From contig KE159810.1 of assembly GCA_000403495.2 (NCBI GenBank), positions 248,001 through 312,000 of the forward strand: a DNA stretch of 64,000 nucleotides, written 5' to 3'. Shown piece after piece: positions 1 to 64,000 of the stretch. Every line of letters begins with the position of its first letter. Position 1 is the first letter of the stretch. The position numbers and the translations under genes are program-made. Under the pieces are notes generated by a model that was not told the origin of the DNA, searched no databases, and worked only from the letters and a program-made list of their open reading frames with translations. This DNA comes from Lachnospiraceae bacterium 10-1. GTDB lineage: Bacteria > Bacillota > Clostridia > Lachnospirales > Lachnospiraceae.

Positions 1-67
1 GCATTCCTTCTCTGGGCAAACACCTGCATCCTTACATGCAGCAGTAATATACTCTCTCCGTTCCTTG
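1..67 (-). promoter_or_regulatory. Candidate T-box leader (5' part, runs off the left edge)
   Basis: Read on the minus strand, a -10 TATAAT (74-79) is followed 14 nt after the expected start by AGAGAGTA (50-57), a small hairpin CTGCAT/ATGCAG, and AGAGAA (8-13). An AGTA box followed by an AGAGAR box is the usual opening of a T-box stem I, which controls aminoacyl-tRNA synthetase or amino-acid genes. The specifier loop, T-box sequence and controlled gene lie outside the window, so the amino acid cannot be read. It could also be an ordinary 5' UTR. Confidence 0.42.
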
Positions 68-118
68 CATTTTATTATATGTTTCCTGTTTATCCATTGG
101 AAATCTATTTACATTATC

Positions 119-147
119 AGCATATGCAAAAGTACCTGTTTTGTCAA
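119..147 (-). promoter_or_regulatory. Predicted sigma-A promoter reading out of the left edge
   Basis: TTGACA (142-147) and TATGCT (119-124) on the minus strand are separated by exactly 17 bp. The -35 box overlaps the 3' end of ispF. It would serve the gene beyond the left edge; a second possible -10 (TATAAT, 74-79) lies just downstream. Confidence 0.5.
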
Positions 148-692
148 CCGTTTTCTCTATTCGGACACCCTTCGCATCCTGCACATCCACGGTTTGTCAC
201 ATCTTCACTGCTTAAATTCACCGGACTTGTAAGCAGACAGACTGCCTGAGAGGAAATCCCCTCACCGCTTCCGGTAAATCCAAGCCCCTCTTCTGTTGTA
301 GCTTTTACGTTTACCTGCTCAATGGTAATCCCCAGCGCATCTGCAATATTTTTTCTCATGGAATCAATATATGGCCTCATCTTTGGTGCCTGGGCAATAA
401 TGGTGGCATCAATGTTTTCAATCAAAAACAAATTTTCTTCCAGCAGCTTCCTCACATGCTCCAAAAGCCTGACTGAGGAAATTCCTTTGTAAGCCGGATC
501 GGTATCCGGAAAATGCTTTCCAATATCTCCCAGTGCCGCTGCTCCCAAAAGGGCATCCATAACCGCATGAAGAAGCACATCCGCATCTGAGTGCCCCAAA
601 AGCCCCTTTTCATAAGGAATTTCCGTGCCCCCTATAATCAGCTTCCTGCCCTCAACTAATTTGTGTACATCATATCCCATTCCAATTCTCAT
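144..692 (-). CDS. ispF: 2-C-methyl-D-erythritol 2,4-cyclodiphosphate synthase
   Basis: IspF converts CDP-ME 2-phosphate to the cyclic diphosphate MEcPP in the MEP isoprenoid pathway; it is a cytosolic trimer with a Zn2+ site. With the start at 692, the metal ligands are Asp8 and His10 (GYDVHKL) and His42 (HSDADVLLH), and [12 protein letters not shown] is the conserved substrate-binding segment near the C-terminus. An upstream in-frame start (731) would add 13 atypical residues; the 692 ATG has AAAGGA about 12 nt upstream. The 182-aa product is longer than the usual ~160 aa because of a Cys-rich tail (CAGCEGCPN) not typical of IspF. Confidence 0.95.
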
Positions 693-753
693 TTTTATAC
701 CCATTCCTTTCCCGCCTTGGGCTTTTCCCAAGTGGGAACAGGCCCAAATACGT

Positions 754-778
754 AAGGTTGAAAGTTTCTTTCAACCTT
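754..778. repeat. Inverted repeat at the stop codon of the metalloprotease gene
   Basis: AAGGTTGAAAG (754-764) and CTTTCAACCTT (768-778) form a perfect 11-bp stem with a 3-nt loop, overlapping the TAA stop of the upstream-read gene (777-779). There is no T-run on either side, so it is not a classical intrinsic terminator. An RNA stabilising or weak terminating role is possible. Confidence 0.55.
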
Positions 779-1466
779 ATTCACCTTCTTCCTTCTGCAT
801 GATCTTCCATATATACTGCACATCTTCCTGCCGAATATACCCAACCTTCTGGTAGGAAAAAGCAAACTCTCCCCGCATTACTGCATATCCCGCATAAATA
901 TATTCTCCAAAACCACAGTAAACTGCCGCAGTATCTGTTAAAATTTCATTTTCCCATGTATCTCTCATGCGAATTCCTGCATAATACAAATGCAGATGAA
1001 TCGCCTCGTGGGCTAAAACAGCAATCACCGCTTCAGGGGTATAGTGGGGCTTTAATTCCAGCCGGATTGTAGTAAACGCCAGATCCGTTGCTATTTCTCC
1101 TGCCCGGTCTGACATAAAGGTATCTTCCACCACCAGCTTAATGAATCCCCCGTCTATGCCAAGATGAGCGCAGATGCTGCACAAAAGCCGCTTTAAGTTT
1201 TCCTCATTCCTAAGATCAGCTCTTAGGATGCTTAAAATCTCCTCCGGAACCCTATAAACCCCATACTCTGCTTTTTCTTTCTTTTTCAAAAGCGTCACGC
1301 ATTCTGCTAAAAGTTCTTTGGGAACACTTTTAAAAGCACTTGACGGAACAGGCGCCCTATGCAGAATAAATCTTTTAAAAAGAAAATAAAAAAATCCAAT
1401 ATATGCCAACAGCTCAAAAATACTGTCAATTCTAATCCGGTAAAGAAATTCTTGTATTGCTCTCAT
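777..1466 (-). CDS. Membrane-anchored HExxH metallopeptidase-like protein
   Basis: A 229-aa protein with one hydrophobic segment near residues 18-36 (FELLAYIGFFYFLF) and a zinc-protease motif HEAIH at about 153-157, followed about 16 residues later by ENEILTD, which could supply the third (Glu) ligand of a gluzincin. The domain carrying HEAIH also has the ALAFTTIRLEL-type strand typical of small neutral zinc metallopeptidases. The ATG at 1466 has AGGA 6 nt upstream; an upstream GTG (1496) lacks a good site. The substrate is unknown. It is 36 bp from the ABC-F gene and could be co-transcribed with it. Confidence 0.6.
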   Translation of the reverse strand: MRAIQEFLYRIRIDSIFELLAYIGFFYFLFKRFILHRAPVPSSAFKSVPKELLAECVTLLKKKEKAEYGVYRVPEEILSILRADLRNEENLKRLLCSICAHLGIDGGFIKLVVEDTFMSDRAGEIATDLAFTTIRLELKPHYTPEAVIAVLAHEAIHLHLYYAGIRMRDTWENEILTDTAAVYCGFGEYIYAGYAVMRGEFAFSYQKVGYIRQEDVQYIWKIMQKEEGE

Positions 1467-1502
1467 ATTTTTCCTGCTTCTTTCCCATATCCGCACAATA
1501 TA

Positions 1503-3302
1503 TCATTGTGCATCAATCCGCGCCTTTAAATCCTCCAAATACATCCAGCGGTCCATCTTTTCTTCCAGCTCCTGTTCTGTCTGCTGTTTTTGTCCGGTTA
1601 ATTCGTTCAGTCTGACAAAATCAGTGGCTGCTTCCATAATCTGCTGCTCTAAACTGCTGATTTTCTCTTCCAGTGCTGCAATTTCTCCCTCAATCACTTC
1701 ATAGTCTTTTTGCTCCTTATAGGTAAATTTCAGCTTCTTTTCTGGCTCCTTCCAGCTATTTTTCTTATTATGGATGGTTTTCTCATCTTTACTGCCGCCT
1801 GCCGCTTTTCCGTTTTCTTCTCCGGCCTCCTGCATCACGCGCATTTTATAATCCGTATAACCGCCCTCATACTGTTTCAGCACTCCGTCTTTCTCAAAGG
1901 CAAAAATCCTTTTTACAACCCGATCCAAAAAATAACGGTCATGGGAAACGGTAATTACAATTCCTGAAAAGCTGTCCAGATAGTCTTCCAGTATGGCCAG
2001 TGTGGTAATATCCAGATCATTGGTAGGCTCATCCAAAATCAACACATTAGGCGCCCCCATAAGCACCTTCAGCAAATTCAGCCGCCGCTTTTCCCCGCCA
2101 GAAAGCCTGCTTAAAAGTCCATACTGATCCTTCCCCTCGAATAAAAACCTCTCCAGCATCTGGGAAGCGCTCACACTTCCCTCCTGTGTCTTTACGTATT
2201 CCGCCACATCCTTAATGTAGTCGATTACCCGCTTATCGGAAGGCATTTCCGTTTCACCGATTTCCTGGGCATAATATCCAATTTTAACTGTCTGTCCTAA
2301 AATTACTTTTCCCGCATCAGGAAGGATTTCTCCTGTGAGAATTTTCATCAAAGTAGTCTTACCACAGCCATTAGGACCAATAAATCCAATTCTGTCATTT
2401 TTTAGAAAAGTATAAGAAAAATCCTGAATCAGCACTTTATCCCCATAGGCTTTACCAATCTGCTCAATTTCCACAGTAGTTTTTCCAAGCCGGGTGGAAA
2501 CAGAGCTGATTTCCACTTTCCCATCCACTGCCGGTGCCGACGCATTTTTCAGTTCTTCATACCGCTCTAATCTGGCCTTTTGCTTGGTAGTCCGCGCCCT
2601 GGCACCTCTTTTTACCCATTCTAACTCCTTGCGCAAAACAGACTGGCGTTTCCGTTCACTTGCAAGGGCCGCTTCCTCCCGGGCTGCCTTCAATTCCAAA
2701 AATCCTGCATAATTCGCCTGATAAGAATAAATTTTTCCTTTGTCAATCTCTACAATACGGTTTGACACGCTGTCCAAAAAATAACGGTCATGAGTGACCA
2801 TGACAACTGCCCCTGTATAATTTATCAACTGTCCTTCCAGCCACTGCGCCATATCATGATCCAAATGATTGGTAGGCTCATCCAAAATCAGCAGGTCAGA
2901 GGGCTCTAAAAGGGCGGCCACCAGTGCCAGACGCTTTCTTTGTCCGCCGGATAAGCTGCCGCACAAAGCCTCGAAATCCGTCATCCCCAGTCTGGTCAGC
3001 ATGGACTTGATCCGGGCTTTGTCTGCTCCACATCTTCTTTGAACTGCTTCCATAACAGTGTCCTTTTCCTGAAACAAAGGGTGCTGGGGCAGGTAACTAC
3101 ATACTACATGATTGGCTAACGTAACGCTCCCTTCATCCGGTTCCTCTAAACCTGCCATCATTTTAAGCAGTGTAGATTTGCCTGTTCCGTTGATTCCAAT
3201 GATGCCCACCTTTTCCCCTTCCTGTAAGTAAAAAGAAGTATGGTCAAATAAAGGCCGCTCTCCATATGATTTTGTTATGTTTTCTATTGATAAAATGTTC
3301 AT
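1503..3302 (-). CDS. ABC-F family ATPase, Uup-like
   Basis: A soluble double-ABC protein with no membrane domain, the hallmark of the ABC-F family that acts on ribosomes (translation factors or antibiotic protection). Both nucleotide-binding domains are intact: Walker A GINGTGKST and GPNGCGKTT, signatures LSGGQRKR and LSGGEKRR, Walker B/D-loop EPTNHLD and EPTNDLD. A basic linker (TKQKARLERYEEL) joins them, and the C-terminal ~80 residues form a Glu/Lys/Gln-rich coiled coil like that of Uup. The first in-frame start is a TTG at 3314; the ATG at 3302 with GGAAAA 6 nt upstream is preferred. A resistance role cannot be told from sequence. Confidence 0.9.
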   Translation of the reverse strand: MNILSIENITKSYGERPLFDHTSFYLQEGEKVGIIGINGTGKSTLLKMMAGLEEPDEGSVTLANHVVCSYLPQHPLFQEKDTVMEAVQRRCGADKARIKSMLTRLGMTDFEALCGSLSGGQRKRLALVAALLEPSDLLILDEPTNHLDHDMAQWLEGQLINYTGAVVMVTHDRYFLDSVSNRIVEIDKGKIYSYQANYAGFLELKAAREEAALASERKRQSVLRKELEWVKRGARARTTKQKARLERYEELKNASAPAVDGKVEISSVSTRLGKTTVEIEQIGKAYGDKVLIQDFSYTFLKNDRIGFIGPNGCGKTTLMKILTGEILPDAGKVILGQTVKIGYYAQEIGETEMPSDKRVIDYIKDVAEYVKTQEGSVSASQMLERFLFEGKDQYGLLSRLSGGEKRRLNLLKVLMGAPNVLILDEPTNDLDITTLAILEDYLDSFSGIVITVSHDRYFLDRVVKRIFAFEKDGVLKQYEGGYTDYKMRVMQEAGEENGKAAGGSKDEKTIHNKKNSWKEPEKKLKFTYKEQKDYEVIEGEIAALEEKISSLEQQIMEAATDFVRLNELTGQKQQTEQELEEKMDRWMYLEDLKARIDAQ

Positions 3303-3397
3303 GGCGTTTTCCAATTCTTAAGCTTTTATCTAAATATTTTACAATTCATCTGTATTACCATTTTAAATGAGCAGGAAGTTTTTTGGCAACTTATTTT

Positions 3398-4645
3398 TTA
3401 AATCCACCATTTTAACTCCTCAAACATTTCATCCGGCAGGTACAAATACCGGTAAGGCGTTACATTTTCATCATTAGGGCAATAAACAGAAATGCTGTAA
3501 CCGCTATACTTCCAGTCTCCCGGGTACCCTAAAATCGTATCATAAGCGTCAATGATCTCCTTTCCGCCGCTTAAATAAATGATATTTTCCGCAAAGGAGT
3601 CAAACTCCCGCCAGCCATAATACAAAATTCCATATTCTTTTTCCTGCCATCTGCTGACAGTCTGCTTAACCGGCACCGCTTCCATTCCTTCTACCAGCAT
3701 GGTAAAATCCTTTTCTTCCTCATAAATGCCATCGGTTGCGCCATGAAGGTCAATTCTGATTTTGTCTGATTTATTTTCATCATAGGAAATCAGATAACTA
3801 TCCACATAATTTCCATCCTCATCAAACCCTTTTATCATTGTGTCAAAGCTTATGATTGTCCCGTCCGGCCTAAAATGCAGGGAAAAGCTGGTGGCAAGGC
3901 AGAGCTTTTCCGGCAGCTTTACTTTCTGCTCCACATCCTCCAAAATTCCTGTCAGCTTATCCTCATAAATATTATCATGTACCAAAACAACATTTCTGGT
4001 ATTTTTTAACTGCCACAGGTACCATGACAGCTTGCCGTTATAGGGGACTGCACTTCTTACAATCAATCCTGCGCCAATCAGGCTGACTACCATCCAGCCG
4101 GTGATCACCGGAAGCCTGAGCAGGCAGCGCCGGTAAAGTTTTACTGTAGATAATTTCAGCTTCACAAATTCTCTGTTTTTTCCCTGACAGGAAAGAAGAA
4201 AAAATTTCCCCTTCTTCACCACAAGATAGCAATATTTTTTATCCATCCGGTAATACACAATGTCTTTCAGGGAAAAGGCAGTACTGTAATCATTGATTTT
4301 TAATGTAACAAGCTCATTATCTATAACAATTTCCTGATAGGTAAAAGGCAGGCTGTTTCTTTTCAGCCTCCAGCATACTGCCATCCATCTCACAAACAGG
4401 ATAAGAAAAGTCACGCCGCATACAAACAAAATCGGTATATTTTTCCTAATCCGCCCAAATTGGCACAAAGAATAAAGATGGAACCAGAACACACCGCCCA
4501 AAAACAGGGAAAGGGGACGGGCGAAAAAGCGGCAGAGCATTTCCCTGCATATGATCCTTTTCCACTGTTTTTCTGTTGTTTTCGTCTCACTGCCGCAGTA
4601 CAAATCCCTGGAACTTCCAGGTTTCGCCCAAATCATCCGTAACAT
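3398..4645 (-). CDS. Two-TM membrane protein of unknown function
   Basis: I do not recognise the family. The protein has two hydrophobic segments in its first 90 residues (SLFLGGVFWFHLY and ILFVCGVTFLILFV), a soluble strand-rich part that resembles a YcxB/PH-like domain (QEIVIDNELVTLKI), another TM at about residue 180-200 (ITGWMVVSLIGAGLIV), and a C-terminal extracytoplasmic region of about 210 residues. Its start overlaps the end of the M56 receptor gene by 59 bp. The 4645 ATG has GGAGGAG 10 nt upstream inside that gene; an internal ATG at 4540 is the alternative start. It is the last gene of the BlaI-type operon. Confidence 0.6.
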   Translation of the reverse strand: MLRMIWAKPGSSRDLYCGSETKTTEKQWKRIICREMLCRFFARPLSLFLGGVFWFHLYSLCQFGRIRKNIPILFVCGVTFLILFVRWMAVCWRLKRNSLPFTYQEIVIDNELVTLKINDYSTAFSLKDIVYYRMDKKYCYLVVKKGKFFLLSCQGKNREFVKLKLSTVKLYRRCLLRLPVITGWMVVSLIGAGLIVRSAVPYNGKLSWYLWQLKNTRNVVLVHDNIYEDKLTGILEDVEQKVKLPEKLCLATSFSLHFRPDGTIISFDTMIKGFDEDGNYVDSYLISYDENKSDKIRIDLHGATDGIYEEEKDFTMLVEGMEAVPVKQTVSRWQEKEYGILYYGWREFDSFAENIIYLSGGKEIIDAYDTILGYPGDWKYSGYSISVYCPNDENVTPYRYLYLPDEMFEELKWWI

Positions 4646-6890
4646 ATCTGGCTTTCACTCCTCCATCAATACTTTGTTCTTCCATGCAAACGTCCATCGT
4701 CCATTTTCCCTTTTCCCAAAAGGGCGCATAGGCCATAGAATAATACTCTTTAATTTCATCAAACTTTACCTCACTCCACGTTTCTCCCCCATCTCCCGTT
4801 CGTATTACAAAAGGAGTTTCGGAGTCCCTGATGGTAATAAAGCCAACCTCATTGGTGATAAACCGCATGTCTGTGGTAAGAGAATGGGACATGAACTCAG
4901 CCCCTTCTACTACCAAGCACTCCCGCCAGTTTTTCCCTCCATCTTCCGTAACAAAACAGGTGGTATATTCCTGCCACATAGTCCGGTCAGTGGTAATCAC
5001 CAGAAATCCTTTTTCCGCATTTTCCGGAAAGGATACAAAAATTCTCCTGACGGAACCAAAATTTCTGATATTGGTCACCACGCTGCTCCGGTAAGCACCT
5101 GCTGCTTCATCATAAAATACCACACTAAGGGGCAGCACAGGACTTCCTCCGTAAGCAAAAATCTGCTTAATTTCATCACACTGATAGCTGCCTTCCTGCA
5201 GCCGGGTAAGGGTTCCATCCATTTCATCCCCTCTGGTAAAAAGCTCTTCTAAAGTTACCGGTACCGTCTCCCACTTTTCCTGACCTTTTTTCCTGATTTC
5301 AAGCACACCGCCGCTTGTTTTTGTCTCATACACATAATCCCTTTCCTCTTCCGGCATTCCTGTAAAAGCAGGAATATCACTATAATCATTTTCAGGATAA
5401 GCTTCCCGAAAGGCCTCCACAGCCTCGGTCATTTGGGTAATTCCCTGCAGCTCAAAAACATAGTCCTTTACCATCTTCACGTGAACTGCCACAGGATAAT
5501 ACGTATAATAGTATCCATCCACCATCTGTACCTGCCCATAAAAAGGAACCTTATCTAATGCACTTTCATCCGCCAAAAACTCCCTGATTACCGCTGCAAA
5601 TACAAACTCCTTCTGATCTCCTGCCAGCATTCTCCAATAAACAGCCTCCACCCCCGTATAAGCGCCCGGCTCCTCCAGCGAAACCCTGCCTGCGGCAGTC
5701 TGATCTCTGTCATAATTCAAATAACGATACATGAATTTATCAATACAATCCCCATAATGTTCCGGTCTTTTCAACCTGACCTGCCAGGGGCCCTCCGCCG
5801 CATAAGGCAGTTCTTCATAGCTTTCCACCTCACTATAAGGCAGACTCATTAATTCCTGATAATAAGAATCCTCCTTAGCCGGCGCCAGGGGCAGCATACG
5901 TTCAAGTACCTCTCTGGTAAAGCATTCCGGCTTTTCAAAGCCATCATAAATATTGATATTTTCCGATGCCTGCTGCTCCTTTACCTGAATCATCATTCTT
6001 TTTCCGAAGATTCCAGCCAAAAACACTGTTTGAAGAACAAGCAGGGCAACTGCAAAACCGGCAATTACATTATAAGGCTTTTTCTCCTCCATAATGGCCG
6101 CAATCCGTGCCTTCATCATTCCTTCTCCCGCACTGAAAAAGACAGAATGAACATAGCCCCTGGTCCGCATCTTCTCCAGACTGTCTATCAAAAACTGCCC
6201 GTAAGCCGCCCTTTCTTCCTTTCCGCATCCTGACACCACAGTTTCATCACAGTCAATCTCTATGTCTCTGCCGCTGATGCTGCGGATCAGATACGCCAAA
6301 GGATTATACCAGCAAAGGGCATTGCACAAAAACAAAAATAACTTATACCAGGTATCCTTATGCCGGATATGCACACACTCATGCAGCAAAAGCACATCCA
6401 GCATTTCTGTTTTTTCCATTGTCCGGTCTGCCAAATCACCTGCTACACCTTCTGCCGCTAAACTACACGCCCAATCCGGCAGAAGAATCACCGGATGATA
6501 GAAGCCAAGTACAAAGGGTTCTGCAATTCCAATATTTTTATAGACAATACTTCTGTCTGCCTGCCTGCTTCCGGCCTGCACCCACGCCTTTTCAAGCTTC
6601 CGCCTGACCACTTCATCTTCTACCGGTACAATACCGTTAATGCATTTCACCCTGAATTTCCGATAATTCACAAAATACACCAGAACCATAAGCAGACTGA
6701 CCAACGTCATGCCAAGTACCACAAGGGCAAAGCCTTTCTCATAAAGAAAATAGGGCAGCCCAATTTTTTTGCAAACCCGATACCACAAATAATCCGCCGT
6801 ATACCTGATCTTCCGCAGAAAAAACACGTGAAGAAAACACATTTGTATCATCAAAAGCGCCCAGATTATTTTTTTCCATCTTCCACTCAT
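4587..6890 (-). CDS. BlaR1/MecR1-type M56 metallopeptidase receptor with Asp-box region
   Basis: M56 receptors sense an external signal and cleave or inactivate a BlaI/MecI repressor. The N-terminal ~310 residues hold TM segments (about 8-25, 54-75, 183-200, 278-297) and the protease motif HECVH at 170-174 with a downstream DIEIDCDE. The C-terminal ~450 residues are external and, in place of the penicillin-binding domain of BlaR1, end in three Asp-box-like motifs: EDGGKNW (~650), GDGGETW (~700) and DDLGETW (~753), as seen in BNR/sialidase-type propellers. The repressor gene is two genes upstream. What it binds is unknown; nothing points to a beta-lactam. Confidence 0.75.
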   Translation of the reverse strand: MSGRWKKIIWALLMIQMCFLHVFFLRKIRYTADYLWYRVCKKIGLPYFLYEKGFALVVLGMTLVSLLMVLVYFVNYRKFRVKCINGIVPVEDEVVRRKLEKAWVQAGSRQADRSIVYKNIGIAEPFVLGFYHPVILLPDWACSLAAEGVAGDLADRTMEKTEMLDVLLLHECVHIRHKDTWYKLFLFLCNALCWYNPLAYLIRSISGRDIEIDCDETVVSGCGKEERAAYGQFLIDSLEKMRTRGYVHSVFFSAGEGMMKARIAAIMEEKKPYNVIAGFAVALLVLQTVFLAGIFGKRMMIQVKEQQASENINIYDGFEKPECFTREVLERMLPLAPAKEDSYYQELMSLPYSEVESYEELPYAAEGPWQVRLKRPEHYGDCIDKFMYRYLNYDRDQTAAGRVSLEEPGAYTGVEAVYWRMLAGDQKEFVFAAVIREFLADESALDKVPFYGQVQMVDGYYYTYYPVAVHVKMVKDYVFELQGITQMTEAVEAFREAYPENDYSDIPAFTGMPEEERDYVYETKTSGGVLEIRKKGQEKWETVPVTLEELFTRGDEMDGTLTRLQEGSYQCDEIKQIFAYGGSPVLPLSVVFYDEAAGAYRSSVVTNIRNFGSVRRIFVSFPENAEKGFLVITTDRTMWQEYTTCFVTEDGGKNWRECLVVEGAEFMSHSLTTDMRFITNEVGFITIRDSETPFVIRTGDGGETWSEVKFDEIKEYYSMAYAPFWEKGKWTMDVCMEEQSIDGGVKARYVTDDLGETWKFQGFVLRQ

Positions 6891-6998
6891 TATTTAAAAC
6901 CAAACTCCCTCCTGCCTTCTATTGTCCTGATTTCATGGTGCATAAGGCTTTTCACAGAAATATTGTCTGAAAATTTATTTTTCACACTATTGTTTGTA

Positions 6999-8675
6999 TT
7001 AAGATATTTTGGTAGTCATATATGATTCCGGCGGATAAAGACTTTCGTCGATTCTCTCCAATTTCCCTTTATAAAAGCACAGCACATAGAAGCCCGTATC
7101 TGTCTGGTAATAAAATTCCTCATAATCATTGTTTTCGGGAAAGTCCTTTTTCTCATAACTCTGCCCCAGAATTTCTTCGGCTTCCTGCCTGCTCATGCCA
7201 ATCAAAAGCTTTCCATCCCTGCTGCCTCCATAAAAAGACTGAATCTGGGCCAGCTGCTCATACTCATTCATCATAAAAAGGTAACAGTTGTCATTTGCCC
7301 AATAATAATGCTGCCTGTTGCTTCCATCCTCCTCTGCTGTCTCCATCTCATAATACTCCATGCCAATTGCATCCAAATAGGTGGTAAGCTCCTCTTTCGT
7401 CCATCCAAACCTGCATTCTGTAAGAAGTCTATTGGGATTATGGTTCATTTCACTTATCGAAATCTGGTTAAACACATTTGTAAAATTAACAATCCGCGGC
7501 TCCCACATATCTCCAGATAACTGAAAAGTCTTTCCCTGCCGGCCTTCCCCCATCACATCCAGCCCGCATCCCCAAATCGTTCCATCCTTTTTTTCTATAA
7601 AGGTCGTACTGTCATACCTGCATTGTCCCTTTGTATCCCGCATCAGACGAGTGCTATAAGAATTGTTGCGCATCTGGTCGAACCACACCATCTTTACATC
7701 TTCCGCCGCCATCACCGGCTCTTCAATAAAATCTCTGTCTCCCGAGTCCACACCGCAGGAACCAAAGCTGTTATTTCCCCATGTCCATAAGCTTCCATCT
7801 TCCTTAATTGCAGCCATCGTAAAGAAACCGCTGGTTACATAAACCGCATCCACCATCATTACATGAGGCTTGGTATACACACACCCTTGCGTCTGATTTC
7901 CGGTAATTGAAGATGTGGTATAAATTCCGCCCCAGCACCAGACGCTTCCATCCTCCTTTAATGCCACAATAGAGCCCATTCCGCATCTGGCATAGCGCAC
8001 ATCCTCCATAAGAAGCACAGGCAGATCCGCAGTCGTATTATCAGGGTTCCATAAATAATTAACTTCCTCCGGCACATCCATTCCCATAAGCCCGTTCATG
8101 TTTGCTCCCATGCCATAAAGCTTTCCATCTTCGGTTAAAAAAATAGTGAAAGAGCCGGAAAAATTACTTGCATCCACATGTACTACATTTTCCGCTATTT
8201 TCTGCGGTTCCTCTATGCTTGTACTTCCATCCGGCGTGTCCAGATAAGTGGTTTTTCTTCCAATTCCTAACTGACCACAGCTGTTATCCCCACAGCCCCA
8301 TAGCGTTCCTTTCTCATCAATAAAAAAATAACTGCCTACCAGAGAAAGGTTGGTAATGTAATAGTTTTCTATCTGGAATGGCTCCCCGATATGCAGATCT
8401 GCATAATCCTCTACCAGAAAATTCTGCAGTTCCATTTCCTCCAGGTCTGTATCTGCCCATCCCTCACTGCCTGTCTCGTCCTGCGTTTCTCCTTCCTCTT
8501 TCGTTCCTTCTTTTTCTGTTCTGGTATCTGTCCGATCCGATACCAGCCTCTTTTCCTCTTCCCCTGTAATAACAAAAATCAGTCCAGTTCCGACAATAAC
8601 GAGGGCTGCCAGCAAAACCATTATTGCATATCGACATCTGTTTCTTCTGTTTATAAAAAGATTCTTAAAATTCAT
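6999..8675 (-). CDS. Membrane-anchored RCC1-repeat protein
   Basis: An N-terminal signal anchor (about residues 16-37) is followed by an acidic linker and then RCC1-type repeats recognisable by D-G-x-(L/V/I)-W-x-(C/W)-G blocks: DEKGTLWGCGDNSCGQLG, EDGKLYGMGANMNGLMG, EDGSVWCWGG, EDGSLWTWGNNSFGSCG and KKDGTIWGCG. Such repeats build beta-propellers used for protein or ligand binding. The last ~150 residues form another domain I cannot name. The start overlaps the repressor stop by 4 bp (ATGA), so translation is coupled. With the M56 gene it gives this operon two external propeller-type proteins, perhaps ligand capture and signalling partners; that is inference. Confidence 0.75.
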   Translation of the reverse strand: MNFKNLFINRRNRCRYAIMVLLAALVIVGTGLIFVITGEEEKRLVSDRTDTRTEKEGTKEEGETQDETGSEGWADTDLEEMELQNFLVEDYADLHIGEPFQIENYYITNLSLVGSYFFIDEKGTLWGCGDNSCGQLGIGRKTTYLDTPDGSTSIEEPQKIAENVVHVDASNFSGSFTIFLTEDGKLYGMGANMNGLMGMDVPEEVNYLWNPDNTTADLPVLLMEDVRYARCGMGSIVALKEDGSVWCWGGIYTTSSITGNQTQGCVYTKPHVMMVDAVYVTSGFFTMAAIKEDGSLWTWGNNSFGSCGVDSGDRDFIEEPVMAAEDVKMVWFDQMRNNSYSTRLMRDTKGQCRYDSTTFIEKKDGTIWGCGLDVMGEGRQGKTFQLSGDMWEPRIVNFTNVFNQISISEMNHNPNRLLTECRFGWTKEELTTYLDAIGMEYYEMETAEEDGSNRQHYYWANDNCYLFMMNEYEQLAQIQSFYGGSRDGKLLIGMSRQEAEEILGQSYEKKDFPENNDYEEFYYQTDTGFYVLCFYKGKLERIDESLYPPESYMTTKIS

Positions 8676-9061
8676 AAAGCATCATCCCTCTTTTTACTGT
8701 CTAAAAACTGGCGTAGTTCTTCGATATCCTGACTGCTCAGTTCCTCTCCGTCATATAGCGCTGTTGCAAAATTGCTTAAAGAGCCGCCAAACATTTTCTT
8801 TAAAATAGTTTTCCCTGTTTCCTTTAAATAAAGCTTTTTTTCTACCAGCGGACGGTAGTAATTCATTTTTCCCCGCTTCTCCCGCTCTACAAATCCCTTT
8901 TCTTCCAGTCTTGACAAATAAGAAAGAATTGTTCCTGCAGTAAGAAGCTTGTCAGTATCCATCTTTTCTTCAATTTCAATGCGGGAAACAGGTTCTCCTG
9001 CCTCCCATATAATCATCATTAATTCCAGTTCTCCATCAGGCAGCTTTTTCATTGTATCCAT
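8672..9061 (-). CDS. BlaI/MecI/CopY-family transcriptional repressor
   Basis: A 129-aa winged-helix protein typical in length for the Penicillinase_R family. It opens with LPDGELELMMIIWEAGEPVSR, followed by the recognition-helix region (TAGTILSYLSRLEEKGFVERE) and a wing ending in KRGKMNYYRPLV. The C-terminal part (KKMFGGSLSNFATALYD) is the dimerisation and cleavage region of the family. It heads an operon with an RCC1 protein, an M56 receptor and a membrane protein, so autoregulation through the palindrome 15 nt upstream of its start is likely. RBS GAAAGG precedes the ATG. Confidence 0.92.
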   Translation of the reverse strand: MDTMKKLPDGELELMMIIWEAGEPVSRIEIEEKMDTDKLLTAGTILSYLSRLEEKGFVEREKRGKMNYYRPLVEKKLYLKETGKTILKKMFGGSLSNFATALYDGEELSSQDIEELRQFLDSKKRDDAL

Positions 9062-9075
9062 ACCTTTCTTTTATT

Positions 9076-9091
9076 TTAGGCATTTGCCTAA
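9076..9091. promoter_or_regulatory. Palindromic operator candidate of the BlaI-type operon
   Basis: TTAGGCA-TT-TGCCTAA is a perfect 7-bp dyad with a 2-bp centre. It lies directly downstream of the -10 box and over the expected transcription start of the repressor operon, where a bound dimer would block transcription. It differs from the TACAnnTGTA core of staphylococcal BlaI/MecI. A smaller dyad CCCA-TT-TGGG lies in the promoter spacer (9107-9116). Confidence 0.65.
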
Positions 9092-9095
9092 TTTA

Positions 9096-9124
9096 AAAAT
9101 AGCATACCCCATTTGGGTTGTCAA
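9096..9124 (-). promoter_or_regulatory. Promoter of the BlaI-type operon
   Basis: On the minus strand TTGACA (9119-9124) and TATTTT (9096-9101) are 17 bp apart, with TGC just before the -10 as an extended -10 element. The expected start falls near 9089, inside the palindrome. Confidence 0.65.
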
Positions 9125-9285
9125 CTTTTTAAGAACAGCATACCTATATCTGTCATTTTACAAAGATACTAATTTCACAGGAATACGTGTTTTGCATAAT
9201 TTTCCAGCTTATGGAAACACTAAGAAAAAGAAAACACAAAACAATTTATTCAGCAGCACAAAAATGCTTTGAAATGGAGGTAAAA

Positions 9286-9435
9286 ATGGACAAAGAAAAA
9301 AGAATCAACACCTACCCAAATGGCCAGCAGCCAGCCAATTCCTATGATGACGGCAATATTCCCCAGGAAGATCTTCCCATCAATATTATTCCTGATGAGG
9401 TTCCAAGAAAAGATGGCCCGGGTGGGGAAGAATAA
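9286..9435 (+). CDS. Small acidic protein (49 aa), unknown function
   Basis: An ATG with an excellent RBS (GGAGGT, 5 nt before the start) opens a 49-codon frame beginning MDKEKRINTYPNGQQ and ending PRKDGPGGEE. The peptide is hydrophilic and acidic with no membrane segment or signal peptide. The terminal PRKDGPGGEE reminds me of short clostridial peptides ending in an RDGPGGE-like motif, but I cannot confirm a family. A strong terminator follows at 9527, so the gene seems to be its own transcription unit. Longer in-frame starts upstream have no RBS. Confidence 0.6.
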   Translation: MDKEKRINTYPNGQQPANSYDDGNIPQEDLPINIIPDEVPRKDGPGGEE

Positions 9436-9526
9436 ACGAAAAAATTTCAGTCTCAAGGCTTTAAACAGCCACTGGAGCAGACAGATGAAGCAGGAATAAA
9501 AAATCTGCAACAACAGATACTCATGG

Positions 9527-9563
9527 AAAACAGGTATGTCCAAGCATGGCATACCTGTTTTTT
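9527..9563 (+). terminator. Intrinsic terminator after the 49-aa gene
   Basis: AACAGGTATG and CATACCTGTT form a perfect 10-bp stem with an 11-nt loop followed by TTTTTT. It closes the 49-aa gene unit. The 308-nt gap between that gene and the permease holds only this terminator and the next promoter. Confidence 0.85.
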
Positions 9564-9619
9564 AAAAAGACACTATATAAAGCCTGACCGCCAACACTTC
9601 ATGTAAAGGGTTATTACAA

Positions 9620-9648
9620 TTGTTTCACTTTATTACTTATGTTATATT
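9620..9648 (+). promoter_or_regulatory. Promoter candidate for the amino-acid permease
   Basis: TTGTTT (9620-9625) and TATATT (9643-9648) with a 17-bp spacer, about 95 nt upstream of the permease start. Confidence 0.45.
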
Positions 9649-9743
9649 ATTAATACACAACAAAACAAGGAGCGGTAAACAGGAAACGCAAATCGGATAT
9701 TTTTATTATCCTGCTGCAAAAATGCTCCGGAATGAGGAATATT

Positions 9744-10901
9744 ATGAGCGAAATTACAAGCGAATCCAGGCTGACTTTCATGGAAGCCACCAGTATCATT
9801 GTAGGGCATGGCGTAGGTTCCGGTATTCTGGCAGTGCCATTTTTAGCTTCCCGCAACCGCTGGCAGGACTTTATATGGATCCTCCTTTTTGCGTACCTGA
9901 TTAATCTGGTCATGCATTTTATGATTGCAGAGCTGTCCTACAATAACAATGGAGCACAATTTATCAAATGCTTTGAAAAAGAACTATTTACCGGAAAATT
10001 GAAAACCCTTGCTACATGGATCGCTTTTGGTTTCCTGGGCTTTTCTGTTCTGGTTAACGTCAGCGGCTTTATTGCCGGCGCTGCTGCTGTCTTTTCCGCA
10101 TGGTTTTCCCTTCCTCCTGCATTAGGCATGGTTCTTTATTACGTGCTTGCCGCAAGTGTGGTTTATATCGGCATGAAATTCGTTGGAATCTGCGAAAAAA
10201 TTGCAGTATTTTCTATGGTGGGTGTGATTGGAGTTCTCTTTATCGCCACACTTTTATCCGGTACCAGTCCTCTTCCATGTACATTTATTGCCGGCAGCAA
10301 TGTATTGGCATTATATAGTATGGTGGCTTTTTCTCTTTCCGCCGTGATGTCTGTTCCACAGGCGGTAAAAGGCTTAAATGGCGACCGGAAAAAAATACAG
10401 GGCTCAATTGCCCTTGGCACAGGTATTAATGTAGTTCTTATCCTGCTGATTACCTTTATGACCTTACTCGGTGCAGGAGAAAGCATTTCGGAAAATGGTG
10501 CTTTAGTTGACTTATCCCTTCATCTTGGCGGCTGGGTTAGCATTGTGGGCTATGTATTTTCCCTGCTGGCACTTTCTACCTCTTTCTGGGCCAATACCCT
10601 GAATCTGCGTGACATTGTCCATGAACAGACCAAATGGAAAAAGCAGATCAGCTGGCTTGTTTCAACTCTTCCCTGCCTGTTTATTGCCTTACTGGGCGTG
10701 CAAAGCTTTGTTGGATTTACCCGCCTTGCAGGAGTCGTTCAGATTTTAACAGGTGTTGGAATTATCATTGCCTATAACCGCTCCCGCAAACGCACTGGTA
10801 AAAGTAAGATCTGCGGCAGGCTCGGCACACTCCCCTTCCAGCTTCTTGTAATTGCCGGATCATTATTGTCCTCCATCGGTTCCTTACTGCATGTAATATA
10901 A
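9744..10901 (+). CDS. Amino-acid permease (APC/AAAP superfamily)
   Basis: A 385-aa integral membrane protein with about 11 hydrophobic segments. The first helix contains IIVGHGVGSGILAVPF, a glycine-rich broken helix typical of the hydroxy/aromatic amino-acid permease and related LeuT-fold families. It probably imports an amino acid with H+ or Na+; the substrate cannot be read. The ATG at 9744 is preferred (AGGAA 4 nt upstream) over one 12 nt earlier that forms the RBS itself. It stands alone between its own promoter and the downstream phosphatase-like gene on the same strand. Confidence 0.8.
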   Translation: MSEITSESRLTFMEATSIIVGHGVGSGILAVPFLASRNRWQDFIWILLFAYLINLVMHFMIAELSYNNNGAQFIKCFEKELFTGKLKTLATWIAFGFLGFSVLVNVSGFIAGAAAVFSAWFSLPPALGMVLYYVLAASVVYIGMKFVGICEKIAVFSMVGVIGVLFIATLLSGTSPLPCTFIAGSNVLALYSMVAFSLSAVMSVPQAVKGLNGDRKKIQGSIALGTGINVVLILLITFMTLLGAGESISENGALVDLSLHLGGWVSIVGYVFSLLALSTSFWANTLNLRDIVHEQTKWKKQISWLVSTLPCLFIALLGVQSFVGFTRLAGVVQILTGVGIIIAYNRSRKRTGKSKICGRLGTLPFQLLVIAGSLLSSIGSLLHVI

Positions 10902-11007
10902 AAAAGTGAACACCGCCGCGCCCTGCAGGCCGGCTTATGGTAACAGCAGATTCCAGGCCCCGCCAGATATCTTTCATTAAAAAGAAAATTTAAAGGGAAT
11001 TATACTT

Positions 11008-11799
11008 ATGAAAAAACAACTGAAATATATGAATCAAATCTGCATTACGCAAACAGCCGCAACTATTTTAAATTTACTTGGCATCACTCCAACAATCCAA
11101 ATGGCTCCGCCCATCAAACAGTTTTTAGACTGTCGTCCTGCCTTCGACCGGATATTTATCTATAATCCTGACGCTATTGCCATGTGGATCTATGAAAAAT
11201 ATGCAGATTACTTTAAAGAAATGGAAAAGATAATCGACTTAAAGCTTCCTATGCTCTCTGTAATTCCACCTGTTACTCCGGTATGCTTTGCTTCCATGTA
11301 CAGCGGTTTGCTGCCGGCTGACCATGGCATTCAAAAATATGAAAAACCTGTTCTTACAGTTCCTACCGTTTTTGATCTGCTGCCCCAAGCCGGAAAAAAA
11401 GCTGCCATCGTCTCTACGGAAGGTGACAGCATCTCAAAAATTTTTTTAAACCGCAAAATTGATTATTTCATTTATCCTTCCAAAGAAGCCTGCAATCAAA
11501 AGGCTCTTAAGCTGATCGAACAGGATCAATATGACTTAATCGTACTTTATAATGGGGATTATGACTATCAAATGCACCACCATTCGCCAGAAGGGAAAAA
11601 ATCCTTAAAGGCTTTGCAGGAAAACATTGCTACCTTTAAGCAGCTGCATGCTTCCATTCAAAAATACTGGTCCGCCCACCAGGCTGCTCTTGCCTTTGCA
11701 CCGGATCATGGGTGCCACAGGGTATGTGGATTTCTTGGGAATCATGGAAAAAATCTGCCATGTGATATGAATATTATGCATTTCTATAGTTTTTTGTAA
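11008..11799 (+). CDS. Alkaline phosphatase superfamily protein (phosphodiesterase/PglZ-like)
   Basis: A 263-aa protein with core features of the alkaline phosphatase superfamily: IYNPDAIAMWI near the N-terminus (first metal-site region), PPVTPVCFASMYSG with a Thr nucleophile candidate around residue 92, GDYDYQMHHH as a metal-site loop, and FAPDHGCH as the DHG-x-H signature near residue 232. It is shorter than most family members, which are 350-500 aa. The substrate is unknown. RBS AAAGGGAA precedes the ATG. No clear partner gene lies nearby. Confidence 0.7.
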   Translation: MKKQLKYMNQICITQTAATILNLLGITPTIQMAPPIKQFLDCRPAFDRIFIYNPDAIAMWIYEKYADYFKEMEKIIDLKLPMLSVIPPVTPVCFASMYSGLLPADHGIQKYEKPVLTVPTVFDLLPQAGKKAAIVSTEGDSISKIFLNRKIDYFIYPSKEACNQKALKLIEQDQYDLIVLYNGDYDYQMHHHSPEGKKSLKALQENIATFKQLHASIQKYWSAHQAALAFAPDHGCHRVCGFLGNHGKNLPCDMNIMHFYSFL

Positions 11800-11832
11800 T
11801 TACTGTATTCCAGCCAGTTCAGGAATCAGCAT

Positions 11833-11851
11833 AATCATAAAAAATATGATT
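11833..11851. terminator. Weak bidirectional terminator between convergent genes
   Basis: AATCATA and TATGATT make a 7-bp stem around AAAAA, located between the convergent phosphatase-like gene and the DUF5780-like gene. It is AT-rich and lacks a clean T-run. Confidence 0.3.
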
Positions 11852-11855
11852 GCTT

Positions 11856-12536
11856 TCAGTCTAATACGATCTGGTATACATAGGGATAATAATTTTGCAG
11901 CTGGTCTGTCTCCATTTCTTTCCCTGCATAAGTATCAAACCAATTTTCATAATCCGGGTTGTTCCAGACTGAACCATCTTCAAAAACAACTTGTTCCAGA
12001 CAAAACAATACATACGTGACCTGATTTGCTCCACCACTTCCAGCTTTCGAAAAATCCTCCATTATTTCCCCATCATATAATGACCAGCCGCCACGATAAT
12101 CCTGCGTTTGACCGGGTATAATATTCTCCTTAGACTGAACCACATTTTCAAAACTACTTTGTGCACTGCTGTCCAGAAAGTTCCAATGCAGCTTTAATGG
12201 CAAACCATTTTCGTCATAAGCCAGCATACAATACTGAGTTTCTGTCACAGTTTTGTCCGTATTATTTGTAAGTATATCGTGAATATAAGGACTCCCATCC
12301 TCATAATAAAGAATATCCGCACTTTCATGCACTATTGACATTGCAGTTTTTCTTTCCGCTCCTGTATTCTTCCAAATATATCCTTTGTCACTCGTCTGCT
12401 TATCTTTGACCGCAGGTCCACCATTAGGACTGCTTTCACTTGAAGCAATTGCAGTGATGGCAAACAATGTAACTGAAACAAATACGATAAAGCAGGAAAA
12501 AATACGAGTAACTAAATTTGCTTCTTTTGTATTCAT
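11856..12536 (-). CDS. Exported protein, DUF5780-like
   Basis: A 226-aa protein with an N-terminal signal peptide or anchor (TRIFSCFIVFVSVTLFAITAIAS). The mature part has an FxYYEDGSPYIHDILTNNTDKTV-type beta-sandwich: a phrase on sequence position, a threonine-rich strand and a later NIIPGQTQDYRGGW segment, the pattern of the DUF5780/FxLYD-like domains that sit on clostridial surface proteins. The ATG at 12536 has AAAGGA about 11 nt upstream; a GTG 24 nt earlier is less likely. Function unknown. It lies at the edge of the AT-rich segment. Confidence 0.55.
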   Translation of the reverse strand: MNTKEANLVTRIFSCFIVFVSVTLFAITAIASSESSPNGGPAVKDKQTSDKGYIWKNTGAERKTAMSIVHESADILYYEDGSPYIHDILTNNTDKTVTETQYCMLAYDENGLPLKLHWNFLDSSAQSSFENVVQSKENIIPGQTQDYRGGWSLYDGEIMEDFSKAGSGGANQVTYVLFCLEQVVFEDGSVWNNPDYENWFDTYAGKEMETDQLQNYYPYVYQIVLD

Positions 12537-12665
12537 AATTGTAGTAATCCTTTCTTCCACAGCATTTTACTAGAATAATTATAAAATGGCAACAGCCTGC
12601 TTTTCTTTGTTTCCATACTATTATTCATAAGTCTTATGCAAAAATATGCATTACTACTCAGCATA

Positions 12666-13274
12666 TCAAAAATCAAATACTTTTAGCAGGCTAAGAGCTA
12701 CTCCCCGTGTTCCAGAAATAGAAACTCCAATCTGTGATATTTTACAAGGAGGTATGGTATTATAAGAATCTACCAATTTACGAATAGCTGGAGAAAGATT
12801 TTTATAACAACCAACAGTAATATGAGCCCGCTCTTTTTTCATATCCCACTCAATAGGAAAAACAATATTTTTGAGATATTTATCAAGTTCTTCCTTTTGT
12901 TGCATCAAAAACTCTGTTTGTATTGAATCAATAAATAAGTATTGAGGAGCCTTTGATGAGACTCCCTTAAAATACATACCAGTTGCGTCAAGTGTAAAAG
13001 GACAGATTGTCTTTGCATATACCGCAACTTGTTGAAAGACTCTTTCTAGCATTTCATAATTATCAACAAAACCCATAAAAAGAGAAATGTGAGGCACTAT
13101 GATAGACTCCACCCCCATATTAATAAATCCAATATTATGTTTTTTAATTTTTTGATTTACATCAATACAAAAACTCGTTAAAGGTTCGCTGACAATAAAA
13201 TGAACATTTATCTTAGTTTTCTCACCTTTTCTTAATGATACCAATTGTTCAATATACTCCTCAAAATAATTCAT
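12666..13274 (-). CDS. 2H phosphoesterase superfamily protein
   Basis: A 202-aa protein with the two histidine motifs that define the 2H superfamily (LigT, ThpR, cyclic phosphodiesterases, phage Acb1): PHISLF with His62 and Ser64, and AHITVG with His151 and Thr153, spaced 89 residues apart as expected. Such enzymes open 2',3'-cyclic phosphates or cut 2'-5' and cyclic-oligonucleotide linkages. The sequence is AT-rich. It starts 21 bp after a 2TM beta-rich effector gene on the same strand, so the two form an operon. The pairing suggests that it makes, trims or removes a nucleotide ligand; this is inference. Confidence 0.75.
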   Translation of the reverse strand: MNYFEEYIEQLVSLRKGEKTKINVHFIVSEPLTSFCIDVNQKIKKHNIGFINMGVESIIVPHISLFMGFVDNYEMLERVFQQVAVYAKTICPFTLDATGMYFKGVSSKAPQYLFIDSIQTEFLMQQKEELDKYLKNIVFPIEWDMKKERAHITVGCYKNLSPAIRKLVDSYNTIPPCKISQIGVSISGTRGVALSLLKVFDF

Positions 13275-13295
13275 TTTTTCTCCTTCAGTATAACA

Positions 13296-13934
13296 TTAAT
13301 CAAATGATTTTTTTAGCGTTTTTTGTTTGAAAGATAAAATTATATTTCCTTTTGTTTGTTGAGGTTCTCGATTTGTAAAATATGTACCTTTAAGTTTGTC
13401 TACTTTTTTTGATCGAACAATTATGTCTAGAACAGTAAATCCTTCAAATCTGTCAGAATCTCTATTATCTTCAGTAGTATTAGTCGTTGCCCCATGCCAG
13501 TAATAGATGAGTTTATAAACTTTTAACTGATCATCATATAAAATTTCTGTTGCATAAGCAGAAGAAGAACTATGGTTAGAATAAGCGACACATGATATGG
13601 AAGTAAAGCTTTGAACTATCTCAATTGCAAAATCATGGAATTCACCATTTCTCTCAAGACTCCCCTCCCATCTCCCCTCAAGTACAGGTGTCCAATAATT
13701 CTCAAAAAATGGCAGCCTCATAATCCATGTTTTCCACAACTTTTTTTCTACCAAAGCTAATATCACTCCAAGTACTATTGACAAAAAACTGATTACTTTT
13801 GATACTATACTAAAATCAAGTGTTTTTTTTAATATCAGAGTAAAAAATAAAAGAAGTAATCCAAATCCCCAAAGTACAATCTTTATAATTTTTTTTTGAA
13901 ATTGACTCATTTTCCAGTGGTTATGCTGTTTCAT
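13296..13934 (-). CDS. 2TM, beta-strand-rich effector (Cap15/OptE, S-2TM-beta type)
   Basis: A 212-aa protein with two N-terminal TM helices (about 16-35 and 43-62) followed by a strand-rich domain. Landmarks are VLEGRWEGSL (~84-93), the strand EIVQSFTSISCVAYS followed by a serine cluster, LIYYWHG, and the C-terminal LKGTYFTNR with a late G-x-I-x-L strand. This order matches the SMODS-associated 2TM beta domain of CBASS Cap15 and Panoptes OptE, where a nucleotide-binding beta-barrel drives membrane disruption. No CD-NTase or mCpol gene is in the window; the partner is a 2H phosphoesterase. RBS AAAGGA precedes the ATG. Confidence 0.65.
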   Translation of the reverse strand: MKQHNHWKMSQFQKKIIKIVLWGFGLLLLFFTLILKKTLDFSIVSKVISFLSIVLGVILALVEKKLWKTWIMRLPFFENYWTPVLEGRWEGSLERNGEFHDFAIEIVQSFTSISCVAYSNHSSSSAYATEILYDDQLKVYKLIYYWHGATTNTTEDNRDSDRFEGFTVLDIIVRSKKVDKLKGTYFTNREPQQTKGNIILSFKQKTLKKSFD

Positions 13935-13967
13935 ATTCCATTTTCCTTTCTGTTATTTTAAAAAAAT

Positions 13968-13973
13968 ATTATA
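13968..13973 (-). promoter_or_regulatory. -10 box candidate of the effector/2H operon
   Basis: A consensus TATAAT on the minus strand lies 34 nt upstream of the effector ATG. No good -35 exists at 17 bp (TAATTT), which suggests weak or activator-dependent transcription. The rest of 13974-14164 is AT-rich with no gene that I can support. Confidence 0.4.
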
Positions 13974-14164
13974 TGGTAATACACATGCCAAAATTACAAT
14001 ACCTTTATCCCTAATAAGGATTTTAACTTAAAGATTAAATATTTTCGACATTTTCCACTTCATATGACTAAAATATTCCGCTCTTTTCGAATTGCACAAT
14101 AAGTCGAAAAAAGTAAATATATATAAAATTATACATTTTTCTATTAGAAATACAATCCAAAATA

Positions 14165-14192
14165 AAAAACACCGCATTTAATCGGTGTTTTT
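14165..14192 (-). terminator. Intrinsic terminator of the tRNA-Val/tRNA-Met unit
   Basis: AAAAACACCG and CGGTGTTTTT form a 10-bp stem with an 8-nt loop, immediately after the tRNA-Met gene, with a T-rich tract on the minus strand. The symmetric A/T arms make it bidirectional. Confidence 0.85.
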
Positions 14193-14194
14193 AA

Positions 14195-14268
14195 TAGCGA
14201 GAGGGGGATTTGAACCCTCGACACTACGGGTATGAACCGTATGCTCTAGCCAACTGAGCTATCTCGCC
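14195..14268 (-). tRNA. tRNA-Met (CAT), elongator type
   Basis: A complete 74-nt cloverleaf on the minus strand: acceptor GGCGAGA/TCTCGCT with a G1-U72 wobble, as in Bacillus elongator tRNA-Met; D-loop AGCTCAGTTGGCTAGAGC; anticodon arm ACGG-TTCATAC-CCGT with anticodon CAT; T-loop GGTTCAAATCC. CCA is not encoded. A tRNA-Ile2 read through lysidine modification is the alternative for a CAT anticodon, but the acceptor favours Met. Confidence 0.93.
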
Positions 14269-14300
14269 ATATTATTAAAATATTCTGCATTCACAGAAAG

Positions 14301-14373
14301 TGGGACCTATAGGGCTCGAACCTATGACCCTCTGCTTGTAAGGCAGATGCTCTCCCAGCTGAGCTAAGATCCC
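14301..14373 (-). tRNA. tRNA-Val (TAC)
   Basis: A 73-nt cloverleaf: acceptor GGGATCT/AGGTCCC, D-arm AGCTCAGCTGGGAGAGC, anticodon arm CTGC-CTTACAA-GCAG with anticodon TAC, and T-arm ending in GGTTCGAGCCC. CCA is not encoded. It is the first gene of a two-tRNA transcript with tRNA-Met 32 nt downstream. Confidence 0.95.
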
Positions 14374-14405
14374 ATGAGCCTGTCTTATCGACTGACCGCT
14401 TTGCT

Positions 14406-14435
14406 AGTATACTATTTTCTTAGTATATTTGTCAA
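14406..14435 (-). promoter_or_regulatory. tRNA operon promoter
   Basis: TTGACA (14430-14435) and TATACT (14406-14411) on the minus strand with an 18-bp spacer, about 33 nt upstream of tRNA-Val. The remaining 14436-14645 is AT-rich and holds no supported gene. Confidence 0.7.
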
Positions 14436-14645
14436 GTTTTTTTTCAAAATTATGGTTATTTTTTTATTCTTTTTTTCAGTTTCAAATTTTAATTCACATT
14501 TTAGATGTAAATTACTTATATCCTCAGAAACTGGTATGGTTAAAAATATCAATTTTGGATCTATCTCCCACTCCATATTATGTGTAATATAATCCATAAA
14601 TAGTGCACTTATAATTACATCATGATTTTTCAGGAGGAAAAAACT

Positions 14646-15185
14646 ATGACAGCAGCAAAAATATCATCTTCAAATAATAAAAATTACTTACGCCTAATGA
14701 CAGTCACTGCAATGCTTATGGCAATGAATATTGCATTAAGTTCCTTCGGGGTTCCTGTTCCCGGCGGGCATCTTTATTTAAATGACATTGTTATCTGCAC
14801 AGCCGGCATTTTATTAAATCCTTTTGGGGCATTTATGGTGGGCGGAATCGGCGCTTTTCTGGGAGATTTTTTCTTCTATCCCACGCCTATGTTTGTCTCT
14901 TTGATAACACATGGCCTGCAGGCTGTTGTGATTTCCCTCTGCACCCGTCATGCCTTCTCTGACTGCAAAATCAAAGCCTTTGGAGCAGGTCTTGGTGTCT
15001 TTTTAGGTGCAATTATCATGGTAACAGGTTATTCCCTTGGGAGAGCTTTCATTTACAGTACACCGGAATATGCCCTGCTTAAGCTGCCTTTTCAGATCCT
15101 GCAGGCGGTTGTTGGTGCAGTTGCCGCTATGATCCTGTGCTTTCGTTTTAAGCTTCTTGTATTTTACAATAAACTAATGAATTAG
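14646..15185 (+). CDS. ECF transporter S component, substrate unknown
   Basis: A 179-aa membrane protein with five to six TM segments that fits the ECF substrate-binding (S component) fold: an Ala-rich first helix (MTVTAMLMAMNIALSSFGV), the GHLYLNDIVI loop, then GILLNPFGAFMVGGIGAFLGDFF, the usual glycine-rich region. S components bind a vitamin or cofactor precursor and share an energizing AAT module. The ATG at 14646 has AGGAGG 8 nt upstream; the ATG at 14622 overlaps that RBS. No riboswitch precedes it, so the vitamin cannot be named (HmpT- or PdxU-like is possible). Confidence 0.8.
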   Translation: MTAAKISSSNNKNYLRLMTVTAMLMAMNIALSSFGVPVPGGHLYLNDIVICTAGILLNPFGAFMVGGIGAFLGDFFFYPTPMFVSLITHGLQAVVISLCTRHAFSDCKIKAFGAGLGVFLGAIIMVTGYSLGRAFIYSTPEYALLKLPFQILQAVVGAVAAMILCFRFKLLVFYNKLMN

Positions 15186-15247
15186 ATATAAATTGACTTT
15201 TTCTTTGCTATGTGCTACGATTTTCTAAACAATTGAATAGTAATGAT

Positions 15248-15358
15248 GTCTTCAGGGCAGGGTGAAATTCCCGATCGGCGGTTATAGTCCGCGGGCGCGA
15301 AAGCGTGGGGTTTGGTGAAATTCCAAAACCGACGGTATAGTCCGGATTAAAGAAGGTG
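15248..15358 (+). promoter_or_regulatory. FMN riboswitch (RFN element)
   Basis: The conserved RFN core is present: TCTTCAGGGCAGGGTGAAAT, then CCCGATCGGCGGTTATAGTC, a variable GC arm (GGGCGCGAAAGCG), GGTGAAATTCC, and CGACGGTATAGTCCGGAT closing against GAAGG. A GTCAG/CTGAC hairpin with a following TTTTT (15378-15397) is the likely expression platform. It lies 150 nt upstream of ribU and represses it when FMN is plentiful. It accounts for most of the 323-nt gap between the two S-component genes. Confidence 0.95.
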
Positions 15359-15508
15359 TATTGAGATTGTCAGGATAAATCTGACTATGATTTTTGCACT
15401 CTTTTTTATCAAATTGCTCTGTTGACTTTTTCAATATACCTTAAATTTTAACATTTGGAAGGCATTCAAATACTTTCAAATGTTAATTTTATTTAAGGAG
15501 GTATTCAA

Positions 15509-16159
15509 ATGAATATCAGTAAAACAAAGAAACTCACAATAATAGGTATGCTATGCGCGCTTGCTTATATCGCAGTGGTTGTCGGCCGCATCCCACTCGT
15601 ACTTTTTTTGAAGTATGATCCCAAAGATGTTGTCATTGTAATTGGTGGATTGATTTTTGGACCGCTTACTTCATTTGCTGTAACAATGATTGTTTCCGTA
15701 GTACAAATGTTCACGATTAGCGGAACGGGAATCTTGGGTTGTATTATGAATATCATTTCAAGTTGTTCCTTTGCATGTACTGCCGCATTTATCTATAAAA
15801 AGAAGCATAAACTATCGGGCGCCATATTGGGCCTTTTTTGTGGCTTTAGTTGTCAGGTTGTAGTAATGATGCTTTGGAACTATTTAATTGCTCCAATTTA
15901 TATGGGATATCCGAGAGAAGCTATTGTAGAATTGTTGCTTCCGGCATTTTTGCCTTTTAATTTAATTAAAGGAGGATTGAATGCGGCAATAACAATGCTT
16001 TTATACAAACCTGTTGTTACCACTTTGCGTCGTTCAAATTTAATTGAATCCAAGCAGCATTCAAATAAATTGCAAATAAATATTGGAGTTTTATTAGTGG
16101 CTCTGTTAATGATCATAACTTGTGTGTTACTGATTCTTTCTTTTAATAATAAGGTTTAA
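15509..16159 (+). CDS. ribU: Riboflavin ECF transporter S component
   Basis: RibU binds riboflavin and delivers it through the shared ECF module. The 216-aa protein has the family's opening KKLTIIGMLCALAYIAVVV, the loop FLKYDPKDVVIVIGGLIFGP and a late NLIKGGLNAAITMLLY helix. An FMN riboswitch precedes it, which fixes the substrate. RBS AAGGAGG lies 8 nt before the ATG. Codon use is more AT-rich than in its neighbours, and a C-terminal extra TM (about 190-212) follows the core fold. Confidence 0.93.
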   Translation: MNISKTKKLTIIGMLCALAYIAVVVGRIPLVLFLKYDPKDVVIVIGGLIFGPLTSFAVTMIVSVVQMFTISGTGILGCIMNIISSCSFACTAAFIYKKKHKLSGAILGLFCGFSCQVVVMMLWNYLIAPIYMGYPREAIVELLLPAFLPFNLIKGGLNAAITMLLYKPVVTTLRRSNLIESKQHSNKLQINIGVLLVALLMIITCVLLILSFNNKV

Positions 16160-16187
16160 GACGGAGTGATATCTATAGGTTCTTCCG

Positions 16188-16229
16188 CGTCATTTGGCAT
16201 CAGCCGCATACGGCTGATACCAAATGACG
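16188..16229. repeat. Long imperfect inverted repeat
   Basis: CGTCATTTGG (16188-16197) pairs with CCAAATGACG (16220-16229), and inside it CAGCCG pairs with CGGCTG around CATA, with 3-nt internal loops. The 42-nt cruciform lies 28 nt after ribU and overlaps the gene remnant at 16200-16280. It has no T-run, so it is not a typical terminator. Confidence 0.75.
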
Positions 16230-16280
16230 TACCAGATATGCGGTTTTCTTCGCATACTCCACAATTGCAATGCGGATCAT
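16200..16280 (-). pseudogene. Remnant of a response-regulator gene start
   Basis: An ATG with a good RBS (AGGAG, 8 nt upstream) opens MIRIAIVE, the typical first strand of a response-regulator receiver domain. The next residues (YAKKTAYLVRHLV...) no longer match and the frame closes after 26 codons inside the inverted repeat. It sits 28 nt after the SGNH gene in the same direction, as if it were a third operon gene truncated by deletion. The match is short, so chance remains possible. Confidence 0.35.
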
Positions 16281-16308
16281 AAGTATTTCTCCTAATGTTT
16301 TCTGCGGA

Positions 16309-17328
16309 TTATTCATTGCTTTTTTGCTGACTTTCAATAAGACGCACGTGCTCTTCCCACGACTCATACCCTTCCTGTCCTCTTCTGTCAGGAATTCTGT
16401 CACAGGAAGCCAGAAAATTTCCTAAATAATCCGTAAATTTACAACTCCCCCAATAATTTAAGTGAGAATCATCATTAAAATCATTTTGAAAATCCAAACC
16501 AATTTCCTGATAATATTCATTATAATCAATAAATGGAATTTCTTCCTCCTCAGCAATCCTGGCAATCTGATTGTATGTCTGCTTATCTGTTTCTGTAATA
16601 ATATAAGGCGCCACGATAAATATCAAGTCTGTTCCTTTTTTTTTGGTATACGCAATGATTTTTCTTAAATATCTTTCTGACTTTTCCGTCAGTCCGTCCG
16701 CTCCCTGTTCTGCCAGCTTTGGTTCTTCCTGTGCCCAGGTATCCCAATAGGGCGTATAACCTTTAAATGCTTCTTTCTCCCTCCCATTCCAGAAGAAATT
16801 TTCAAAATCTTTTTCCTGAAGATCATCATAGCGGCTGTGATAAACAGCAAAAGACGGAAAATAATCAAGCATCCTCTCCTGTTCTACGCTTACTGCCAGC
16901 ATTTCCATTTTATTCAAAGAAAATCTCATGCCATATATGTTTTCTGCTATCCACTGATACTGATAATCTTCTTTCAATCTTGCCGGTGCATATAAATCCA
17001 GGACTATCACTTCCGGATTCTGGTATTTGTAAAGCTCCCTCAGATAAAAATAAGTCATCCAAAGAGGCTGTTCCGCCCCACTGTAATCATACGCTGCAAT
17101 TCCATATTTTTCCCACAAAAGCGCTGTATTAACGTTACAATGAACATGACTGGTCCCCATCATTATAACATCAACCGTATCTTCTCCTTGCCAATACAAC
17201 CCAGCCTGCTGGTCAATTCCATGAGAAGACTTAATCTCAAGAATGCTGGATATTAAATAAATCGTAGTAATAAACAGTATCACAAATCCCAGCCTGACTC
17301 TATTCCGCTTCGTAAAAAACTTCTTCAT
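16309..17328 (-). CDS. SGNH-like acyltransferase accessory protein (AlgJ/DltD type)
   Basis: A 339-aa protein with an N-terminal signal anchor (RLGFVILFITTIYLISSIL) and an external SGNH-like domain: the nucleophile block MGTSHVH (Ser60) and the C-terminal DDSHLNYWGS with the Asp-x-His pair (His289). Proteins of this kind accept acetyl groups moved across the membrane by an MBOAT partner and transfer them to a surface glycan. The MBOAT gene is directly upstream (12-bp gap), giving a two-gene O-acetylation cassette. The polymer acetylated is unknown. Confidence 0.8.
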   Translation of the reverse strand: MKKFFTKRNRVRLGFVILFITTIYLISSILEIKSSHGIDQQAGLYWQGEDTVDVIMMGTSHVHCNVNTALLWEKYGIAAYDYSGAEQPLWMTYFYLRELYKYQNPEVIVLDLYAPARLKEDYQYQWIAENIYGMRFSLNKMEMLAVSVEQERMLDYFPSFAVYHSRYDDLQEKDFENFFWNGREKEAFKGYTPYWDTWAQEEPKLAEQGADGLTEKSERYLRKIIAYTKKKGTDLIFIVAPYIITETDKQTYNQIARIAEEEEIPFIDYNEYYQEIGLDFQNDFNDDSHLNYWGSCKFTDYLGNFLASCDRIPDRRGQEGYESWEEHVRLIESQQKSNE

Positions 17329-17340
17329 GATTTAACTCCT

Positions 17341-18759
17341 TTAAAACTGCATATAAATAAACTGTTCCGTATGATAACCGGGACCATAAATACCAAAAAT
17401 AAGAATGCCGATCAGCAAGAAATAAAAAATGAGATACCGCACAGAGTTTTTCCGCTGCTGAATCAGTATCGGTAAATGCGTTTGTTTTCTGCTGCATAGC
17501 TCATCAACTACCCAAACCAAAAAAATTCCCACACTTATCACAAAAATTTCCACACCCCCAAGTCCCAGAATTTCCCTTCCACTCTGTATTTGTTCTACAT
17601 GAATTCCTGTCGTCATCATACGGCTGATATAAAACCAGGCTTGTCCCAAATTCTCCGCCCTGAAAAAAATCCATGCAAATGCTACTTCTGCAAAGGTTAA
17701 CAGCCTTCCTGCCGGAACCTTTCGTTTATTTCGCTGGAACAGGCTGTCAATAACTGAATATATCCCATGTAAAAACCCCCATAAAATAAACTGAAATCCT
17801 GCACCATGCCATATTCCGCATATTATAAATACAATCATTGTATTTATGCATTTTCGTCCAAACCCTTTCCGGCTTCCTCCCAATGGGATGTAAATATAAT
17901 CGCGAAGCCAACTGCTTAAAGAAACATGCCATCTTCTCCAAAACTCAGAAATATTTTTTGCCTGATATGGCGCTTTAAAGTTTTGTGCCAGCTCAATGCC
18001 AAAAATTTGCGCACATCCTATTGCTATATAGGAATACCCTGCAAAGTCACAATAAATCTGTATGGTATAAAAAATCACGCCTAACATGAGCCAAAAACTG
18101 TCAAATTCCTGTGGTTTGTCGAATAAAATACTCACCTGCATGGATAGCCTGTCAGCTACCACCATTTTCATAAAATATCCCCACAGAATATAAGTAAATG
18201 CTGTTGAAAGTCTTCCCCGATCCCAAAATCTAACTTTTTCAAGCCTTTTTATTTGCGAAAGAAAATTATATTCTCTCTCAATAGGACCACTCACAAACTT
18301 AGGAAAAAACGCAAAATAACACCCTAAAAAACTGAAATTTCTTTCAGCGCTGCATTTTCCACTTGCTACATCTGCCAAATAACCAATAGCCTGAAATATA
18401 TAAAATGACAATCCTATCGGTACCATCAGTTTTGTTCTTCCATATTTAAATACTGCAAGCAACAAAATACATGAACAAACTGCTGATACCGCTGCGATTT
18501 TGCCTCTACTGCCTTTTTTCTTATTTTGAAGATTTTCAATCCAAATCCCCTCTGCCCAAACCCAGACAGATACGGCAGCAAGTACCGCCAATGCATACAG
18601 ACTGATAAAAGCACAGGCCAAATAACTTGAAAAAAGCAAAACCACAGGTCGGTATTTGACAGGCACCAAAAAAAACACAAGAACAACCATCCCTAAAAAA
18701 AACGGGAACATCATTGAACCAAACAAATTTTGCACTCCTGTTCCTATTTTATTTTTCAC
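17341..18759 (-). CDS. MBOAT O-acyltransferase (AlgI/DltB-like)
   Basis: A 472-aa polytopic protein with about 11 TM segments. MBOAT landmarks: the conserved block ISEFWRRWHVSLSSWLRDYI, followed by IPLGGSRKG, and the catalytic-His block CGIWHGAGFQFILWGFLHG in the last third. It moves acetyl groups from cytosolic acetyl-CoA to a periplasmic-side acceptor, working with the SGNH-like protein encoded 12 bp downstream. The 5' region (18760-18969) holds a long hairpin. RBS not strong; the start fits the first TM segment. Confidence 0.9.
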   Translation of the reverse strand: MKNKIGTGVQNLFGSMMFPFFLGMVVLVFFLVPVKYRPVVLLFSSYLACAFISLYALAVLAAVSVWVWAEGIWIENLQNKKKGSRGKIAAVSAVCSCILLLAVFKYGRTKLMVPIGLSFYIFQAIGYLADVASGKCSAERNFSFLGCYFAFFPKFVSGPIEREYNFLSQIKRLEKVRFWDRGRLSTAFTYILWGYFMKMVVADRLSMQVSILFDKPQEFDSFWLMLGVIFYTIQIYCDFAGYSYIAIGCAQIFGIELAQNFKAPYQAKNISEFWRRWHVSLSSWLRDYIYIPLGGSRKGFGRKCINTMIVFIICGIWHGAGFQFILWGFLHGIYSVIDSLFQRNKRKVPAGRLLTFAEVAFAWIFFRAENLGQAWFYISRMMTTGIHVEQIQSGREILGLGGVEIFVISVGIFLVWVVDELCSRKQTHLPILIQQRKNSVRYLIFYFLLIGILIFGIYGPGYHTEQFIYMQF

Positions 18760-18789
18760 GTTCCTTCTTTGCCGCCTGTCTTCTCACAA

Positions 18790-18835
18790 GAACCGCTTTT
18801 CCATATTTGAATATTTCTATATGCAAAAGCGGTTC
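18790..18835. repeat. Long hairpin in the leader of the MBOAT gene
   Basis: GAACCGCTTTT (18790-18800) pairs perfectly with AAAAGCGGTTC (18825-18835), with further ATAT/ATAT pairing inside. It lies 30 nt upstream of the MBOAT start on the transcribed side. No T-run follows the stem in either direction. Confidence 0.65.
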
Positions 18836-18969
18836 CCTTAAAAGCTTGGCTGATACACAAATCGGTTTCTCACTAAACCGAATATACGCTTTAAACTATT
18901 ACTAATATACCAAAAAGATGTGATTTTTATTGGCCTTTTCCATAAAATTAAGAAAGATTTAAAAACTAT

Positions 18970-19620
18970 TCAAAAATTCTTAAGTAGTCCTTTAAAATAA
19001 GAAAGCAGCGCCCTTCCATCCACCGCATCTTCTCCCGCATGGGCAAAGCATAATCTCTCAGGATGCCACTGAACCCCCATTATCGGAAGATAATTATGCT
19101 GTAACCCCTCAACCACGCCATCATCTGCGAACTGGATGTACTCTATCCCCCGCCCCGGGCTGTCTACCCCCTGGTGATGGGCGCTGTTGACTCTAAAACA
19201 GCTTCCATACAGCTTTTCCAGAAAAGAATCTTTCCGGGCAGTTGTCCCATGCACCTGATCCTTTTCTATGTACTCATGGCTGCTGCTGTTCTCCAAATGC
19301 TGAATCATATCTCCACCAAAATAAATGTTAATAAGCTGCATTCCTTTGCAAATTCCAAGCACAGGCTTTTTATCCAAAATAAACGCCTGCAATATGGCAA
19401 GCTGCAGCCGGTCCAGCGCCGGATCAAAAAAACGCGTCCCCTTGTTAAGCTGGCCAAACAATTTGGGATCAATATCCCCACCGCCAGGCAATATCAGCCC
19501 ATCAAAACAGCTTATATCTGGCACATGTAAAGAGGTACACACAAAAACTCCCAGCTCTCTCATTGCATTTTCATAATTTATCGTTTTATCTTTCTCTCCG
19601 GCAATTAATACCCGTTTCAT
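18970..19620 (-). CDS. Class I glutamine amidotransferase-like (peptidase C26, PuuD-type)
   Basis: A 216-aa single-domain hydrolase of the gamma-glutamyl-GABA hydrolase group. Seen: DGLILPGGGDIDP (43-52), the nucleophile elbow GICKGMQ with Cys91, and QWHPE with His186 and Glu188, completing the catalytic triad. Family members hydrolyse gamma-glutamyl amides such as gamma-glutamyl-GABA, but the exact substrate here is unclear. It is divergent from an AraC regulator, and the shared intergenic region has a repeated 12-mer, so regulation by that protein is likely. RBS AGGGGGAG precedes the ATG. Confidence 0.85.
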   Translation of the reverse strand: MKRVLIAGEKDKTINYENAMRELGVFVCTSLHVPDISCFDGLILPGGGDIDPKLFGQLNKGTRFFDPALDRLQLAILQAFILDKKPVLGICKGMQLINIYFGGDMIQHLENSSSHEYIEKDQVHGTTARKDSFLEKLYGSCFRVNSAHHQGVDSPGRGIEYIQFADDGVVEGLQHNYLPIMGVQWHPERLCFAHAGEDAVDGRALLSYFKGLLKNF

Positions 19621-19637
19621 TTACTCCCCCTTTATCA

Positions 19638-19649
19638 ATGCTGCTTAAG
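19638..19649 (+). promoter_or_regulatory. Direct-repeat copy 1, possible AraC-family site
   Basis: ATGCTGCTTAAG occurs here and again at 19730-19741, 92 bp apart and in the same orientation, both within the 216-bp divergent intergenic region. Copy 1 lies in the leader of the amidotransferase gene. Confidence 0.4.
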
Positions 19650-19729
19650 CCCGGATATAACTTAATTCTGCCTCCGGCCTGCATTACAAAACCACTAAAA
19701 GCAATAGTAAACTATTATATGATTACTCT

Positions 19730-19741
19730 ATGCTGCTTAAG
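19730..19741 (+). promoter_or_regulatory. Direct-repeat copy 2, possible AraC-family site
   Basis: The second copy of ATGCTGCTTAAG abuts a perfect palindrome GTCAATATTGAC (19741-19752) that overlaps the -35 box of the AraC gene promoter. Spacing and location suggest control of both divergent genes. Confidence 0.4.
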
Positions 19742-19747
19742 TCAATA

Positions 19748-19777
19748 TTGACACCCAATATAGAAATTAAATATAAT
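19748..19777 (+). promoter_or_regulatory. Promoter of the AraC-family gene
   Basis: TTGACA (19748-19753) and TATAAT (19772-19777) with an 18-bp spacer, 60 nt upstream of the start. The -35 is embedded in a palindrome. Confidence 0.7.
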
Positions 19778-19836
19778 TTATTTATAATCACCGTATGATT
19801 TTGATATTTTGAACACTACTGTATGAGGGATTGATT

Positions 19837-20682
19837 ATGGAAAAGTATTCACATGAGATCATAAATGATGACACCAGATTACAGCTTAATTTTATGCTGA
19901 CAAAATCAGATAATTACTATTCACCTCTGCACTGGCATGGACATCTTGAAATTATTTATATTCAAAAGGGAAAAATGGCCGCTTATATTAATGACCGGAA
20001 ATATATGCTGAAAGAAAATGATATGCTTGTAGTAGGTTCTAAAGAACTGCATTCCACCAGAACCTGGGGAGAAACGGATTATCTGCTTTTACAGATTCCT
20101 ACCGAATATTTGTCCAGAGTTTTAAATCAGGTGCCTCTGCTTCAATTTCAGGAATACTTTCCTTCCATCACCAGGAATGATTCCCAGTCCGGACTCTGTC
20201 ACTGCCTTCTTGCACTGGCAGAAACTTACTTAAATAAAGAAGACGGATACCTGCTCCATTTTTCATCCGTGGTATATGAATTTCTCTATCTTTTGTACAA
20301 AAATCATTCCCACCGGATCAGTCCACAGGCCAAAGAACGGGAAAATCATAACTTTGAAAGAATGGAAGTGATCATTGCCTATGTCAAGGCGAATTATAAA
20401 GAAGATATTTCATTAAATGATGCGGCAAAACTGATCAATGTAAGTCCTGAGCACTTCTGCCGCCTGTTTAAAAAGCATACCGGACAGACCTTTCTGGAAT
20501 ATGTTAATGCGATCCGCCTGATTCATTTTCATCAGGAACTTTTATCCACTGATTATAATATTAATGAACTAATGGAACGCAGCGGTATCACCAATTATAA
20601 AGTATTTATCCGTTCTTTTAAGGAAACCTATGGCACCACTCCCGGAAAGCTGCGCGCACGCAGTTCAATCCAGCGACAATAA
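19837..20682 (+). CDS. AraC-family transcriptional regulator with cupin domain
   Basis: A 281-aa protein with an N-terminal cupin-like sensing domain (HWHGHLEIIYIQKGK, then the second strand pair) and a C-terminal double helix-turn-helix: EDISLNDAAKLINVSPEHF and later YGTTPGKLR, the standard AraC end. It probably binds a small sugar or metabolite and regulates the divergent amidotransferase gene. The ATG at 19837 has AGGGA 7 nt upstream; a TTG at 19831 is an alternative. Its 3' end overlaps the convergent LRR gene by 18 bp. Confidence 0.9.
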   Translation: MEKYSHEIINDDTRLQLNFMLTKSDNYYSPLHWHGHLEIIYIQKGKMAAYINDRKYMLKENDMLVVGSKELHSTRTWGETDYLLLQIPTEYLSRVLNQVPLLQFQEYFPSITRNDSQSGLCHCLLALAETYLNKEDGYLLHFSSVVYEFLYLLYKNHSHRISPQAKERENHNFERMEVIIAYVKANYKEDISLNDAAKLINVSPEHFCRLFKKHTGQTFLEYVNAIRLIHFHQELLSTDYNINELMERSGITNYKVFIRSFKETYGTTPGKLRARSSIQRQ

Positions 20683-21567
20683 GTCAAAAAAATCTGTCCC
20701 GCACATGTCTTGAGACTTGTAGCGCATCAGATATCCCTTCATTTCAGGATACTGGTCTTTCATTTGGTCTAAAATACTGTCATAATTTTCTTCTGTCAGG
20801 CCTCCCGCCCCGGTAAAGGTTTCGTAATACTCCTGCTCGTTTCCATGTTCCAGGAAAACCACCTCCCAGGCTGCTTCACTGTCACAGCCTTTCGTATGAG
20901 ATGCCAGATAAAAAGACAAAGCTTCTCTAAGCTTGTCTGAAAGCCCTATATCATTTATCAGGCGTAAAAAACAAAGTCTTACTTTGGCACGTCTTCGCTC
21001 TGCCAGATAAAGATCCATGTTTGCAACAATATCTTCTTCCCCGCAATAAACCATCTTTGTGTAGCCTTCCTCATCCGGTACCGCCAAAAACTCTTTTAAC
21101 TTCTCGTCAAACCTGAAAAGCCACGCTTCTTCTCCTGCTTCCTCCGGTACAAAAAGATAATCCGCCTCAAGTCTGACAGGCACAGCCCCCAGCAACCTGC
21201 CGGCCTGCTTTGCTTTCAGACTGTCATCATCCAAATGGCAGATGGAAAAAAGATTTTCGCATTCTTTAAAAACGCCTCTTCCAACAGATAAGTTCTTTTT
21301 GGGAAGCCAGACGCTTTCTAGCTGACTGCAATACGCAAACGCCCAGTCTCCAATGGATTTCAGTTTTCTCGGTAGAAAAATTTCTTTTAACTGTTTGCTG
21401 CTTAAGAAAGCCTTTTTCTCAATCTTTGTTACCGGAAGCCCCTCTATTTCATCGGGAATCTCCATTCGACTCTCCGCCGCCCGTCCTTGTATAATAGAAA
21501 CTTCATTTTCTGCTCTCCGGTAATCCAATACTCCCCCTTTGATTACCAACTGTTTTTCCTTATCCAT
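20665..21567 (-). CDS. Leucine-rich-repeat protein (BspA/LRR_5 type), cytoplasmic
   Basis: A 300-aa protein without a signal peptide. Residues ~35-110 contain BspA-type repeats (IPDEIEGLPVTKIEKKAF, LKSIGDWAFAYCSQLESV, GRGVFKECENL). The C-terminal ~170 residues are Glu/Asp/Leu-rich and unrecognised. It is the third gene after a VWA protein and a MoxR ATPase on the same strand (102 bp from MoxR), so it may act as a binding platform or substrate of that machine. The stop overlaps the convergent AraC gene. Confidence 0.65.
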   Translation of the reverse strand: MDKEKQLVIKGGVLDYRRAENEVSIIQGRAAESRMEIPDEIEGLPVTKIEKKAFLSSKQLKEIFLPRKLKSIGDWAFAYCSQLESVWLPKKNLSVGRGVFKECENLFSICHLDDDSLKAKQAGRLLGAVPVRLEADYLFVPEEAGEEAWLFRFDEKLKEFLAVPDEEGYTKMVYCGEEDIVANMDLYLAERRRAKVRLCFLRLINDIGLSDKLREALSFYLASHTKGCDSEAAWEVVFLEHGNEQEYYETFTGAGGLTEENYDSILDQMKDQYPEMKGYLMRYKSQDMCGTDFFDLLSLD

Positions 21568-21668
21568 TTACTCCTCCACGTTAGTCTGCCTTTCCACCAT
21601 CTGCCCCTGCTGCCCGGCATTTACACCTGTCATTTCATCTATGCAAATATCACTCTTTTTCCACTTTT

Positions 21669-23204
21669 CTACTCAAGTTCAAGCGCCTCAATCTCTTCCT
21701 GCAGGCTGTTCTTCCGTTCCGACAGCATCAGATCATTACTGTGCCTTTGATATGCCTCACATCCAAACTGGCCAATAAACCTTGCACTATCATTGTTAAC
21801 AGTAAGCTCCGTTACCAAAATCAACATTTCATTTCCTTCTGCAAAAGCATTCTGAACAAAAGCAAATAAATTTTCAAGCCTCCGCTTTGTTCCGGAAGTT
21901 CTTTCTTTTAGCTCTGCCGCTGCAACATCAAACTCCTTTTTAAGACAGGCAAATGCCTCTTTCCCATCTGTAATTCCCGCCATAAAAAGCTGCTTTTTTT
22001 CCTCCTCCAGAAAGCGGATAATGCGTCTGCCCTTTCTTTTATCCGCCTCCGAAAGGCTTCCTGCCATCAGGGAAAGCTCCATCTGCTTTTTTCTTCCCTG
22101 CATCAGATTTTCCAACATTTGATCTACGGATAGCTGTCCTTCCTTTTCGGTACCTGCACTTTTTTCTACAGCCGCTTTCACCGCTTTTAAATTTTTAGAA
22201 AGTTCTATCAGATAACCGCTGATTTCCATATCCTCTCTGGTCTCACTCATTATCTTATCAATCAACATGCCAAGTAATGACAACCGCTCGTCAAACGCAG
22301 CCACCCTTGCTCTCTCAAGTGTCTGTTCTTTACAAGTTCCGGCTAGAATTTCTTCCGTCTGATATTCTTTTTTATACTTGTTAAACAAGTCATAATAAGC
22401 AGTAAACTCTTTGACCACCCGTTCATTGCGCAGATACTGCTCCACCAGTGTTTCATCCACCTTCATTCCTTCTTCTTCATACAAAGAAAGAATTTCAGAT
22501 AAATCCTCCCATCCTCTGGCTGTCACATAGCTTCTGCCATTTACCGTTGTCTCTATCCGATAAAAATAATCTTTTTTCAGCTCCAGAAAGTTTAAAACTG
22601 CCGCATGCAGCCCTTTTTGCTGGGCATACTCTTTCCATGCCTTATAGTCCGGCTCCACCTCTAAAATTTTAAGGCGGTCCATTGTCACCACATCAAATTC
22701 CCTTACTGACTTATTGTATTCCGGCGGATTCCCGGCAGTCACAATCACCCATCCTTCAGGTACCTTATGACGTCCAAACACCTTATATTGCAAAAACTGT
22801 AACATAGAAGGCGCCAGAGTTTCCGACACACAATTAATCTCGTCCAGAAAAAGAATCCCTTCTGAAATGCCGCTATGTTCCATAACATCATAAATCGATG
22901 CAATAATTTCACTCATGGTATATTCCGATACCTGAAATTCCATATCCTGATAACTTCTGTTGGAGATAAAAGGAAGGCCAAGTGCCGATTGTCTGGTATG
23001 ATGTGTCATGGAATAGGATACCAGCGCAATTCCAAGCTCCTGGGCTATCTGCTCCATAATTGCAGTTTTTCCAATCCCTGGCGCTCCCAAAAGAAAAACA
23101 GGCCGCTGACGCACCACAGGAATCCTGTATTCTCCAAACTCATCTCTTTTTAAATAAAGACGCACTGTATTTTCAATATAATCTTTTGCCTGCTTTATGT
23201 TCAT
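21669..23204 (-). CDS. MoxR-family AAA+ ATPase
   Basis: A 511-aa protein with an AAA+ module in its first ~270 residues: Walker A GAPGIGKT (40-47), Walker B ILFLDEIN (117-124), and sensor-1 VIVTAGNPPEYNKS. The second half (to 511) is helical, rich in Glu/Lys, and specific to this subgroup. MoxR ATPases act as chaperones that remodel or insert cofactors with a VWA partner, and such a partner is encoded 22 bp upstream. The target is unknown. Confidence 0.9.
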   Translation of the reverse strand: MNIKQAKDYIENTVRLYLKRDEFGEYRIPVVRQRPVFLLGAPGIGKTAIMEQIAQELGIALVSYSMTHHTRQSALGLPFISNRSYQDMEFQVSEYTMSEIIASIYDVMEHSGISEGILFLDEINCVSETLAPSMLQFLQYKVFGRHKVPEGWVIVTAGNPPEYNKSVREFDVVTMDRLKILEVEPDYKAWKEYAQQKGLHAAVLNFLELKKDYFYRIETTVNGRSYVTARGWEDLSEILSLYEEEGMKVDETLVEQYLRNERVVKEFTAYYDLFNKYKKEYQTEEILAGTCKEQTLERARVAAFDERLSLLGMLIDKIMSETREDMEISGYLIELSKNLKAVKAAVEKSAGTEKEGQLSVDQMLENLMQGRKKQMELSLMAGSLSEADKRKGRRIIRFLEEEKKQLFMAGITDGKEAFACLKKEFDVAAAELKERTSGTKRRLENLFAFVQNAFAEGNEMLILVTELTVNNDSARFIGQFGCEAYQRHSNDLMLSERKNSLQEEIEALELE

Positions 23205-23226
23205 AATAAAACCACGCCTTTCTCTC

Positions 23227-24525
23227 TTATTCTTCTATCTCTTCATAATCTAAAAGCACCTTAATTGCCCAGGGCGGCACCTGGGGCCCCTCATCTCCAT
23301 TGTCCAAAAATACAAACATCACCTGATAAGGCGGCATTCTGTCCGGATACACTCCATATCCATCGGTAAAATATAAAAGACCTTTCAGATTTTCAAACTC
23401 ACCCTTCCCTGAAAGCTCCTCCACATAAGAAAATACCGGTCTGAAATCCGTAGAACCAAATCCTGTCAGCTTTTCATGACTCAAAAAATAATCCAGATCT
23501 TCCCTGCAGGTAATTTTTGTATCCTGCTGCACCTGATGATCGCATTGGATAATATGCACATTCATTTTTCGAAAAAAATTATCTTCTCCTGAAAGCAGGG
23601 CATAGGTTTTTTGTAAAAAAGATTTCACCAGCGCCCCCCGGCAGGAAGCAGAAGTATCTATGGCAATTACAAATTCCCTGACCTTTTTGCTGTCCTTATA
23701 TTCCAAAGGCTCTACCAATGGCATATTCCCATACCGTTCAAGGCCATAGGTATAATAAATATAGTCAAACTCATCATCATTTACCTGCATATCTTCATTC
23801 ATCACCGTAAATTTCCGAAGCAGTTCTTTGTAATTATACCGGTCCTTTGCTGCCTCCAAAAGGCTCTTTTCCATACTTTCTGACTTACTTTTTCCCATGG
23901 AAAACTTTCCATTAGAGAAAGACTTTAAATCTGCTTTTATTCTCTCGCTTATTTTTTTCCACTGCTCGCCTGTAACAAAAAGTTCTTCCTTTGGCTCCCA
24001 AAATTTATGAATATCCATAAAAAAGAGGCTTGAAAGTTCTTCCCACTCCCCGCCGCCAATCTGGAAATTTCTAAGATATCTGTATATTTTCTCAGCGGTA
24101 AAAGCACTGATTTCCCCCTTCATCCCCAACAGTTTTCTCTTTGCTTTTTCATCTCTTCGTAAAGTCATTCCCGGCATGTCAAGCTCCAGAATTGCCGCTT
24201 CCACTGCAATGTCCGCTGACAAACTCCATGCTTTTTTATCCACCTTATCATATCGAAAACTGTGATAAAAGATCAGATGAAATAGAATATGCAGATACGC
24301 CCGCACTGCAAATGCCGGTTCTTCCTTACATTTTTTCAAAAGAAAAACCGGATCATAATAAATCTTCACGCCATCTGATGCAAACCCCGAAAGTTCCTTT
24401 TGAGGCTCCGGTACAAGAGCCGACAATACCACATCCAGAAACCGCATATTTACCAGTATGCTGTCTCTGGCATAGCTCATCACCTTTGCCGCAAGAGGTT
24501 TTGCTTTTTCATATAATTCATCCAT
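23227..24525 (-). CDS. VWA-like protein with degenerate metallopeptidase region (DUF2201)
   Basis: A 432-aa protein with two parts. Residues ~60-110 match the putative metallopeptidase domain of DUF2201, but the motif reads HILFHLIFYH (His79, His83, His88) with Leu where the catalytic Glu of HExxH should be, so metal binding without proteolysis is plausible. The C-terminal VWA-like domain starts around 285 with the MIDAS motif DTSAS (290-294). With the MoxR ATPase 22 bp downstream it forms the common MoxR-VWA pair, here extended by an LRR protein. Confidence 0.85.
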   Translation of the reverse strand: MDELYEKAKPLAAKVMSYARDSILVNMRFLDVVLSALVPEPQKELSGFASDGVKIYYDPVFLLKKCKEEPAFAVRAYLHILFHLIFYHSFRYDKVDKKAWSLSADIAVEAAILELDMPGMTLRRDEKAKRKLLGMKGEISAFTAEKIYRYLRNFQIGGGEWEELSSLFFMDIHKFWEPKEELFVTGEQWKKISERIKADLKSFSNGKFSMGKSKSESMEKSLLEAAKDRYNYKELLRKFTVMNEDMQVNDDEFDYIYYTYGLERYGNMPLVEPLEYKDSKKVREFVIAIDTSASCRGALVKSFLQKTYALLSGEDNFFRKMNVHIIQCDHQVQQDTKITCREDLDYFLSHEKLTGFGSTDFRPVFSYVEELSGKGEFENLKGLLYFTDGYGVYPDRMPPYQVMFVFLDNGDEGPQVPPWAIKVLLDYEEIEE

Positions 24526-24531
24526 AACAAC

Positions 24532-25023
24532 TTAATACCCTCTGACTCCATCTAAGGATTCATCATTATCAATCCAGTCCTGCACCTGAATCATACGATA
24601 TTCGTCCGCATCATCTCTGATGTAAACCCGCTCAATTCCGGCATTAATAATTACACGTTTACACATGGAACAGCTATTTGAATTGGGAATATATTCCCCT
24701 GTTTGCGCATCCACTCCTGCAAGGTACATGTCGCTTCCTATCATTTTATCTCTGGGCGCACTGATAATTGCATTCATTTCCGCATGTACGCTGCGGCAAA
24801 GCTCATATCGTTCCCCTCTTGGAATCTTCATCTCCTGCCTGATACATGTCCCCGCATCCGTACAGTTCTTTCTTCCCCTTGGGGCTCCCACATAACCGGT
24901 AGCAATCACCTCATCATTCTTTACAATTACCGCACCATATTTCCTTCTGATGCAGGTACTGCGCTTAGACACCGTTTCCGCCAGATCCAGATAATAATTA
25001 ACCTTATCCCTCCGCTCCATCAT
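24532..25023 (-). CDS. dCMP deaminase-family protein (ComEB-like)
   Basis: A 163-aa cytidine/deoxycytidylate deaminase-fold enzyme. Zinc site: HAEMN (His and catalytic Glu) and SCSMC (two Cys), with SKRSTCIRRKYGAVIV near the N-terminus typical of dCMP deaminase. It probably makes dUMP for ThyA, though some ComEB-like proteins have other roles. The ATG at 25023 has AAAGGAGG 9 nt upstream, which fixes the start; longer in-frame starts overlap the MraY-like gene. It is 25 bp downstream of that gene and 6 bp before the VWA gene. Confidence 0.88.
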   Translation of the reverse strand: MMERRDKVNYYLDLAETVSKRSTCIRRKYGAVIVKNDEVIATGYVGAPRGRKNCTDAGTCIRQEMKIPRGERYELCRSVHAEMNAIISAPRDKMIGSDMYLAGVDAQTGEYIPNSNSCSMCKRVIINAGIERVYIRDDADEYRMIQVQDWIDNDESLDGVRGY

Positions 25024-25047
25024 CCCAATTTTCCTCCTTTGCACTAT

Positions 25048-26013
25048 TTATAACAGCAAAATATAAACAACCGCCAAAGATATCACAATTTGAATAATTG
25101 CAAACCGGCTCACCGTCTGGGTATTGGACCACCCCATCACCTTCCGTACATGATCATGCAGCGGCGTCCTTACATTTTTCAATATATGAATCTTAAATCC
25201 ACGAATCAATGCTACCTTTATAAGTCCAAGACCACCATCTAAAATAATCACTGCCGCTGCCGGTAAAAACAAAACAGGGCTGCCGCTCTTTAATGCGGCA
25301 ATACTGATAAAAACTCCCATTGCGCGGCTTCCTGCATCTCCCATAAGAAGCCTGCTTGGAGTTGCATTATACCATAAATACCCTAAAATACAAATGATAA
25401 ATACTAAAATCAAATTGGTAAATTCATCCGGCTTACCCTTAATATGATCAATTACATAAAAGGTAGCCAGGGTGATAATCGTTAAGGTTCCTGAAAGTCC
25501 ATCCACTCCGTCATCACAATTGGTCACGTTAATGGAGCCCCACACCAGAATCACCGTCAAAAGGCCAAACAAAACAGGAGGGATATTAATATGAATTCCC
25601 AATGTGGCTATCTCAATGGTGCTGGAATTAAAATGCAGGTAATTTACTGCAAGAATTGTTGCAATAATCAAATCCAATATCCCTTTTTTATATTCTCCCC
25701 AAGGCTTTTCCGATGCATCATCCATATATCCGGTAAGCATTTCTGCCACAATTAAAATCAAATAAATCAAAATTTCCATATCAATAGGCATGAAAATAAG
25801 AGAGGCCGCCGTAAACATAAGAATAAAAATAATTCCCGCACCTCTCGGCTTTCCCGCTGAAAGTTTCCCGTCATATGCAAAATCCCTTCCACCGTCTTTG
25901 GGTAAAAATTTACTGCATTTTGCCATAAAAAAACAAGTCCCGGCAAAGGCCGCCAACTGTCCAAACGCCGCCAGCAATGCCTGATTTTCATTGTTTAATA
26001 ACATATTTATCAC
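25048..26013 (-). CDS. MraY-like phospho-N-acetylmuramoyl-pentapeptide transferase
   Basis: A 321-aa polytopic protein (about 10 TM) of the GT4 polyprenyl-phosphate sugar-1-P transferase family. Seen: NCDDGVDGLSG (the Asp-rich NxTDGxDGL motif) and LLMGDAGSRAMG (cytoplasmic loop), plus LHDHVRKVMGW near the end. MraY makes lipid I in peptidoglycan synthesis. The gene is not in a dcw cluster, so it may be a second MraY or a teichoic/capsular precursor enzyme. A GTG start at 26013 with GGAGG 8 nt upstream is favoured over an ATG at 26004. Confidence 0.82.
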   Translation of the reverse strand: MINMLLNNENQALLAAFGQLAAFAGTCFFMAKCSKFLPKDGGRDFAYDGKLSAGKPRGAGIIFILMFTAASLIFMPIDMEILIYLILIVAEMLTGYMDDASEKPWGEYKKGILDLIIATILAVNYLHFNSSTIEIATLGIHINIPPVLFGLLTVILVWGSINVTNCDDGVDGLSGTLTIITLATFYVIDHIKGKPDEFTNLILVFIICILGYLWYNATPSRLLMGDAGSRAMGVFISIAALKSGSPVLFLPAAAVIILDGGLGLIKVALIRGFKIHILKNVRTPLHDHVRKVMGWSNTQTVSRFAIIQIVISLAVVYILLL

Positions 26014-26046
26014 TGTGATTTCCTCCCGCTGTCTTTGCTCTATAAA

Positions 26047-26637
26047 TTATAATCCCAAAGCCTTTTTCGCCAGCTCGTCCGCCATATCATTGTACTTATC
26101 ATTGGAATGGCCTGCTACTTTGACAAAACTGATCTTCACCTGCCTGCTTGCCATTTCATAAAACTCTTTATAAGCTTTGGTGCCCTCCTTATTCGTTTTC
26201 CACAGCCCAAGACACCATTTTGCAATTCCCTCGTAATCATGATAAATCTCTATAGCCGGAATCTGATGATCAAGGGCATACTGCATGGCTGCCTGGGCAC
26301 CTTTGATCTCCCCTGCCACATTATGCATCGCCGCAAGAGATACATCATCAAATTTTTGGCTGTAGGTTTCCTCCCCCTCTTTTGAAAGAACCACCATGCC
26401 ATAGGAAAATTCCCTGGCGGTGCTGTTATAGCTTCCATCTACATATATTTTAACACAATCCTCTGTTTTGCAAACATCAGCCTGTCCGATTCCAAGAAAG
26501 GCTTCTGCCTCCTGCCTTGTCTTAAAACTTTTGTACACTGCGCCGGAATAGCCGTTTACATTGGCTTTACACTCCTCCCATGTAAGAAAAATCCCCCTGC
26601 TTAGCCCTTCTTTTACCGCATAATATTTTCCTGCCAT
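26047..26637 (-). CDS. rnhA: Ribonuclease HI with viroplasmin domain
   Basis: A 196-aa protein. The N-terminal ~50 residues form the Caulimovirus-viroplasmin RNA-binding domain (KYYAVKEGLSRGIF, SGAVYKSFKTRQEAEAFLG), followed by an RNase H domain: Asp in IYVDGSYN, Glu in AGEIKGAQAA, Asp in YHDYEGIAKW and a late ADELAKK. It removes RNA from RNA-DNA hybrids such as R-loops and primers. The ATG at 26637 has AAGGAAAT upstream. It ends 33 bp before the MraY-like gene. Confidence 0.93.
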   Translation of the reverse strand: MAGKYYAVKEGLSRGIFLTWEECKANVNGYSGAVYKSFKTRQEAEAFLGIGQADVCKTEDCVKIYVDGSYNSTAREFSYGMVVLSKEGEETYSQKFDDVSLAAMHNVAGEIKGAQAAMQYALDHQIPAIEIYHDYEGIAKWCLGLWKTNKEGTKAYKEFYEMASRQVKISFVKVAGHSNDKYNDMADELAKKALGL

Positions 26638-26745
26638 AAAAATTTCCTTCCATACCCTTTAAAGGATACACCTGCATTTTTTCTTCCGCCATTGACCATC
26701 ATATCACATCCAACCTGCCTTTCCTATACAAAATTACATTTTCAA

Positions 26746-26774
26746 TTGAAATAACCTTTTTTTCCTGTTAAAAT
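26746..26774 (+). promoter_or_regulatory. Promoter of the LytTR two-component operon
   Basis: TTGAAA (26746-26751) and TAAAAT (26769-26774), 17-bp spacer, with TGT directly before the -10 as an extended -10. It is 57 nt upstream of the response-regulator ATG. Confidence 0.65.
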
Positions 26775-26830
26775 AAGGCTTGTTTTGATAAAAGCAATTC
26801 CCCAGTAAAAAGCAGCAGGCAGGTAATAAA

Positions 26831-27538
26831 ATGCGTATAGCCATTTGTGATGATGATACAAATTTTGCAAATACATTAAAAATCCTTATTGCCAAAGGAA
26901 CTTATCCACCAAATGATATTCCAGACATTTTTGTATGCAGCGATGGAAGCTCTCTTTTTTCGGACATTCCTGATTATGATGCAGTCTTTCTCGATATTGA
27001 TATACCTGTTTTCAATGGTTTTCAAATTGCCGAACAGTTAAACCGTTTAGGGGAGACTCTGATTATTTTTGTAACCATGCATGATGAACTTGTATATTCC
27101 TCCATAAAATTTCAACCCTTCCGTTTTATCCGAAAATCCCGCCTGGAAAGTGAACTGCCTGAAGTGTTAAGCGCATTAAATAAAACAATTGCCAAACGAA
27201 AAGCCGGAAAGAAATTTAAGTTTCAGACAAAAACAGGCGACGTTTTCCTTGATATAAACAACATTCAATATATAGAAATATACGGGCATTGGCTGCATGT
27301 ACGTGTCAACAGCGGCGAAGACTTAGAATGCTATGGCAGCCTTTCCAATTTCGAAAAACAGCTTGCTCCTTTTGATTTCATCCGCACACATAAAAGCTAT
27401 CTCGTTAATTGTAAATATATTTACTCTATTGAAAAAGGCCAAATCGTTCTTGATGACAAAACAGAAATACTTTTAAGTCGTCACAGAGTAAACGAGGTCA
27501 AAAATAAATTTAAAAATTATATTCGGAGTGAACTATGA
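26831..27538 (+). CDS. LytTR-family response regulator (AgrA-like)
   Basis: A 235-aa response regulator: receiver domain with acidic pocket CDDD (7-9) and phospho-acceptor Asp55 (FLDIDIP), then a LytTR DNA-binding domain from about residue 135 (TGDVFLDINNIQYIEIYG, then HKSYLVN and LSRHRVNEVKNKF). LytTR proteins bind paired direct repeats about two helical turns apart. The stop overlaps the kinase start by 4 bp. Two direct repeats with a 20-bp period upstream of the gene at 28989 are likely targets. Confidence 0.93.
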   Translation: MRIAICDDDTNFANTLKILIAKGTYPPNDIPDIFVCSDGSSLFSDIPDYDAVFLDIDIPVFNGFQIAEQLNRLGETLIIFVTMHDELVYSSIKFQPFRFIRKSRLESELPEVLSALNKTIAKRKAGKKFKFQTKTGDVFLDINNIQYIEIYGHWLHVRVNSGEDLECYGSLSNFEKQLAPFDFIRTHKSYLVNCKYIYSIEKGQIVLDDKTEILLSRHRVNEVKNKFKNYIRSEL

Positions 27539-28824
27539 ATACTATTTGGGAAATTGCCGCATCTCTTTCGGAATCTTTTATTCTAGTAAGATTATGTAAT
27601 AGATTTCTTTCTTTTAAAAATCATAAATTGATACCTCTGAAATCCATAGTATTTTTCATATTTCTTGCCCTGGAAAATATTTTCTTTGGTCAACACGAAA
27701 AATGGGAAAACACCTCCGGTTTTCTTTTACTTCTGCTGATTTTAGGATATTCCATTTTATTTTTTCAAGGAAAAATCTATGAAAAATTTTTTGTTGCAAT
27801 TATTCCTGCTATTACAATCCTGCCCATTAATCTGATCATTCTTGCTGCCTTCCGGGCACTCTCCGGATGTTCCGTCTCCGACATTGTAAATCCCGGCGGA
27901 AAATTTCGTGTCCCGGTATTAATTTTCAGCAAATTATCATTCTTTTTCGTATGTGAAATTATTATAAATATCCGCAAACGCAGTCAATACTCTTTAAGCC
28001 GATTTCAATGGTTCATCCAGTTATCTTGTTTTTTCATAACATTTATGATCGCCTATTCCCTATTAAATATTTCACTGGGAAACGATAAAGTGCCTTTTCT
28101 TCTTTTTGTGAGCATCATGATTGCAATTATAAATATTCTTCTATATATTATGATGGAAAAAATACAGCACGACAGCACAATAAAGGAGGCCTACAAAGTC
28201 TCCCAAATAAATCTCACTGCACAGGAAAAATTTGTTGATGAGGCACGAGAACGTTATGTGGAAATGAAAACCCTGCGTCATGATATGCGTCACTACCTTA
28301 CCACAGCTTCGGAACTTATCTCCACCGGACAAATTCAGGAGGCAAAAACTTACCTTGAAAAAATCATTGAGGAAAAAGTGACACCAATAGTCGTGGGAAT
28401 CGATACCGGAAACATAGTAATAAATGCTGTAATCAACAACAAAATTTCCGCCTGTCAAAAGAAAAATATCGAAATCAAATGTATGATTGATTCCCAATTT
28501 AGAAACATTAACGAAATGGATATCAGCATCCTGCTTTCCAACCTGCTGGATAATGCCATAAATGGCTGTGCGGGAACTTTTGCTCCAAAGATTGAGTTGA
28601 CCATAGGTACCAGAAAATCTTATACTTATATCATTGTTAAAAACAGCATACCTGCATCCGTTTTATCAACTAACCCCAATCTCGAAACAAATAAAAAAAA
28701 TAAGTCTATTCATGGGTATGGAATCATCTCCATGCAGAAGATTATAGAAAAATATAATGGAAGCATTGAATTTCAGGAAGAAAACAATACTTTTATTATT
28801 GAAATATGGCTGGAAACTTACTAA
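27535..28824 (+). CDS. AgrC/GHKL-type sensor histidine kinase
   Basis: A 429-aa kinase with about six TM segments in the first ~210 residues (a peptide-sensor-like N-terminus without a large external domain), a helical linker, an H-box KTLRHDMRHYLTT, an N-box LLSNLLDNAINGC and a G-box HGYGIISMQKI. The kinase belongs to the HPK10-like group that senses peptides or cell-envelope signals. It is co-translated with the LytTR regulator (ATGA overlap). No agrD-like peptide gene or agrB is in the window. Confidence 0.9.
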   Translation: MNTIWEIAASLSESFILVRLCNRFLSFKNHKLIPLKSIVFFIFLALENIFFGQHEKWENTSGFLLLLLILGYSILFFQGKIYEKFFVAIIPAITILPINLIILAAFRALSGCSVSDIVNPGGKFRVPVLIFSKLSFFFVCEIIINIRKRSQYSLSRFQWFIQLSCFFITFMIAYSLLNISLGNDKVPFLLFVSIMIAIINILLYIMMEKIQHDSTIKEAYKVSQINLTAQEKFVDEARERYVEMKTLRHDMRHYLTTASELISTGQIQEAKTYLEKIIEEKVTPIVVGIDTGNIVINAVINNKISACQKKNIEIKCMIDSQFRNINEMDISILLSNLLDNAINGCAGTFAPKIELTIGTRKSYTYIIVKNSIPASVLSTNPNLETNKKNKSIHGYGIISMQKIIEKYNGSIEFQEENNTFIIEIWLETY

Positions 28825-28891
28825 CTTTATCTAACATTTGTTCCATTTGATTTCTGTCTGGCCTTGGGCCCCTATTTTTTTATGCCTGCCA

Positions 28892-28927
28892 TTTATGATG
28901 TGAATATGCCGTTTATGATGTAAATAT
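28892..28927 (+). promoter_or_regulatory. Direct repeats with 20-bp period, likely LytTR binding sites
   Basis: TTTATGATGTGAATAT (28892-28907) and TTTATGATGTAAATAT (28912-28927) differ at one position. Their starts are 20 bp apart (two helical turns), and the second ends at the -35 of the promoter of the solute-binding protein gene. This is the geometry of LytTR-family activator sites; the LytTR regulator gene lies directly upstream. Confidence 0.6.
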
Positions 28928-28954
28928 TGTATTTTATCATATCATTACTATAAT
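28927..28954 (+). promoter_or_regulatory. Promoter of the solute-binding lipoprotein gene
   Basis: TTGTAT (28927-28932) and TATAAT (28949-28954), 16-bp spacer, directly downstream of the direct repeats and 34 nt upstream of the ATG. Confidence 0.6.
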
Positions 28955-28988
28955 TTTGACAGGTTAAGTAAATGAGGAAAAATTAATT

Positions 28989-30239
28989 ATGCAGATTACC
29001 ATTAATAAAATGATCCTGGCCGCAGCAGTTTTTCTGGCGGCTTCATTCGCGTTTACAGGATGTTCCCGTCTGCAGCCTAACTCACTCCCTGTGGTAAAAC
29101 TGTCCATTTGGTGGAGTGATGAGAAAGACCGGGATCTTCTGGAACAGACAATTGACTCTTTCCAAAAAAGATACGCCGATGAAGCTGTATTTGAAATAAC
29201 AATCAGCAGAGAAAACGTAAGCACCTCAAAAGAAACCGTACTGACTAATCCCCAGTCTGCTGCTGACATTTACATGTTTGCAGATGATCAGTTTGAAGCC
29301 CTGAGACAGGCAGGCGCCCTTCTTGAAATAACAGAAAATACGGAACAAATTATTATCGACAACGGGGGGCCAAATAATGGAGCATGTCGTGCGGCAATGT
29401 ATGATAATAAATTATATGCTTATCCTTTAACTGCCGGAAATGGATATTTCCTGTATTACAATTCGGCATATTTTACAAGCGAAGATGTAACAAGCCTCGA
29501 CCGCATTTTAGATATTTCTGCACAAAATGGAAAGAAAACTGCCATTGACTATTCAAGCGGCTGGTATATCTACTCCTTTTTTAAAGGATCTGGACTGGAA
29601 ATAGGATTAAGCAGAGACGGACGTTCTAATTATTGTAACTGGAATGCAACCGATACCCCTTACAAAGGTATTGATGTGGCAAATGCAATGCTGGCTGTGG
29701 CCGCTCATGACGGTTTCATAAACTGTGATGACCAGGGATTTTTAGAAGGCATTGAAAATGGAAATATTATTGCAGGCATTAACGGCGCCTGGAATTCGGA
29801 AAGTATTAAAGAAATGTGGGGTGAAAACTTTGCCGCTGCAAAACTGCCTTGCTATACCCTTGCAGGAGACAGTGTACAAATGTGCAGCTTTTCCGGCTAT
29901 AAGCTGCTGGGTATCAATCCCCACTCGGAAAACAGCACCTGGGCAATGAAACTGGCGGAATGTCTTTCTGACGAAACTATGCAGATAAAGCGATTTGAAA
30001 CCACTGGAGAATGCCCCTCAAATGTAAATGCTGCGTCCAGTGAATCCGTTCAGTCTTCCCCTGCACTTGCTGCACTTTCGGAACAGTCAAAATATGCTTA
30101 CGTCCAACGCGTAACAGACGCATTTTGGCATCCTGCATATGTTTTTGGAATTACCATCGCAGGTGGAAACCCTGATGATCAGGATCTTCAGACACTATTA
30201 GACAATACGGTAAATGAAATTACAGCCCAGCCTGATTAA
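28989..30239 (+). CDS. Extracellular solute-binding lipoprotein (sugar ABC type)
   Basis: A 416-aa lipoprotein: signal peptide with lipobox FTGC (Cys25), then an SBP family 1 fold (VKLSIWWSDEKDRDLLEQ at the start, AADIYMFADDQF, AYPLTAGNGYFLYYN, GNIIAGINGAW). Such proteins bind sugars or oligosaccharides for ABC import. No permease or ATPase is encoded nearby; the next genes are a broken HD-GYP protein and a surface protein, so this SBP may act as a ligand sensor rather than a transporter part. It is preceded by LytTR-type repeats. Confidence 0.85.
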   Translation: MQITINKMILAAAVFLAASFAFTGCSRLQPNSLPVVKLSIWWSDEKDRDLLEQTIDSFQKRYADEAVFEITISRENVSTSKETVLTNPQSAADIYMFADDQFEALRQAGALLEITENTEQIIIDNGGPNNGACRAAMYDNKLYAYPLTAGNGYFLYYNSAYFTSEDVTSLDRILDISAQNGKKTAIDYSSGWYIYSFFKGSGLEIGLSRDGRSNYCNWNATDTPYKGIDVANAMLAVAAHDGFINCDDQGFLEGIENGNIIAGINGAWNSESIKEMWGENFAAAKLPCYTLAGDSVQMCSFSGYKLLGINPHSENSTWAMKLAECLSDETMQIKRFETTGECPSNVNAASSESVQSSPALAALSEQSKYAYVQRVTDAFWHPAYVFGITIAGGNPDDQDLQTLLDNTVNEITAQPD

Positions 30240-30266
30240 GGCAGGTATATATTCAGGAGGTTCTAC

Positions 30267-31366
30267 ATGAAACTGATCAAGCGAATTCCCTTTCAAATGT
30301 TTCTTCTTAACCTTTTTGCCAGTATCGTATGTATTCTGGGCATGTTTGTCATGCAATATAACTTAAATGAAATATCAGAAAACTATAAACAGAATATTAA
30401 AGAAAATCTTGAAGACAGGCTCAACATGTCCGACATATGCCGGCTAATGAGCCGGCATCATATTATTGTTTCATGGCACACTCTGGCAGATTCCCCAGAG
30501 GCAATGCTGGCCTATGAAGAGGAGGCTTCCCGTCTGAAAGAAAATATTTTGAATCTTCTGGATGAAATAAATGAAAACATTTCAGTAGATGAAAAGGAAC
30601 AATTATTTCACACCGTATATTCCAATGCAATTAGTTATTTCAGCAACGCTGAAAATGCTTTTGAAATGAGTCGTGAAGGCAGTGATGCCACTGCTAAATA
30701 TTACATGACTTCATTTCTCACAGATTTTATTGACAAAATTACAGACGACATTGAAACCCTTGACGGATATATTTCGCAAGAAATGGACACTACCGTTCAA
30801 AAAATGGAACACAGCATTGTAATTGCCGAAGCAAGTATGTGGAGCTTTTAACCCATGCCGCCCTAAAGGAAGGATACTGTCCTGATATCCTTACAAAGGA
30901 ATATGCGGAACTGCTTATAAAAGCCGCTCCCATGCATGACATAGGAAAAATTACCATTCCTGACTCCATCCTTCAAAAGCCAGAACGTCTTACCCAGGAA
31001 GAATTTGAAGCAATGAAAGCACATACTACAGCAGGAGGTCGTATAATTGTAGAGGCTATGGGAAATATTGAAGAAAAAGAATATATTGATATTGCCTCAC
31101 AGGTTGCAGAAGGACACCATGAAAAATGGGATGGAAGTGGATATCCTAAAGGACTTAAGGGTACCGATATTCCCATCGGGGCAAGAATCATGGCAGTTGC
31201 CGATGTATTTGACGCATTGATCTCAAAACGCAGATATAAAGAGCCTATGTCGATAGATCAGGCGCTGGACATCATTAAAGAATCCGGCGGAAGTCATTTT
31301 GATCCACAGCTTGCCATAATTTTCTGCAATATTAAAAATGAAATCACTCAGGCTTTTGATACATAA
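30267..31366 (+). pseudogene. HD-GYP phosphodiesterase gene broken by an internal deletion
   Basis: The first frame (30267-30851) encodes a TM helix and a ~150-residue helical external sensor domain, then stops. The second frame (from 30836) reads YVELLTHAALKEG and continues into MHDIGKITIPDSIL, AEGHHEKWDGSGYPKGL and MAVADVFDAL, the second half of an HD-GYP domain that would hydrolyse c-di-GMP. Missing between them are TM2, the linker and the first part of the HD domain with its first metal His. The frames meet at a TATG, consistent with a deletion between short repeats. No RBS precedes the second frame. The product is probably not functional as c-di-GMP phosphodiesterase. Confidence 0.75.
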
Positions 31367-31468
31367 TAAACCTGATGGCAAAAACTTTCAATTAGCAGTC
31401 GATTCTCTTAAACAAATATGATACAATATTTTTACTAAAAATATAAGACTTTTTAAGGAACTATACTT

Positions 31469-32392
31469 ATGAAAAAAAAGAATCAACTGCTTAATATTCT
31501 AACTGCATTTCTGGCCGCAATCGGACTATGTGCTGCCGCTTTAGTTGCATTTATCATTATCTATACCGGCATCAATGGCTCTTTTCCAAACAGATCAGGC
31601 TCTGATTTATCTCAGGAGTCTGATACTGTACAGGCAGAAAACTCCGGAAATGAAAATTTCGGTGCTTCTGTTCTGGCTATGGCCGCCGGATCTGAAAGTA
31701 CAGAGTCCGCACCATCTCCGACTATTTTACCCACCGTAACAATTGAATCAGGTTCTTATCAGGTTAACGGAATAGAATTCTGGTTTTCTGATTCCGTAAT
31801 TAACGATGAAACAGGAAAATGGAAAATTTCCACAATGTCTAATATGGCAGACATAACCGAATATGCTGCCGGTTATTATCAAAAATTATTCAGTTCGGAT
31901 GATGAGATTCATGCTATTGTAAATTATGCCGCAAACACTACCGGTTCTATCTCCATGCAGCAGGATGGGACGTTGAACGTATCTGTTTATGAGCATGTGG
32001 ATGGAGAAGAACATGACGCAAAGAGCCTATTTGGCGGCATGCTTCTGGCCGAATATAAGATAAATCCTGAAACTGGTGAAATACAGACAAATAATCAGGA
32101 AACACCCGCTGCTTCTGCTGAACAAGACACTCAAACTGCACAAGATACACAGACAACACAAAATACGCAGACTGTACAGGGAGAAAATACAAATAATTTT
32201 AACACTTACGACAATTCAGAACAGCAAAATACAGCCGACGCCTATGTTTTAAATACTGAAAGTAAGGTACTCCACCGCCCAACCTGCAGCGATGTCCCCA
32301 AAATAGCACCGCAAAACTATGATACCTCCAGTTCCATTTTAAGCGATTTGATCAGTCAGGGGTACACAGTATGTGGGAATTGTTTTAGTTAA
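31469..32392 (+). CDS. Cell-surface protein with C-terminal Cys motif domain
   Basis: A 307-aa protein with an N-terminal signal anchor (LNILTAFLAAIGLCAAALVAFII), a conserved middle domain (VNGIEFWFSDSVINDETGKW, then GYYQKLFS), a Gln/Thr-rich spacer with DTQT/NTQT repeats, and a C-terminal domain YVLNTESKVLHRPTC...GYTVCGNCFS. That last domain matches the small Cys-containing tail found on clostridial thermonuclease-like and DNA-entry proteins, with Cys in CGNC. Function unknown. RBS AAGGAA precedes the ATG, and a terminator follows. Confidence 0.6.
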   Translation: MKKKNQLLNILTAFLAAIGLCAAALVAFIIIYTGINGSFPNRSGSDLSQESDTVQAENSGNENFGASVLAMAAGSESTESAPSPTILPTVTIESGSYQVNGIEFWFSDSVINDETGKWKISTMSNMADITEYAAGYYQKLFSSDDEIHAIVNYAANTTGSISMQQDGTLNVSVYEHVDGEEHDAKSLFGGMLLAEYKINPETGEIQTNNQETPAASAEQDTQTAQDTQTTQNTQTVQGENTNNFNTYDNSEQQNTADAYVLNTESKVLHRPTCSDVPKIAPQNYDTSSSILSDLISQGYTVCGNCFS

Positions 32393-32435
32393 AAACACGA
32401 ATGCTGCACCTTAAAAATTATCCTTACGTTAAATC

Positions 32436-32489
32436 AAAAGCCGCAATCCCTTGATTTCACTAAAGAAACCCTTGCGATTGCGGCTTTTT
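32436..32489 (+). terminator. Bidirectional intrinsic terminator
   Basis: AAAAGCCGCAATC (32436-32448) pairs with GATTGCGGCTTTT (32476-32488), a 13-bp stem with T/A runs on both ends. It ends the surface-protein gene on the plus strand and the tRNA-Gly gene on the minus strand. Confidence 0.9.
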
Positions 32490-32495
32490 CCTTTA

Positions 32496-32566
<71 letters not shown>

Positions 32567-32575
32567 ACTTCCTAC

Positions 32576-32604
32576 AGTATACCACACTTGAAAAAAGTGT
32601 TCAA
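32576..32604 (-). promoter_or_regulatory. tRNA-Gly promoter
   Basis: TTGAAC (32599-32604) and TATACT (32576-32581) on the minus strand with 17-bp spacing, 10 nt upstream of the tRNA. An ACACTT/AAGTGT hairpin (32585-32601) overlaps it and the end of the ABC-class ATPase gene. Confidence 0.65.
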
Positions 32605-34301
32605 GCAAAATAAAGTCTTCGATACCTGTTTATGCAGGCCAAAATTTCCTGTTTTCTTGGCCTTGCTAAAGAAGCGGACACATCCCCTCTCTCAAACAAA
32701 CTTTCAAGGCCATTTTTATCTATCTGATTTTCCAGCATTTCACTGATCTGTATGAAATCCTTTTTTCCATCCAAAAGCTTAAGCTGCACATGCTTTAAGA
32801 TCCATGCCAGGGCCAGCGTCTGTTCCTGATCCTTTAGCTGTTCTAAATACCTAAGTTCCACGCTTTCTCTTGCCAGCAAAAGCTCACTGGTTCCCATAGT
32901 CTTAATCTTAATTCTGTCATCCTTTCGAAGGGACATGTCAGGCCTGGCACATCTGTGTTCCGAAAAAGCAGGAAATGTCTCTTCCCCACTATCAACCGGC
33001 GGATATAAAGCTGCTGCTGCCTTTGCCTTGTCCGTAATGTCAATAGGCACATACTCTTTCATCTGTATCACGGTATCAGCCACATGGAAATAGGCACCCG
33101 AACTTCCCGCCACAATAATGGAAGAAATCCCCTTGTCCCGATAAAGGCTTTTTACCCTGCTGATAAAAGGGGTAATGGGCTCTTCTCTGCCTGATATCAC
33201 CTGCTGCATCAACTGATCTCTGATCATAAAGTTAGTTGCAGAAGTATCTTCATCAATCAAAAACAAACTGCTGCCCGCTTCAATTCCTTCCATCAGATTT
33301 GCCGCCTGAGAAGTGCTTCCGCTGGCATCCTCGGTGGAAAAATGGGTAGTATCCTTTTTGTTAGGCAGATCTTTAATAAACGGTGAAATATCTACATTAG
33401 AAATACTGCGTCCGTCCTCTGCCCGCAGCTTAATGGCGGATGCATCTGTAATCACCAGCTCCCTGCCATCTCCCATCACATGATTGTACACACCGTTTTG
33501 AAGTGCCTGCAATATGGTAGACTTTCCGTGGTAACCGCCCCCTACAAAGAGAGTGATTCCTCTGGGAATTCCCATTCCAGTCACTTCTCCTTTATTTGGA
33601 AGCTGAAGTGATACTTTAAGGGACGCAGGGCTTTGAAAGGGTACCGCTCCCCTCATAGGCTTTTCAGAAATACCGCTTTCCCGTGGAAGAACTGCTCCCT
33701 CCGCAATAAATGCACATAAAGATAATTCCTTTAGTTTTTCACGGATAAACTGCTGATCCTGGCACAAACAAATTGCCTGTTTTAATTTCTCCTGATTAAT
33801 ATTTCCGTAGTATAAGCTCTTTTTTACACAGGAAGGCAGAATGTCAAACAGCATTTTTTCCAGTTCTCTGGCATTAATGGTTCTGCCATTTGCAGGAAAA
33901 CCGGCTTCAAATCTAAGAGTAATGTCTCCCTTCTTTATCTTAAGCGCCGTTCTTTCCAAAACCTGCTGCCCACACTTAGATACCGCAAGCAGTCCGCTTT
34001 TCCCTGAGCCTTTAGCCTGAAAGCTTCCTCCGCTTACCTGGGCTGCAAAAAGTCTGGTCAAATGATCCTGCAAGGTAATTCTTTTCGCATGGGTATCATA
34101 AAAAGATGCGGGAAAATCTGCTTTTGCCGCCTTAACCAGCACAGATAATCTGGATGGTGCCGCAAAAGGATCGCCCTGTACATGGTCAATAGAAAGCACA
34201 TACTCTTTAAAATCATATTGTCCTTTCAGCTCTTTATAAGCAGGGTACCCCCGATGATCGATTGATTTTAATTTATTTCTTAATTCTGAACCTGACTGCA
34301 T
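32601..34301 (-). CDS. ABC-class ATPase (DUF2791-type P-loop protein)
   Basis: A 566-aa cytosolic P-loop protein of the 'predicted ATPase of the ABC class'. The N-terminal ~250 residues form the family-specific domain (YPAYKELKGQYDF, HVQGDPFAAPSRLSV); the P-loop is FVGGGYHGKSTILQ with Walker B SSLFLIDEDTSATNFM, and the H-loop region follows (IIVAGSSGAYFHVADTVI). Function in the cell is not known. The ATG at 34301 has GGGAG 6 nt upstream; an upstream in-frame start would add 24 atypical residues. It lies 87 bp downstream of argS. Confidence 0.88.
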   Translation of the reverse strand: MQSGSELRNKLKSIDHRGYPAYKELKGQYDFKEYVLSIDHVQGDPFAAPSRLSVLVKAAKADFPASFYDTHAKRITLQDHLTRLFAAQVSGGSFQAKGSGKSGLLAVSKCGQQVLERTALKIKKGDITLRFEAGFPANGRTINARELEKMLFDILPSCVKKSLYYGNINQEKLKQAICLCQDQQFIREKLKELSLCAFIAEGAVLPRESGISEKPMRGAVPFQSPASLKVSLQLPNKGEVTGMGIPRGITLFVGGGYHGKSTILQALQNGVYNHVMGDGRELVITDASAIKLRAEDGRSISNVDISPFIKDLPNKKDTTHFSTEDASGSTSQAANLMEGIEAGSSLFLIDEDTSATNFMIRDQLMQQVISGREEPITPFISRVKSLYRDKGISSIIVAGSSGAYFHVADTVIQMKEYVPIDITDKAKAAAALYPPVDSGEETFPAFSEHRCARPDMSLRKDDRIKIKTMGTSELLLARESVELRYLEQLKDQEQTLALAWILKHVQLKLLDGKKDFIQISEMLENQIDKNGLESLFERGDVSASLARPRKQEILACINRYRRLYFA

Positions 34302-34388
34302 GTTAATCTCCCATTTCGAAGCAGTTACGCAATAAAGCGGGCAGCTCTCAAATCCGCATCTGCCATCAGACAATTTGCGGCACTCCCT

Positions 34389-36173
34389 CTACATTCTTTC
34401 CGGTGCTGAAAAGCCAAGCACATCAATACAAGTTTCTAACACATCTCTGGTAAGCAGCAAAAGCGCAAGATAACTATTTTTCTTTTCCTGATTTTCTTCC
34501 GTAACAATTTTTGTCTCATGGTAAAACCGGTTAAAGGCATTTGCCAGTTCATAAATATAGGCACATACCTTATGGGGTGCAGTTTCCACATAAGCAGTTT
34601 CCATCATTGCATTAAATCCTGACAGGGAGAGCATAAGCGACTTTTCAGCTTCACTTCCTGCATTACGAAGCAGTTCTCCTGCTTTGCAAAGTTCTTCTGT
34701 TCCAAGACCTTTCTGCTCTTTTACTTTATTTAAAATAGATTTAATTCTTACGATTGTATACAAAATATATGGACCTGTATTTCCTTCAAAGGATGTAAAT
34801 TTGTCCATATCAAAAATATAATCTTTAGAAGCCTGATTGGATAAATCACCATACTTAATAGCGGAAAGCGCCACCACCTTTGCGGTATCGCGGGCTTCCT
34901 GTTCATCTACCTGACGGTTTTCCGTAATTTTGCGGTACATTTCTTCATTAATCTCATTGATCAGCATCTCCAAACGCATCACGCCGCCCTCTCTGGTCTT
35001 AAAGGGCTTTCCGTCTTTTCCGTTCATTGTGCCAAATCCAATGTGCAGAAGTTCCGTATCCGGTGTTACCATTTTTGCTTTTTTTGCACAGCGGAATACC
35101 TGCTCAAAATAAAGATCCTGCCGCTTGTCCGTAAGGTAAATCATCCTGTCCGGATGATACGCCTTCATTCTGTCCATAATTGTTGCAAGATCCGTGGTGT
35201 TATATAAAGAAGCACCATCTGACTTTAAAATCATACAGGGCGGAATTTCCTTCGTGTCAGTTTCTTCCTTCACATCCACCACAAGGGCACCGTCGCTTAG
35301 GTAGGCATAGCCTTCCTTCTTTAAATAATCCACCATCCCCGGAATCATATCATGAACGTCAGATTCTCCTTTCCACAAGTCAAAATCTATATTCAGATTT
35401 TCGTAGTTACGCTTAAGATCTGCCACGGAAACTTCCATAATATGGTTCCATAAGGCCCGATATCCCCGAACACCGCTTTGCAGCTTAAAAGTTGCCTCCA
35501 GGGCACATTCCTTATAAGCAGGATCTTCCTTTGACTTACCGCTGGCTGTGGGATAAATCTCTTCCAGCTCTGAAATGCTAAAGGGCGCCTCTTTGGGATA
35601 ATCCCCCATATAATCGTCGTCAAAATAAACAAGATTTGGCTGACGCTCTTTCAGTTCCGTAATAATAAGTCCCATCTGGAGCCCCCAGTCTCCCAAATGG
35701 ATATCTCCAATCACATCATGTCCGGCATACCTTGCAATCCGCTTAATGCTCTCCCCGATAACCCCTGAACGTAAGTGGCCTACATGAAGAGGCTTTGCCA
35801 CATTAGGGCCGCCATAGTCCACAATAATCCTGCTTGGTTTTTCCGGCAGTTCCAGACCAAATTTAACTTCTTTACACATCTGCCCCAGATAGTCTTTTAT
35901 AAAAGTTTCTTTTATTTTCAGGTTTAAAAAACCGGGATTTACAGCTTCTATCTGTGAAAATACTTCACTATCCTTACATCCTTCCACTACCTGATTTGCA
36001 ATCATAATGGGAGCCTTTTTATAAAGCTTTGCCGCCGCCATTGCGCCATTACACTGATATTCACAAAGATCCGGCCTGTTGGATGGAGTTACTTTTCCAA
36101 GCTCCCTGTCAAACCCAGCCGCCTCGAAAGCATTTTTCATCTCTTCGGAGATCAAATCCAGAAATTTTTTCAT
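34389..36173 (-). CDS. argS: Arginine-tRNA ligase
   Basis: ArgS charges tRNA-Arg. The 594-aa class I synthetase shows the N-terminal Arg-tRNA synthetase domain (~1-85), the HIGH-like motif HVGHLRSGVIG (~140), and the C-terminal DALR anticodon-binding domain ending VCAYIYELANAFNRFYHETKI. A substituted KMSKS-type region fits the family, where ArgS often lacks canonical KMSK. Length and order are normal. It starts its own unit; the 112-bp gap to queH (36174-36285) holds no gene. Confidence 0.97.
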   Translation of the reverse strand: MKKFLDLISEEMKNAFEAAGFDRELGKVTPSNRPDLCEYQCNGAMAAAKLYKKAPIMIANQVVEGCKDSEVFSQIEAVNPGFLNLKIKETFIKDYLGQMCKEVKFGLELPEKPSRIIVDYGGPNVAKPLHVGHLRSGVIGESIKRIARYAGHDVIGDIHLGDWGLQMGLIITELKERQPNLVYFDDDYMGDYPKEAPFSISELEEIYPTASGKSKEDPAYKECALEATFKLQSGVRGYRALWNHIMEVSVADLKRNYENLNIDFDLWKGESDVHDMIPGMVDYLKKEGYAYLSDGALVVDVKEETDTKEIPPCMILKSDGASLYNTTDLATIMDRMKAYHPDRMIYLTDKRQDLYFEQVFRCAKKAKMVTPDTELLHIGFGTMNGKDGKPFKTREGGVMRLEMLINEINEEMYRKITENRQVDEQEARDTAKVVALSAIKYGDLSNQASKDYIFDMDKFTSFEGNTGPYILYTIVRIKSILNKVKEQKGLGTEELCKAGELLRNAGSEAEKSLMLSLSGFNAMMETAYVETAPHKVCAYIYELANAFNRFYHETKIVTEENQEKKNSYLALLLLTRDVLETCIDVLGFSAPERM

Positions 36174-36285
36174 TTTAACCTATACCTTTCCCGCTTGAAT
36201 CTTTTTCATTAACCATTACTTATCCTATCATTTCAAAAGCATTTTATCAAGCATCATATACGTCACTTTCCAAGTACCGGAATCA

Positions 36286-36909
36286 CTACCTGCGGGAAAA
36301 AACACATCCACAATAGTCCTGTCTGTACAGGGCATGTTCTTTGGACAGTTCAATAGATCTTTTATATCCGTTTTTTTTCTTAAAATCAGACGGCAGGAAT
36401 GGGATCTGATATTCTTCTGCCAGTCTTTCCCCAATCTCATTTAATTTTACCGCATTTTTTAGCGGACTGATGGTAAGGGTTGTGGTAAAGTAATCGAAAT
36501 CTTTCTCTTTTGCTCTGCGGGCTGTCTCTAAAAGCCGCATTTCATAACAAAGAAAGCACCTCTCTCCGCCCTCTTTGCAATGTTCCAGTCCCTTAACCTT
36601 CTCAAAAAAAAGCTCTTTATCATAATTTCCTTCCACAACCTCAATGGGATAGCCCTTTCTTTCACCACTCTCCATCTGCCTGTTAAATGCTGCAATCAGC
36701 CTTTTCTGCTCATCTGCCCTTTTTATGTATTCTTCCTGTTCTGTAATATTGGGATTATAATAAAAGACTGTAATACGAAAAAAAGAACAAAGGTATTCCA
36801 TTACATAACTGCTGCAGGGTGCGCAGCAGCTATGCAGAAATAATTTTTTTCCTTTGTTTCCCTGATTTTCTATTATTTTATCCAGTTCCTTTGCATAATT
36901 TCTGTTCAT
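36286..36909 (-). CDS. queH: Epoxyqueuosine reductase QueH
   Basis: QueH reduces epoxyqueuosine to queuosine in tRNA, the non-cobalamin alternative to QueG. The ~207-aa protein shows the family Cys pairs: HSCCAPCSSYV near residue 26 and FLCYEMR around 120, plus NPNITEQEEYIKRADEQKR, FTTTLTISPLKN and YCGC near the end; the Cys residues bind a [4Fe-4S] cluster. The ATG at 36909 is preferred; an in-frame TTG at 36939 would overlap purA by 10 nt. No other queuosine gene is near. Confidence 0.93.
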   Translation of the reverse strand: MNRNYAKELDKIIENQGNKGKKLFLHSCCAPCSSYVMEYLCSFFRITVFYYNPNITEQEEYIKRADEQKRLIAAFNRQMESGERKGYPIEVVEGNYDKELFFEKVKGLEHCKEGGERCFLCYEMRLLETARRAKEKDFDYFTTTLTISPLKNAVKLNEIGERLAEEYQIPFLPSDFKKKNGYKRSIELSKEHALYRQDYCGCVFSRR

Positions 36910-36929
36910 ATATCCATACTCTCTGTTTT

Positions 36930-38222
36930 TTATAGACAAATAGGACTGTTTCTGTAAATAATATCCTCTCTTCCCGGCCCGTTGGAAACCATCGTAATAG
37001 GATAACCAATCTGTTCCTCAATAAATTCCACATATTTTCTGCAGTTTTCCGGCAGTTTATCATACGTTTTGATTCCTCTTATATCACATTTCCATCCCGG
37101 CAGGTTTTTAAGTATGGGTTTTGCCTTTTCTAACTTGCAGGTAACAGGAAAATCTGTAGTCACTTCCCCGTCAATTTCATATCCTACACAAACAGGAATT
37201 TCATCCAGATATCCCAAAACATCCAGCACGGTAAAGGCCACGTCTGTAGTTCCCTGCAATCTGCATCCATATTTGGATGCCACACAGTCAAACCACCCCA
37301 TACGTCTGGGACGTCCGGTCGTTGCACCAAATTCTCCTCCGTCTCCGCCGCGACGCCTTAGTTCATCTGCCTCATCTCCAAAAATTTCAGATACAAATGC
37401 CCCTGCGCCTACCGCTGAAGAATAGGCTTTGCATACGGTAATCACTTCTTTAATCTCATAAGGCGGAATGCCTGCTCCAATAGCTCCATAAGCTGCTAAA
37501 GTGGAAGAAGACGTGACCATAGGATAAATTCCATGATCCGGATCTTTTAAGGTTCCAAGCTGTCCTTCCAGCAAAATCGTCTTTCCATCCCTGATTGCCT
37601 GACTCAAATACAAAGACACATTGCACACATAAGGCTCCACCATCTTTTTATATTCATGCAATGTCTCAAGCTGCTCCTTCGGATCAATCAGTGGCTTATG
37701 ATACATATACTGAAACAAAATATTTTTTTGTTCACAAACCCGATCCACTTTATCCTTCAATACTTCTTCATCAAAAAGCTCGCTTACCTGAAAGCCAATT
37801 TTCGCATATTTATCCGAATAAAAAGGTGCAATGCCTGATTTGGTGGAACCAAAAGATTTGCCTCCAAGTCTTTCTTCTTCATACTGATCCAGTAAAATAT
37901 GATAAGGCATTACCATCTGTGCTCTGTCTGATACCAAAATTTTAGGCATTGGCACGTTTCTGTCAGTAATGGATTTAATTTCCTTAAAAAGCAGTGGAAT
38001 ATTTAATGCCACGCCATTGCCGATAATACTTGTAGTGTGATCGTAAAATACTCCGGAAGGAAGTGTATGCAATGCAAATTTTCCGTATTTGTTTACAATC
38101 GTATGCCCTGCATTGGCGCCTCCCTGAAAACGAACAATAATATCCGCCTGCTGTGCCAGCATATCGGTTATTTTTCCTTTTCCCTCGTCACCCCAATTAG
38201 CTCCAACTACTGCTTTGACCAT
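36930..38222 (-). CDS. purA: Adenylosuccinate synthetase
   Basis: PurA joins IMP and aspartate with GTP to give adenylosuccinate, the first committed AMP step. The 430-aa protein shows the N-terminal P-loop NWGDEGKGKITD (9-20) with catalytic Asp13 and the NAGHTIV motif, then TSSSTLAAYGAIGAG and the late GxTTGRPRRxGWFD block. RBS AGGAGG lies ~9 nt before the ATG. The leader contains a strong hairpin (38254-38288). No purine riboswitch was found. Confidence 0.98.
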   Translation of the reverse strand: MVKAVVGANWGDEGKGKITDMLAQQADIIVRFQGGANAGHTIVNKYGKFALHTLPSGVFYDHTTSIIGNGVALNIPLLFKEIKSITDRNVPMPKILVSDRAQMVMPYHILLDQYEEERLGGKSFGSTKSGIAPFYSDKYAKIGFQVSELFDEEVLKDKVDRVCEQKNILFQYMYHKPLIDPKEQLETLHEYKKMVEPYVCNVSLYLSQAIRDGKTILLEGQLGTLKDPDHGIYPMVTSSSTLAAYGAIGAGIPPYEIKEVITVCKAYSSAVGAGAFVSEIFGDEADELRRRGGDGGEFGATTGRPRRMGWFDCVASKYGCRLQGTTDVAFTVLDVLGYLDEIPVCVGYEIDGEVTTDFPVTCKLEKAKPILKNLPGWKCDIRGIKTYDKLPENCRKYVEFIEEQIGYPITMVSNGPGREDIIYRNSPICL

Positions 38223-38253
38223 CTCAAATTTTCCTCCTGTATTCTTATGTTAA

Positions 38254-38288
38254 ACAACAAATGCCTGACTTCGCAGGTATTCGTTGTT
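38254..38288. repeat. Hairpin in the purA leader
   Basis: AACAACAAATGCCTG and CAGGTATTCGTTGTT pair over 15 positions with one mismatch and one G-U around ACTTCG. It lies 32 nt upstream of purA on the transcribed strand. It could be an RNA stability element or attenuator; no known riboswitch class matches. Confidence 0.6.
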
Positions 38289-38291
38289 TAT

Positions 38292-38320
38292 AAAAAGCAG
38301 GTTGTAAAAACCTGCTTTTT
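38292..38320 (-). terminator. Intrinsic terminator of the lar operon
   Basis: AAAAAGCAGGTT and AACCTGCTTTTT form a 12-bp stem with a 5-nt loop. On the minus strand it follows larE by about 100 nt and ends in a T-run. Confidence 0.85.
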
Positions 38321-38421
38321 ATTATCAGCCTCTTACTTTACGATTATACCTCAGTACAATTTATAAGTAAAATCAATATTTATTATAAATAACATAATTT
38401 ATATTTATATCATTTCATCCA

Positions 38422-39258
38422 TCACTTGCAGGCTTCAGAAACATTAATTTCCACATCCATGCTTCCTGAACGAAATCCTTCCAGATCCAGCGTAATGTAA
38501 ATAAATCCCAATTCTTTTAAATATGTAATAATATCCTGTTTATGAGCAAGCACTTTCGCAAAAGACGCCACGTCTACCTCTATCCTTGCAGTTTTTCCAT
38601 AAGCACGAATTCTTACATTATAAAGACCAAAGCTTTTCAAATAAGCTTCCCCTTTTTCCACCCGTTCCATGTCTTCATAGGCAAGCTCCGTTCCGTAAGG
38701 AAACCTTGTTGCCAGACAGGGAGCTGATGGCTTTGAGGCTGTTTTAAGACCATATTCGCTAGCCAGATTTCTTACCTCTGCTTTTGTGAGCCCTGCTTCT
38801 GCCAAGGGGCTTTTAATTCCAAGCTCCTTAAGTGCCTTGATTCCGGGACGGTACACATGGAGATCGTCTTCATTTGTTCCCTCTAAAATTCTGCTGATTT
38901 CAAGTTTAGATGCAAAATCTTTTATTTTTGAAAAAAGAAATTTTTTGCACAAATAGCAACGGTTTACAGGATTATTCATAATCCCTGCTTCCTTAAGTTC
39001 ATCAATGGAAATCACAACATGCTCTGCTTCCAGCTCCTGGCATGTTTTTTTTGCCTCTTCCATTTCACCCATAGGATGAAGTCTGGTCTGTATGGAAACT
39101 GCATACACTTTCGTTCCTTCCTTTTTCGCCATATCACAGGCAATTTTCAATAAAAGAGTACTGTCTACTCCTCCTGAGAAAGCAACGATCACATTCTGTC
39201 CGGCATATTCATTTATTTTTAAAAGAAGCTGTTCTTTTTTTACTGAATAATCACACAT
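38422..39258 (-). CDS. larE: LarE, ATP-dependent sacrificial sulfur transferase
   Basis: LarE donates sulfur from its own cysteine to the pyridinium precursor in making the nickel-pincer nucleotide of lactate racemase. Seen: the PP-loop FSGGVDSTLLL near residue 27-37, the family's RCYLCKKFLFSKI region, and the sulfur-donor candidate Cys in PSAPCLATRFPYG (~Cys180). 278 aa is normal. It is the third gene of larB-larC-larE, 29 bp after larC. Confidence 0.93.
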   Translation of the reverse strand: MCDYSVKKEQLLLKINEYAGQNVIVAFSGGVDSTLLLKIACDMAKKEGTKVYAVSIQTRLHPMGEMEEAKKTCQELEAEHVVISIDELKEAGIMNNPVNRCYLCKKFLFSKIKDFASKLEISRILEGTNEDDLHVYRPGIKALKELGIKSPLAEAGLTKAEVRNLASEYGLKTASKPSAPCLATRFPYGTELAYEDMERVEKGEAYLKSFGLYNVRIRAYGKTARIEVDVASFAKVLAHKQDIITYLKELGFIYITLDLEGFRSGSMDVEINVSEACK

Positions 39259-39287
39259 AAATTCCTCATTTTTATCAATTTAACCTG

Positions 39288-40619
39288 TTATTTGTTATGG
39301 CACCTGCATTCCTCTATGATCTGTCCCAGTGAAACACCTGCTCTTTTTGCAAGCATAGCTGCACTGTCATATTCAGGGTAAAAACGTATCTGTCCGTCTG
39401 GAAGCGTACATTTTTTCACCTTAAGTTCTCCTTCTTTCAACATCATGCCGGCATCTTCTCTTTGTAAAACAGTGCGTGTAAACTTTGCCCGGCGTATCCC
39501 TATGGTAGTGGTCTCCTCAAAAATGATCTGCTCCAGCTCCTCAATTTTATGTTCATCACAGATCACTGCCAGTTCATAGGCCGGTCTGTTTTTCTTCATA
39601 TAAACAGGTATAAAATGAACATCCCTTGCACCTGCTTCCATAAGACGTTCCATAACATATCCCAGCATTTCTCCGGTACAGTCATCTATATTGGTTTCCA
39701 GCTTATAAATTGTGTCTTTTATCTCCTTCTTTGTACCCTTTCCGTCTTCCTTTTTTTCTATCAGCATTGCCCTGAGAATGCTGGGACGTTCATAGCTGCG
39801 TTTTCCCGCACCCATCCCAGTTCTTTTAATAGTAAACTGTTCCGGAAGAACCTGTCCGGTTTTTATGGCAGCAACAATGGCAGCCCCGGTAGGCGTCACC
39901 AATTCTCCTTCTACCTCTGTTATCCTGACAGGCAGTTGATGGGCTTCCATAATGTTTACCACAGCCGGAACCGGAATTGGCAGAATGCCATGCTGGCATC
40001 TCACCATTCCCCTCCCTTCACATATATAAGGAACAATCACATGATCTATATCCAGATTATCCAGACAGACTGCCGCTGCAACAATGTCCACAATAGAATC
40101 TACTGCTCCCACCTCATGAAAATGCACCTGCTCCATAGAAGTTCCGTGCGCTTTGGCCTCTGCCTCTGCCAAAATTCGAAAAATATGGCAGGACGTTGTC
40201 TTGGCACGTTCACTGATGCCGGCCCTTTGGATAATTGTTTCAATTTCCGGAAGCCCTCTGTGCTCATGATGCTCATGTGCATGTTCCGCCTGCGTGTGGC
40301 AATGTCCATGCTCATGTACTTCATCTTTGTGATGATGGTCATGTGCTTCGTTTTCGTGATGATGTCCGTAATGATGCCCATGCAGATATTCCATGTCATG
40401 GTCATGGTTTTCATGATGTTTGTCCAATTTTACATTAAAATCACATGCATCCAGTCCTGATTTCTTTACCCTGCTGATCTCTATTTCAAATCCCTTTACC
40501 GGAAGGCTTTCCAAAGCCTTTCGCAATATCTTTTCATCTGCTCCTAAGTCCAGCAATGCTGCCACAGCCATATCACCGCTGATTCCACTGCTGCATTCCA
40601 AATATAATGTCTGTCCCAT
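39288..40619 (-). CDS. larC: LarC, nickel-pincer cofactor cyclometallase
   Basis: LarC inserts Ni2+ into the pincer nucleotide, the last step of cofactor synthesis. With the start at 40619 the N-terminus is MGQTLYLECSSGISGDM, as in the family. Residues 68-120 hold 23 His in 53 positions, a nickel-binding/storage insert. The full protein (443 aa) is in a single frame; in Lactiplantibacillus plantarum it is made from larC1/larC2 by programmed frameshift. The first 47 nt overlap larB; the ATG has GGAGG 5 nt upstream. Confidence 0.92.
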   Translation of the reverse strand: MGQTLYLECSSGISGDMAVAALLDLGADEKILRKALESLPVKGFEIEISRVKKSGLDACDFNVKLDKHHENHDHDMEYLHGHHYGHHHENEAHDHHHKDEVHEHGHCHTQAEHAHEHHEHRGLPEIETIIQRAGISERAKTTSCHIFRILAEAEAKAHGTSMEQVHFHEVGAVDSIVDIVAAAVCLDNLDIDHVIVPYICEGRGMVRCQHGILPIPVPAVVNIMEAHQLPVRITEVEGELVTPTGAAIVAAIKTGQVLPEQFTIKRTGMGAGKRSYERPSILRAMLIEKKEDGKGTKKEIKDTIYKLETNIDDCTGEMLGYVMERLMEAGARDVHFIPVYMKKNRPAYELAVICDEHKIEELEQIIFEETTTIGIRRAKFTRTVLQREDAGMMLKEGELKVKKCTLPDGQIRFYPEYDSAAMLAKRAGVSLGQIIEECRCHNK

Positions 40620-41373
40620 TTTCTCCTCCATACGAATATCCAAGCCTGTTGATCTGCGTTGCAATATAGCCGGCACCGTAACCATTGTCAATATTAACCA
40701 CCGCAATCCCATTTGCACAGGAATTAATCATGGTAAGAAGTGCTGAAAGACCATTTAAACTTGCCCCATAGCCTACGGAAGTTGGAACCGCAATGACCGG
40801 CCTGCTGACCAGCCCCCCTATCACACTTGCCAGTGCACCTTCCATTCCGGCAACTGCAATAACACAGTTTGCTTCCTGTATTCCATCCAGCTTAGACAAA
40901 AGTCTATGAAGTCCGCTGACTCCCACATCATAAATTCTTTCTACATTAGAGCCAAAATACTCTGCTGTCTGAGCCGCTTCTTCTGCCACTGGAATATCTG
41001 CTGTTCCCGCTGTACAGACTGCAATTTTTCCCTGGCGTATCTTCCCTGCTTTTTCTACTTTAAGAATATGGGACACTTCATCATAAGACACTTGCGGCAG
41101 CGCTTCTTTTACAAGTTCATATTGAGCGGCCTGTGCTCTTGTCCCAAGCACTTCTCCATTCTCCTCATACAGCCTCAAAAAAATATTTACAAGATATTGA
41201 TCCGGCTTTCCGCTGCAAAATACCACCTCCGGAAAGCCTGAACGAATCTGTCTGTGGGTGTCTAACTTGGCATATCCAAGCTCCTCAAAAGGCTGCTTTT
41301 TAAAATATTTTTCCGCCTCTTCTATAGAAATGATACCTGTTTTTACCTGCTCTAACACATCTCTTGTTTCCAC
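40573..41373 (-). CDS. larB: LarB, pyridinium-3,5-biscarboxylate synthase
   Basis: LarB carboxylates and hydrolyses NaAD at the start of nickel-pincer synthesis; it resembles PurE. Seen: TAGTADIPVAEEA, DVGVSGLHRLL, AVAGMEGALASVIGGL and PTSVGYGASLNGLSALLTM, in the PurE-like order. The 266-aa protein ends about 15 residues past the common end through its overlap with larC. It is first in larB-larC-larE. A lactate racemase gene (larA) is not in the window. Confidence 0.94.
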   Translation of the reverse strand: METRDVLEQVKTGIISIEEAEKYFKKQPFEELGYAKLDTHRQIRSGFPEVVFCSGKPDQYLVNIFLRLYEENGEVLGTRAQAAQYELVKEALPQVSYDEVSHILKVEKAGKIRQGKIAVCTAGTADIPVAEEAAQTAEYFGSNVERIYDVGVSGLHRLLSKLDGIQEANCVIAVAGMEGALASVIGGLVSRPVIAVPTSVGYGASLNGLSALLTMINSCANGIAVVNIDNGYGAGYIATQINRLGYSYGGENGTDIIFGMQQWNQR

Positions 41374-41416
41374 TCAACTGCCTCCATAAAATGATATTTT
41401 ACTTCTATATTGCTTT

Positions 41417-41450
41417 AAAGGCATTCAAACCAACAGACTTGAATGCCTTT
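41417..41450 (-). terminator. Terminator of ilvE
   Basis: AAAGGCATTCAA and TTGAATGCCTTT form a perfect 12-bp stem with a 10-nt loop between ilvE and larB. The T-run on the minus side is short, so the strength is uncertain. Confidence 0.65.
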
Positions 41451-41467
41451 ATTATAGCGTTTAATTA

Positions 41468-42493
41468 TCAGCCTACTTCCACAACCCATCCTTCCGGTGC
41501 CTTGATGGTTCCCATCTGAATGCCTGTAAGCGTCTCATATAATTTCTTTGTAACAGGTCCCATTTGTGTCATGCCGCTGGAAAAATTAATTTCCCTGCCA
41601 TGATCCACGATTTTCCCTACCGGAGAAATAACTGCTGCCGTACCGCATAAGCCGCACTCAGCAAAATCATTCAGTTCCTCCAGATAAATTTCTCTCTCTT
41701 CCGCTTCCAGTCCCAAATATTCCTTTGCAACCTGCACCAGGGAGCGCCTTGTAATAGAAGGAAGAATACTGCCTGACTTAGGGGTTACTACCTTGCCATC
41801 CTTTGTAACAAACAGGAAATTGGCACCACCGGTCTCCTCTACCTTCGTCCTGGTAGCAGCATCTAAATACATATTTTCATCATATCCCTGCTTATGTGCA
41901 TCCACAATTGCATGAAGGCTCATTGCATAATTCAGTCCCGCTTTAATATGTCCTGTGCCATTGGGTGCTGCTCTGTCAAAATCGCTGACTCTGATCGTCA
42001 AAGGCTTGACACCGCCTTTAAAATAAGGCCCTACCGGAGTCGTAAACACTCTGAATTGATACTCATCTGCCGGCTTAACACCAATCACAGGATTACTTCC
42101 AAACATATAAGGGCGCACATAAAGTGTTGCACCACTTCCATAAGGAGGCACATAGGCTTCATTTGCCTTGATGGTTTTAAGCACTGCTTCTACAAATTTA
42201 TCTTTAGGGAAAATGGGCATTTCCAATCTAACTGCACTTTGTTCCATTCTCTCAGCATTTAAATCAGGCCGGAACGTAACTGTTCGTCCATCCGCTGTTG
42301 TATAAGCCTTCATTCCTTCAAAAATTGTCTGTGCATACTGCAAAACGCCGGCACACTCATTAATCACTACATTTTCATCTTCGGTTAAAGTACCTTCCTG
42401 CCATGTGCCATTCTTATAGTCAGCTACAAATCTGTAGTCTGTCTTAACATAATCAAATCCAAGATTTGACCAATCAATATTTTTTTTCTCCAT
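41468..42493 (-). CDS. ilvE: Branched-chain-amino-acid aminotransferase
   Basis: IlvE moves amino groups between glutamate and branched-chain 2-oxo acids. The 341-aa PLP fold-IV protein shows FEGMKAYTTADG, the catalytic-Lys block HIKAGLNYAMSL, EETGGANFLFV and the ECGLCGTAAVISPVG signature. Both biosynthesis and breakdown of Val, Leu and Ile use this enzyme. It stands as a single unit between larB and folA, with a terminator behind it. No T-box or leader peptide is apparent in the 71-bp upstream gap. Confidence 0.97.
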   Translation of the reverse strand: MEKKNIDWSNLGFDYVKTDYRFVADYKNGTWQEGTLTEDENVVINECAGVLQYAQTIFEGMKAYTTADGRTVTFRPDLNAERMEQSAVRLEMPIFPKDKFVEAVLKTIKANEAYVPPYGSGATLYVRPYMFGSNPVIGVKPADEYQFRVFTTPVGPYFKGGVKPLTIRVSDFDRAAPNGTGHIKAGLNYAMSLHAIVDAHKQGYDENMYLDAATRTKVEETGGANFLFVTKDGKVVTPKSGSILPSITRRSLVQVAKEYLGLEAEEREIYLEELNDFAECGLCGTAAVISPVGKIVDHGREINFSSGMTQMGPVTKKLYETLTGIQMGTIKAPEGWVVEVG

Positions 42494-42564
42494 CCCTTTG
42501 TGCTCCTTAAAAACTTTTGTTTTTTATTATTATACTTTTTATATGAAAAGTCAATAGATGCCTT

Positions 42565-43062
42565 TTACTCCGGCTTTGTACGCTCATACTTTACGAAATG
42601 GTAGGCAATGTCAAAGTAGGTCTGCTCCTCAGAATCCGCTGTAATCTCCCATTCAGGCAATTGATCAAGATCAGGGAAATAGGCATCTGCCGTATATGCA
42701 TAATCAATTTTTGTTACATGTGCTACATCACAGTAGGGAAGCATCTGCCTGTAAATGCTTTCTCCTCCTATAATATAAATATCCTCCGTATTATATTTTT
42801 CCAACTCCTTAAGCAGTTCTTCCACGCTGTGGACTACCACTGCATCCTTTACTTTATAGGACGGATTTGTTGATAAAATAATATTAGTACGGTTTTTAAG
42901 GGGAAGTCCCTGGGGAAAAGTTTCCAGCGTTTTTCTTCCTAATACTACTACCTTTCCGGTAGTTTCCTGACGAAACATTTTATGATCTGCCGGAATTCTG
43001 ATTAAGAGATCGTTTTTGTTTCCTATTGCCCAGTTTTCATCTACCGCAACAATTAAATTCAT
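42565..43062 (-). CDS. folA: Dihydrofolate reductase
   Basis: DHFR regenerates tetrahydrofolate consumed by ThyA, using NADPH. The 165-aa protein opens MNLIVAVDENWAIGNKNDLL, with the substrate Asp in the RIPADHKMF region, the GRKTLETFP cofactor loop and the YIIGGESIYRQML adenine site. It lies 20 bp downstream of thyA on the same strand, the common thyA-folA pairing. RBS AAAGGA precedes the ATG. Confidence 0.97.
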   Translation of the reverse strand: MNLIVAVDENWAIGNKNDLLIRIPADHKMFRQETTGKVVVLGRKTLETFPQGLPLKNRTNIILSTNPSYKVKDAVVVHSVEELLKELEKYNTEDIYIIGGESIYRQMLPYCDVAHVTKIDYAYTADAYFPDLDQLPEWEITADSEEQTYFDIAYHFVKYERTKPE

Positions 43063-43082
43063 TTTCCTTTTATCCTTTCTGT

Positions 43083-43931
43083 TTATATGGCAACAGGAAT
43101 ATTTTTGATTTGTTCTCCTGTTAAATAGTTTTCTACTTTCACATCATCTCTGGTGAACTGGTAAAAATCCCTCACATCAGGATTCAGCCAAAAGGAAGGT
43201 GCAGGATAAAGCTTCCTTTCGATCAATTCTTTTATCACCGGAATATGCCTGTCATAAATATGGGCATCTGCAATCACATGAACAAGCTCTCCCACTTTCA
43301 TGTCACACACCTGTGCCAGCATATGAACCAATACCGCATACTGCACAACATTCCAGTTATTTGCTGTAAGCACATCCTGGGAGCGCTGGTTCAAAATGGC
43401 ATTTAAAGTAAGCTTGTCCTCTCCCTTTTTCTGGGTGACATTAAAAGTCATACTATAAGCGCATGGGTACAGATTCATTTCATGCAGATCCTGATGCACA
43501 TAAATGTTAGTCATAATTCTTCTGCTGAATGGATTATTTTTCAGATCATAGATCACACGGTCTACCTGATCCATCATCCCTTCCTTATATTGATGCTTCA
43601 CCTGCATCTGATACCCATATGCTTTTCCTATGGAACCTTCCTCATCTGCCCATTCATCCCATATATGACTGTGAAGATCGTGAATATTATTGGATTTCTG
43701 CTGCCAGATCCAGAGCATTTCATCAGTAGCGCTCTTAAGGGCTGTCCTTCGAAGCGTCATAATAGGAAATTCCTTAGATAGGTCATATCTGTTAACCACT
43801 CCGAATTTTTTAATGGTGTATGCAGAAGAACCGTCCTCCCAATGGGGGCGTACCTTTTCCCCTTCCGTACTGGTTCCCTTTTCCAGAATATCCCTGCACA
43901 TAGTTATAAAAATTTCATCAGCCCTGCTCAT
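43083..43931 (-). CDS. thyA: Thymidylate synthase
   Basis: ThyA methylates dUMP to dTMP with methylenetetrahydrofolate. The 282-aa protein shows FSRRIMTNIYV, the active Cys block MNLYPCAYSMTFNV, NQRSQDVLTANNWNV and HIYDRHIPV. The spelling YPCAYS rather than LPPCH places it in the clostridial/phage-like ThyA group. It heads the thyA-folA operon; dCMP deaminase at 24532-25023 would supply dUMP. Confidence 0.97.
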   Translation of the reverse strand: MSRADEIFITMCRDILEKGTSTEGEKVRPHWEDGSSAYTIKKFGVVNRYDLSKEFPIMTLRRTALKSATDEMLWIWQQKSNNIHDLHSHIWDEWADEEGSIGKAYGYQMQVKHQYKEGMMDQVDRVIYDLKNNPFSRRIMTNIYVHQDLHEMNLYPCAYSMTFNVTQKKGEDKLTLNAILNQRSQDVLTANNWNVVQYAVLVHMLAQVCDMKVGELVHVIADAHIYDRHIPVIKELIERKLYPAPSFWLNPDVRDFYQFTRDDVKVENYLTGEQIKNIPVAI

Positions 43932-43965
43932 AACAACTTTCCTCCGTCATTTTATTAAACGCAGA

Positions 43966-43985
43966 GAATGACCATTAGGTCATTC
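43966..43985. repeat. Small perfect hairpin upstream of thyA
   Basis: GAATGACC and GGTCATTC are a perfect 8-bp stem around ATTA, located between thyA and the next inverted repeat. No clear T-run. Confidence 0.6.
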
Positions 43986-43990
43986 TTCTT

Positions 43991-44048
43991 ATGTGAGGTT
44001 TGAAATCACTTAGCGAAGTTTTTTTGAGCTTAGTGATTTCCCTCACAT
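43991..44048. repeat. Large inverted repeat over the stop codon of the beta-CASP gene
   Basis: ATGTGAGG pairs with CCTCACAT, and inside it GAAATCACTTAGC pairs with GCTTAGTGATTTC with one mismatch, around a 13-nt loop with seven Ts. The structure contains the TGA stop of the beta-CASP gene (44043-44045). It could terminate transcription of that gene or protect the 3' end of its mRNA. Confidence 0.7.
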
Positions 44049-45641
44049 TTCCCACTTATCACAAAGGGAATTAATCTGATCTGCAAACCTTGCAAGATCT
44101 TTATTAGAACTTCCTTCATTTTTCTGAATCACGGCAAGGAGCCTGTGGCCTGCAGCACGCAGACGGGCAAATACATCGGATACCACCCTGGTTTTCTTAC
44201 GCACAGGAACAGGCACTGCCTCATATTCCAGTTTATTTGTAAGCAGATTAAATTCCGTACCGCTATAAGGCGCATAGGCCTTGATTCCATACTCCACCTG
44301 AAGACACTCTGCAAATGCCCTGCAAACCGAATCCTCCCCGTGCACAACAAATACACGTCTTGGCTTTTCCTTAAAGGCACTGATCCATTCGATCAGTCCG
44401 TTCTTATCAGCATGGCCGGAAAGCCCTGCAAGTGTCTTAATAGATGCATGCACGTCAATGGTCTCCCCAAACAGCTTCACTTCATGCACCCCTTCTATTA
44501 ACACCCTTCCCAATGTGCCTACCGCCTGATACCCCACAAAAAGAATGGTGCATTCCGGTCTCCATAAATTATGCTTCAAATGATGTCTGATCCTTCCTGC
44601 CTCACACATACCAGAAGCAGAAATAATTACCTTAGGCGTAGTCTCAAAGTTAATCGCCCTTGATTCATCGCTGGTAATAGACAATCGCAGGCCTGGAAAT
44701 GAAATCGGATTGATCCCTTTCCGCACCAGCGCCAAAGCCTCCTCATCAAAACAGCTGTTTTCATTTTTATGAAAAATACCGGTGGCTTCCACTGCCAGCG
44801 GACTGTCTACATAAACAGGAAAATCATAGTGATTTTTTACCAGTCTGTCTTCCTTTATTTTTCGCAGAAAATACAGGATCTCCTGGGTTCTTCCCACTGC
44901 AAAGGAAGGAATCACCACATTTCCGCCTCTGTCGAAGGTTTCCTGTAATATAGCTGCCAGTTCTTTCACATAATCCGGCCTCTGATTGGAGTGCAGTCTG
45001 TCTCCATAGGTGGATTCCATTACAACATAGTCTGCTTCCTCTGTCATGCTGGGCGATTTAATTAAAGGATGATCTTTATTTCCAATATCCCCTGAAAAAA
45101 CAATTTTTTTGGTAGTGTCTTCTTCCGTTGCCCATACTTCAATACTGGCAGAACCTAAAAGATGCCCTACATCCGTAAACCGGATCCTGATTCCCTCACA
45201 GAGCGTTATCACTTCATCATACCCGCAAGGCACAATTCTCTTAATTGCCGCATCCGCATCCTGCATGGTATATTCCGGCTCGCTCACCTCTATTCCCTTG
45301 CTCCGCTTCGCCTTTCTGTTCTTCCACTCTGCCTCCTGCATTTGAATATGTGCGCAATCCCGAAGCATAATACTGCACAGATCTGCAGATGCCTGCGTCA
45401 TAAAAATCTGTCCCCGAAATCCCCTGGCCGCCAATTTCGGTATCATACCTGAATGATCAATATGAGCATGTGTTAAAAGCACATAATCAATCAGTGCTTC
45501 CTGCACCGGAAGATCACAATTTTCAAAAGCATTTATCCCCTGTTCCATGCCATAATCCACAAGAATATGCTTTCCGCAGATATTCAAATAGTGACAGCTT
45601 CCTGTTACCTCATGAGCTGCTCCCACAAAAGTAAGTTTCAT
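44043..45641 (-). CDS. MBL-fold beta-CASP RNA/DNA nuclease (YSH1/CPSF-like)
   Basis: A 532-aa metallo-beta-lactamase nuclease of the RNA-specificity (KH-less) group, like YSH1/TTHA0252. Zinc motif LTHAHIDHSGMIP, later FSGDIGNKDHPL and DVGHLLGSASIEV, then the beta-CASP domain (TYGDRLH, PSFAVGRTQEIL, SASGMCEAGRIRHHLKHN) and a final GLSGHADKNGLIEW. It probably cleaves RNA. The ATG at 45641 has GGAGGGA ~7 nt upstream. It overlaps or adjoins a 92-aa gene upstream. Confidence 0.9.
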   Translation of the reverse strand: MKLTFVGAAHEVTGSCHYLNICGKHILVDYGMEQGINAFENCDLPVQEALIDYVLLTHAHIDHSGMIPKLAARGFRGQIFMTQASADLCSIMLRDCAHIQMQEAEWKNRKAKRSKGIEVSEPEYTMQDADAAIKRIVPCGYDEVITLCEGIRIRFTDVGHLLGSASIEVWATEEDTTKKIVFSGDIGNKDHPLIKSPSMTEEADYVVMESTYGDRLHSNQRPDYVKELAAILQETFDRGGNVVIPSFAVGRTQEILYFLRKIKEDRLVKNHYDFPVYVDSPLAVEATGIFHKNENSCFDEEALALVRKGINPISFPGLRLSITSDESRAINFETTPKVIISASGMCEAGRIRHHLKHNLWRPECTILFVGYQAVGTLGRVLIEGVHEVKLFGETIDVHASIKTLAGLSGHADKNGLIEWISAFKEKPRRVFVVHGEDSVCRAFAECLQVEYGIKAYAPYSGTEFNLLTNKLEYEAVPVPVRKKTRVVSDVFARLRAAGHRLLAVIQKNEGSSNKDLARFADQINSLCDKWEM

Positions 45642-45655
45642 TCTGCTCCCTCCGT

Positions 45656-45931
45656 TCATTCACTTTTACATATTATATAATCAGATTTCCCAAACATTTC
45701 TTTTACTGCGGCAAAAAAGATATCTCTGTCTTCTTCACTTCCTATATCACCATGGAAAAAAAACACCGGTACATGATATACATTTTCCAGCTCTTCTTTG
45801 ATCATCCTGCCAAGATCTTTGTTTTTATCCATAAATGCAATATTACATCCCTGACTGGCATGTTTCTCTAAAATGGAGTATTCTTTGGCCCCCGTTTTTC
45901 CGGCTAATACACATACTTTTGCTTTCGCCAT
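45656..45931 (-). CDS. Short SDR-like Rossmann-fold protein, unknown function
   Basis: A 91-aa protein that reads like the first half of a short-chain dehydrogenase: KVCVLAGKTGAKEYSILEKHASQGCNIAFMD (nucleotide-binding strand, loop and helix, with a degenerate TGxxxGxG) and HGDIGSEEDRDIFFAAV. No catalytic Tyr-x-x-x-Lys follows, and it ends at CKSE. It could be a truncated SDR or a real small protein; no frameshift continuation was found in other frames. The ATG at 45931 is preferred over an upstream 12-codon extension. Confidence 0.55.
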   Translation of the reverse strand: MAKAKVCVLAGKTGAKEYSILEKHASQGCNIAFMDKNKDLGRMIKEELENVYHVPVFFFHGDIGSEEDRDIFFAAVKEMFGKSDYIICKSE

Positions 45932-46039
45932 GACCTTTCCATACCTTTCTTCTGCCTGTGACGACAAATTATTTCAATTATCGTAGTCAAATTATACCAT
46001 ACCGGAATATGATATAGCAAACAAATAAGGCTATGTATC

Positions 46040-46627
46040 ATGACGTTTTCAATATATTTTTTTATACTATTGGTTATAGTGCTATCCCTGGATGCTTTTG
46101 CAGCAGGATTCTCTTATGGAATGGGTAAAGTATTTGTCCCCTTTTTCTCTTTGCTGATCATCGCCCTTGTGTCAGGCTGTATGCTGACTGCCTCTATGAT
46201 TGCCGGAAATATCATTTTAAGCTTTATCCCTGCCGGCCTTACAAAAGGAATTTCCTTTTCGGTTCTGTTTCTGCTTTCTTTATACAAATTTTACGATGCC
46301 CTGCCCCAGCTTCATCTAAAAGCACACGGACTTACTACCGACACAATCTCAGAAAAAGTGAATAAAGCAAATAAGGCTGTTCTCTCAGGAAAGGAAGCTG
46401 CCCTGCTTGCACTTGCCCTTTCCATAGACAACATTTCCGCAGGACTTTGCACCGGTGCATTTCCTTTACCCATTTTTGTATTGCTTCTTATTACAATTAC
46501 AATTCATTTTGTTTCCATCAAACTGGGCATTTTAACAGGAAGTATTCTTGCTGATAAAAGCTCACACTGCTTCGCCTGGCTGGGGGGACTCATTCTTATG
46601 ATTCTCGCCTTCTGCCGCCTTTTTTAA
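46040..46627 (+). CDS. ytaF: Sporulation membrane protein YtaF / MntP-like
   Basis: A 195-aa protein of six TM segments in the MntP/YtaF (DUF204) family. Two inverted repeats of three helices each: DAFAAGFSYGMGKV in the first half and ALALSIDNISAGLCTGAF in the second, each with the conserved Asp that would bind a cation. YtaF is expressed during sporulation in Bacillus; a manganese or other metal export role is inferred. Its 3' end overlaps the convergent Ca2+ ATPase by 66 bp. Confidence 0.85.
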   Translation: MTFSIYFFILLVIVLSLDAFAAGFSYGMGKVFVPFFSLLIIALVSGCMLTASMIAGNIILSFIPAGLTKGISFSVLFLLSLYKFYDALPQLHLKAHGLTTDTISEKVNKANKAVLSGKEAALLALALSIDNISAGLCTGAFPLPIFVLLLITITIHFVSIKLGILTGSILADKSSHCFAWLGGLILMILAFCRLF

Positions 46628-49291
46628 ACTGATTTCCCCAGCTCCTTTCTGCAACGCTTCCGAAAGTACTAAAAGCTCATGTATCAAAAGCGGCATGCTG
46701 GATAACGCTCCTAATGTCAACCATTCCGAAAGGCTCAGCCTGCTGGTCCCAAAAAGTGATACAAAATATGGAATCTCCGTTACTAAAGCCTGCAGGACAA
46801 TTCCTACCCCCCATGCCAAAAGCATATAGGGATTGTCCATATGTTTCATTTTAAATACGGATTTATTCACGTCCCTCATACCGATTGCATGCATAAGCTG
46901 GCTCATTCCAAGAACGGTAAATGCATGTGTCTGTGCTCGAAACAGCACCGGTTCAAGCCTTAATATCTTTTCCAGATTTTGTATGGTAATAGGAATCCCT
47001 TCCTTCGTAAGTTCCATATAAGGAATTGTCAAAAATGCCAGCAGACTAATAATGCCTATTACCATGCCATAGCACAAAGTGCATGCCAGACCTCCATGAG
47101 AAAAAAGACCGTCTGTGCTCTTCCTTGGAGGCTCCTTCATTAATGCTTCGCCATCATTTTTGTCCATCCCAAGGGCAAGCGCAGGAAGAGAATCTGTTAT
47201 CAGATTAATCCAAAGAATATGGCTGGCTTTTAAAGGAACCGGAAAGCCAGCCAGCACTGCCGCCAGCATGGTAATAATTTCCCCAAAGTTAGAAGAAAGC
47301 AGAAACAAAATAGTTTTTCTGATATTTTCGTAAATTCCCCTGCCTTCCTTCATTGCCTTTTCTATCGTTGCAAAATTATCATCCGTAAGAACTAAATCTG
47401 CCGCACTACGCGCCACATCCGTTCCTTCCTTTCCCATGGCAATGCCCACATCTGCCGCCTTTAAGGAAGGTGCATCATTCACCCCATCCCCTGTCATGGC
47501 TACTATTTTTCCTCTGGATTTTAACGCCTCCACAATACGCACCTTATGCTCCGGAGAAACTCTGGCAAATACATGAATCTTTCCCACCCGCTCTTCAAAC
47601 TCGCTGCCTGATAATTCTTCTATTTCCGCGCCCGTCATACATTCCTTTTTTTCTCTTGCAATTCCCAGCTTTTTTGCGATTGCAAAGGCTGTATCCACAT
47701 GATCGCCTGTGATCATAACCGTATCCACATGAGCTCTGCGAAAACTTTCCACCGCACCTTTTGCCTCCTGCCTTGGAGGATCAATCATTCCCACCAAGCC
47801 TAAAAAGGTCATGTTTTTTTCGTCCTTTAAATCTCCTTTTCTTTTAACCGCCACAGCTAAAACCCGATAGGCTCTGCCGGCCATTTCCTCAACCGCATTC
47901 CTTGCATCCTGTTTTGCTTTAGAAGAAAAAGCCACTTCCCTTCCATAAATCCATATGTTCTGGCACTGATCAATCATTTCATCTGCTGCGCCTTTTATGT
48001 AGGCAATCTTTCCCTGCCCATTTTTATGAACGGTGGTCATCCGCTTTCTTTCCGAATCAAAAGCACGCTCATCTATCCTTGGCAGCTTCCGTTCCAATTC
48101 TGTTTTGTCAAAACCATGTTCCTTTGCAAGATCAAGGAGTGCAAGCTCTGTAGGATCTCCCAGCCTTTTATCTCCTATCGCCGCATCATTACACAATGTA
48201 CATGCCTCCCAAAACAAACTGTAATCCCGTTCATTTAACTCTTTTTCCTTAACAATCTCTCCGTCCAGATAACATTCTTCCACTTTCATCCTGTTTTGGG
48301 TAAGGGTTCCTGTTTTATCAGAACACACTGTATTTACAGCCCCAAGCGTTTCAACGGAAGGTAACTTTCTGACAATAGTTCCCACCTTTACCATTCGGGA
48401 TACGCTTAAGGCAAGTACAATTGTTACAATTGCCGCCAGTCCCTCCGGCACTGCCGCTACAGCAAGAGAAATTGCAGTAAGCAGCATGTCTCCAATGTCT
48501 CTGTGCTGCAAAACTGCTACTAAAAATAAAAAGGCACATACGCTCACCGCAACCATGCTGAGAAGTTTTCCCATGTCCGCCAGTCTTTTCTGTAAGGGAG
48601 TCATTTCATTATTGCTGCCATCGATCAAACCTGCAATTCTTCCTATTTCCGTTTTCATTCCTGTAGCGGTAACAATTCCTTCTCCCCTGCCATAAGTTAC
48701 AGTTGTAGACATATAGGCCATATTGGTCTTGTCCCCTATTCCGGTCACATTTTCCGGCAGTTCATGGGTAGTCTTGTCCACCGGAACAGACTCACCTGTA
48801 AGTGCAGATTCCTCTATTTTTAAGTTAACCGCTGTCAAAAGCCGCAAATCGGCAGGCACCTGTCTCCCTGCCTCTAAATATACAATATCTCCCGGCACCA
48901 GTTGGCCGCTTGGTATTTCATATTTTTCTCCCCCGCGCATCACCAGTGCTTTAGGACTGGATAGCTGCTGCAATGCCTCAATTGCCTTACGGGCCTTGTC
49001 CTCCTGTATCACACCCACTACCGAATTCAGAAATATAACTGCTGCTATAATCGCCGCATCTCCGGCTTCCTTTAAGAACAGGGAAATTGCTATTGCTGCC
49101 ATCAAAATATAAATCAACGGATCATTAAGCTGCTCCATAAAAAGAGCTATCACTCCCTTTTTCTTCTGTTCCTTTAGCTGGTTTGTCCCATATTTTTGTA
49201 TTCTTGCCTCCGCTTCCATTCTGGAAAGACCTTTTTCACCGCTGCTTTCTAACGCCCTTATCACTTCTGTCGTGTTTTTAGCTGCATACAT
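46562..49291 (-). CDS. Calcium-transporting P-type ATPase (P2 type)
   Basis: A 909-aa P-type ATPase. Motifs in order: TGES (actuator), PEGLAA in TM4 (Ca2+ site, SERCA-type), CSDKTGTLTQN with the phosphorylated Asp, the KGAADE nucleotide-binding motif, and TGDGVNDAPSLKAADVGIAMG. The N-terminal cation-transporter domain and C-terminal six-helix block are complete. It should pump Ca2+ (or Mn2+) outward. The ATG at 49291 has GGAGGT 6 nt upstream. Confidence 0.93.
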   Translation of the reverse strand: MYAAKNTTEVIRALESSGEKGLSRMEAEARIQKYGTNQLKEQKKKGVIALFMEQLNDPLIYILMAAIAISLFLKEAGDAAIIAAVIFLNSVVGVIQEDKARKAIEALQQLSSPKALVMRGGEKYEIPSGQLVPGDIVYLEAGRQVPADLRLLTAVNLKIEESALTGESVPVDKTTHELPENVTGIGDKTNMAYMSTTVTYGRGEGIVTATGMKTEIGRIAGLIDGSNNEMTPLQKRLADMGKLLSMVAVSVCAFLFLVAVLQHRDIGDMLLTAISLAVAAVPEGLAAIVTIVLALSVSRMVKVGTIVRKLPSVETLGAVNTVCSDKTGTLTQNRMKVEECYLDGEIVKEKELNERDYSLFWEACTLCNDAAIGDKRLGDPTELALLDLAKEHGFDKTELERKLPRIDERAFDSERKRMTTVHKNGQGKIAYIKGAADEMIDQCQNIWIYGREVAFSSKAKQDARNAVEEMAGRAYRVLAVAVKRKGDLKDEKNMTFLGLVGMIDPPRQEAKGAVESFRRAHVDTVMITGDHVDTAFAIAKKLGIAREKKECMTGAEIEELSGSEFEERVGKIHVFARVSPEHKVRIVEALKSRGKIVAMTGDGVNDAPSLKAADVGIAMGKEGTDVARSAADLVLTDDNFATIEKAMKEGRGIYENIRKTILFLLSSNFGEIITMLAAVLAGFPVPLKASHILWINLITDSLPALALGMDKNDGEALMKEPPRKSTDGLFSHGGLACTLCYGMVIGIISLLAFLTIPYMELTKEGIPITIQNLEKILRLEPVLFRAQTHAFTVLGMSQLMHAIGMRDVNKSVFKMKHMDNPYMLLAWGVGIVLQALVTEIPYFVSLFGTSRLSLSEWLTLGALSSMPLLIHELLVLSEALQKGAGEISLKKAAEGENHKNESPQPGEAV

Positions 49292-49395
49292 AGCGACCTC
49301 CATATTCCTTCAACTCACTTAATCTCCTATGATTTTATATGCAGGGAATGAAAGGATTATTCCATTCATTAGAAAGGGCTGCCTTAAGGTACACA

Positions 49396-49434
49396 ATCAA
49401 TAAGCTGCCACACTTTGCGCGGCAGCTTGTTGAT
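49396..49434. repeat. Extended hairpin between the ATPase and the repeat protein
   Basis: AAGCTGCC and GGCAGCTT pair with extension ATCAA/TTGAT, about 13 bp with one bulge. It lies immediately downstream of the terminator of the minus-strand repeat protein. It has no T-run of its own. Confidence 0.55.
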
Positions 49435-49435
49435 C

Positions 49436-49468
49436 AAAAAAGTGTGCGCAAAAAGCACACACTTTTTA
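49436..49468 (-). terminator. Intrinsic terminator of the surface-repeat protein gene
   Basis: AAAAAAGTGTG and CACACTTTTT form a 10-bp stem followed by a T-run on the minus strand, 17 nt beyond the stop of the 405-aa gene. Confidence 0.85.
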
Positions 49469-49484
49469 ATATTATTTATTTCAT

Positions 49485-50702
49485 TTACTTGCCAATTGCA
49501 GGTGTATAATTATCAAAATAGCTGAAATTGCACCTGACACAGGTATATGCCGTATATCCCTGTGTATCCTTGGTAGCAGGTATCACTACAGACCGGAAAG
49601 TATGATTATTTAAATCCTTATCAACATTTTCCGCATAGCTGCTTCCGCAGCTGCACACATAAGAAATAATTCCCTTTTCCGAACAGTTTGCCGTTTTCAG
49701 CACATAAGACCGATAGCTGTGCTGATGTGGTGTAGGTCCTGACGAAGGGCTTGCAGATGAGCCTGCACTGGCAGAAGCCCCCGGACTTGTGCTTGGTCTT
49801 GTAGTTGCACTGGGCCTTGCGGTTGCACTGCTCCCCGGACTTGTACTTGCATCTGCTGAGGAAGAGGGACTTGCGGTCAACACATTAACTGGCCTTGAAT
49901 CCAGCACAACTCCGCATACATTACAGGTTCTCTGTTCCCTTCCCATCCGGGTTGTTGTAGGTTCCTCCACCACTGTCCAGTCTGTTGCCACATGACCGTC
50001 AGCGGGTATCATTTCCGTATAGAAATTACCACAGCCGCAGGTATACTTTCTAAGTCCCGCTAAAATACAGGTTGCTTCTCTTTCTATTGTAGATGTATAT
50101 TGGTGAACATGAGATGCATCCGGCTTATTTGAATTTCCTGAGCCGGACCCTTCTTCCTCTTCGCTTTCAAAAGTAACGCTTTCCTGGGCTATAATATCAT
50201 CACAATAAATACATTTCTTTACCCGAAGCCCTTCTCTGTCCGCAGTGGGCACCCGGACTATCTCCCAGTCATCCGGTACATGTCCTGTTGACATAATATC
50301 CACATAATAAGAATCGCCGCACTCACAGGTATATTTAAGTCTTCCTGCCTTATAACAGGTAGCTTTTTCTTCAACACTTTCTTCATAATCATGTACATGA
50401 TTTTCCGAATCCTCCACCTGACTAACAGGCCTTGGTGTTTCTTTTACCTCCGGAGCCGCCGATGCGTCCGGCTTAACTTCATCCGGTGCTGCCGACGCAT
50501 CCGGGTTTACTTCAACCGGTGCTGTCGTAGGCACTCCCGGCTGCTGTGAATCTGCTGATTCTCCAACATTTTGAGAAGTTTCTTTATTTTCTTTCCCTCC
50601 TGCTCCTGATAAAGAGTAGCCAATGATGCCGACTGTTGCCAGACATGCCACCACTGCCATAACTCCCAGAATACCGGTCAATACTTTTAAAACTCCACTC
50701 AT
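49485..50702 (-). CDS. Membrane-anchored protein with three Cys-rich repeats
   Basis: A 405-aa protein with a signal anchor (5-32) and an external part made of three repeats of ~70 residues, at about 101-172, 194-266 and 326-405. Each has H-x-H-x-Y, a Cys after ~12 residues, C-x-C-G, an H in GH or NH, and a C-x-x-C, a pattern able to bind zinc or form disulfides. Ser/Thr/Ala/Pro-rich linkers with tandem PDASAAP and ATRPS-type units separate them. Function unknown; a wall-spanning or glycosylated linker is likely. Confidence 0.65.
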   Translation of the reverse strand: MSGVLKVLTGILGVMAVVACLATVGIIGYSLSGAGGKENKETSQNVGESADSQQPGVPTTAPVEVNPDASAAPDEVKPDASAAPEVKETPRPVSQVEDSENHVHDYEESVEEKATCYKAGRLKYTCECGDSYYVDIMSTGHVPDDWEIVRVPTADREGLRVKKCIYCDDIIAQESVTFESEEEEGSGSGNSNKPDASHVHQYTSTIEREATCILAGLRKYTCGCGNFYTEMIPADGHVATDWTVVEEPTTTRMGREQRTCNVCGVVLDSRPVNVLTASPSSSADASTSPGSSATARPSATTRPSTSPGASASAGSSASPSSGPTPHQHSYRSYVLKTANCSEKGIISYVCSCGSSYAENVDKDLNNHTFRSVVIPATKDTQGYTAYTCVRCNFSYFDNYTPAIGK

Positions 50703-50806
50703 TTATACTCTCCTAAATCTGTCATTTTAAATAATTGCTCTAAAATTCCCGATATTCTAAGTATATATTTTTTGTTGTTTTTTGTAAAGATGTTTAGTGA
50801 TTCTCT

Positions 50807-51484
50807 TTACCCGTTAACCATATTTTTCACCTTAAGTATCCCCTTGGAAACAGGCGGAAGAAGGATAAGAGCGGAGGTAATTAAAGCCTCTAATCCAAGA
50901 TAAGAGCCATTATACACAAACGAATATACCGGTGCCGCCATATTATAACTGGCTGCATAACTTCCGAAGAAAATCATCCCTGATAAAAAAGTGAAGAAAA
51001 ATCTTCCAAGAACTCCCAGCAAATATCCTTTCAGCAGCCCTAACTTTTTATTGAAAAATAATCCGGAAAGTCCCAATGCTCCAAATGCAAATATATAATC
51101 GGTAAGCATCTGTGGAATACTAATTATATAAGGATTTGAAACCAGCTGCAAAAACCCATATGCAACTGCTGCCATCAGTCCGGTTCTTAATCCAAACAAA
51201 TAGCCGCTGATGCAGATAAACAACATACTGCAAAGAGTAACGGAACCGCCCATAGGCATATCAATGAGCTTAATTTCACTTGTTACCATAGCAAGCGCCA
51301 TTGCCGCAGCAGAAAACACCAACTGTTTCGTACCGATTTTTTTCTTTCCTTCGGTATTGCTGATCACACAGCCCAGCAAAAAAATCAGCAACATAACTGC
51401 AATCAGTACGCCATAGCCGATCCCTGTCAGCTCAAAAGAATTTCCCCACTCTTCATCAATGATTTCTGTTACAAAAACAGACAT
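50807..51484 (-). CDS. thiT: Thiamine ECF transporter S component
   Basis: ThiT captures thiamine for the shared ECF module. The 225-aa protein has the ThiT landmarks MPMGGSVTLCSMLFI, GYLFGLRTGLMAAVAYGFLQ and FAFGALGLSGLF, in the usual order, and a TPP riboswitch lies upstream, which supports the substrate. RBS AAGGAGG is sequestered in a hairpin directly before the ATG. It ends 88 nt before the repeat-protein gene with no terminator seen. Confidence 0.92.
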   Translation of the reverse strand: MSVFVTEIIDEEWGNSFELTGIGYGVLIAVMLLIFLLGCVISNTEGKKKIGTKQLVFSAAAMALAMVTSEIKLIDMPMGGSVTLCSMLFICISGYLFGLRTGLMAAVAYGFLQLVSNPYIISIPQMLTDYIFAFGALGLSGLFFNKKLGLLKGYLLGVLGRFFFTFLSGMIFFGSYAASYNMAAPVYSFVYNGSYLGLEALITSALILLPPVSKGILKVKNMVNG

Positions 51485-51491
51485 AAAAAAA

Positions 51492-51515
51492 CCTCCTTGC
51501 TTTCGCCGCAGGAGG
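51492..51515 (-). promoter_or_regulatory. Expression platform of the TPP riboswitch (SD-sequestering hairpin)
   Basis: CCTCCTGC and GCAAGGAGG form a stem around GGCGAAA on the minus strand. The right arm is the Shine-Dalgarno sequence of thiT, and a T7 run then leads into the ATG at 51484. TPP binding would favour this hairpin and block translation or terminate transcription. Confidence 0.65.
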
Positions 51516-51615
51516 AGTCTTTTCCTTTCATAAATGGGTAGTTTTATTGGTTAGAAGGTATGAAACAATTATAGAATCATTGGTCATAGTTATAAAACTG
51601 CCGCATTTATAAAAA

Positions 51616-51714
51616 TCTGCTTCCCTACGCCGGTATTATCCGGTTCAAGTAATGAGGGTTAGTGTAAAAGATGTCTGGCTTTCACACAATCTCAGCTTGC
51701 GCTCCCCTAGCGAA
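51616..51714 (-). promoter_or_regulatory. TPP riboswitch (THI element)
   Basis: On the minus strand: GGGGAGC, CTGAGA, an extra P3 arm with GTGTGAAAG/TTTTACAC, ACCCTC, TTGAACCGGATAATACCGGC and GTAGGGAA, the conserved thi-box order. It controls thiT 130 nt downstream. Together with the SD hairpin it explains most of the 373-nt gap between ecfT and thiT. Confidence 0.95.
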
Positions 51715-51792
51715 TCGTTATTTAATTCGTATTAAAAATAAATCACATTTATGTATTTGTCAAGTTATTCTTTTAAAAAAATATAACAGTTC

Positions 51793-51820
51793 TGCCTCAT
51801 TCATAAAAGCATATGAGGCA
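51793..51820 (-). terminator. Weak terminator after ecfT
   Basis: TGCCTCAT and ATGAGGCA form an 8-bp stem with a 12-nt loop, about 38 nt past the ecfT stop on the minus strand. A T-run appears only ~10 nt later. Confidence 0.45.
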
Positions 51821-51857
51821 TCCAAGAGCCTTTCCCATTATTTAACAGCAAAACTGT

Positions 51858-52685
51858 TTACATAAATGGGTTATAAAATCTGCTTCCATCCGCATAAGTA
51901 ACTGCCAGCGCAGCCACCATAAATACCACCGTAAAAGCAATGGTAAGGTAATCGTTTCTGCGCAGTTTCTTTTCCATGTACCAGGTGCGTTTCTTATGTT
52001 TTCCATATCCCCGAAGCTCCATTGCATTGCTGACAATATCAATCCGGTCCATACTGGAAAAGATCAAGGGAAAAATAATGGAGGAGGTATTTTTTATTCT
52101 GGAAAAAAGGGATGCCTTGCCTGACATTTCAATCCCCCTTGCCTCCTGCGCATGTTTGATCTTGGTAAACTCTCCCTGCACGTCCGGAATGTATCTTAGC
52201 GCAATGGAAATGGCATAGCCTACATTATAGCTGATCCCAATTTTGTTCATGGATGCTGCAAATTCACTTGGGTTGGTGGTTACCAAAAACATAAACACCG
52301 CCGGAATAACCGTAAAATACTTTATGATCACATTAAACTCATAAAAAAGCTGTTCCATGGTCACATCATAACGTCCTGCAATGTGGAAAAGAACCGTCCT
52401 TGTTCCATAAATGTGCGTTCCCTGATCCGGGGAAAACACAAAAATTGCAATTACATTAAGCGTCAAAAACAGCATAATCATCTTAAACACAGCCCCAACC
52501 TGTTTCCACTGCGTCTTTGATATCTTGAAAATAATCATGCTGAAAATTACCATAAAAATTAAAATTCTGGTATCATATGTGAGCATACTGGTTAAACACC
52601 AAAGAAGGAAAAAAATCAGCTTGGTCACTCCGCTTAACTGGTGAATCCAGGTATCTTTTTCTTCATAAGCTAGTATTTTAGACAT
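51858..52685 (-). CDS. ecfT: ECF transporter transmembrane (T) component
   Basis: A 275-aa T component with about six TM segments and the coupling-helix motifs that contact the ATPases (IALRYIPDVQGEFTKIKHAQEARG and SNAMELRGYGKHKK, the two Ala-Arg-Gly signatures). It scaffolds the S component on the ATPase pair. The ATG at 52685 overlaps the end of the ATPase gene by 8 bp, with AAGGAGGAG ~9 nt upstream, so the genes are translationally coupled. Longer in-frame starts overlap the ATPase gene. Confidence 0.92.
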   Translation of the reverse strand: MSKILAYEEKDTWIHQLSGVTKLIFFLLWCLTSMLTYDTRILIFMVIFSMIIFKISKTQWKQVGAVFKMIMLFLTLNVIAIFVFSPDQGTHIYGTRTVLFHIAGRYDVTMEQLFYEFNVIIKYFTVIPAVFMFLVTTNPSEFAASMNKIGISYNVGYAISIALRYIPDVQGEFTKIKHAQEARGIEMSGKASLFSRIKNTSSIIFPLIFSSMDRIDIVSNAMELRGYGKHKKRTWYMEKKLRRNDYLTIAFTVVFMVAALAVTYADGSRFYNPFM

Positions 52686-54405
52686 CTGATCGCTCCTCCT
52701 TTTGTATCCTTCTTTCCCGTTCATAGGCAATGAACCGCTCCACAAATTCGGAAGGCTGATCGATCTGACAGCTAAGGGCCAGATCATATAAAGATGTTTT
52801 CTTTAAATATGCCTTATCTGCAATCTCCTCATTAGTCAGCACTTTAGCAGGGGTATCATCTGCTATCAAATGGCCGTCTGCAATTACAATCGCCCGGTCT
52901 GTATACTCCAGCATCAGATGCATATCATGAGTAATCATGATAATGGTGATGCCATATCTTTCATTAATTTCCTTTAAAAATTCCATGATTTCCGTATAAT
53001 GCCGGTAATCCTGCCCTGCGGTAGGCTCGTCAAGTATCAGAATCTGAGGATCCATTACAAGGATAGAAGCAATAGAAACTCTTTTTTTCTGTCCGAAGCT
53101 TAAAGCTGACACCGGCCAGTTTCTAAAAGGATAAAGACCGCAGATTTTTAATGTCTTATAAACTCTTTCCTTTATTTCTTCTTCCGGCACACCCCGGACA
53201 ACAAGCCCTAATGCAACCTCATCAAAGATCATGGGCTTGGAGATCATCTGATTGGGGCTCTGCATCACCAACCCAATCCTTTCTCCCCGCTCTTTAATGG
53301 AAAGAGGCGCCATATCTTCTCCATTTAAAAGAATCCTTCCTCTGGAAGGCTTATAAAAACCGCAAATCAAATTGGAAAGCGTAGATTTTCCGGCACCGTT
53401 TTTCCCTACAATGCTGACCATTTCTCCTTTTTTAATATCAAAATGAATATGCTGGAGAATGGGATTTCCTTCCTGATACGAAAAATACAGATTCTCCACC
53501 TTCAATACGGAAGAAGTTTCTTTTTTCTCCGGCTTTTGAGGCGCTTTTTCAAACCAGTTTTTTACAAAATCCCTATATCCCTCCAAATTCATGGTTTCAA
53601 TGTGCTGGGGATTATCCTTGGGAGCAATCACACAGCCTGCATGTTTTAATGCAGTAATATATAAAGGTTCCCTGATTCCCTGCCGGTTTAAAACATCCAC
53701 CGCCAAAAGCTCAGCAGGTGTAGTATCCGCTACAATTCTTCCCTCTCCGATAACTACAATCCGGTCCACATCTTTGTAAAGAGCATCTTCAAGACGGTGC
53801 TCAATAATAAGGATGGTTTTCTGCTTCTTTTTTTGTATCTGGTCTATCATGCCTATGGCGCGCTTTCCGGTAGCCGGATCCAAATTGGCCAAAGGTTCGT
53901 CAAACAAAAGAATATCAACGTCATCCACCATAACGCCTGCCATAGACACTCTCTGCTTTTGGCCGCCGGACAATTCCCCTGGGGCATTGTGAAGAAGCTT
54001 CTTCACGTCCACCATCTCTGCCGCTTCATCTACTTTTCTAATCATTTCCTCCTGAGAAACCAGATTGTTTTCAAGAGCAAATGCAATATCTTCCGCCACA
54101 GTCAGTCCTATAAACTGCCCGTCCGTGTCCTGCAGCACCGTGCCTACAATTTTAGACAGGCCGAATATCCCAAGCTTTTCCGGATCCTTCCCGGCAATCT
54201 GCAAAACTCCTGTGCTTTCTCCCGTATACGAAAAAGGCACCAGCCCATTGATGCAATGGGCCAGTGTTGATTTTCCTGATCCTGAAGGGCCTACGATCAA
54301 AACTTTTTCTCCGGGCATAATCGCAAGATTAATATCCTTAAGCGTGGATTCTGTCTGCGCTCGATATTTAAATGAAAAATCTTTAAATTCGATAATAGGC
54401 ACCAT
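52678..54405 (-). CDS. Fused ECF transporter ATPase (two ABC domains, EcfA1A2)
   Basis: A 575-aa protein with two complete ABC ATPase domains: Walker A GPSGSGKST (~36-44) and GKNGAGKST (~330), Walker B/signature LSGGQKQRVSM and LSFGQKKRVSI, EPLANLDP and EPTAGQDY. In group II ECF transporters EcfA and EcfA' are separate; here they are fused like YkoD. It sits between the S component (5 bp upstream) and ecfT (overlapping), making a dedicated transporter that may also serve the lone S components RibU, ThiT and the one at 14646. Confidence 0.9.
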   Translation of the reverse strand: MVPIIEFKDFSFKYRAQTESTLKDINLAIMPGEKVLIVGPSGSGKSTLAHCINGLVPFSYTGESTGVLQIAGKDPEKLGIFGLSKIVGTVLQDTDGQFIGLTVAEDIAFALENNLVSQEEMIRKVDEAAEMVDVKKLLHNAPGELSGGQKQRVSMAGVMVDDVDILLFDEPLANLDPATGKRAIGMIDQIQKKKQKTILIIEHRLEDALYKDVDRIVVIGEGRIVADTTPAELLAVDVLNRQGIREPLYITALKHAGCVIAPKDNPQHIETMNLEGYRDFVKNWFEKAPQKPEKKETSSVLKVENLYFSYQEGNPILQHIHFDIKKGEMVSIVGKNGAGKSTLSNLICGFYKPSRGRILLNGEDMAPLSIKERGERIGLVMQSPNQMISKPMIFDEVALGLVVRGVPEEEIKERVYKTLKICGLYPFRNWPVSALSFGQKKRVSIASILVMDPQILILDEPTAGQDYRHYTEIMEFLKEINERYGITIIMITHDMHLMLEYTDRAIVIADGHLIADDTPAKVLTNEEIADKAYLKKTSLYDLALSCQIDQPSEFVERFIAYERERRIQKEERSDV

Positions 54406-54410
54406 ATCGT

Positions 54411-54965
54411 TTAATCCTCTTTTTTAAGACTGGAAGATTTTGCTCCAACTGCCGAATATCCTGCACAAAGTAATGTTCCCAGAATACCGATAATGATAAT
54501 GTTTCCTACAAATGCCCATGCACCCTGTACAAATACTTTATTTACAGGCTCTGCATAAATCAAAATATCCAGAATCGGTGCAACAACAATCCATGCAACA
54601 GCATTTGCAATCACCTGAACCACATTAAAATGAATGATCATCTTAGAGCCGCCAAAGCCGCCCTCTTTAATTGCATATTTCTTTGCAAATATTCCGATTG
54701 CAAGGCCAACTACCGCATCAGGGAATACCCAGCTCCACCATACACTGCCATAGAACATTGCATCACCTAATGCATGTCCTAAAAGACCGATGATTCCTCC
54801 TACAACAGGCCCAAAAACAGCAGCCAGAAAAGCCATAATCGCCATACGGGGCTGTAAATATGTATTGGGAATAGGAGTGGGAATCTGAATTTCCGTAAGT
54901 GCAACAAACAGTGCGGTTCCAATACCAATTGCAACGACTTCTTTAATGCCAAATTTAAATTTCAT
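54411..54965 (-). CDS. UPF0397-family ECF S component
   Basis: A 184-aa S component of the UPF0397 family: IKEVVAIGIGTALFVALTEIQIP, PNTYLQPRMAIMAFLAAVFGPVVG, GHALGDAMFYG and WWSWVFPDAVVGLAIGIFAKK are the recognised blocks. The family has been proposed for riboflavin-like or other vitamin uptake, but the ligand of this branch is unproved. It is first in S-AA-T, and AGGAGGA precedes the ATG. No riboswitch was seen upstream, in contrast to ribU and thiT. Confidence 0.87.
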   Translation of the reverse strand: MKFKFGIKEVVAIGIGTALFVALTEIQIPTPIPNTYLQPRMAIMAFLAAVFGPVVGGIIGLLGHALGDAMFYGSVWWSWVFPDAVVGLAIGIFAKKYAIKEGGFGGSKMIIHFNVVQVIANAVAWIVVAPILDILIYAEPVNKVFVQGAWAFVGNIIIIGILGTLLCAGYSAVGAKSSSLKKED

Positions 54966-55021
54966 ATGAATATCCTCCTCATAATTATATTGTTTGGCTT
55001 CAAAATCCTTTAGATTCGCTC

Positions 55022-58000
55022 TTAGTATAACATAATCTCTTTCCCAAGTGCAAAAGAATATATGATTTTCTGCTTTACTTTTTTTCCTGTCAGTCTTTCC
55101 AATGCCTCCCCATAATAATCCAGCTGAACCTGATATCTCCCGATCAGCTCTTTTTCTGAACTAACGGCATCCGTTTTATAATCTACAACTACAATTTCCC
55201 CCTCCTCTTCAAAGAATACATCAATAATTCCCTGAATCAGCACCTGTTCCTTTTCCGGAAACTGTGTGCCTAGCCGGTTGGCCGGAAGTCCCAAAACAAA
55301 GGGCTGTTCCCGTTTTAGCTTTCCCTCCTGCCCAGCCTTTGCCATCCGGTATGCCAGAGCGCTTTTTAAAAATTTTTCTACTTTTGTAAGGAAAACACTT
55401 TCCCTCCACCGTTTCTCCAAAACCTGTTCCTCTACAAACTGATCCAGTTGACGGGCCAGTTCTTCCCTCTTTCCTTCTTTTTCTTCCGTATTCTCATTCG
55501 GATTCATCCATTTTAAAAAAGGAGAAAAGTCTAAAAGTTCCATCACCTTATGGTAGGCGCTTCCTCTGTCTGTTCCTGACATTCCCTCCCTGCTTTCAAT
55601 AAAGGAAGGAATATAAGGCACAATTTCCGGTTCCTCAAACAGTGTCTGTGTAAAGGCATTTTCCATACGTACCTGCGCCTTTTCCTCTGCTTCTGCACTT
55701 TCTATTGACCGTTCTGGTAAATCATTCATTCTCTTTTTCTTTAATTCCGACACTGTAGTTTTTATAAACAATTCCGACAAATATTGATAAGCATAGCTTC
55801 GGGAAAACTTATCTGACAAATGCATCATAATTTCATTTTCCCTGTCAGTCACTAAGTCAGGGTGAAAAACTTTTGTAAGAAGCTGCTGCCTGCGTCCTGT
55901 TTCTTCTGTCGCGTCACTCACATCTTTAAAAAACACTTCATGGGGCTCAACCATTTCCACCTGGGATAAGCAGGGTAAGATAAAATCCAGATAGCATCCT
56001 GCACCGGAAAGATCCGAGAATGTAATTTTTTCCCCCTGAACTTTTTCCTGTTCCTGAAATTCTTTTTTCTGCTCCATCTGTGCCTTAAACTTTTCCATAT
56101 CAGGCGTCATTGCCGTAAGAATCAGTTTTTCCTTTGCTCTGGTCATTGCCACATACAGAATACGGAGTTCCTCACCTAATGCATCCAGCTTCATCTTAAG
56201 GGCCATTGCATTTTTTTTCAGGGTATTTCCCTTAATCCGAAGCTGAGTGTCAATATAATCCACCCCCACTCCCAAATCAATATCTGCAATCAGTCTGCCG
56301 CTGGTATCCTGCATGTTAAATTTTTTGGACAGCCCGGAAACAAAGCAAACGGGAAATTCCAGTCCCTTGCTTTTATGGATGCTCATAATGCGCACAACAT
56401 CTGCATTTTCATCAAGCACATCTGCTTCCCCATAATCCACCTCATACTTTTCCAATTGTTCTACATACCGCAGAAAATGAAACAGTCCGTAATAGCTGGT
56501 ATTCTCAAAAGCTGCCGCACGGGTTAAAAGCATCTCCACATTGGCTCTCCGCCGCTCTCCTCCCGGCCTGGCTGTCACATAATCCAGATATCCCGTATCC
56601 TGCAAAATCTCCTGAATCAGCTTGTGAATAGGCGTATACGCGCTTTTCCTCCGGTAGCCCGACAGCATGTTTAAAAAAGTATCTACTTTTTCCCGGAGAT
56701 CTCCCTGGCAGGAACTAAGCAGCTCAAATAAAGAACTTTCCTTATCTTTGCTGCGCAAGCCTGCAATTTCTTCCTCAGAAAATCCCCCAAAAAAAGACTT
56801 TAATGTTCCATAAAGCGGAATATCCTGCAATGGATTATCAATAATTTTTAAAAACTGCAAAAGCACCTTGATTTCCACTGCCTGAAAATATCCTGTCTGA
56901 GATGAAACATAGGCAGGAATCCCTTCTTTTTCAAGAATATTTTTAAATTCCTCCGCCCAGCCCGAGGTAGTCCGCAGAAGAATCACTATATCGCTGTATC
57001 TGACTGGTCTTAATAGACCGCTATTTTTGTCTGTTACCTGAAATTCACGGTACAAATCCCGTATTTTTCCGGCAATCATCTCCGCCTCCTGCTCTTTTAT
57101 GGTAAGCGATGAGCCGGAGTCTTTTCCCATTACAATATATTCTGTCTCATAGAAAGAGACCTGCTCCTTAGTTCCTTCCTCATATTCAGGATAAACTGCC
57201 CCCGGGTAAAGGGCCGCCTCCTCATCATACTCTACGCCTCCTAACTGTTTTCCCATAATCTGAAAAAAAAGCCGGTTAATGCTGTCAAGTACCTGGGGAC
57301 GGCTTCTGAAATTCTTATGAAGGTCGATTCGTTGACTATAAGAGTCATCCTTGGAATACGAATTATATTTTTCCATGAAAAGCTCCGGTCTTGCAAGACG
57401 GAATTTGTAAATACTCTGCTTTACATCTCCCACCATAAACCGGTTGAAATGTCCTTCTTCCTCGCCGGAAATACTTTTTAACAGAAATTCCTGTACCAGA
57501 TTGCTATCCTGATATTCATCAATCAATATTTCATGAAAGTGCTGGCGGTATTCCTTTGCTGCTTCCGTAGGATACACATTTCCATTTTCATCTTTATGCA
57601 GCAATACATGTAACGCCAAGTGCTCCATATCATGAAAATCAATCATATTTTCCTGTCTTTTCTTTTTATCCAGCTTTTCTTTATAAACAATTACAAGGCG
57701 CAGCAATTCTTCCACACTCTCCGCTGCCTTCTGCATCCTTTCAACTGCCTGCTGGGGAGAAATCAAAAGATATGAATTTCTGATATCCTCCAGCTGCTTT
57801 TTAATCTCCTTGCGGATCTGCTGAACTTTATCCCTGCATGCAGGATTTACTGTATCATCCTTTTTAGAAGGAAGCCTTCCAAAAGAAATTCCTTCAAAGG
57901 CATCATAGTATGCCTTAAGGCTGTCCGGTTTTAAAAGCTGTTTTAGCATTTCCCGCTCCTTTAAAAGCAAAGGAGCATACATATAAGGTCCATCCGGTCT

Positions 58001-58717
58001 GTCACAAATCCGCAGCGCCATATCCAGATTTTTAACACACTGCCCGCATATGATATGAATATATTCAATTAAAAACCTGCACCAATCTGAATTTTCCAGT
58101 TCGATAACATCTGTGATTTTATAATCTCCGGCACAATTGGCAATCCATTCTTCCGGCCAGGGATAACTCATGGAAAATTCATAGAGTCTGGTAATAAATT
58201 CCTCTAACAGCTGATCCGTATTTCCACCTGTAAAATACTCTACACAGCAAATAAACTCTTCTGTCTTTTCCTGATATGCCTCTTCCAAAAGCTCTGCCAG
58301 CACATCCTGCTTTAACAGCTTAAGCTCTCCTTCATCTGCAACCCGAAATGCCGGATCAAGCCCTACATCATTAAAGTTGTTTCTTATAATAAACAGGCAG
58401 AAGCTATGAATCGTAGTGATCTGGGCATTATGTAAAAGGGAAGCCTGTTTTTGGAGATGTGTATTTTCCGGCTCCTTCTCTAATTGCCTGCTGATGGCCT
58501 GGCCAATACGTTCCCGCATCTCCGCAGCAGCCGCATTGGTAAAAGTCACCACCAAAAGTCTGTCAATATCCACAGGATGTTCCGTATCTGTGATCATACG
58601 GATAATCCGCTCCACCAGAACTGCTGTCTTTCCCGATCCTGCGGCTGCGGAAACCAAAATATTTCTATCCCTTAAATCTATTACTTTTTGCTGTTCAGGG
58701 GTAAATTTAACTGCCAT
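55022..58717 (-). CDS. addA: ATP-dependent helicase/nuclease subunit A
   Basis: AddA is the UvrD-like helicase and C-terminal nuclease subunit of AddAB, which processes double-strand breaks and finds Chi. The ~1231-aa protein shows Walker A AAAGSGKTAVL (26-36), IDEYQDSN, GDVKQSIYKFR, the 2A-domain VRIMSIHKSKGLEFPV and LYVAMTRAKEKLILT, and a C-terminal RecB-type nuclease with YKTDAV. An in-frame TTG (58723) overlaps addB; the ATG at 58717 with AAAGGA ~8 nt upstream is preferred. 2 nt separate it from addB. Confidence 0.97.
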   Translation of the reverse strand: MAVKFTPEQQKVIDLRDRNILVSAAAGSGKTAVLVERIIRMITDTEHPVDIDRLLVVTFTNAAAAEMRERIGQAISRQLEKEPENTHLQKQASLLHNAQITTIHSFCLFIIRNNFNDVGLDPAFRVADEGELKLLKQDVLAELLEEAYQEKTEEFICCVEYFTGGNTDQLLEEFITRLYEFSMSYPWPEEWIANCAGDYKITDVIELENSDWCRFLIEYIHIICGQCVKNLDMALRICDRPDGPYMYAPLLLKEREMLKQLLKPDSLKAYYDAFEGISFGRLPSKKDDTVNPACRDKVQQIRKEIKKQLEDIRNSYLLISPQQAVERMQKAAESVEELLRLVIVYKEKLDKKKRQENMIDFHDMEHLALHVLLHKDENGNVYPTEAAKEYRQHFHEILIDEYQDSNLVQEFLLKSISGEEEGHFNRFMVGDVKQSIYKFRLARPELFMEKYNSYSKDDSYSQRIDLHKNFRSRPQVLDSINRLFFQIMGKQLGGVEYDEEAALYPGAVYPEYEEGTKEQVSFYETEYIVMGKDSGSSLTIKEQEAEMIAGKIRDLYREFQVTDKNSGLLRPVRYSDIVILLRTTSGWAEEFKNILEKEGIPAYVSSQTGYFQAVEIKVLLQFLKIIDNPLQDIPLYGTLKSFFGGFSEEEIAGLRSKDKESSLFELLSSCQGDLREKVDTFLNMLSGYRRKSAYTPIHKLIQEILQDTGYLDYVTARPGGERRRANVEMLLTRAAAFENTSYYGLFHFLRYVEQLEKYEVDYGEADVLDENADVVRIMSIHKSKGLEFPVCFVSGLSKKFNMQDTSGRLIADIDLGVGVDYIDTQLRIKGNTLKKNAMALKMKLDALGEELRILYVAMTRAKEKLILTAMTPDMEKFKAQMEQKKEFQEQEKVQGEKITFSDLSGAGCYLDFILPCLSQVEMVEPHEVFFKDVSDATEETGRRQQLLTKVFHPDLVTDRENEIMMHLSDKFSRSYAYQYLSELFIKTTVSELKKKRMNDLPERSIESAEAEEKAQVRMENAFTQTLFEEPEIVPYIPSFIESREGMSGTDRGSAYHKVMELLDFSPFLKWMNPNENTEEKEGKREELARQLDQFVEEQVLEKRWRESVFLTKVEKFLKSALAYRMAKAGQEGKLKREQPFVLGLPANRLGTQFPEKEQVLIQGIIDVFFEEEGEIVVVDYKTDAVSSEKELIGRYQVQLDYYGEALERLTGKKVKQKIIYSFALGKEIMLY

Positions 58718-58719
58718 GG

Positions 58720-61700
58720 TCAATTTCCTTTCTCTCCCATTTCTTCCCTCATCTTTTCAAGAAGTTCCTCTTTGGAAGAACTCGGAAGCATTCTCAGGTC
58801 ATATCCTGCCGCATTTTCCTCAAAATCACAGACGCCTTTATATACACAATAGCTGCAGGACTGCCTTCCACCCTGTTCACAAGGATTGACTGAAATAGTA
58901 CCATTCAGAATTTCTCTTCCAAACTGGCGGATTTTATGATTTACAAACTGGGAAACAGTTTCATAGTCTTCCTTTACTATGGTACTTGACCTTAAAGAAA
59001 AAGTACCATCCTTTTTTCGTTCCACAGGCACCACCAGCGACTTATCCGTGAAATTTTTATCCAGAAGGCTTACCACCTTATCATCTTCATTGACAATGCC
59101 ATTGGTACGCAGTTCTTTTAAGATTTCCTGATTTATCTCCTCTGCTGTCATCCCTTCCTTTGCACTAACAAGAGGATCACTTACATGATAATAAAGAAGC
59201 GCTGCTGGAACCACTTCCTTATCCGGATGCTTCTTTTTTTCAATTTCGGAAGCCACGTTCATATATACCACAAGCTGGAGCTGCAGCCCATAGTAAAGGG
59301 CCGCCAAATCAAATTTACGGTTACCGGATTTATAGTCAATTACCTTCACATAAACATGCTCCTCATCTTCACACACATCAATCCGGTCAATCCGTCCCTT
59401 AAGCTTTATTTTCTCTTTTTCCGAAAGGGCAATATTCACTGCATCCAGCGCCTCTACCCTTGAAAAGGACATTTCAAAGGAAGCAGGTACAAAATCTCCT
59501 TCCCGCAGTTGGGCTTTTAAAGTCCTGATCGTTCTTTTTAAAATCCGGTGCATCCGCTGCGTCACATACTCATAACGGGCATTGCTGTATAAAACTGTCT
59601 CTCCATAGGAAACCGTGCAGGCCTCAAGCGCCTCCTTAAGAAGCCGGTCTCCCTCCTCCTCGGGAAAATCAAACCATGTGTAATTGTTTTCTGCAAGTTT
59701 TCCTGCAAACAATTCCAGCACCTGATGAAAAATATTACCCATATCCGTCTGCTCAAAACTGTATTCATCACGCTCCTTCAGCATAAGTCCATATTGCAGG
59801 AAATGTGAATAAGCGCAGGCAGCGTACTTTTCCAGACGGCTGACGCTGTTTTCCAGCATACTTCCATAAAGAGCCCCGGCAACTGCCTTAGCAAGGGGCT
59901 TATGCTCATATCTGGCAAATGCCGCCTCTGACAGCCTTTTTGCATATGCACTATAGGTTTCATCTTCTGCATACATACGGTACAGGCTGTAAAGTTCTTC
60001 CTGCGTCAAACTGCCTGCTCTTCCCAGCGCATAATCTCTTAATTCCTTTGCAAGCAAAGTCATCCCGTCCTTCTTCCCCACAACCCTTGAAAAGGCGTTG
60101 TGGTTAACCCTTGAAAAGGCGTTGTGGTTAACCCTTGAAAAGATGTTGTTATCAATGTCAGTTTTCTTAATTTCTATTTCGGGAAAAATCTTTTTGATGG
60201 TTTCAATCAAATAAGACGGTCTTATACTTTTTCCCTGACTGCTTATCCGGGAATAAGAAAGATACAGCTTATCTGAAGGCTTTGTCATATTCATATAAAG
60301 ATACAATCTTTGAATATACATCTGCTGTCTTGGAGTGGGCGCCAGTTCAAACTCTGACTGCTGTAAAAACTCACGGTCAATATCAGAGATAATACCTCCT
60401 TTACTTCCGCTTTTGGGAATATTTCCATCATTTACTCCAAGAAAAAATAATACCTTTACCTGTTTTAAGCGGCTTCGCTCCATATCTCCCACTGCAATCC
60501 GGTCCACGCTTCCCGGGATGATTCCCACTTCAATTTCTCCAAAACCTGCATCCAGAATTTCCGCAAATTCCCTTAAAGTGATAGATTCTTTTGCAAGAAG
60601 CACCATAATCTGCTCCAGCAGTTCCATTACCAGCCGGTAGATCTGGGCATATTCCTTTGCCCGATCCATTTCTCCTTTTTCTTTAAAAAATTGTTCGTAT
60701 CCTGCCAGCTTTTCCTGAATCCTGCCTGCCACAATAAAATCATACAAAGTTCTTACCATTTCCCCTGCTGTTTCCTGTTTTGCCAAAAGAGGCGAAATCT
60801 GCTCCATAAGCCGGCTTCTGGTTCCATTAATTTTTTCTAAAATCTCAGGACTTTGATCTTTTCCCAGCCTGACAAAAGCCTGGCTCCATTTTTTCCTTCC
60901 CTTAATGCCACAGGCTAACACATAATTTTCCAAGGTATCAATTTCCTCCGGCAAAAAATCAGCAAGTCCGCACCGAAGATAATGAAAAACTGCCTCATAG
61001 GAAAAATGGTCTAAAACAATTTTCAGCGCACTTCGAATGTATTCAATAAAGGGATTCAGCAAAAGCCCCCTCGTCCGGTCTAAAAAAACAGGAATATCAT
61101 ATATAAGAGCTTCTCTTTCAAAGTAATCTCCATAGGTTTCCAAATCTCCGGTAACCACCGCAATATCCCGATAGCAATACCCTTCCTCCAATACCAGTTT
61201 TTTGATCTGAATACATACTGCCTGAACTTCCAGTGCAGGATTAAGAGCTTCTTCTATAAAAATACTGCTTTGCTCCTTTTCATAAACCTGAGACGGATAT
61301 CGAAACAGATTCTGTTCCAAATGAGCCATTGGTTTATTTCCCATAAATCTGGGGAGAGGACTGTTTTTCATATAGATATCTTCTTTTTTCTCAATTCCTG
61401 CCTCTTTTGCCAGCCGGCATAAGTCCCCAACCGTTTTTTTACTTAAATAAAACAGCTCCTGCTCACCGCCGCTTCGAAAGGGATCTTCTTTCATATCAAT
61501 AGTTATGGAAACAATGACCTGTCTGGTCAAGACAAGAAGCTCCTGTATTAACCGGTACTGAATCGCTGTAAAGCCTGTAAAACCGTCAAAAACAACTACA
61601 CTGTTTTTTACAATTTTTGATTTTGAAACCGCCCTTGTTAAAAGTTCTAAAGTTTCTTCCGTAGTGATAAACTTGTCCTTTATGTAATCGTTAAATCCCT

Positions 61701-62190
61701 GATAAATAACCTCCAGATCTTTAAGCTTATAAAAAAGCGCCCCACGCCCCTTTGCAAACTCAGCCAGCCCTGCCACTTCTTTTGTTGTAAGCCCATATTG
61801 TTTAAACTCTGAAATTGCCGATTTTACCTCATGGATATATCCGATCTTATTTAAATTCTTTCCCAGCACAGGCATTTCATCCTTAAAATCTGCTGCTACC
61901 TTCCGAAGAACCAGACTTTTTCCGGTGTCATCCAAAACCGGCTTATGTCCATAACCGGTTTCCTCAAAGATCCTGTGGGCAAGCCTCCCAAAGCTTAGTA
62001 CATCAATATTCATAATACCGCCGGATTCGCTGGCATTGACCAAATCTACCTGCGTCTGCATGGTAAACTGGTCCGGCACCAGAAATAAAAAATTACGTTC
62101 CGGTTCCTTCTTTGCCCAAGTTGTAATGTGTTGATGAAGCTGTCTGCTCTTTCCAGCCCCTGAACCCCCAAAATAAAACTGCAATCCCAT
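58720..62190 (-). CDS. addB: ATP-dependent helicase/nuclease subunit B
   Basis: AddB is the second subunit of AddAB, with a nonfunctional helicase and a nuclease. The 1156-aa protein opens with Walker A FGGSGAGKSRQL, and the C-terminal nuclease contains RIDRIDV, VIDYKSGNRKF and the [4Fe-4S] Cys set (an early Cys in YAACAYSHF and three late ones in the SCSYCVYKGVC block). An in-frame tandem of 24-bp units (8 residues, 60082-60153) occurs between the helicase-like and nuclease regions. addA follows 2 nt downstream. Confidence 0.97.
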   Translation of the reverse strand: MGLQFYFGGSGAGKSRQLHQHITTWAKKEPERNFLFLVPDQFTMQTQVDLVNASESGGIMNIDVLSFGRLAHRIFEETGYGHKPVLDDTGKSLVLRKVAADFKDEMPVLGKNLNKIGYIHEVKSAISEFKQYGLTTKEVAGLAEFAKGRGALFYKLKDLEVIYQGFNDYIKDKFITTEETLELLTRAVSKSKIVKNSVVVFDGFTGFTAIQYRLIQELLVLTRQVIVSITIDMKEDPFRSGGEQELFYLSKKTVGDLCRLAKEAGIEKKEDIYMKNSPLPRFMGNKPMAHLEQNLFRYPSQVYEKEQSSIFIEEALNPALEVQAVCIQIKKLVLEEGYCYRDIAVVTGDLETYGDYFEREALIYDIPVFLDRTRGLLLNPFIEYIRSALKIVLDHFSYEAVFHYLRCGLADFLPEEIDTLENYVLACGIKGRKKWSQAFVRLGKDQSPEILEKINGTRSRLMEQISPLLAKQETAGEMVRTLYDFIVAGRIQEKLAGYEQFFKEKGEMDRAKEYAQIYRLVMELLEQIMVLLAKESITLREFAEILDAGFGEIEVGIIPGSVDRIAVGDMERSRLKQVKVLFFLGVNDGNIPKSGSKGGIISDIDREFLQQSEFELAPTPRQQMYIQRLYLYMNMTKPSDKLYLSYSRISSQGKSIRPSYLIETIKKIFPEIEIKKTDIDNNIFSRVNHNAFSRVNHNAFSRVVGKKDGMTLLAKELRDYALGRAGSLTQEELYSLYRMYAEDETYSAYAKRLSEAAFARYEHKPLAKAVAGALYGSMLENSVSRLEKYAACAYSHFLQYGLMLKERDEYSFEQTDMGNIFHQVLELFAGKLAENNYTWFDFPEEEGDRLLKEALEACTVSYGETVLYSNARYEYVTQRMHRILKRTIRTLKAQLREGDFVPASFEMSFSRVEALDAVNIALSEKEKIKLKGRIDRIDVCEDEEHVYVKVIDYKSGNRKFDLAALYYGLQLQLVVYMNVASEIEKKKHPDKEVVPAALLYYHVSDPLVSAKEGMTAEEINQEILKELRTNGIVNEDDKVVSLLDKNFTDKSLVVPVERKKDGTFSLRSSTIVKEDYETVSQFVNHKIRQFGREILNGTISVNPCEQGGRQSCSYCVYKGVCDFEENAAGYDLRMLPSSSKEELLEKMREEMGEKGN
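60082..60153. repeat. Tandem 24-bp repeat inside addB
   Basis: Two perfect copies of a 24-bp unit (60082-60105 and 60106-60129) and a third degenerate copy (60130-60153). In frame it encodes NHNAFSRV repeats, ending in IFSRV. It adds length polymorphism potential without breaking the frame. Confidence 0.85.
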
Positions 62191-62217
62191 AATATCTCCT
62201 GTTATTTAAATCCTTAT

Positions 62218-63027
62218 CTATATGTATGGCACCATTTCTTTTACGGAATCAAAAATTAAATCAGGATATATTTTTTCTTTTTCTATGTCCTGAAGACTTG
62301 CTTCTCCACTTAAAACCAAAATTCCCGTATAACCATTGTTTACACCTGCCGCCACATCCGTATAAAGCCTGTCTCCCACTATAGCAGTCTGCTCTTTTGA
62401 CGTTCCGGCACGCTTTGCCAGATAATCCATAATATCCCCATTTGGCTTTCCTATAATATGATCCGGGAATCTGCCTGTAGAGGCATGAATGAAAGCATGA
62501 ATTGCCCCTGCATCAGGAATAAATCCTGTTTCCGTAGGACAGTTATAATCGGGATGGGTAGAAATATAAGGAAGGCCTGCTCTTACCAGATCGCACACCA
62601 TGCACATTTTTTCATAATTAAGCGTAGTGTCAAAACCTGCCACTACCACCTGTGCATTCCTGTCCCTTAAAGCAATTCCTTCTTCCTCAAACTCTGCTTT
62701 TAGCAGCTCATTGCCAAGCAGAAATACCTTTTTTTCCGGGAAATTTCTTTTCAGATAGCTAATGGCTGCCTGCCCTGAAGTAACAATTTTTTCTTCACTG
62801 ATTTTAAGCCCCATTCTTCCAAGCTTTTCCACATACGCCTGAGGATTTTTAGAAGAATTGTTGGTGAGAAACATATATTTCTTTCCTGCATTCTCCACTG
62901 CCTTAAGAAATTCCTTTGCTCCGTCAATCCACTTTTCTCCCAAATAAATCGTACCGTCCATATCCAATGCATAACATGTGATATTTTTTAAAATTTTCTT
63001 ATCATCCCTGTTAACCTGAGGTATCAT
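62218..63027 (-). CDS. HAD-IIA hydrolase (NagD/AraL-like phosphatase)
   Basis: A 269-aa HAD phosphatase of subfamily IIA. Motif I DMDGTIYLG (~22) with nucleophile Asp, motif II LTNNSSKN, motif III Lys in GKPNG, and motif IV GDRLYTDVAAG. It would dephosphorylate small sugar or nucleotide phosphates; the substrate cannot be told. It starts 14 bp after the Xaa-Pro aminopeptidase gene and ends 27 bp before addB, suggesting one long operon. Confidence 0.92.
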   Translation of the reverse strand: MIPQVNRDDKKILKNITCYALDMDGTIYLGEKWIDGAKEFLKAVENAGKKYMFLTNNSSKNPQAYVEKLGRMGLKISEEKIVTSGQAAISYLKRNFPEKKVFLLGNELLKAEFEEEGIALRDRNAQVVVAGFDTTLNYEKMCMVCDLVRAGLPYISTHPDYNCPTETGFIPDAGAIHAFIHASTGRFPDHIIGKPNGDIMDYLAKRAGTSKEQTAIVGDRLYTDVAAGVNNGYTGILVLSGEASLQDIEKEKIYPDLIFDSVKEMVPYI

Positions 63028-63041
63028 GACCTGATTTCTCC

Positions 63042-64000
63042 TTACTCTATTTCTCTGGTAACTAACTTAAGCCATTTAAGCTCCTCCCCTTCAAAATAAG
63101 GCGATAATTTTCCAAAAACTTCTCTATGATACCTGTTCAGGCGTTCTTTATCCTTTTTTTCCAGCAAGGAGATATCTACTGCTTCCAGATCAATGGGCAC
63201 ATAGGTCAAATCTTCAAAATACATAAACTGCCCGTATTCATTCGCCTCTCCTTTTCGGCACAAAAGCTCATTTTCAATTCTGACTCCATGACTTCCTTCT
63301 ATATAAATGCCAGGCTCATCTGTTGTCACCATGCCTTCCTCAAGCACGGCATTTTGCTGATAATCCGGTATAAGTTTCCACCTAAAACCATTCGGCCCTT
63401 CATGAACATTTAAAAGATAGCCCACACCATGTCCTGTACCATGTTTATAGTCAAGTCCCTGTTCCCAAAATACTTCTCTTGCCCTGATATCAAGATTGAC
63501 GCCCCGGCATCCGTACAGGAATCTGGTGTCTTTCAAATTAAGCATAGCGCGCAGCACCAGCGTAAAATGTTTTTTCATCTCCTCTGTAAGAGGTCCTAAT
63601 GCAAAAGTTCTTGTAATATCCGTAGATCCTTCCAGATAATGTCCGCCGCTGTCCACCATAAGAAGTCCTTCCGGCTTTATCCGGGCACAGTTTTCCGGTG
63701 CCGCGCTATAATGAACAATAGCTCCATTGGCACCATAGGCACAGATCGTTGAAAAACTGGGCTCTATAAAATGCTCATTTTCCCTTCGAAGCTGTTCTAT
63801 ATATTCAGCGGCACTTACCTCTGTCATGTCCTGCTTTCCCACGTTCTTTTTGAGCCAATACATAAAACGGGTTACTGCAATTCCGTCTTTTAAATGAGCT
63901 TTCCTCAAATTCTCCATTTCTGTCTGGTTTTTCACTGCCTTCATGAGAGAAGTGGGATTTGGCCTGTCAACAATAATCACATCATCTGCAAGTTTACGTC
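63042..64000 (-). CDS. Xaa-Pro aminopeptidase, M24B (5' truncated by the window)
   Basis: The reading frame stays open to the right edge (…RKLADDVIIVDRPNP), so only the C-terminal ~319 residues are seen. The pita-bread metal ligands are present: Asp in MVDSGGHYLEGSTDITRTF, His in KHGTGHGVGYLLNVHEGP, and Glu in TDEPGIYIEGSHGVRIENEL. The enzyme cleaves N-terminal residues before proline. Preceding LKKAVKNQ-type residues belong to the creatinase-like second N-terminal domain. A GTG at 63980 is only an internal start. Confidence 0.95.
   Translation of the reverse strand, partial: RKLADDVIIVDRPNPTSLMKAVKNQTEMENLRKAHLKDGIAVTRFMYWLKKNVGKQDMTEVSAAEYIEQLRRENEHFIEPSFSTICAYGANGAIVHYSAAPENCARIKPEGLLMVDSGGHYLEGSTDITRTFALGPLTEEMKKHFTLVLRAMLNLKDTRFLYGCRGVNLDIRAREVFWEQGLDYKHGTGHGVGYLLNVHEGPNGFRWKLIPDYQQNAVLEEGMVTTDEPGIYIEGSHGVRIENELLCRKGEANEYGQFMYFEDLTYVPIDLEAVDISLLEKKDKERLNRYHREVFGKLSPYFEGEELKWLKLVTREIE

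Follow-up and report, generated by a model that had tools for sequence, protein, structure and literature searches.

The window, that is, the whole 64,000-nucleotide stretch of Lachnospiraceae bacterium 10-1 that was analysed, carries two adjacent open reading frames on one strand in an operon-like layout (Table 1). Both frames are intact and each has a predicted ribosome site, and they lie where the initial annotation had recognised a two-gene module with a gap of 21 bp. The pair starts ~230 bp past a hairpin that trails a tRNA-Val/tRNA-Met pair; between 11700 and 14650 the pattern scan found three terminator-like sites, against 1.0 expected from shuffles. The GC contents of the two genes, 0.305 and 0.314, are the lowest and second-lowest among the 49 genes of the window (mean 0.412, sd 0.036), and the AT-richness and the tRNA neighbours attributed to the pair were borne out. 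The gene next downstream on the same strand has a DUF5780 match and looks secreted by eye. In the same part of the window, a riboflavin-type ECF S component gene is found at 14622-15185, and an FMN riboswitch (RF00050, 102.3 bits) at 15244-15361 stands ahead of an ECF-transporter gene at 15509-16159. When the 49 window proteins were scanned with PADLOC, 91 models were matched, and the 25 listed were mostly helicase and ATPase models.

Table 1. Features of the two-gene locus and its surroundings (positions in the window)
Feature	Position	Strand	Detail or basis
S-2TM-beta effector gene	13296..13934	(-)	212 aa, ATG start
Probable 2H phosphoesterase gene	12666..13274	(-)	202 aa, ATG start
Intergenic gap, 21 bp, with AAGGAG just 5' of the 2H start codon	13275..13295	(-)	sequence
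Terminator-like hairpin (intrinsic type), after tRNA-Val/tRNA-Met, upstream of the pair	14165..14192	(-)	pattern scan
tRNA-Met(cat) and tRNA-Val(tac)	14194..14373	(-)	

Judged from its sequence, the product of the upstream gene can be assigned firmly to the S-2TM-beta (Cap15/OptE) effectors, a name reportedly coined in a 2015 paper. The landmarks that had been pointed out in it, namely a G-x-W (within EGRWEG), a Ser cluster (SSSS at 122-125), LIYYWHG and LKGTYFTNR, are all present in the translation. Two hydrophobic stretches at residues 16-34 and 43-61 (average Kyte-Doolittle hydropathy 2.48 and 2.52), together with the alignment to PADLOC 2TM models, mark the two N-terminal transmembrane helices of an S-2TM-beta protein, and the Cap15_CD_rec domain (Pfam PF18153) follows at about residues 82-200 with 50.8 bits, above its cut-off of 31.2 (E 2.7e-13). 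There are matches to seventeen '2TM' effector models of PADLOC, PDLC00702 scoring best with E 6.5e-26 over 10-210 of 211 residues; the Pfam and PADLOC queries of the pair lacked the start methionine, and their residue numbers are one lower. The Cap15/OptE-type reading is further supported by hhalign, which aligns the effector to six Clostridial Cap15 proteins at E 1e-11 with a probability of 97%, and by a leave-one-out profile built on the seven remaining rows of alignment A1, which detects it at E 1.6e-14. The effector alone reaches the Cap15 of known structure 7n34 at just E 0.24, and the A1 profile, with the window effector included, reaches the Cap15 structures 7n34/7n35 at E 4.5e-14.

Among the relatives compared, the nearest to the effector are CBASS Cap15 proteins of the same family, at 28-32% identity; the identity to the mCpol-linked effector of locus L010 is 19%. 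Trees of 16 and 27 effectors separate the mCpol-linked and the Shewanella DAC-linked effectors from the window protein with supports of 99/98 and 98/98, and in the 27-effector tree two other DAC-linked effectors fall on the side of the window protein. The latter forms the longest branch of that tree and has no settled place in it; placing it by tree on the Cap15 or the OptE side was rejected on account of this lone long branch.

The product of the downstream gene is very probably a 2H phosphoesterase, as its motifs suggest. The two motifs claimed for it, His62-x-Ser and His151-x-Thr, were both found in the translation, as PHISLF at His62 (His62-Ile-Ser) and AHITVG at His151 (His151-Ile-Thr). 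Compared by hhalign with a LigT/ThpR profile made of three proteins from other families of the order, the protein has both H-x-[ST] motifs in register with these known members, as expected of the 2H superfamily, at E 9.5e-4 and a probability of just 22%. Against the LigT profile it scored 28.6, above all of 200 shuffles (best 25.1), and it came first among 52 window ORFs, with the runner-up at 19.4. Moreover, of the 76 open frames in the window that reach 120 codons or more, only that of the 2H gene has paired, hydrophobic-flanked H-x-[ST] motifs 60-105 residues apart. A chance 2H motif was rejected on the basis of the 200 shuffles and the window ORF comparison.

The claim of a 2H phosphoesterase held as to the motifs in register and the score above shuffles, and less well as to the family models, since the Pfam LigT model PF02834 matches the second half of the protein only, with 17.8 bits against a cut-off of 23.3 (E 0.0038), and the hhalign probability is low. 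By this curated cut-off the protein falls short of the LigT/ThpR family. A HMMER profile of the three LigT proteins did not report the 2H gene at E 1e-3; no PADLOC match, no match to a solved structure (PDB) and no NCBIfam match near cut-off was obtained, and PHROGs gave two weak unnamed matches only (E 0.026 and 0.11). PF02834 at E 0.001 found no match in 24 genus genomes including the window's own; this search missed the window's own 2H gene as well and thus speaks to ordinary LigT proteins alone.

Cap15 effectors of CBASS are accompanied by a CD-NTase, and Panoptes combines the effector OptE with an mCpol synthase (OptS). We searched for such enzymes in the genome of the window (4.57 Mb in 24 contigs, completeness given as 100, a plasmid outside the assembly being possible). 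The mCpol model PF18182, which detects the mCpol of L010, had no match in this genome, nor had SMODS or the Cas10 palm domain. PF18144 proved too weak for Clostridial CD-NTases (no match to those of L003, L007 and L008, and below cut-off for those of L005 and L012); therefore a profile of ten CD-NTases was used on the genome. Leave-one-out tests of this profile recovered 10/10 (worst E 4.6e-53), and it found nothing in the genome at E 1 and nothing at window 2.5-25 kb. The genome search thus covered mCpol, SMODS, CD-NTase and Cas10. The statement of the initial annotation that the window has neither a CD-NTase nor an mCpol gene is supported by the profile searches, which detected neither at window 2.5-25 kb or in the genome. 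A canonical CBASS or Panoptes was rejected because the defining synthases were searched for and not found, which sets the locus apart from both systems, and a type III CRISPR effector in trans was rejected for want of a Cas10 palm domain.

To compare the architecture, 30 other S-2TM-beta loci were collected, nine of them chromosomal (L002, L003, L004, L005, L007, L008, L010, L012 and L079; L078 repeats L004) and 21 on plasmids (L069-L077 and L082-L093; L080 is the other end of the record of L071). From one plasmid sample of 21 records, three were already included and nine new ones were taken in; H19, H27-H31, H34, H35 and the twenty-first record were left out, as was H6 from another set of seven. 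The stretches compared are short, each locus covering ~3 to 6.5 kb. Within them, synthase profiles built partly from the compared loci themselves recognise a gene of CD-NTase, mCpol or DAC type at 29 of the 30 loci. The exception, L087 (NZ_AP023285.1, Agrobacterium vitis plasmid, 579-2986), has no recognised CD-NTase or mCpol beside its S-2TM-beta gene; the C-terminal part of a divergent 426-aa neighbour resembles DAC weakly, with 19.5 bits against a cut-off of 27. A synthase-less effector therefore breaks the rule of the family.

Within the stretches read, a 2H-motif ORF was found beside the S-2TM-beta gene in none of the 30 loci. In detail, paired H-x-[ST] motifs were absent from 126 frames of 19 loci (L078 included, L080 excluded) and from 132 frames of 13 loci, among them L094, which has no S-2TM-beta gene. 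The architecture at the window locus thus departs from the 30 loci compared in having a 2H gene in place of the synthase. Recurrence of effector and 2H gene together, the test proposed in the initial annotation, was not seen at any other S-2TM-beta locus read, and the searches made turned up no homologue of the 2H gene. Among the matches listed from the open-licence literature, which were available in part, there is no description of an S-2TM-beta and 2H pair.

The 2H protein had a match in one of 194 genomes, its own; no homologue was found in the 193 other genomes or in the viral contigs, plasmids and phages searched, nor in genome contigs by peptide pattern. The effector domain was detected in 5/397 genomes of the family, 4/391 of the class, 3/398 of the phylum and 2/266 of the order, the window's own being counted each time and the samples possibly overlapping; of the three phylum matches, the partial one in G1126 (E 9.6e-4) was dropped, because its ORFs are no S-2TM-beta locus. 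These few matches indicate that the pair is rare. As queries, the effector or alignments containing it led no further in viral contigs, plasmids and phages, and nor did two effector relatives in phages. In genome contigs, a two-row alignment query found one locus, L078, the repeat mentioned above, and a further search of 22 genomes returned solely G895, which was already known. No second Cap15-domain protein was found in the genome of the window.

Some part of a 1.1-kb query holding the tRNA pair and the ECF gene was matched in all 37 genus genomes, and 20 regions from other genus genomes, 18 of them with the tRNA pair, contain neither the effector nor the 2H gene. The genes that follow the tRNA-Val/tRNA-Met pair differ among the genus genomes, a few of which share content, and this variable content fits a variable insertion site past the tRNA pair. 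Given the GC extremes and the absence from the 20 regions, the pair looks foreign and apparently was acquired, in agreement with the mobile character first ascribed to it. No integrase or convincing direct repeat is tied to the pair itself. By eye, L046 has an integrase-like gene after the tRNA pair, and L055 has genes that look phage-like.

One way to account for these data is a reduced CBASS, in which a Cap15-type effector has lost its CD-NTase and an unrelated 2H enzyme acting on RNA ends adjoins it by chance. With a synthase in 29/30 of the other loci, loss of the CD-NTase is a natural explanation; broken CD-NTase genes indeed occur beside Cap15 on the plasmids L073, L074 and L075, the effector is the longest branch among 27, as relaxed constraint would give, and the content after the tRNA pair varies in the genus. 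However, no piece of a CD-NTase is present at window 2.5-25 kb or, at E 1 or better, in the genome, both ORFs have remained intact with their predicted ribosome sites, and the two genes share an extreme composition and are separated by 21 bp. We consider such a remnant unlikely.

The paired H-x-[ST] motifs of the 2H protein are those of LigT/ThpR and of phage Acb1. They stand 89 residues apart, much as in LigT/ThpR (85, L064), and the protein is below the PF02834 cut-off of that family. Acb1, in contrast, is phage-borne and has an HxT/HxT tetrad with H44 and H113 set 69 apart (PMC9117128, in part), and the searches found no phage homologue of the window protein, which was compared with it by spacing. 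The spacing would agree with an RNA-damage module, in which the 2H protein would act, by opening or joining, on the 2',3'-cyclic-phosphate RNA ends that anticodon nucleases leave, and the effector would answer the resulting small nucleotides, and LigT/ThpR proteins act on RNA 2',3'-cyclic phosphates according to the names of PDB entries. However, when 20 other proteins out of the 49 in the window were scanned with Pfam, none was recognised as a partner for RNA repair or as an anticodon nuclease, and to our knowledge no ligand of the 2',3'-cyclic-phosphate RNA type is known for any S-2TM-beta protein. This module appears quite improbable.

Alternatively, the locus might be a Panoptes-type guard, in which the effector is kept closed by an inhibitory nucleotide of the 2H protein's making or trimming and fires when this nucleotide is lost in infection. 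LigT-type enzymes can form 2'-5' bonds, and PDB entries named 2'-5' RNA ligase are found among the LigT relatives; nevertheless, we know of no 2H enzyme that makes a second messenger. OptE, a relative, stays closed as long as it has its nucleotide, and removal of the latter by phage proteins makes it fire (PMC12657218 and PMC12657230, each in part). However, the trees set the mCpol-linked and Shewanella DAC-linked effectors apart from the window protein, with the two other DAC-linked ones on its side, and Panoptes often adjoins CBASS (PMC12657218, in part), yet no CD-NTase was found here. Such a guard seems very unlikely.

The arrangement in the window resembles known systems in part. It has an effector of the same family as CBASS with Cap15, but no CD-NTase was found nearby or in the genome, and a 2H gene lies next to the effector instead. 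Like Panoptes, it consists of two genes for a nucleotide enzyme and an S-2TM-beta effector; however, the enzyme of Panoptes is a synthase and that of the window a probable phosphodiesterase. The layout is also like that of CorA and NrN in type III CRISPR, where a membrane effector stands beside a phosphodiesterase for its ligand, although these proteins belong to other families and their ligand is made by Cas10, whose palm domain was not found here. According to the accessible parts of PMC10600005, the ligand to which CorA responds, SAM-AMP, is degraded by NrN, whose gene adjoins that of CorA; by itself CorA was somewhat toxic, and immunity needed both proteins. From partial text of PMC9117128, Acb1, a phage 2H enzyme, cleaves AMP-containing CBASS di- and trinucleotides and leaves the 2'-5' linkage of 3'2'-cGAMP uncut. 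It also cleaves 2'3'-c-di-AMP and thereby triggers a 2TM-beta effector (PMC12657230, in part), and deletion of acb1 from T4 left the defence by one Panoptes system unchanged (PMC12657218, in part).

In view of the CorA/NrN and Acb1 precedents, a 2H partner that clears the ligand of the effector is taken as the most likely explanation, and we favour, with less than even confidence, a two-gene, synthase-less relative of the Cap15/OptE systems. The first gene would encode a membrane effector that, by analogy with its family, disrupts the inner membrane once the nucleotide state of its beta-barrel domain is the active one; Cap15 fires on binding a cyclic nucleotide and OptE on losing one (PMC12657218 and PMC12657230, in part). 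The 2H protein, if active, would hydrolyse the nucleotide that controls the effector and so serve as an off-switch or antidote in the healthy cell. This nucleotide would be made outside the locus, coming either from a host pool (e.g. c-di-AMP or RNA fragments with 2',3'-cyclic phosphates) or from an infecting phage, and the effector would fire when infection raises the ligand or stops the renewal of the 2H protein, giving the pair a presumed role in phage defence. Since no second pair and no 2H match elsewhere was found, the functional linkage of the two genes, which may exist, rests on the layout and shared composition of a single instance. Besides this single instance, it counts against the ligand-clearing reading that c-di-AMP, or any other ligand present at all times, would be difficult to remove and that the match of the 2H protein is individually weak.

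The initial annotation had proposed a signalling architecture without a classical synthase. That no CD-NTase or mCpol was found in window or genome agrees with it; the pairing, seen once and in 0/30 of the other loci, does not lend it support. In its wider form, a Cap15-type effector would respond to a host or phage messenger, and the 2H enzyme, as the sole catalyst of the locus, would clear an agonist or, most boldly, join the 2',3'-cyclic-phosphate ends of cleaved RNA into a ligand that is 2'-5'-linked or cyclic. We regard this nucleotide-signalling defence module as possible but doubtful.

If the ligand-clearing reading is true, S-2TM-beta effectors can depend on a messenger that is produced elsewhere, and what is regulated is its removal. 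The principle of CorA and NrN, a membrane effector with a phosphodiesterase, would then extend to CBASS-type effectors, and a bacterial 2H enzyme would act on immune nucleotides, a role known from phages in Acb1. All these consequences hinge on the two genes, of which one instance is known, working together.

Several of the plasmid loci show arrangements of their own. In L075 (NC_017577.1, Shewanella baltica plasmid, 2408-3522), L091 (2465-3673), L093 (2456-3664) and L092 (2495-3531), an S-2TM-beta gene comes directly after the gene for a diadenylate cyclase (DAC) of DisA type that is short and stands alone, and CBASS genes adjoin. The plasmids are from Shewanella (one), Agrobacterium (two) and Rhizobium (one). 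The Pfam match of the DAC is above cut-off in L075 only, with no match in L091 and L092; the DAC of L091, L092 and L093 was recognised by 32-33% identity to that of L075. The S-2TM-beta gene after the DAC is under the Pfam cut-off in L091 and above it in L092. In L075 the adjoining CBASS genes are a CD-NTase remnant and a Cap15 gene. From their gene content, these loci look like a Panoptes-type guard in which a DAC replaces mCpol. The main text of PMC12657218 does not contain the word 'diadenylate', and 'diadenylate cyclase' occurs in neither PMC12657218 nor PMC12657230.

Two further plasmids carry other combinations. L082 (CP092842.1, Bradyrhizobium plasmid, 2468-5268) has two S-2TM-beta genes with a distant CD-NTase-like gene after the first, adjoined by an annotated CBASS cGAMP synthase and a phospholipase. 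In L083 (NZ_AP027051.1, Vibrio nigripulchritudo plasmid, 1593-5609), the annotation shows a SLATT-domain gene and one for a reverse transcriptase after the pair of CD-NTase and S-2TM-beta genes.
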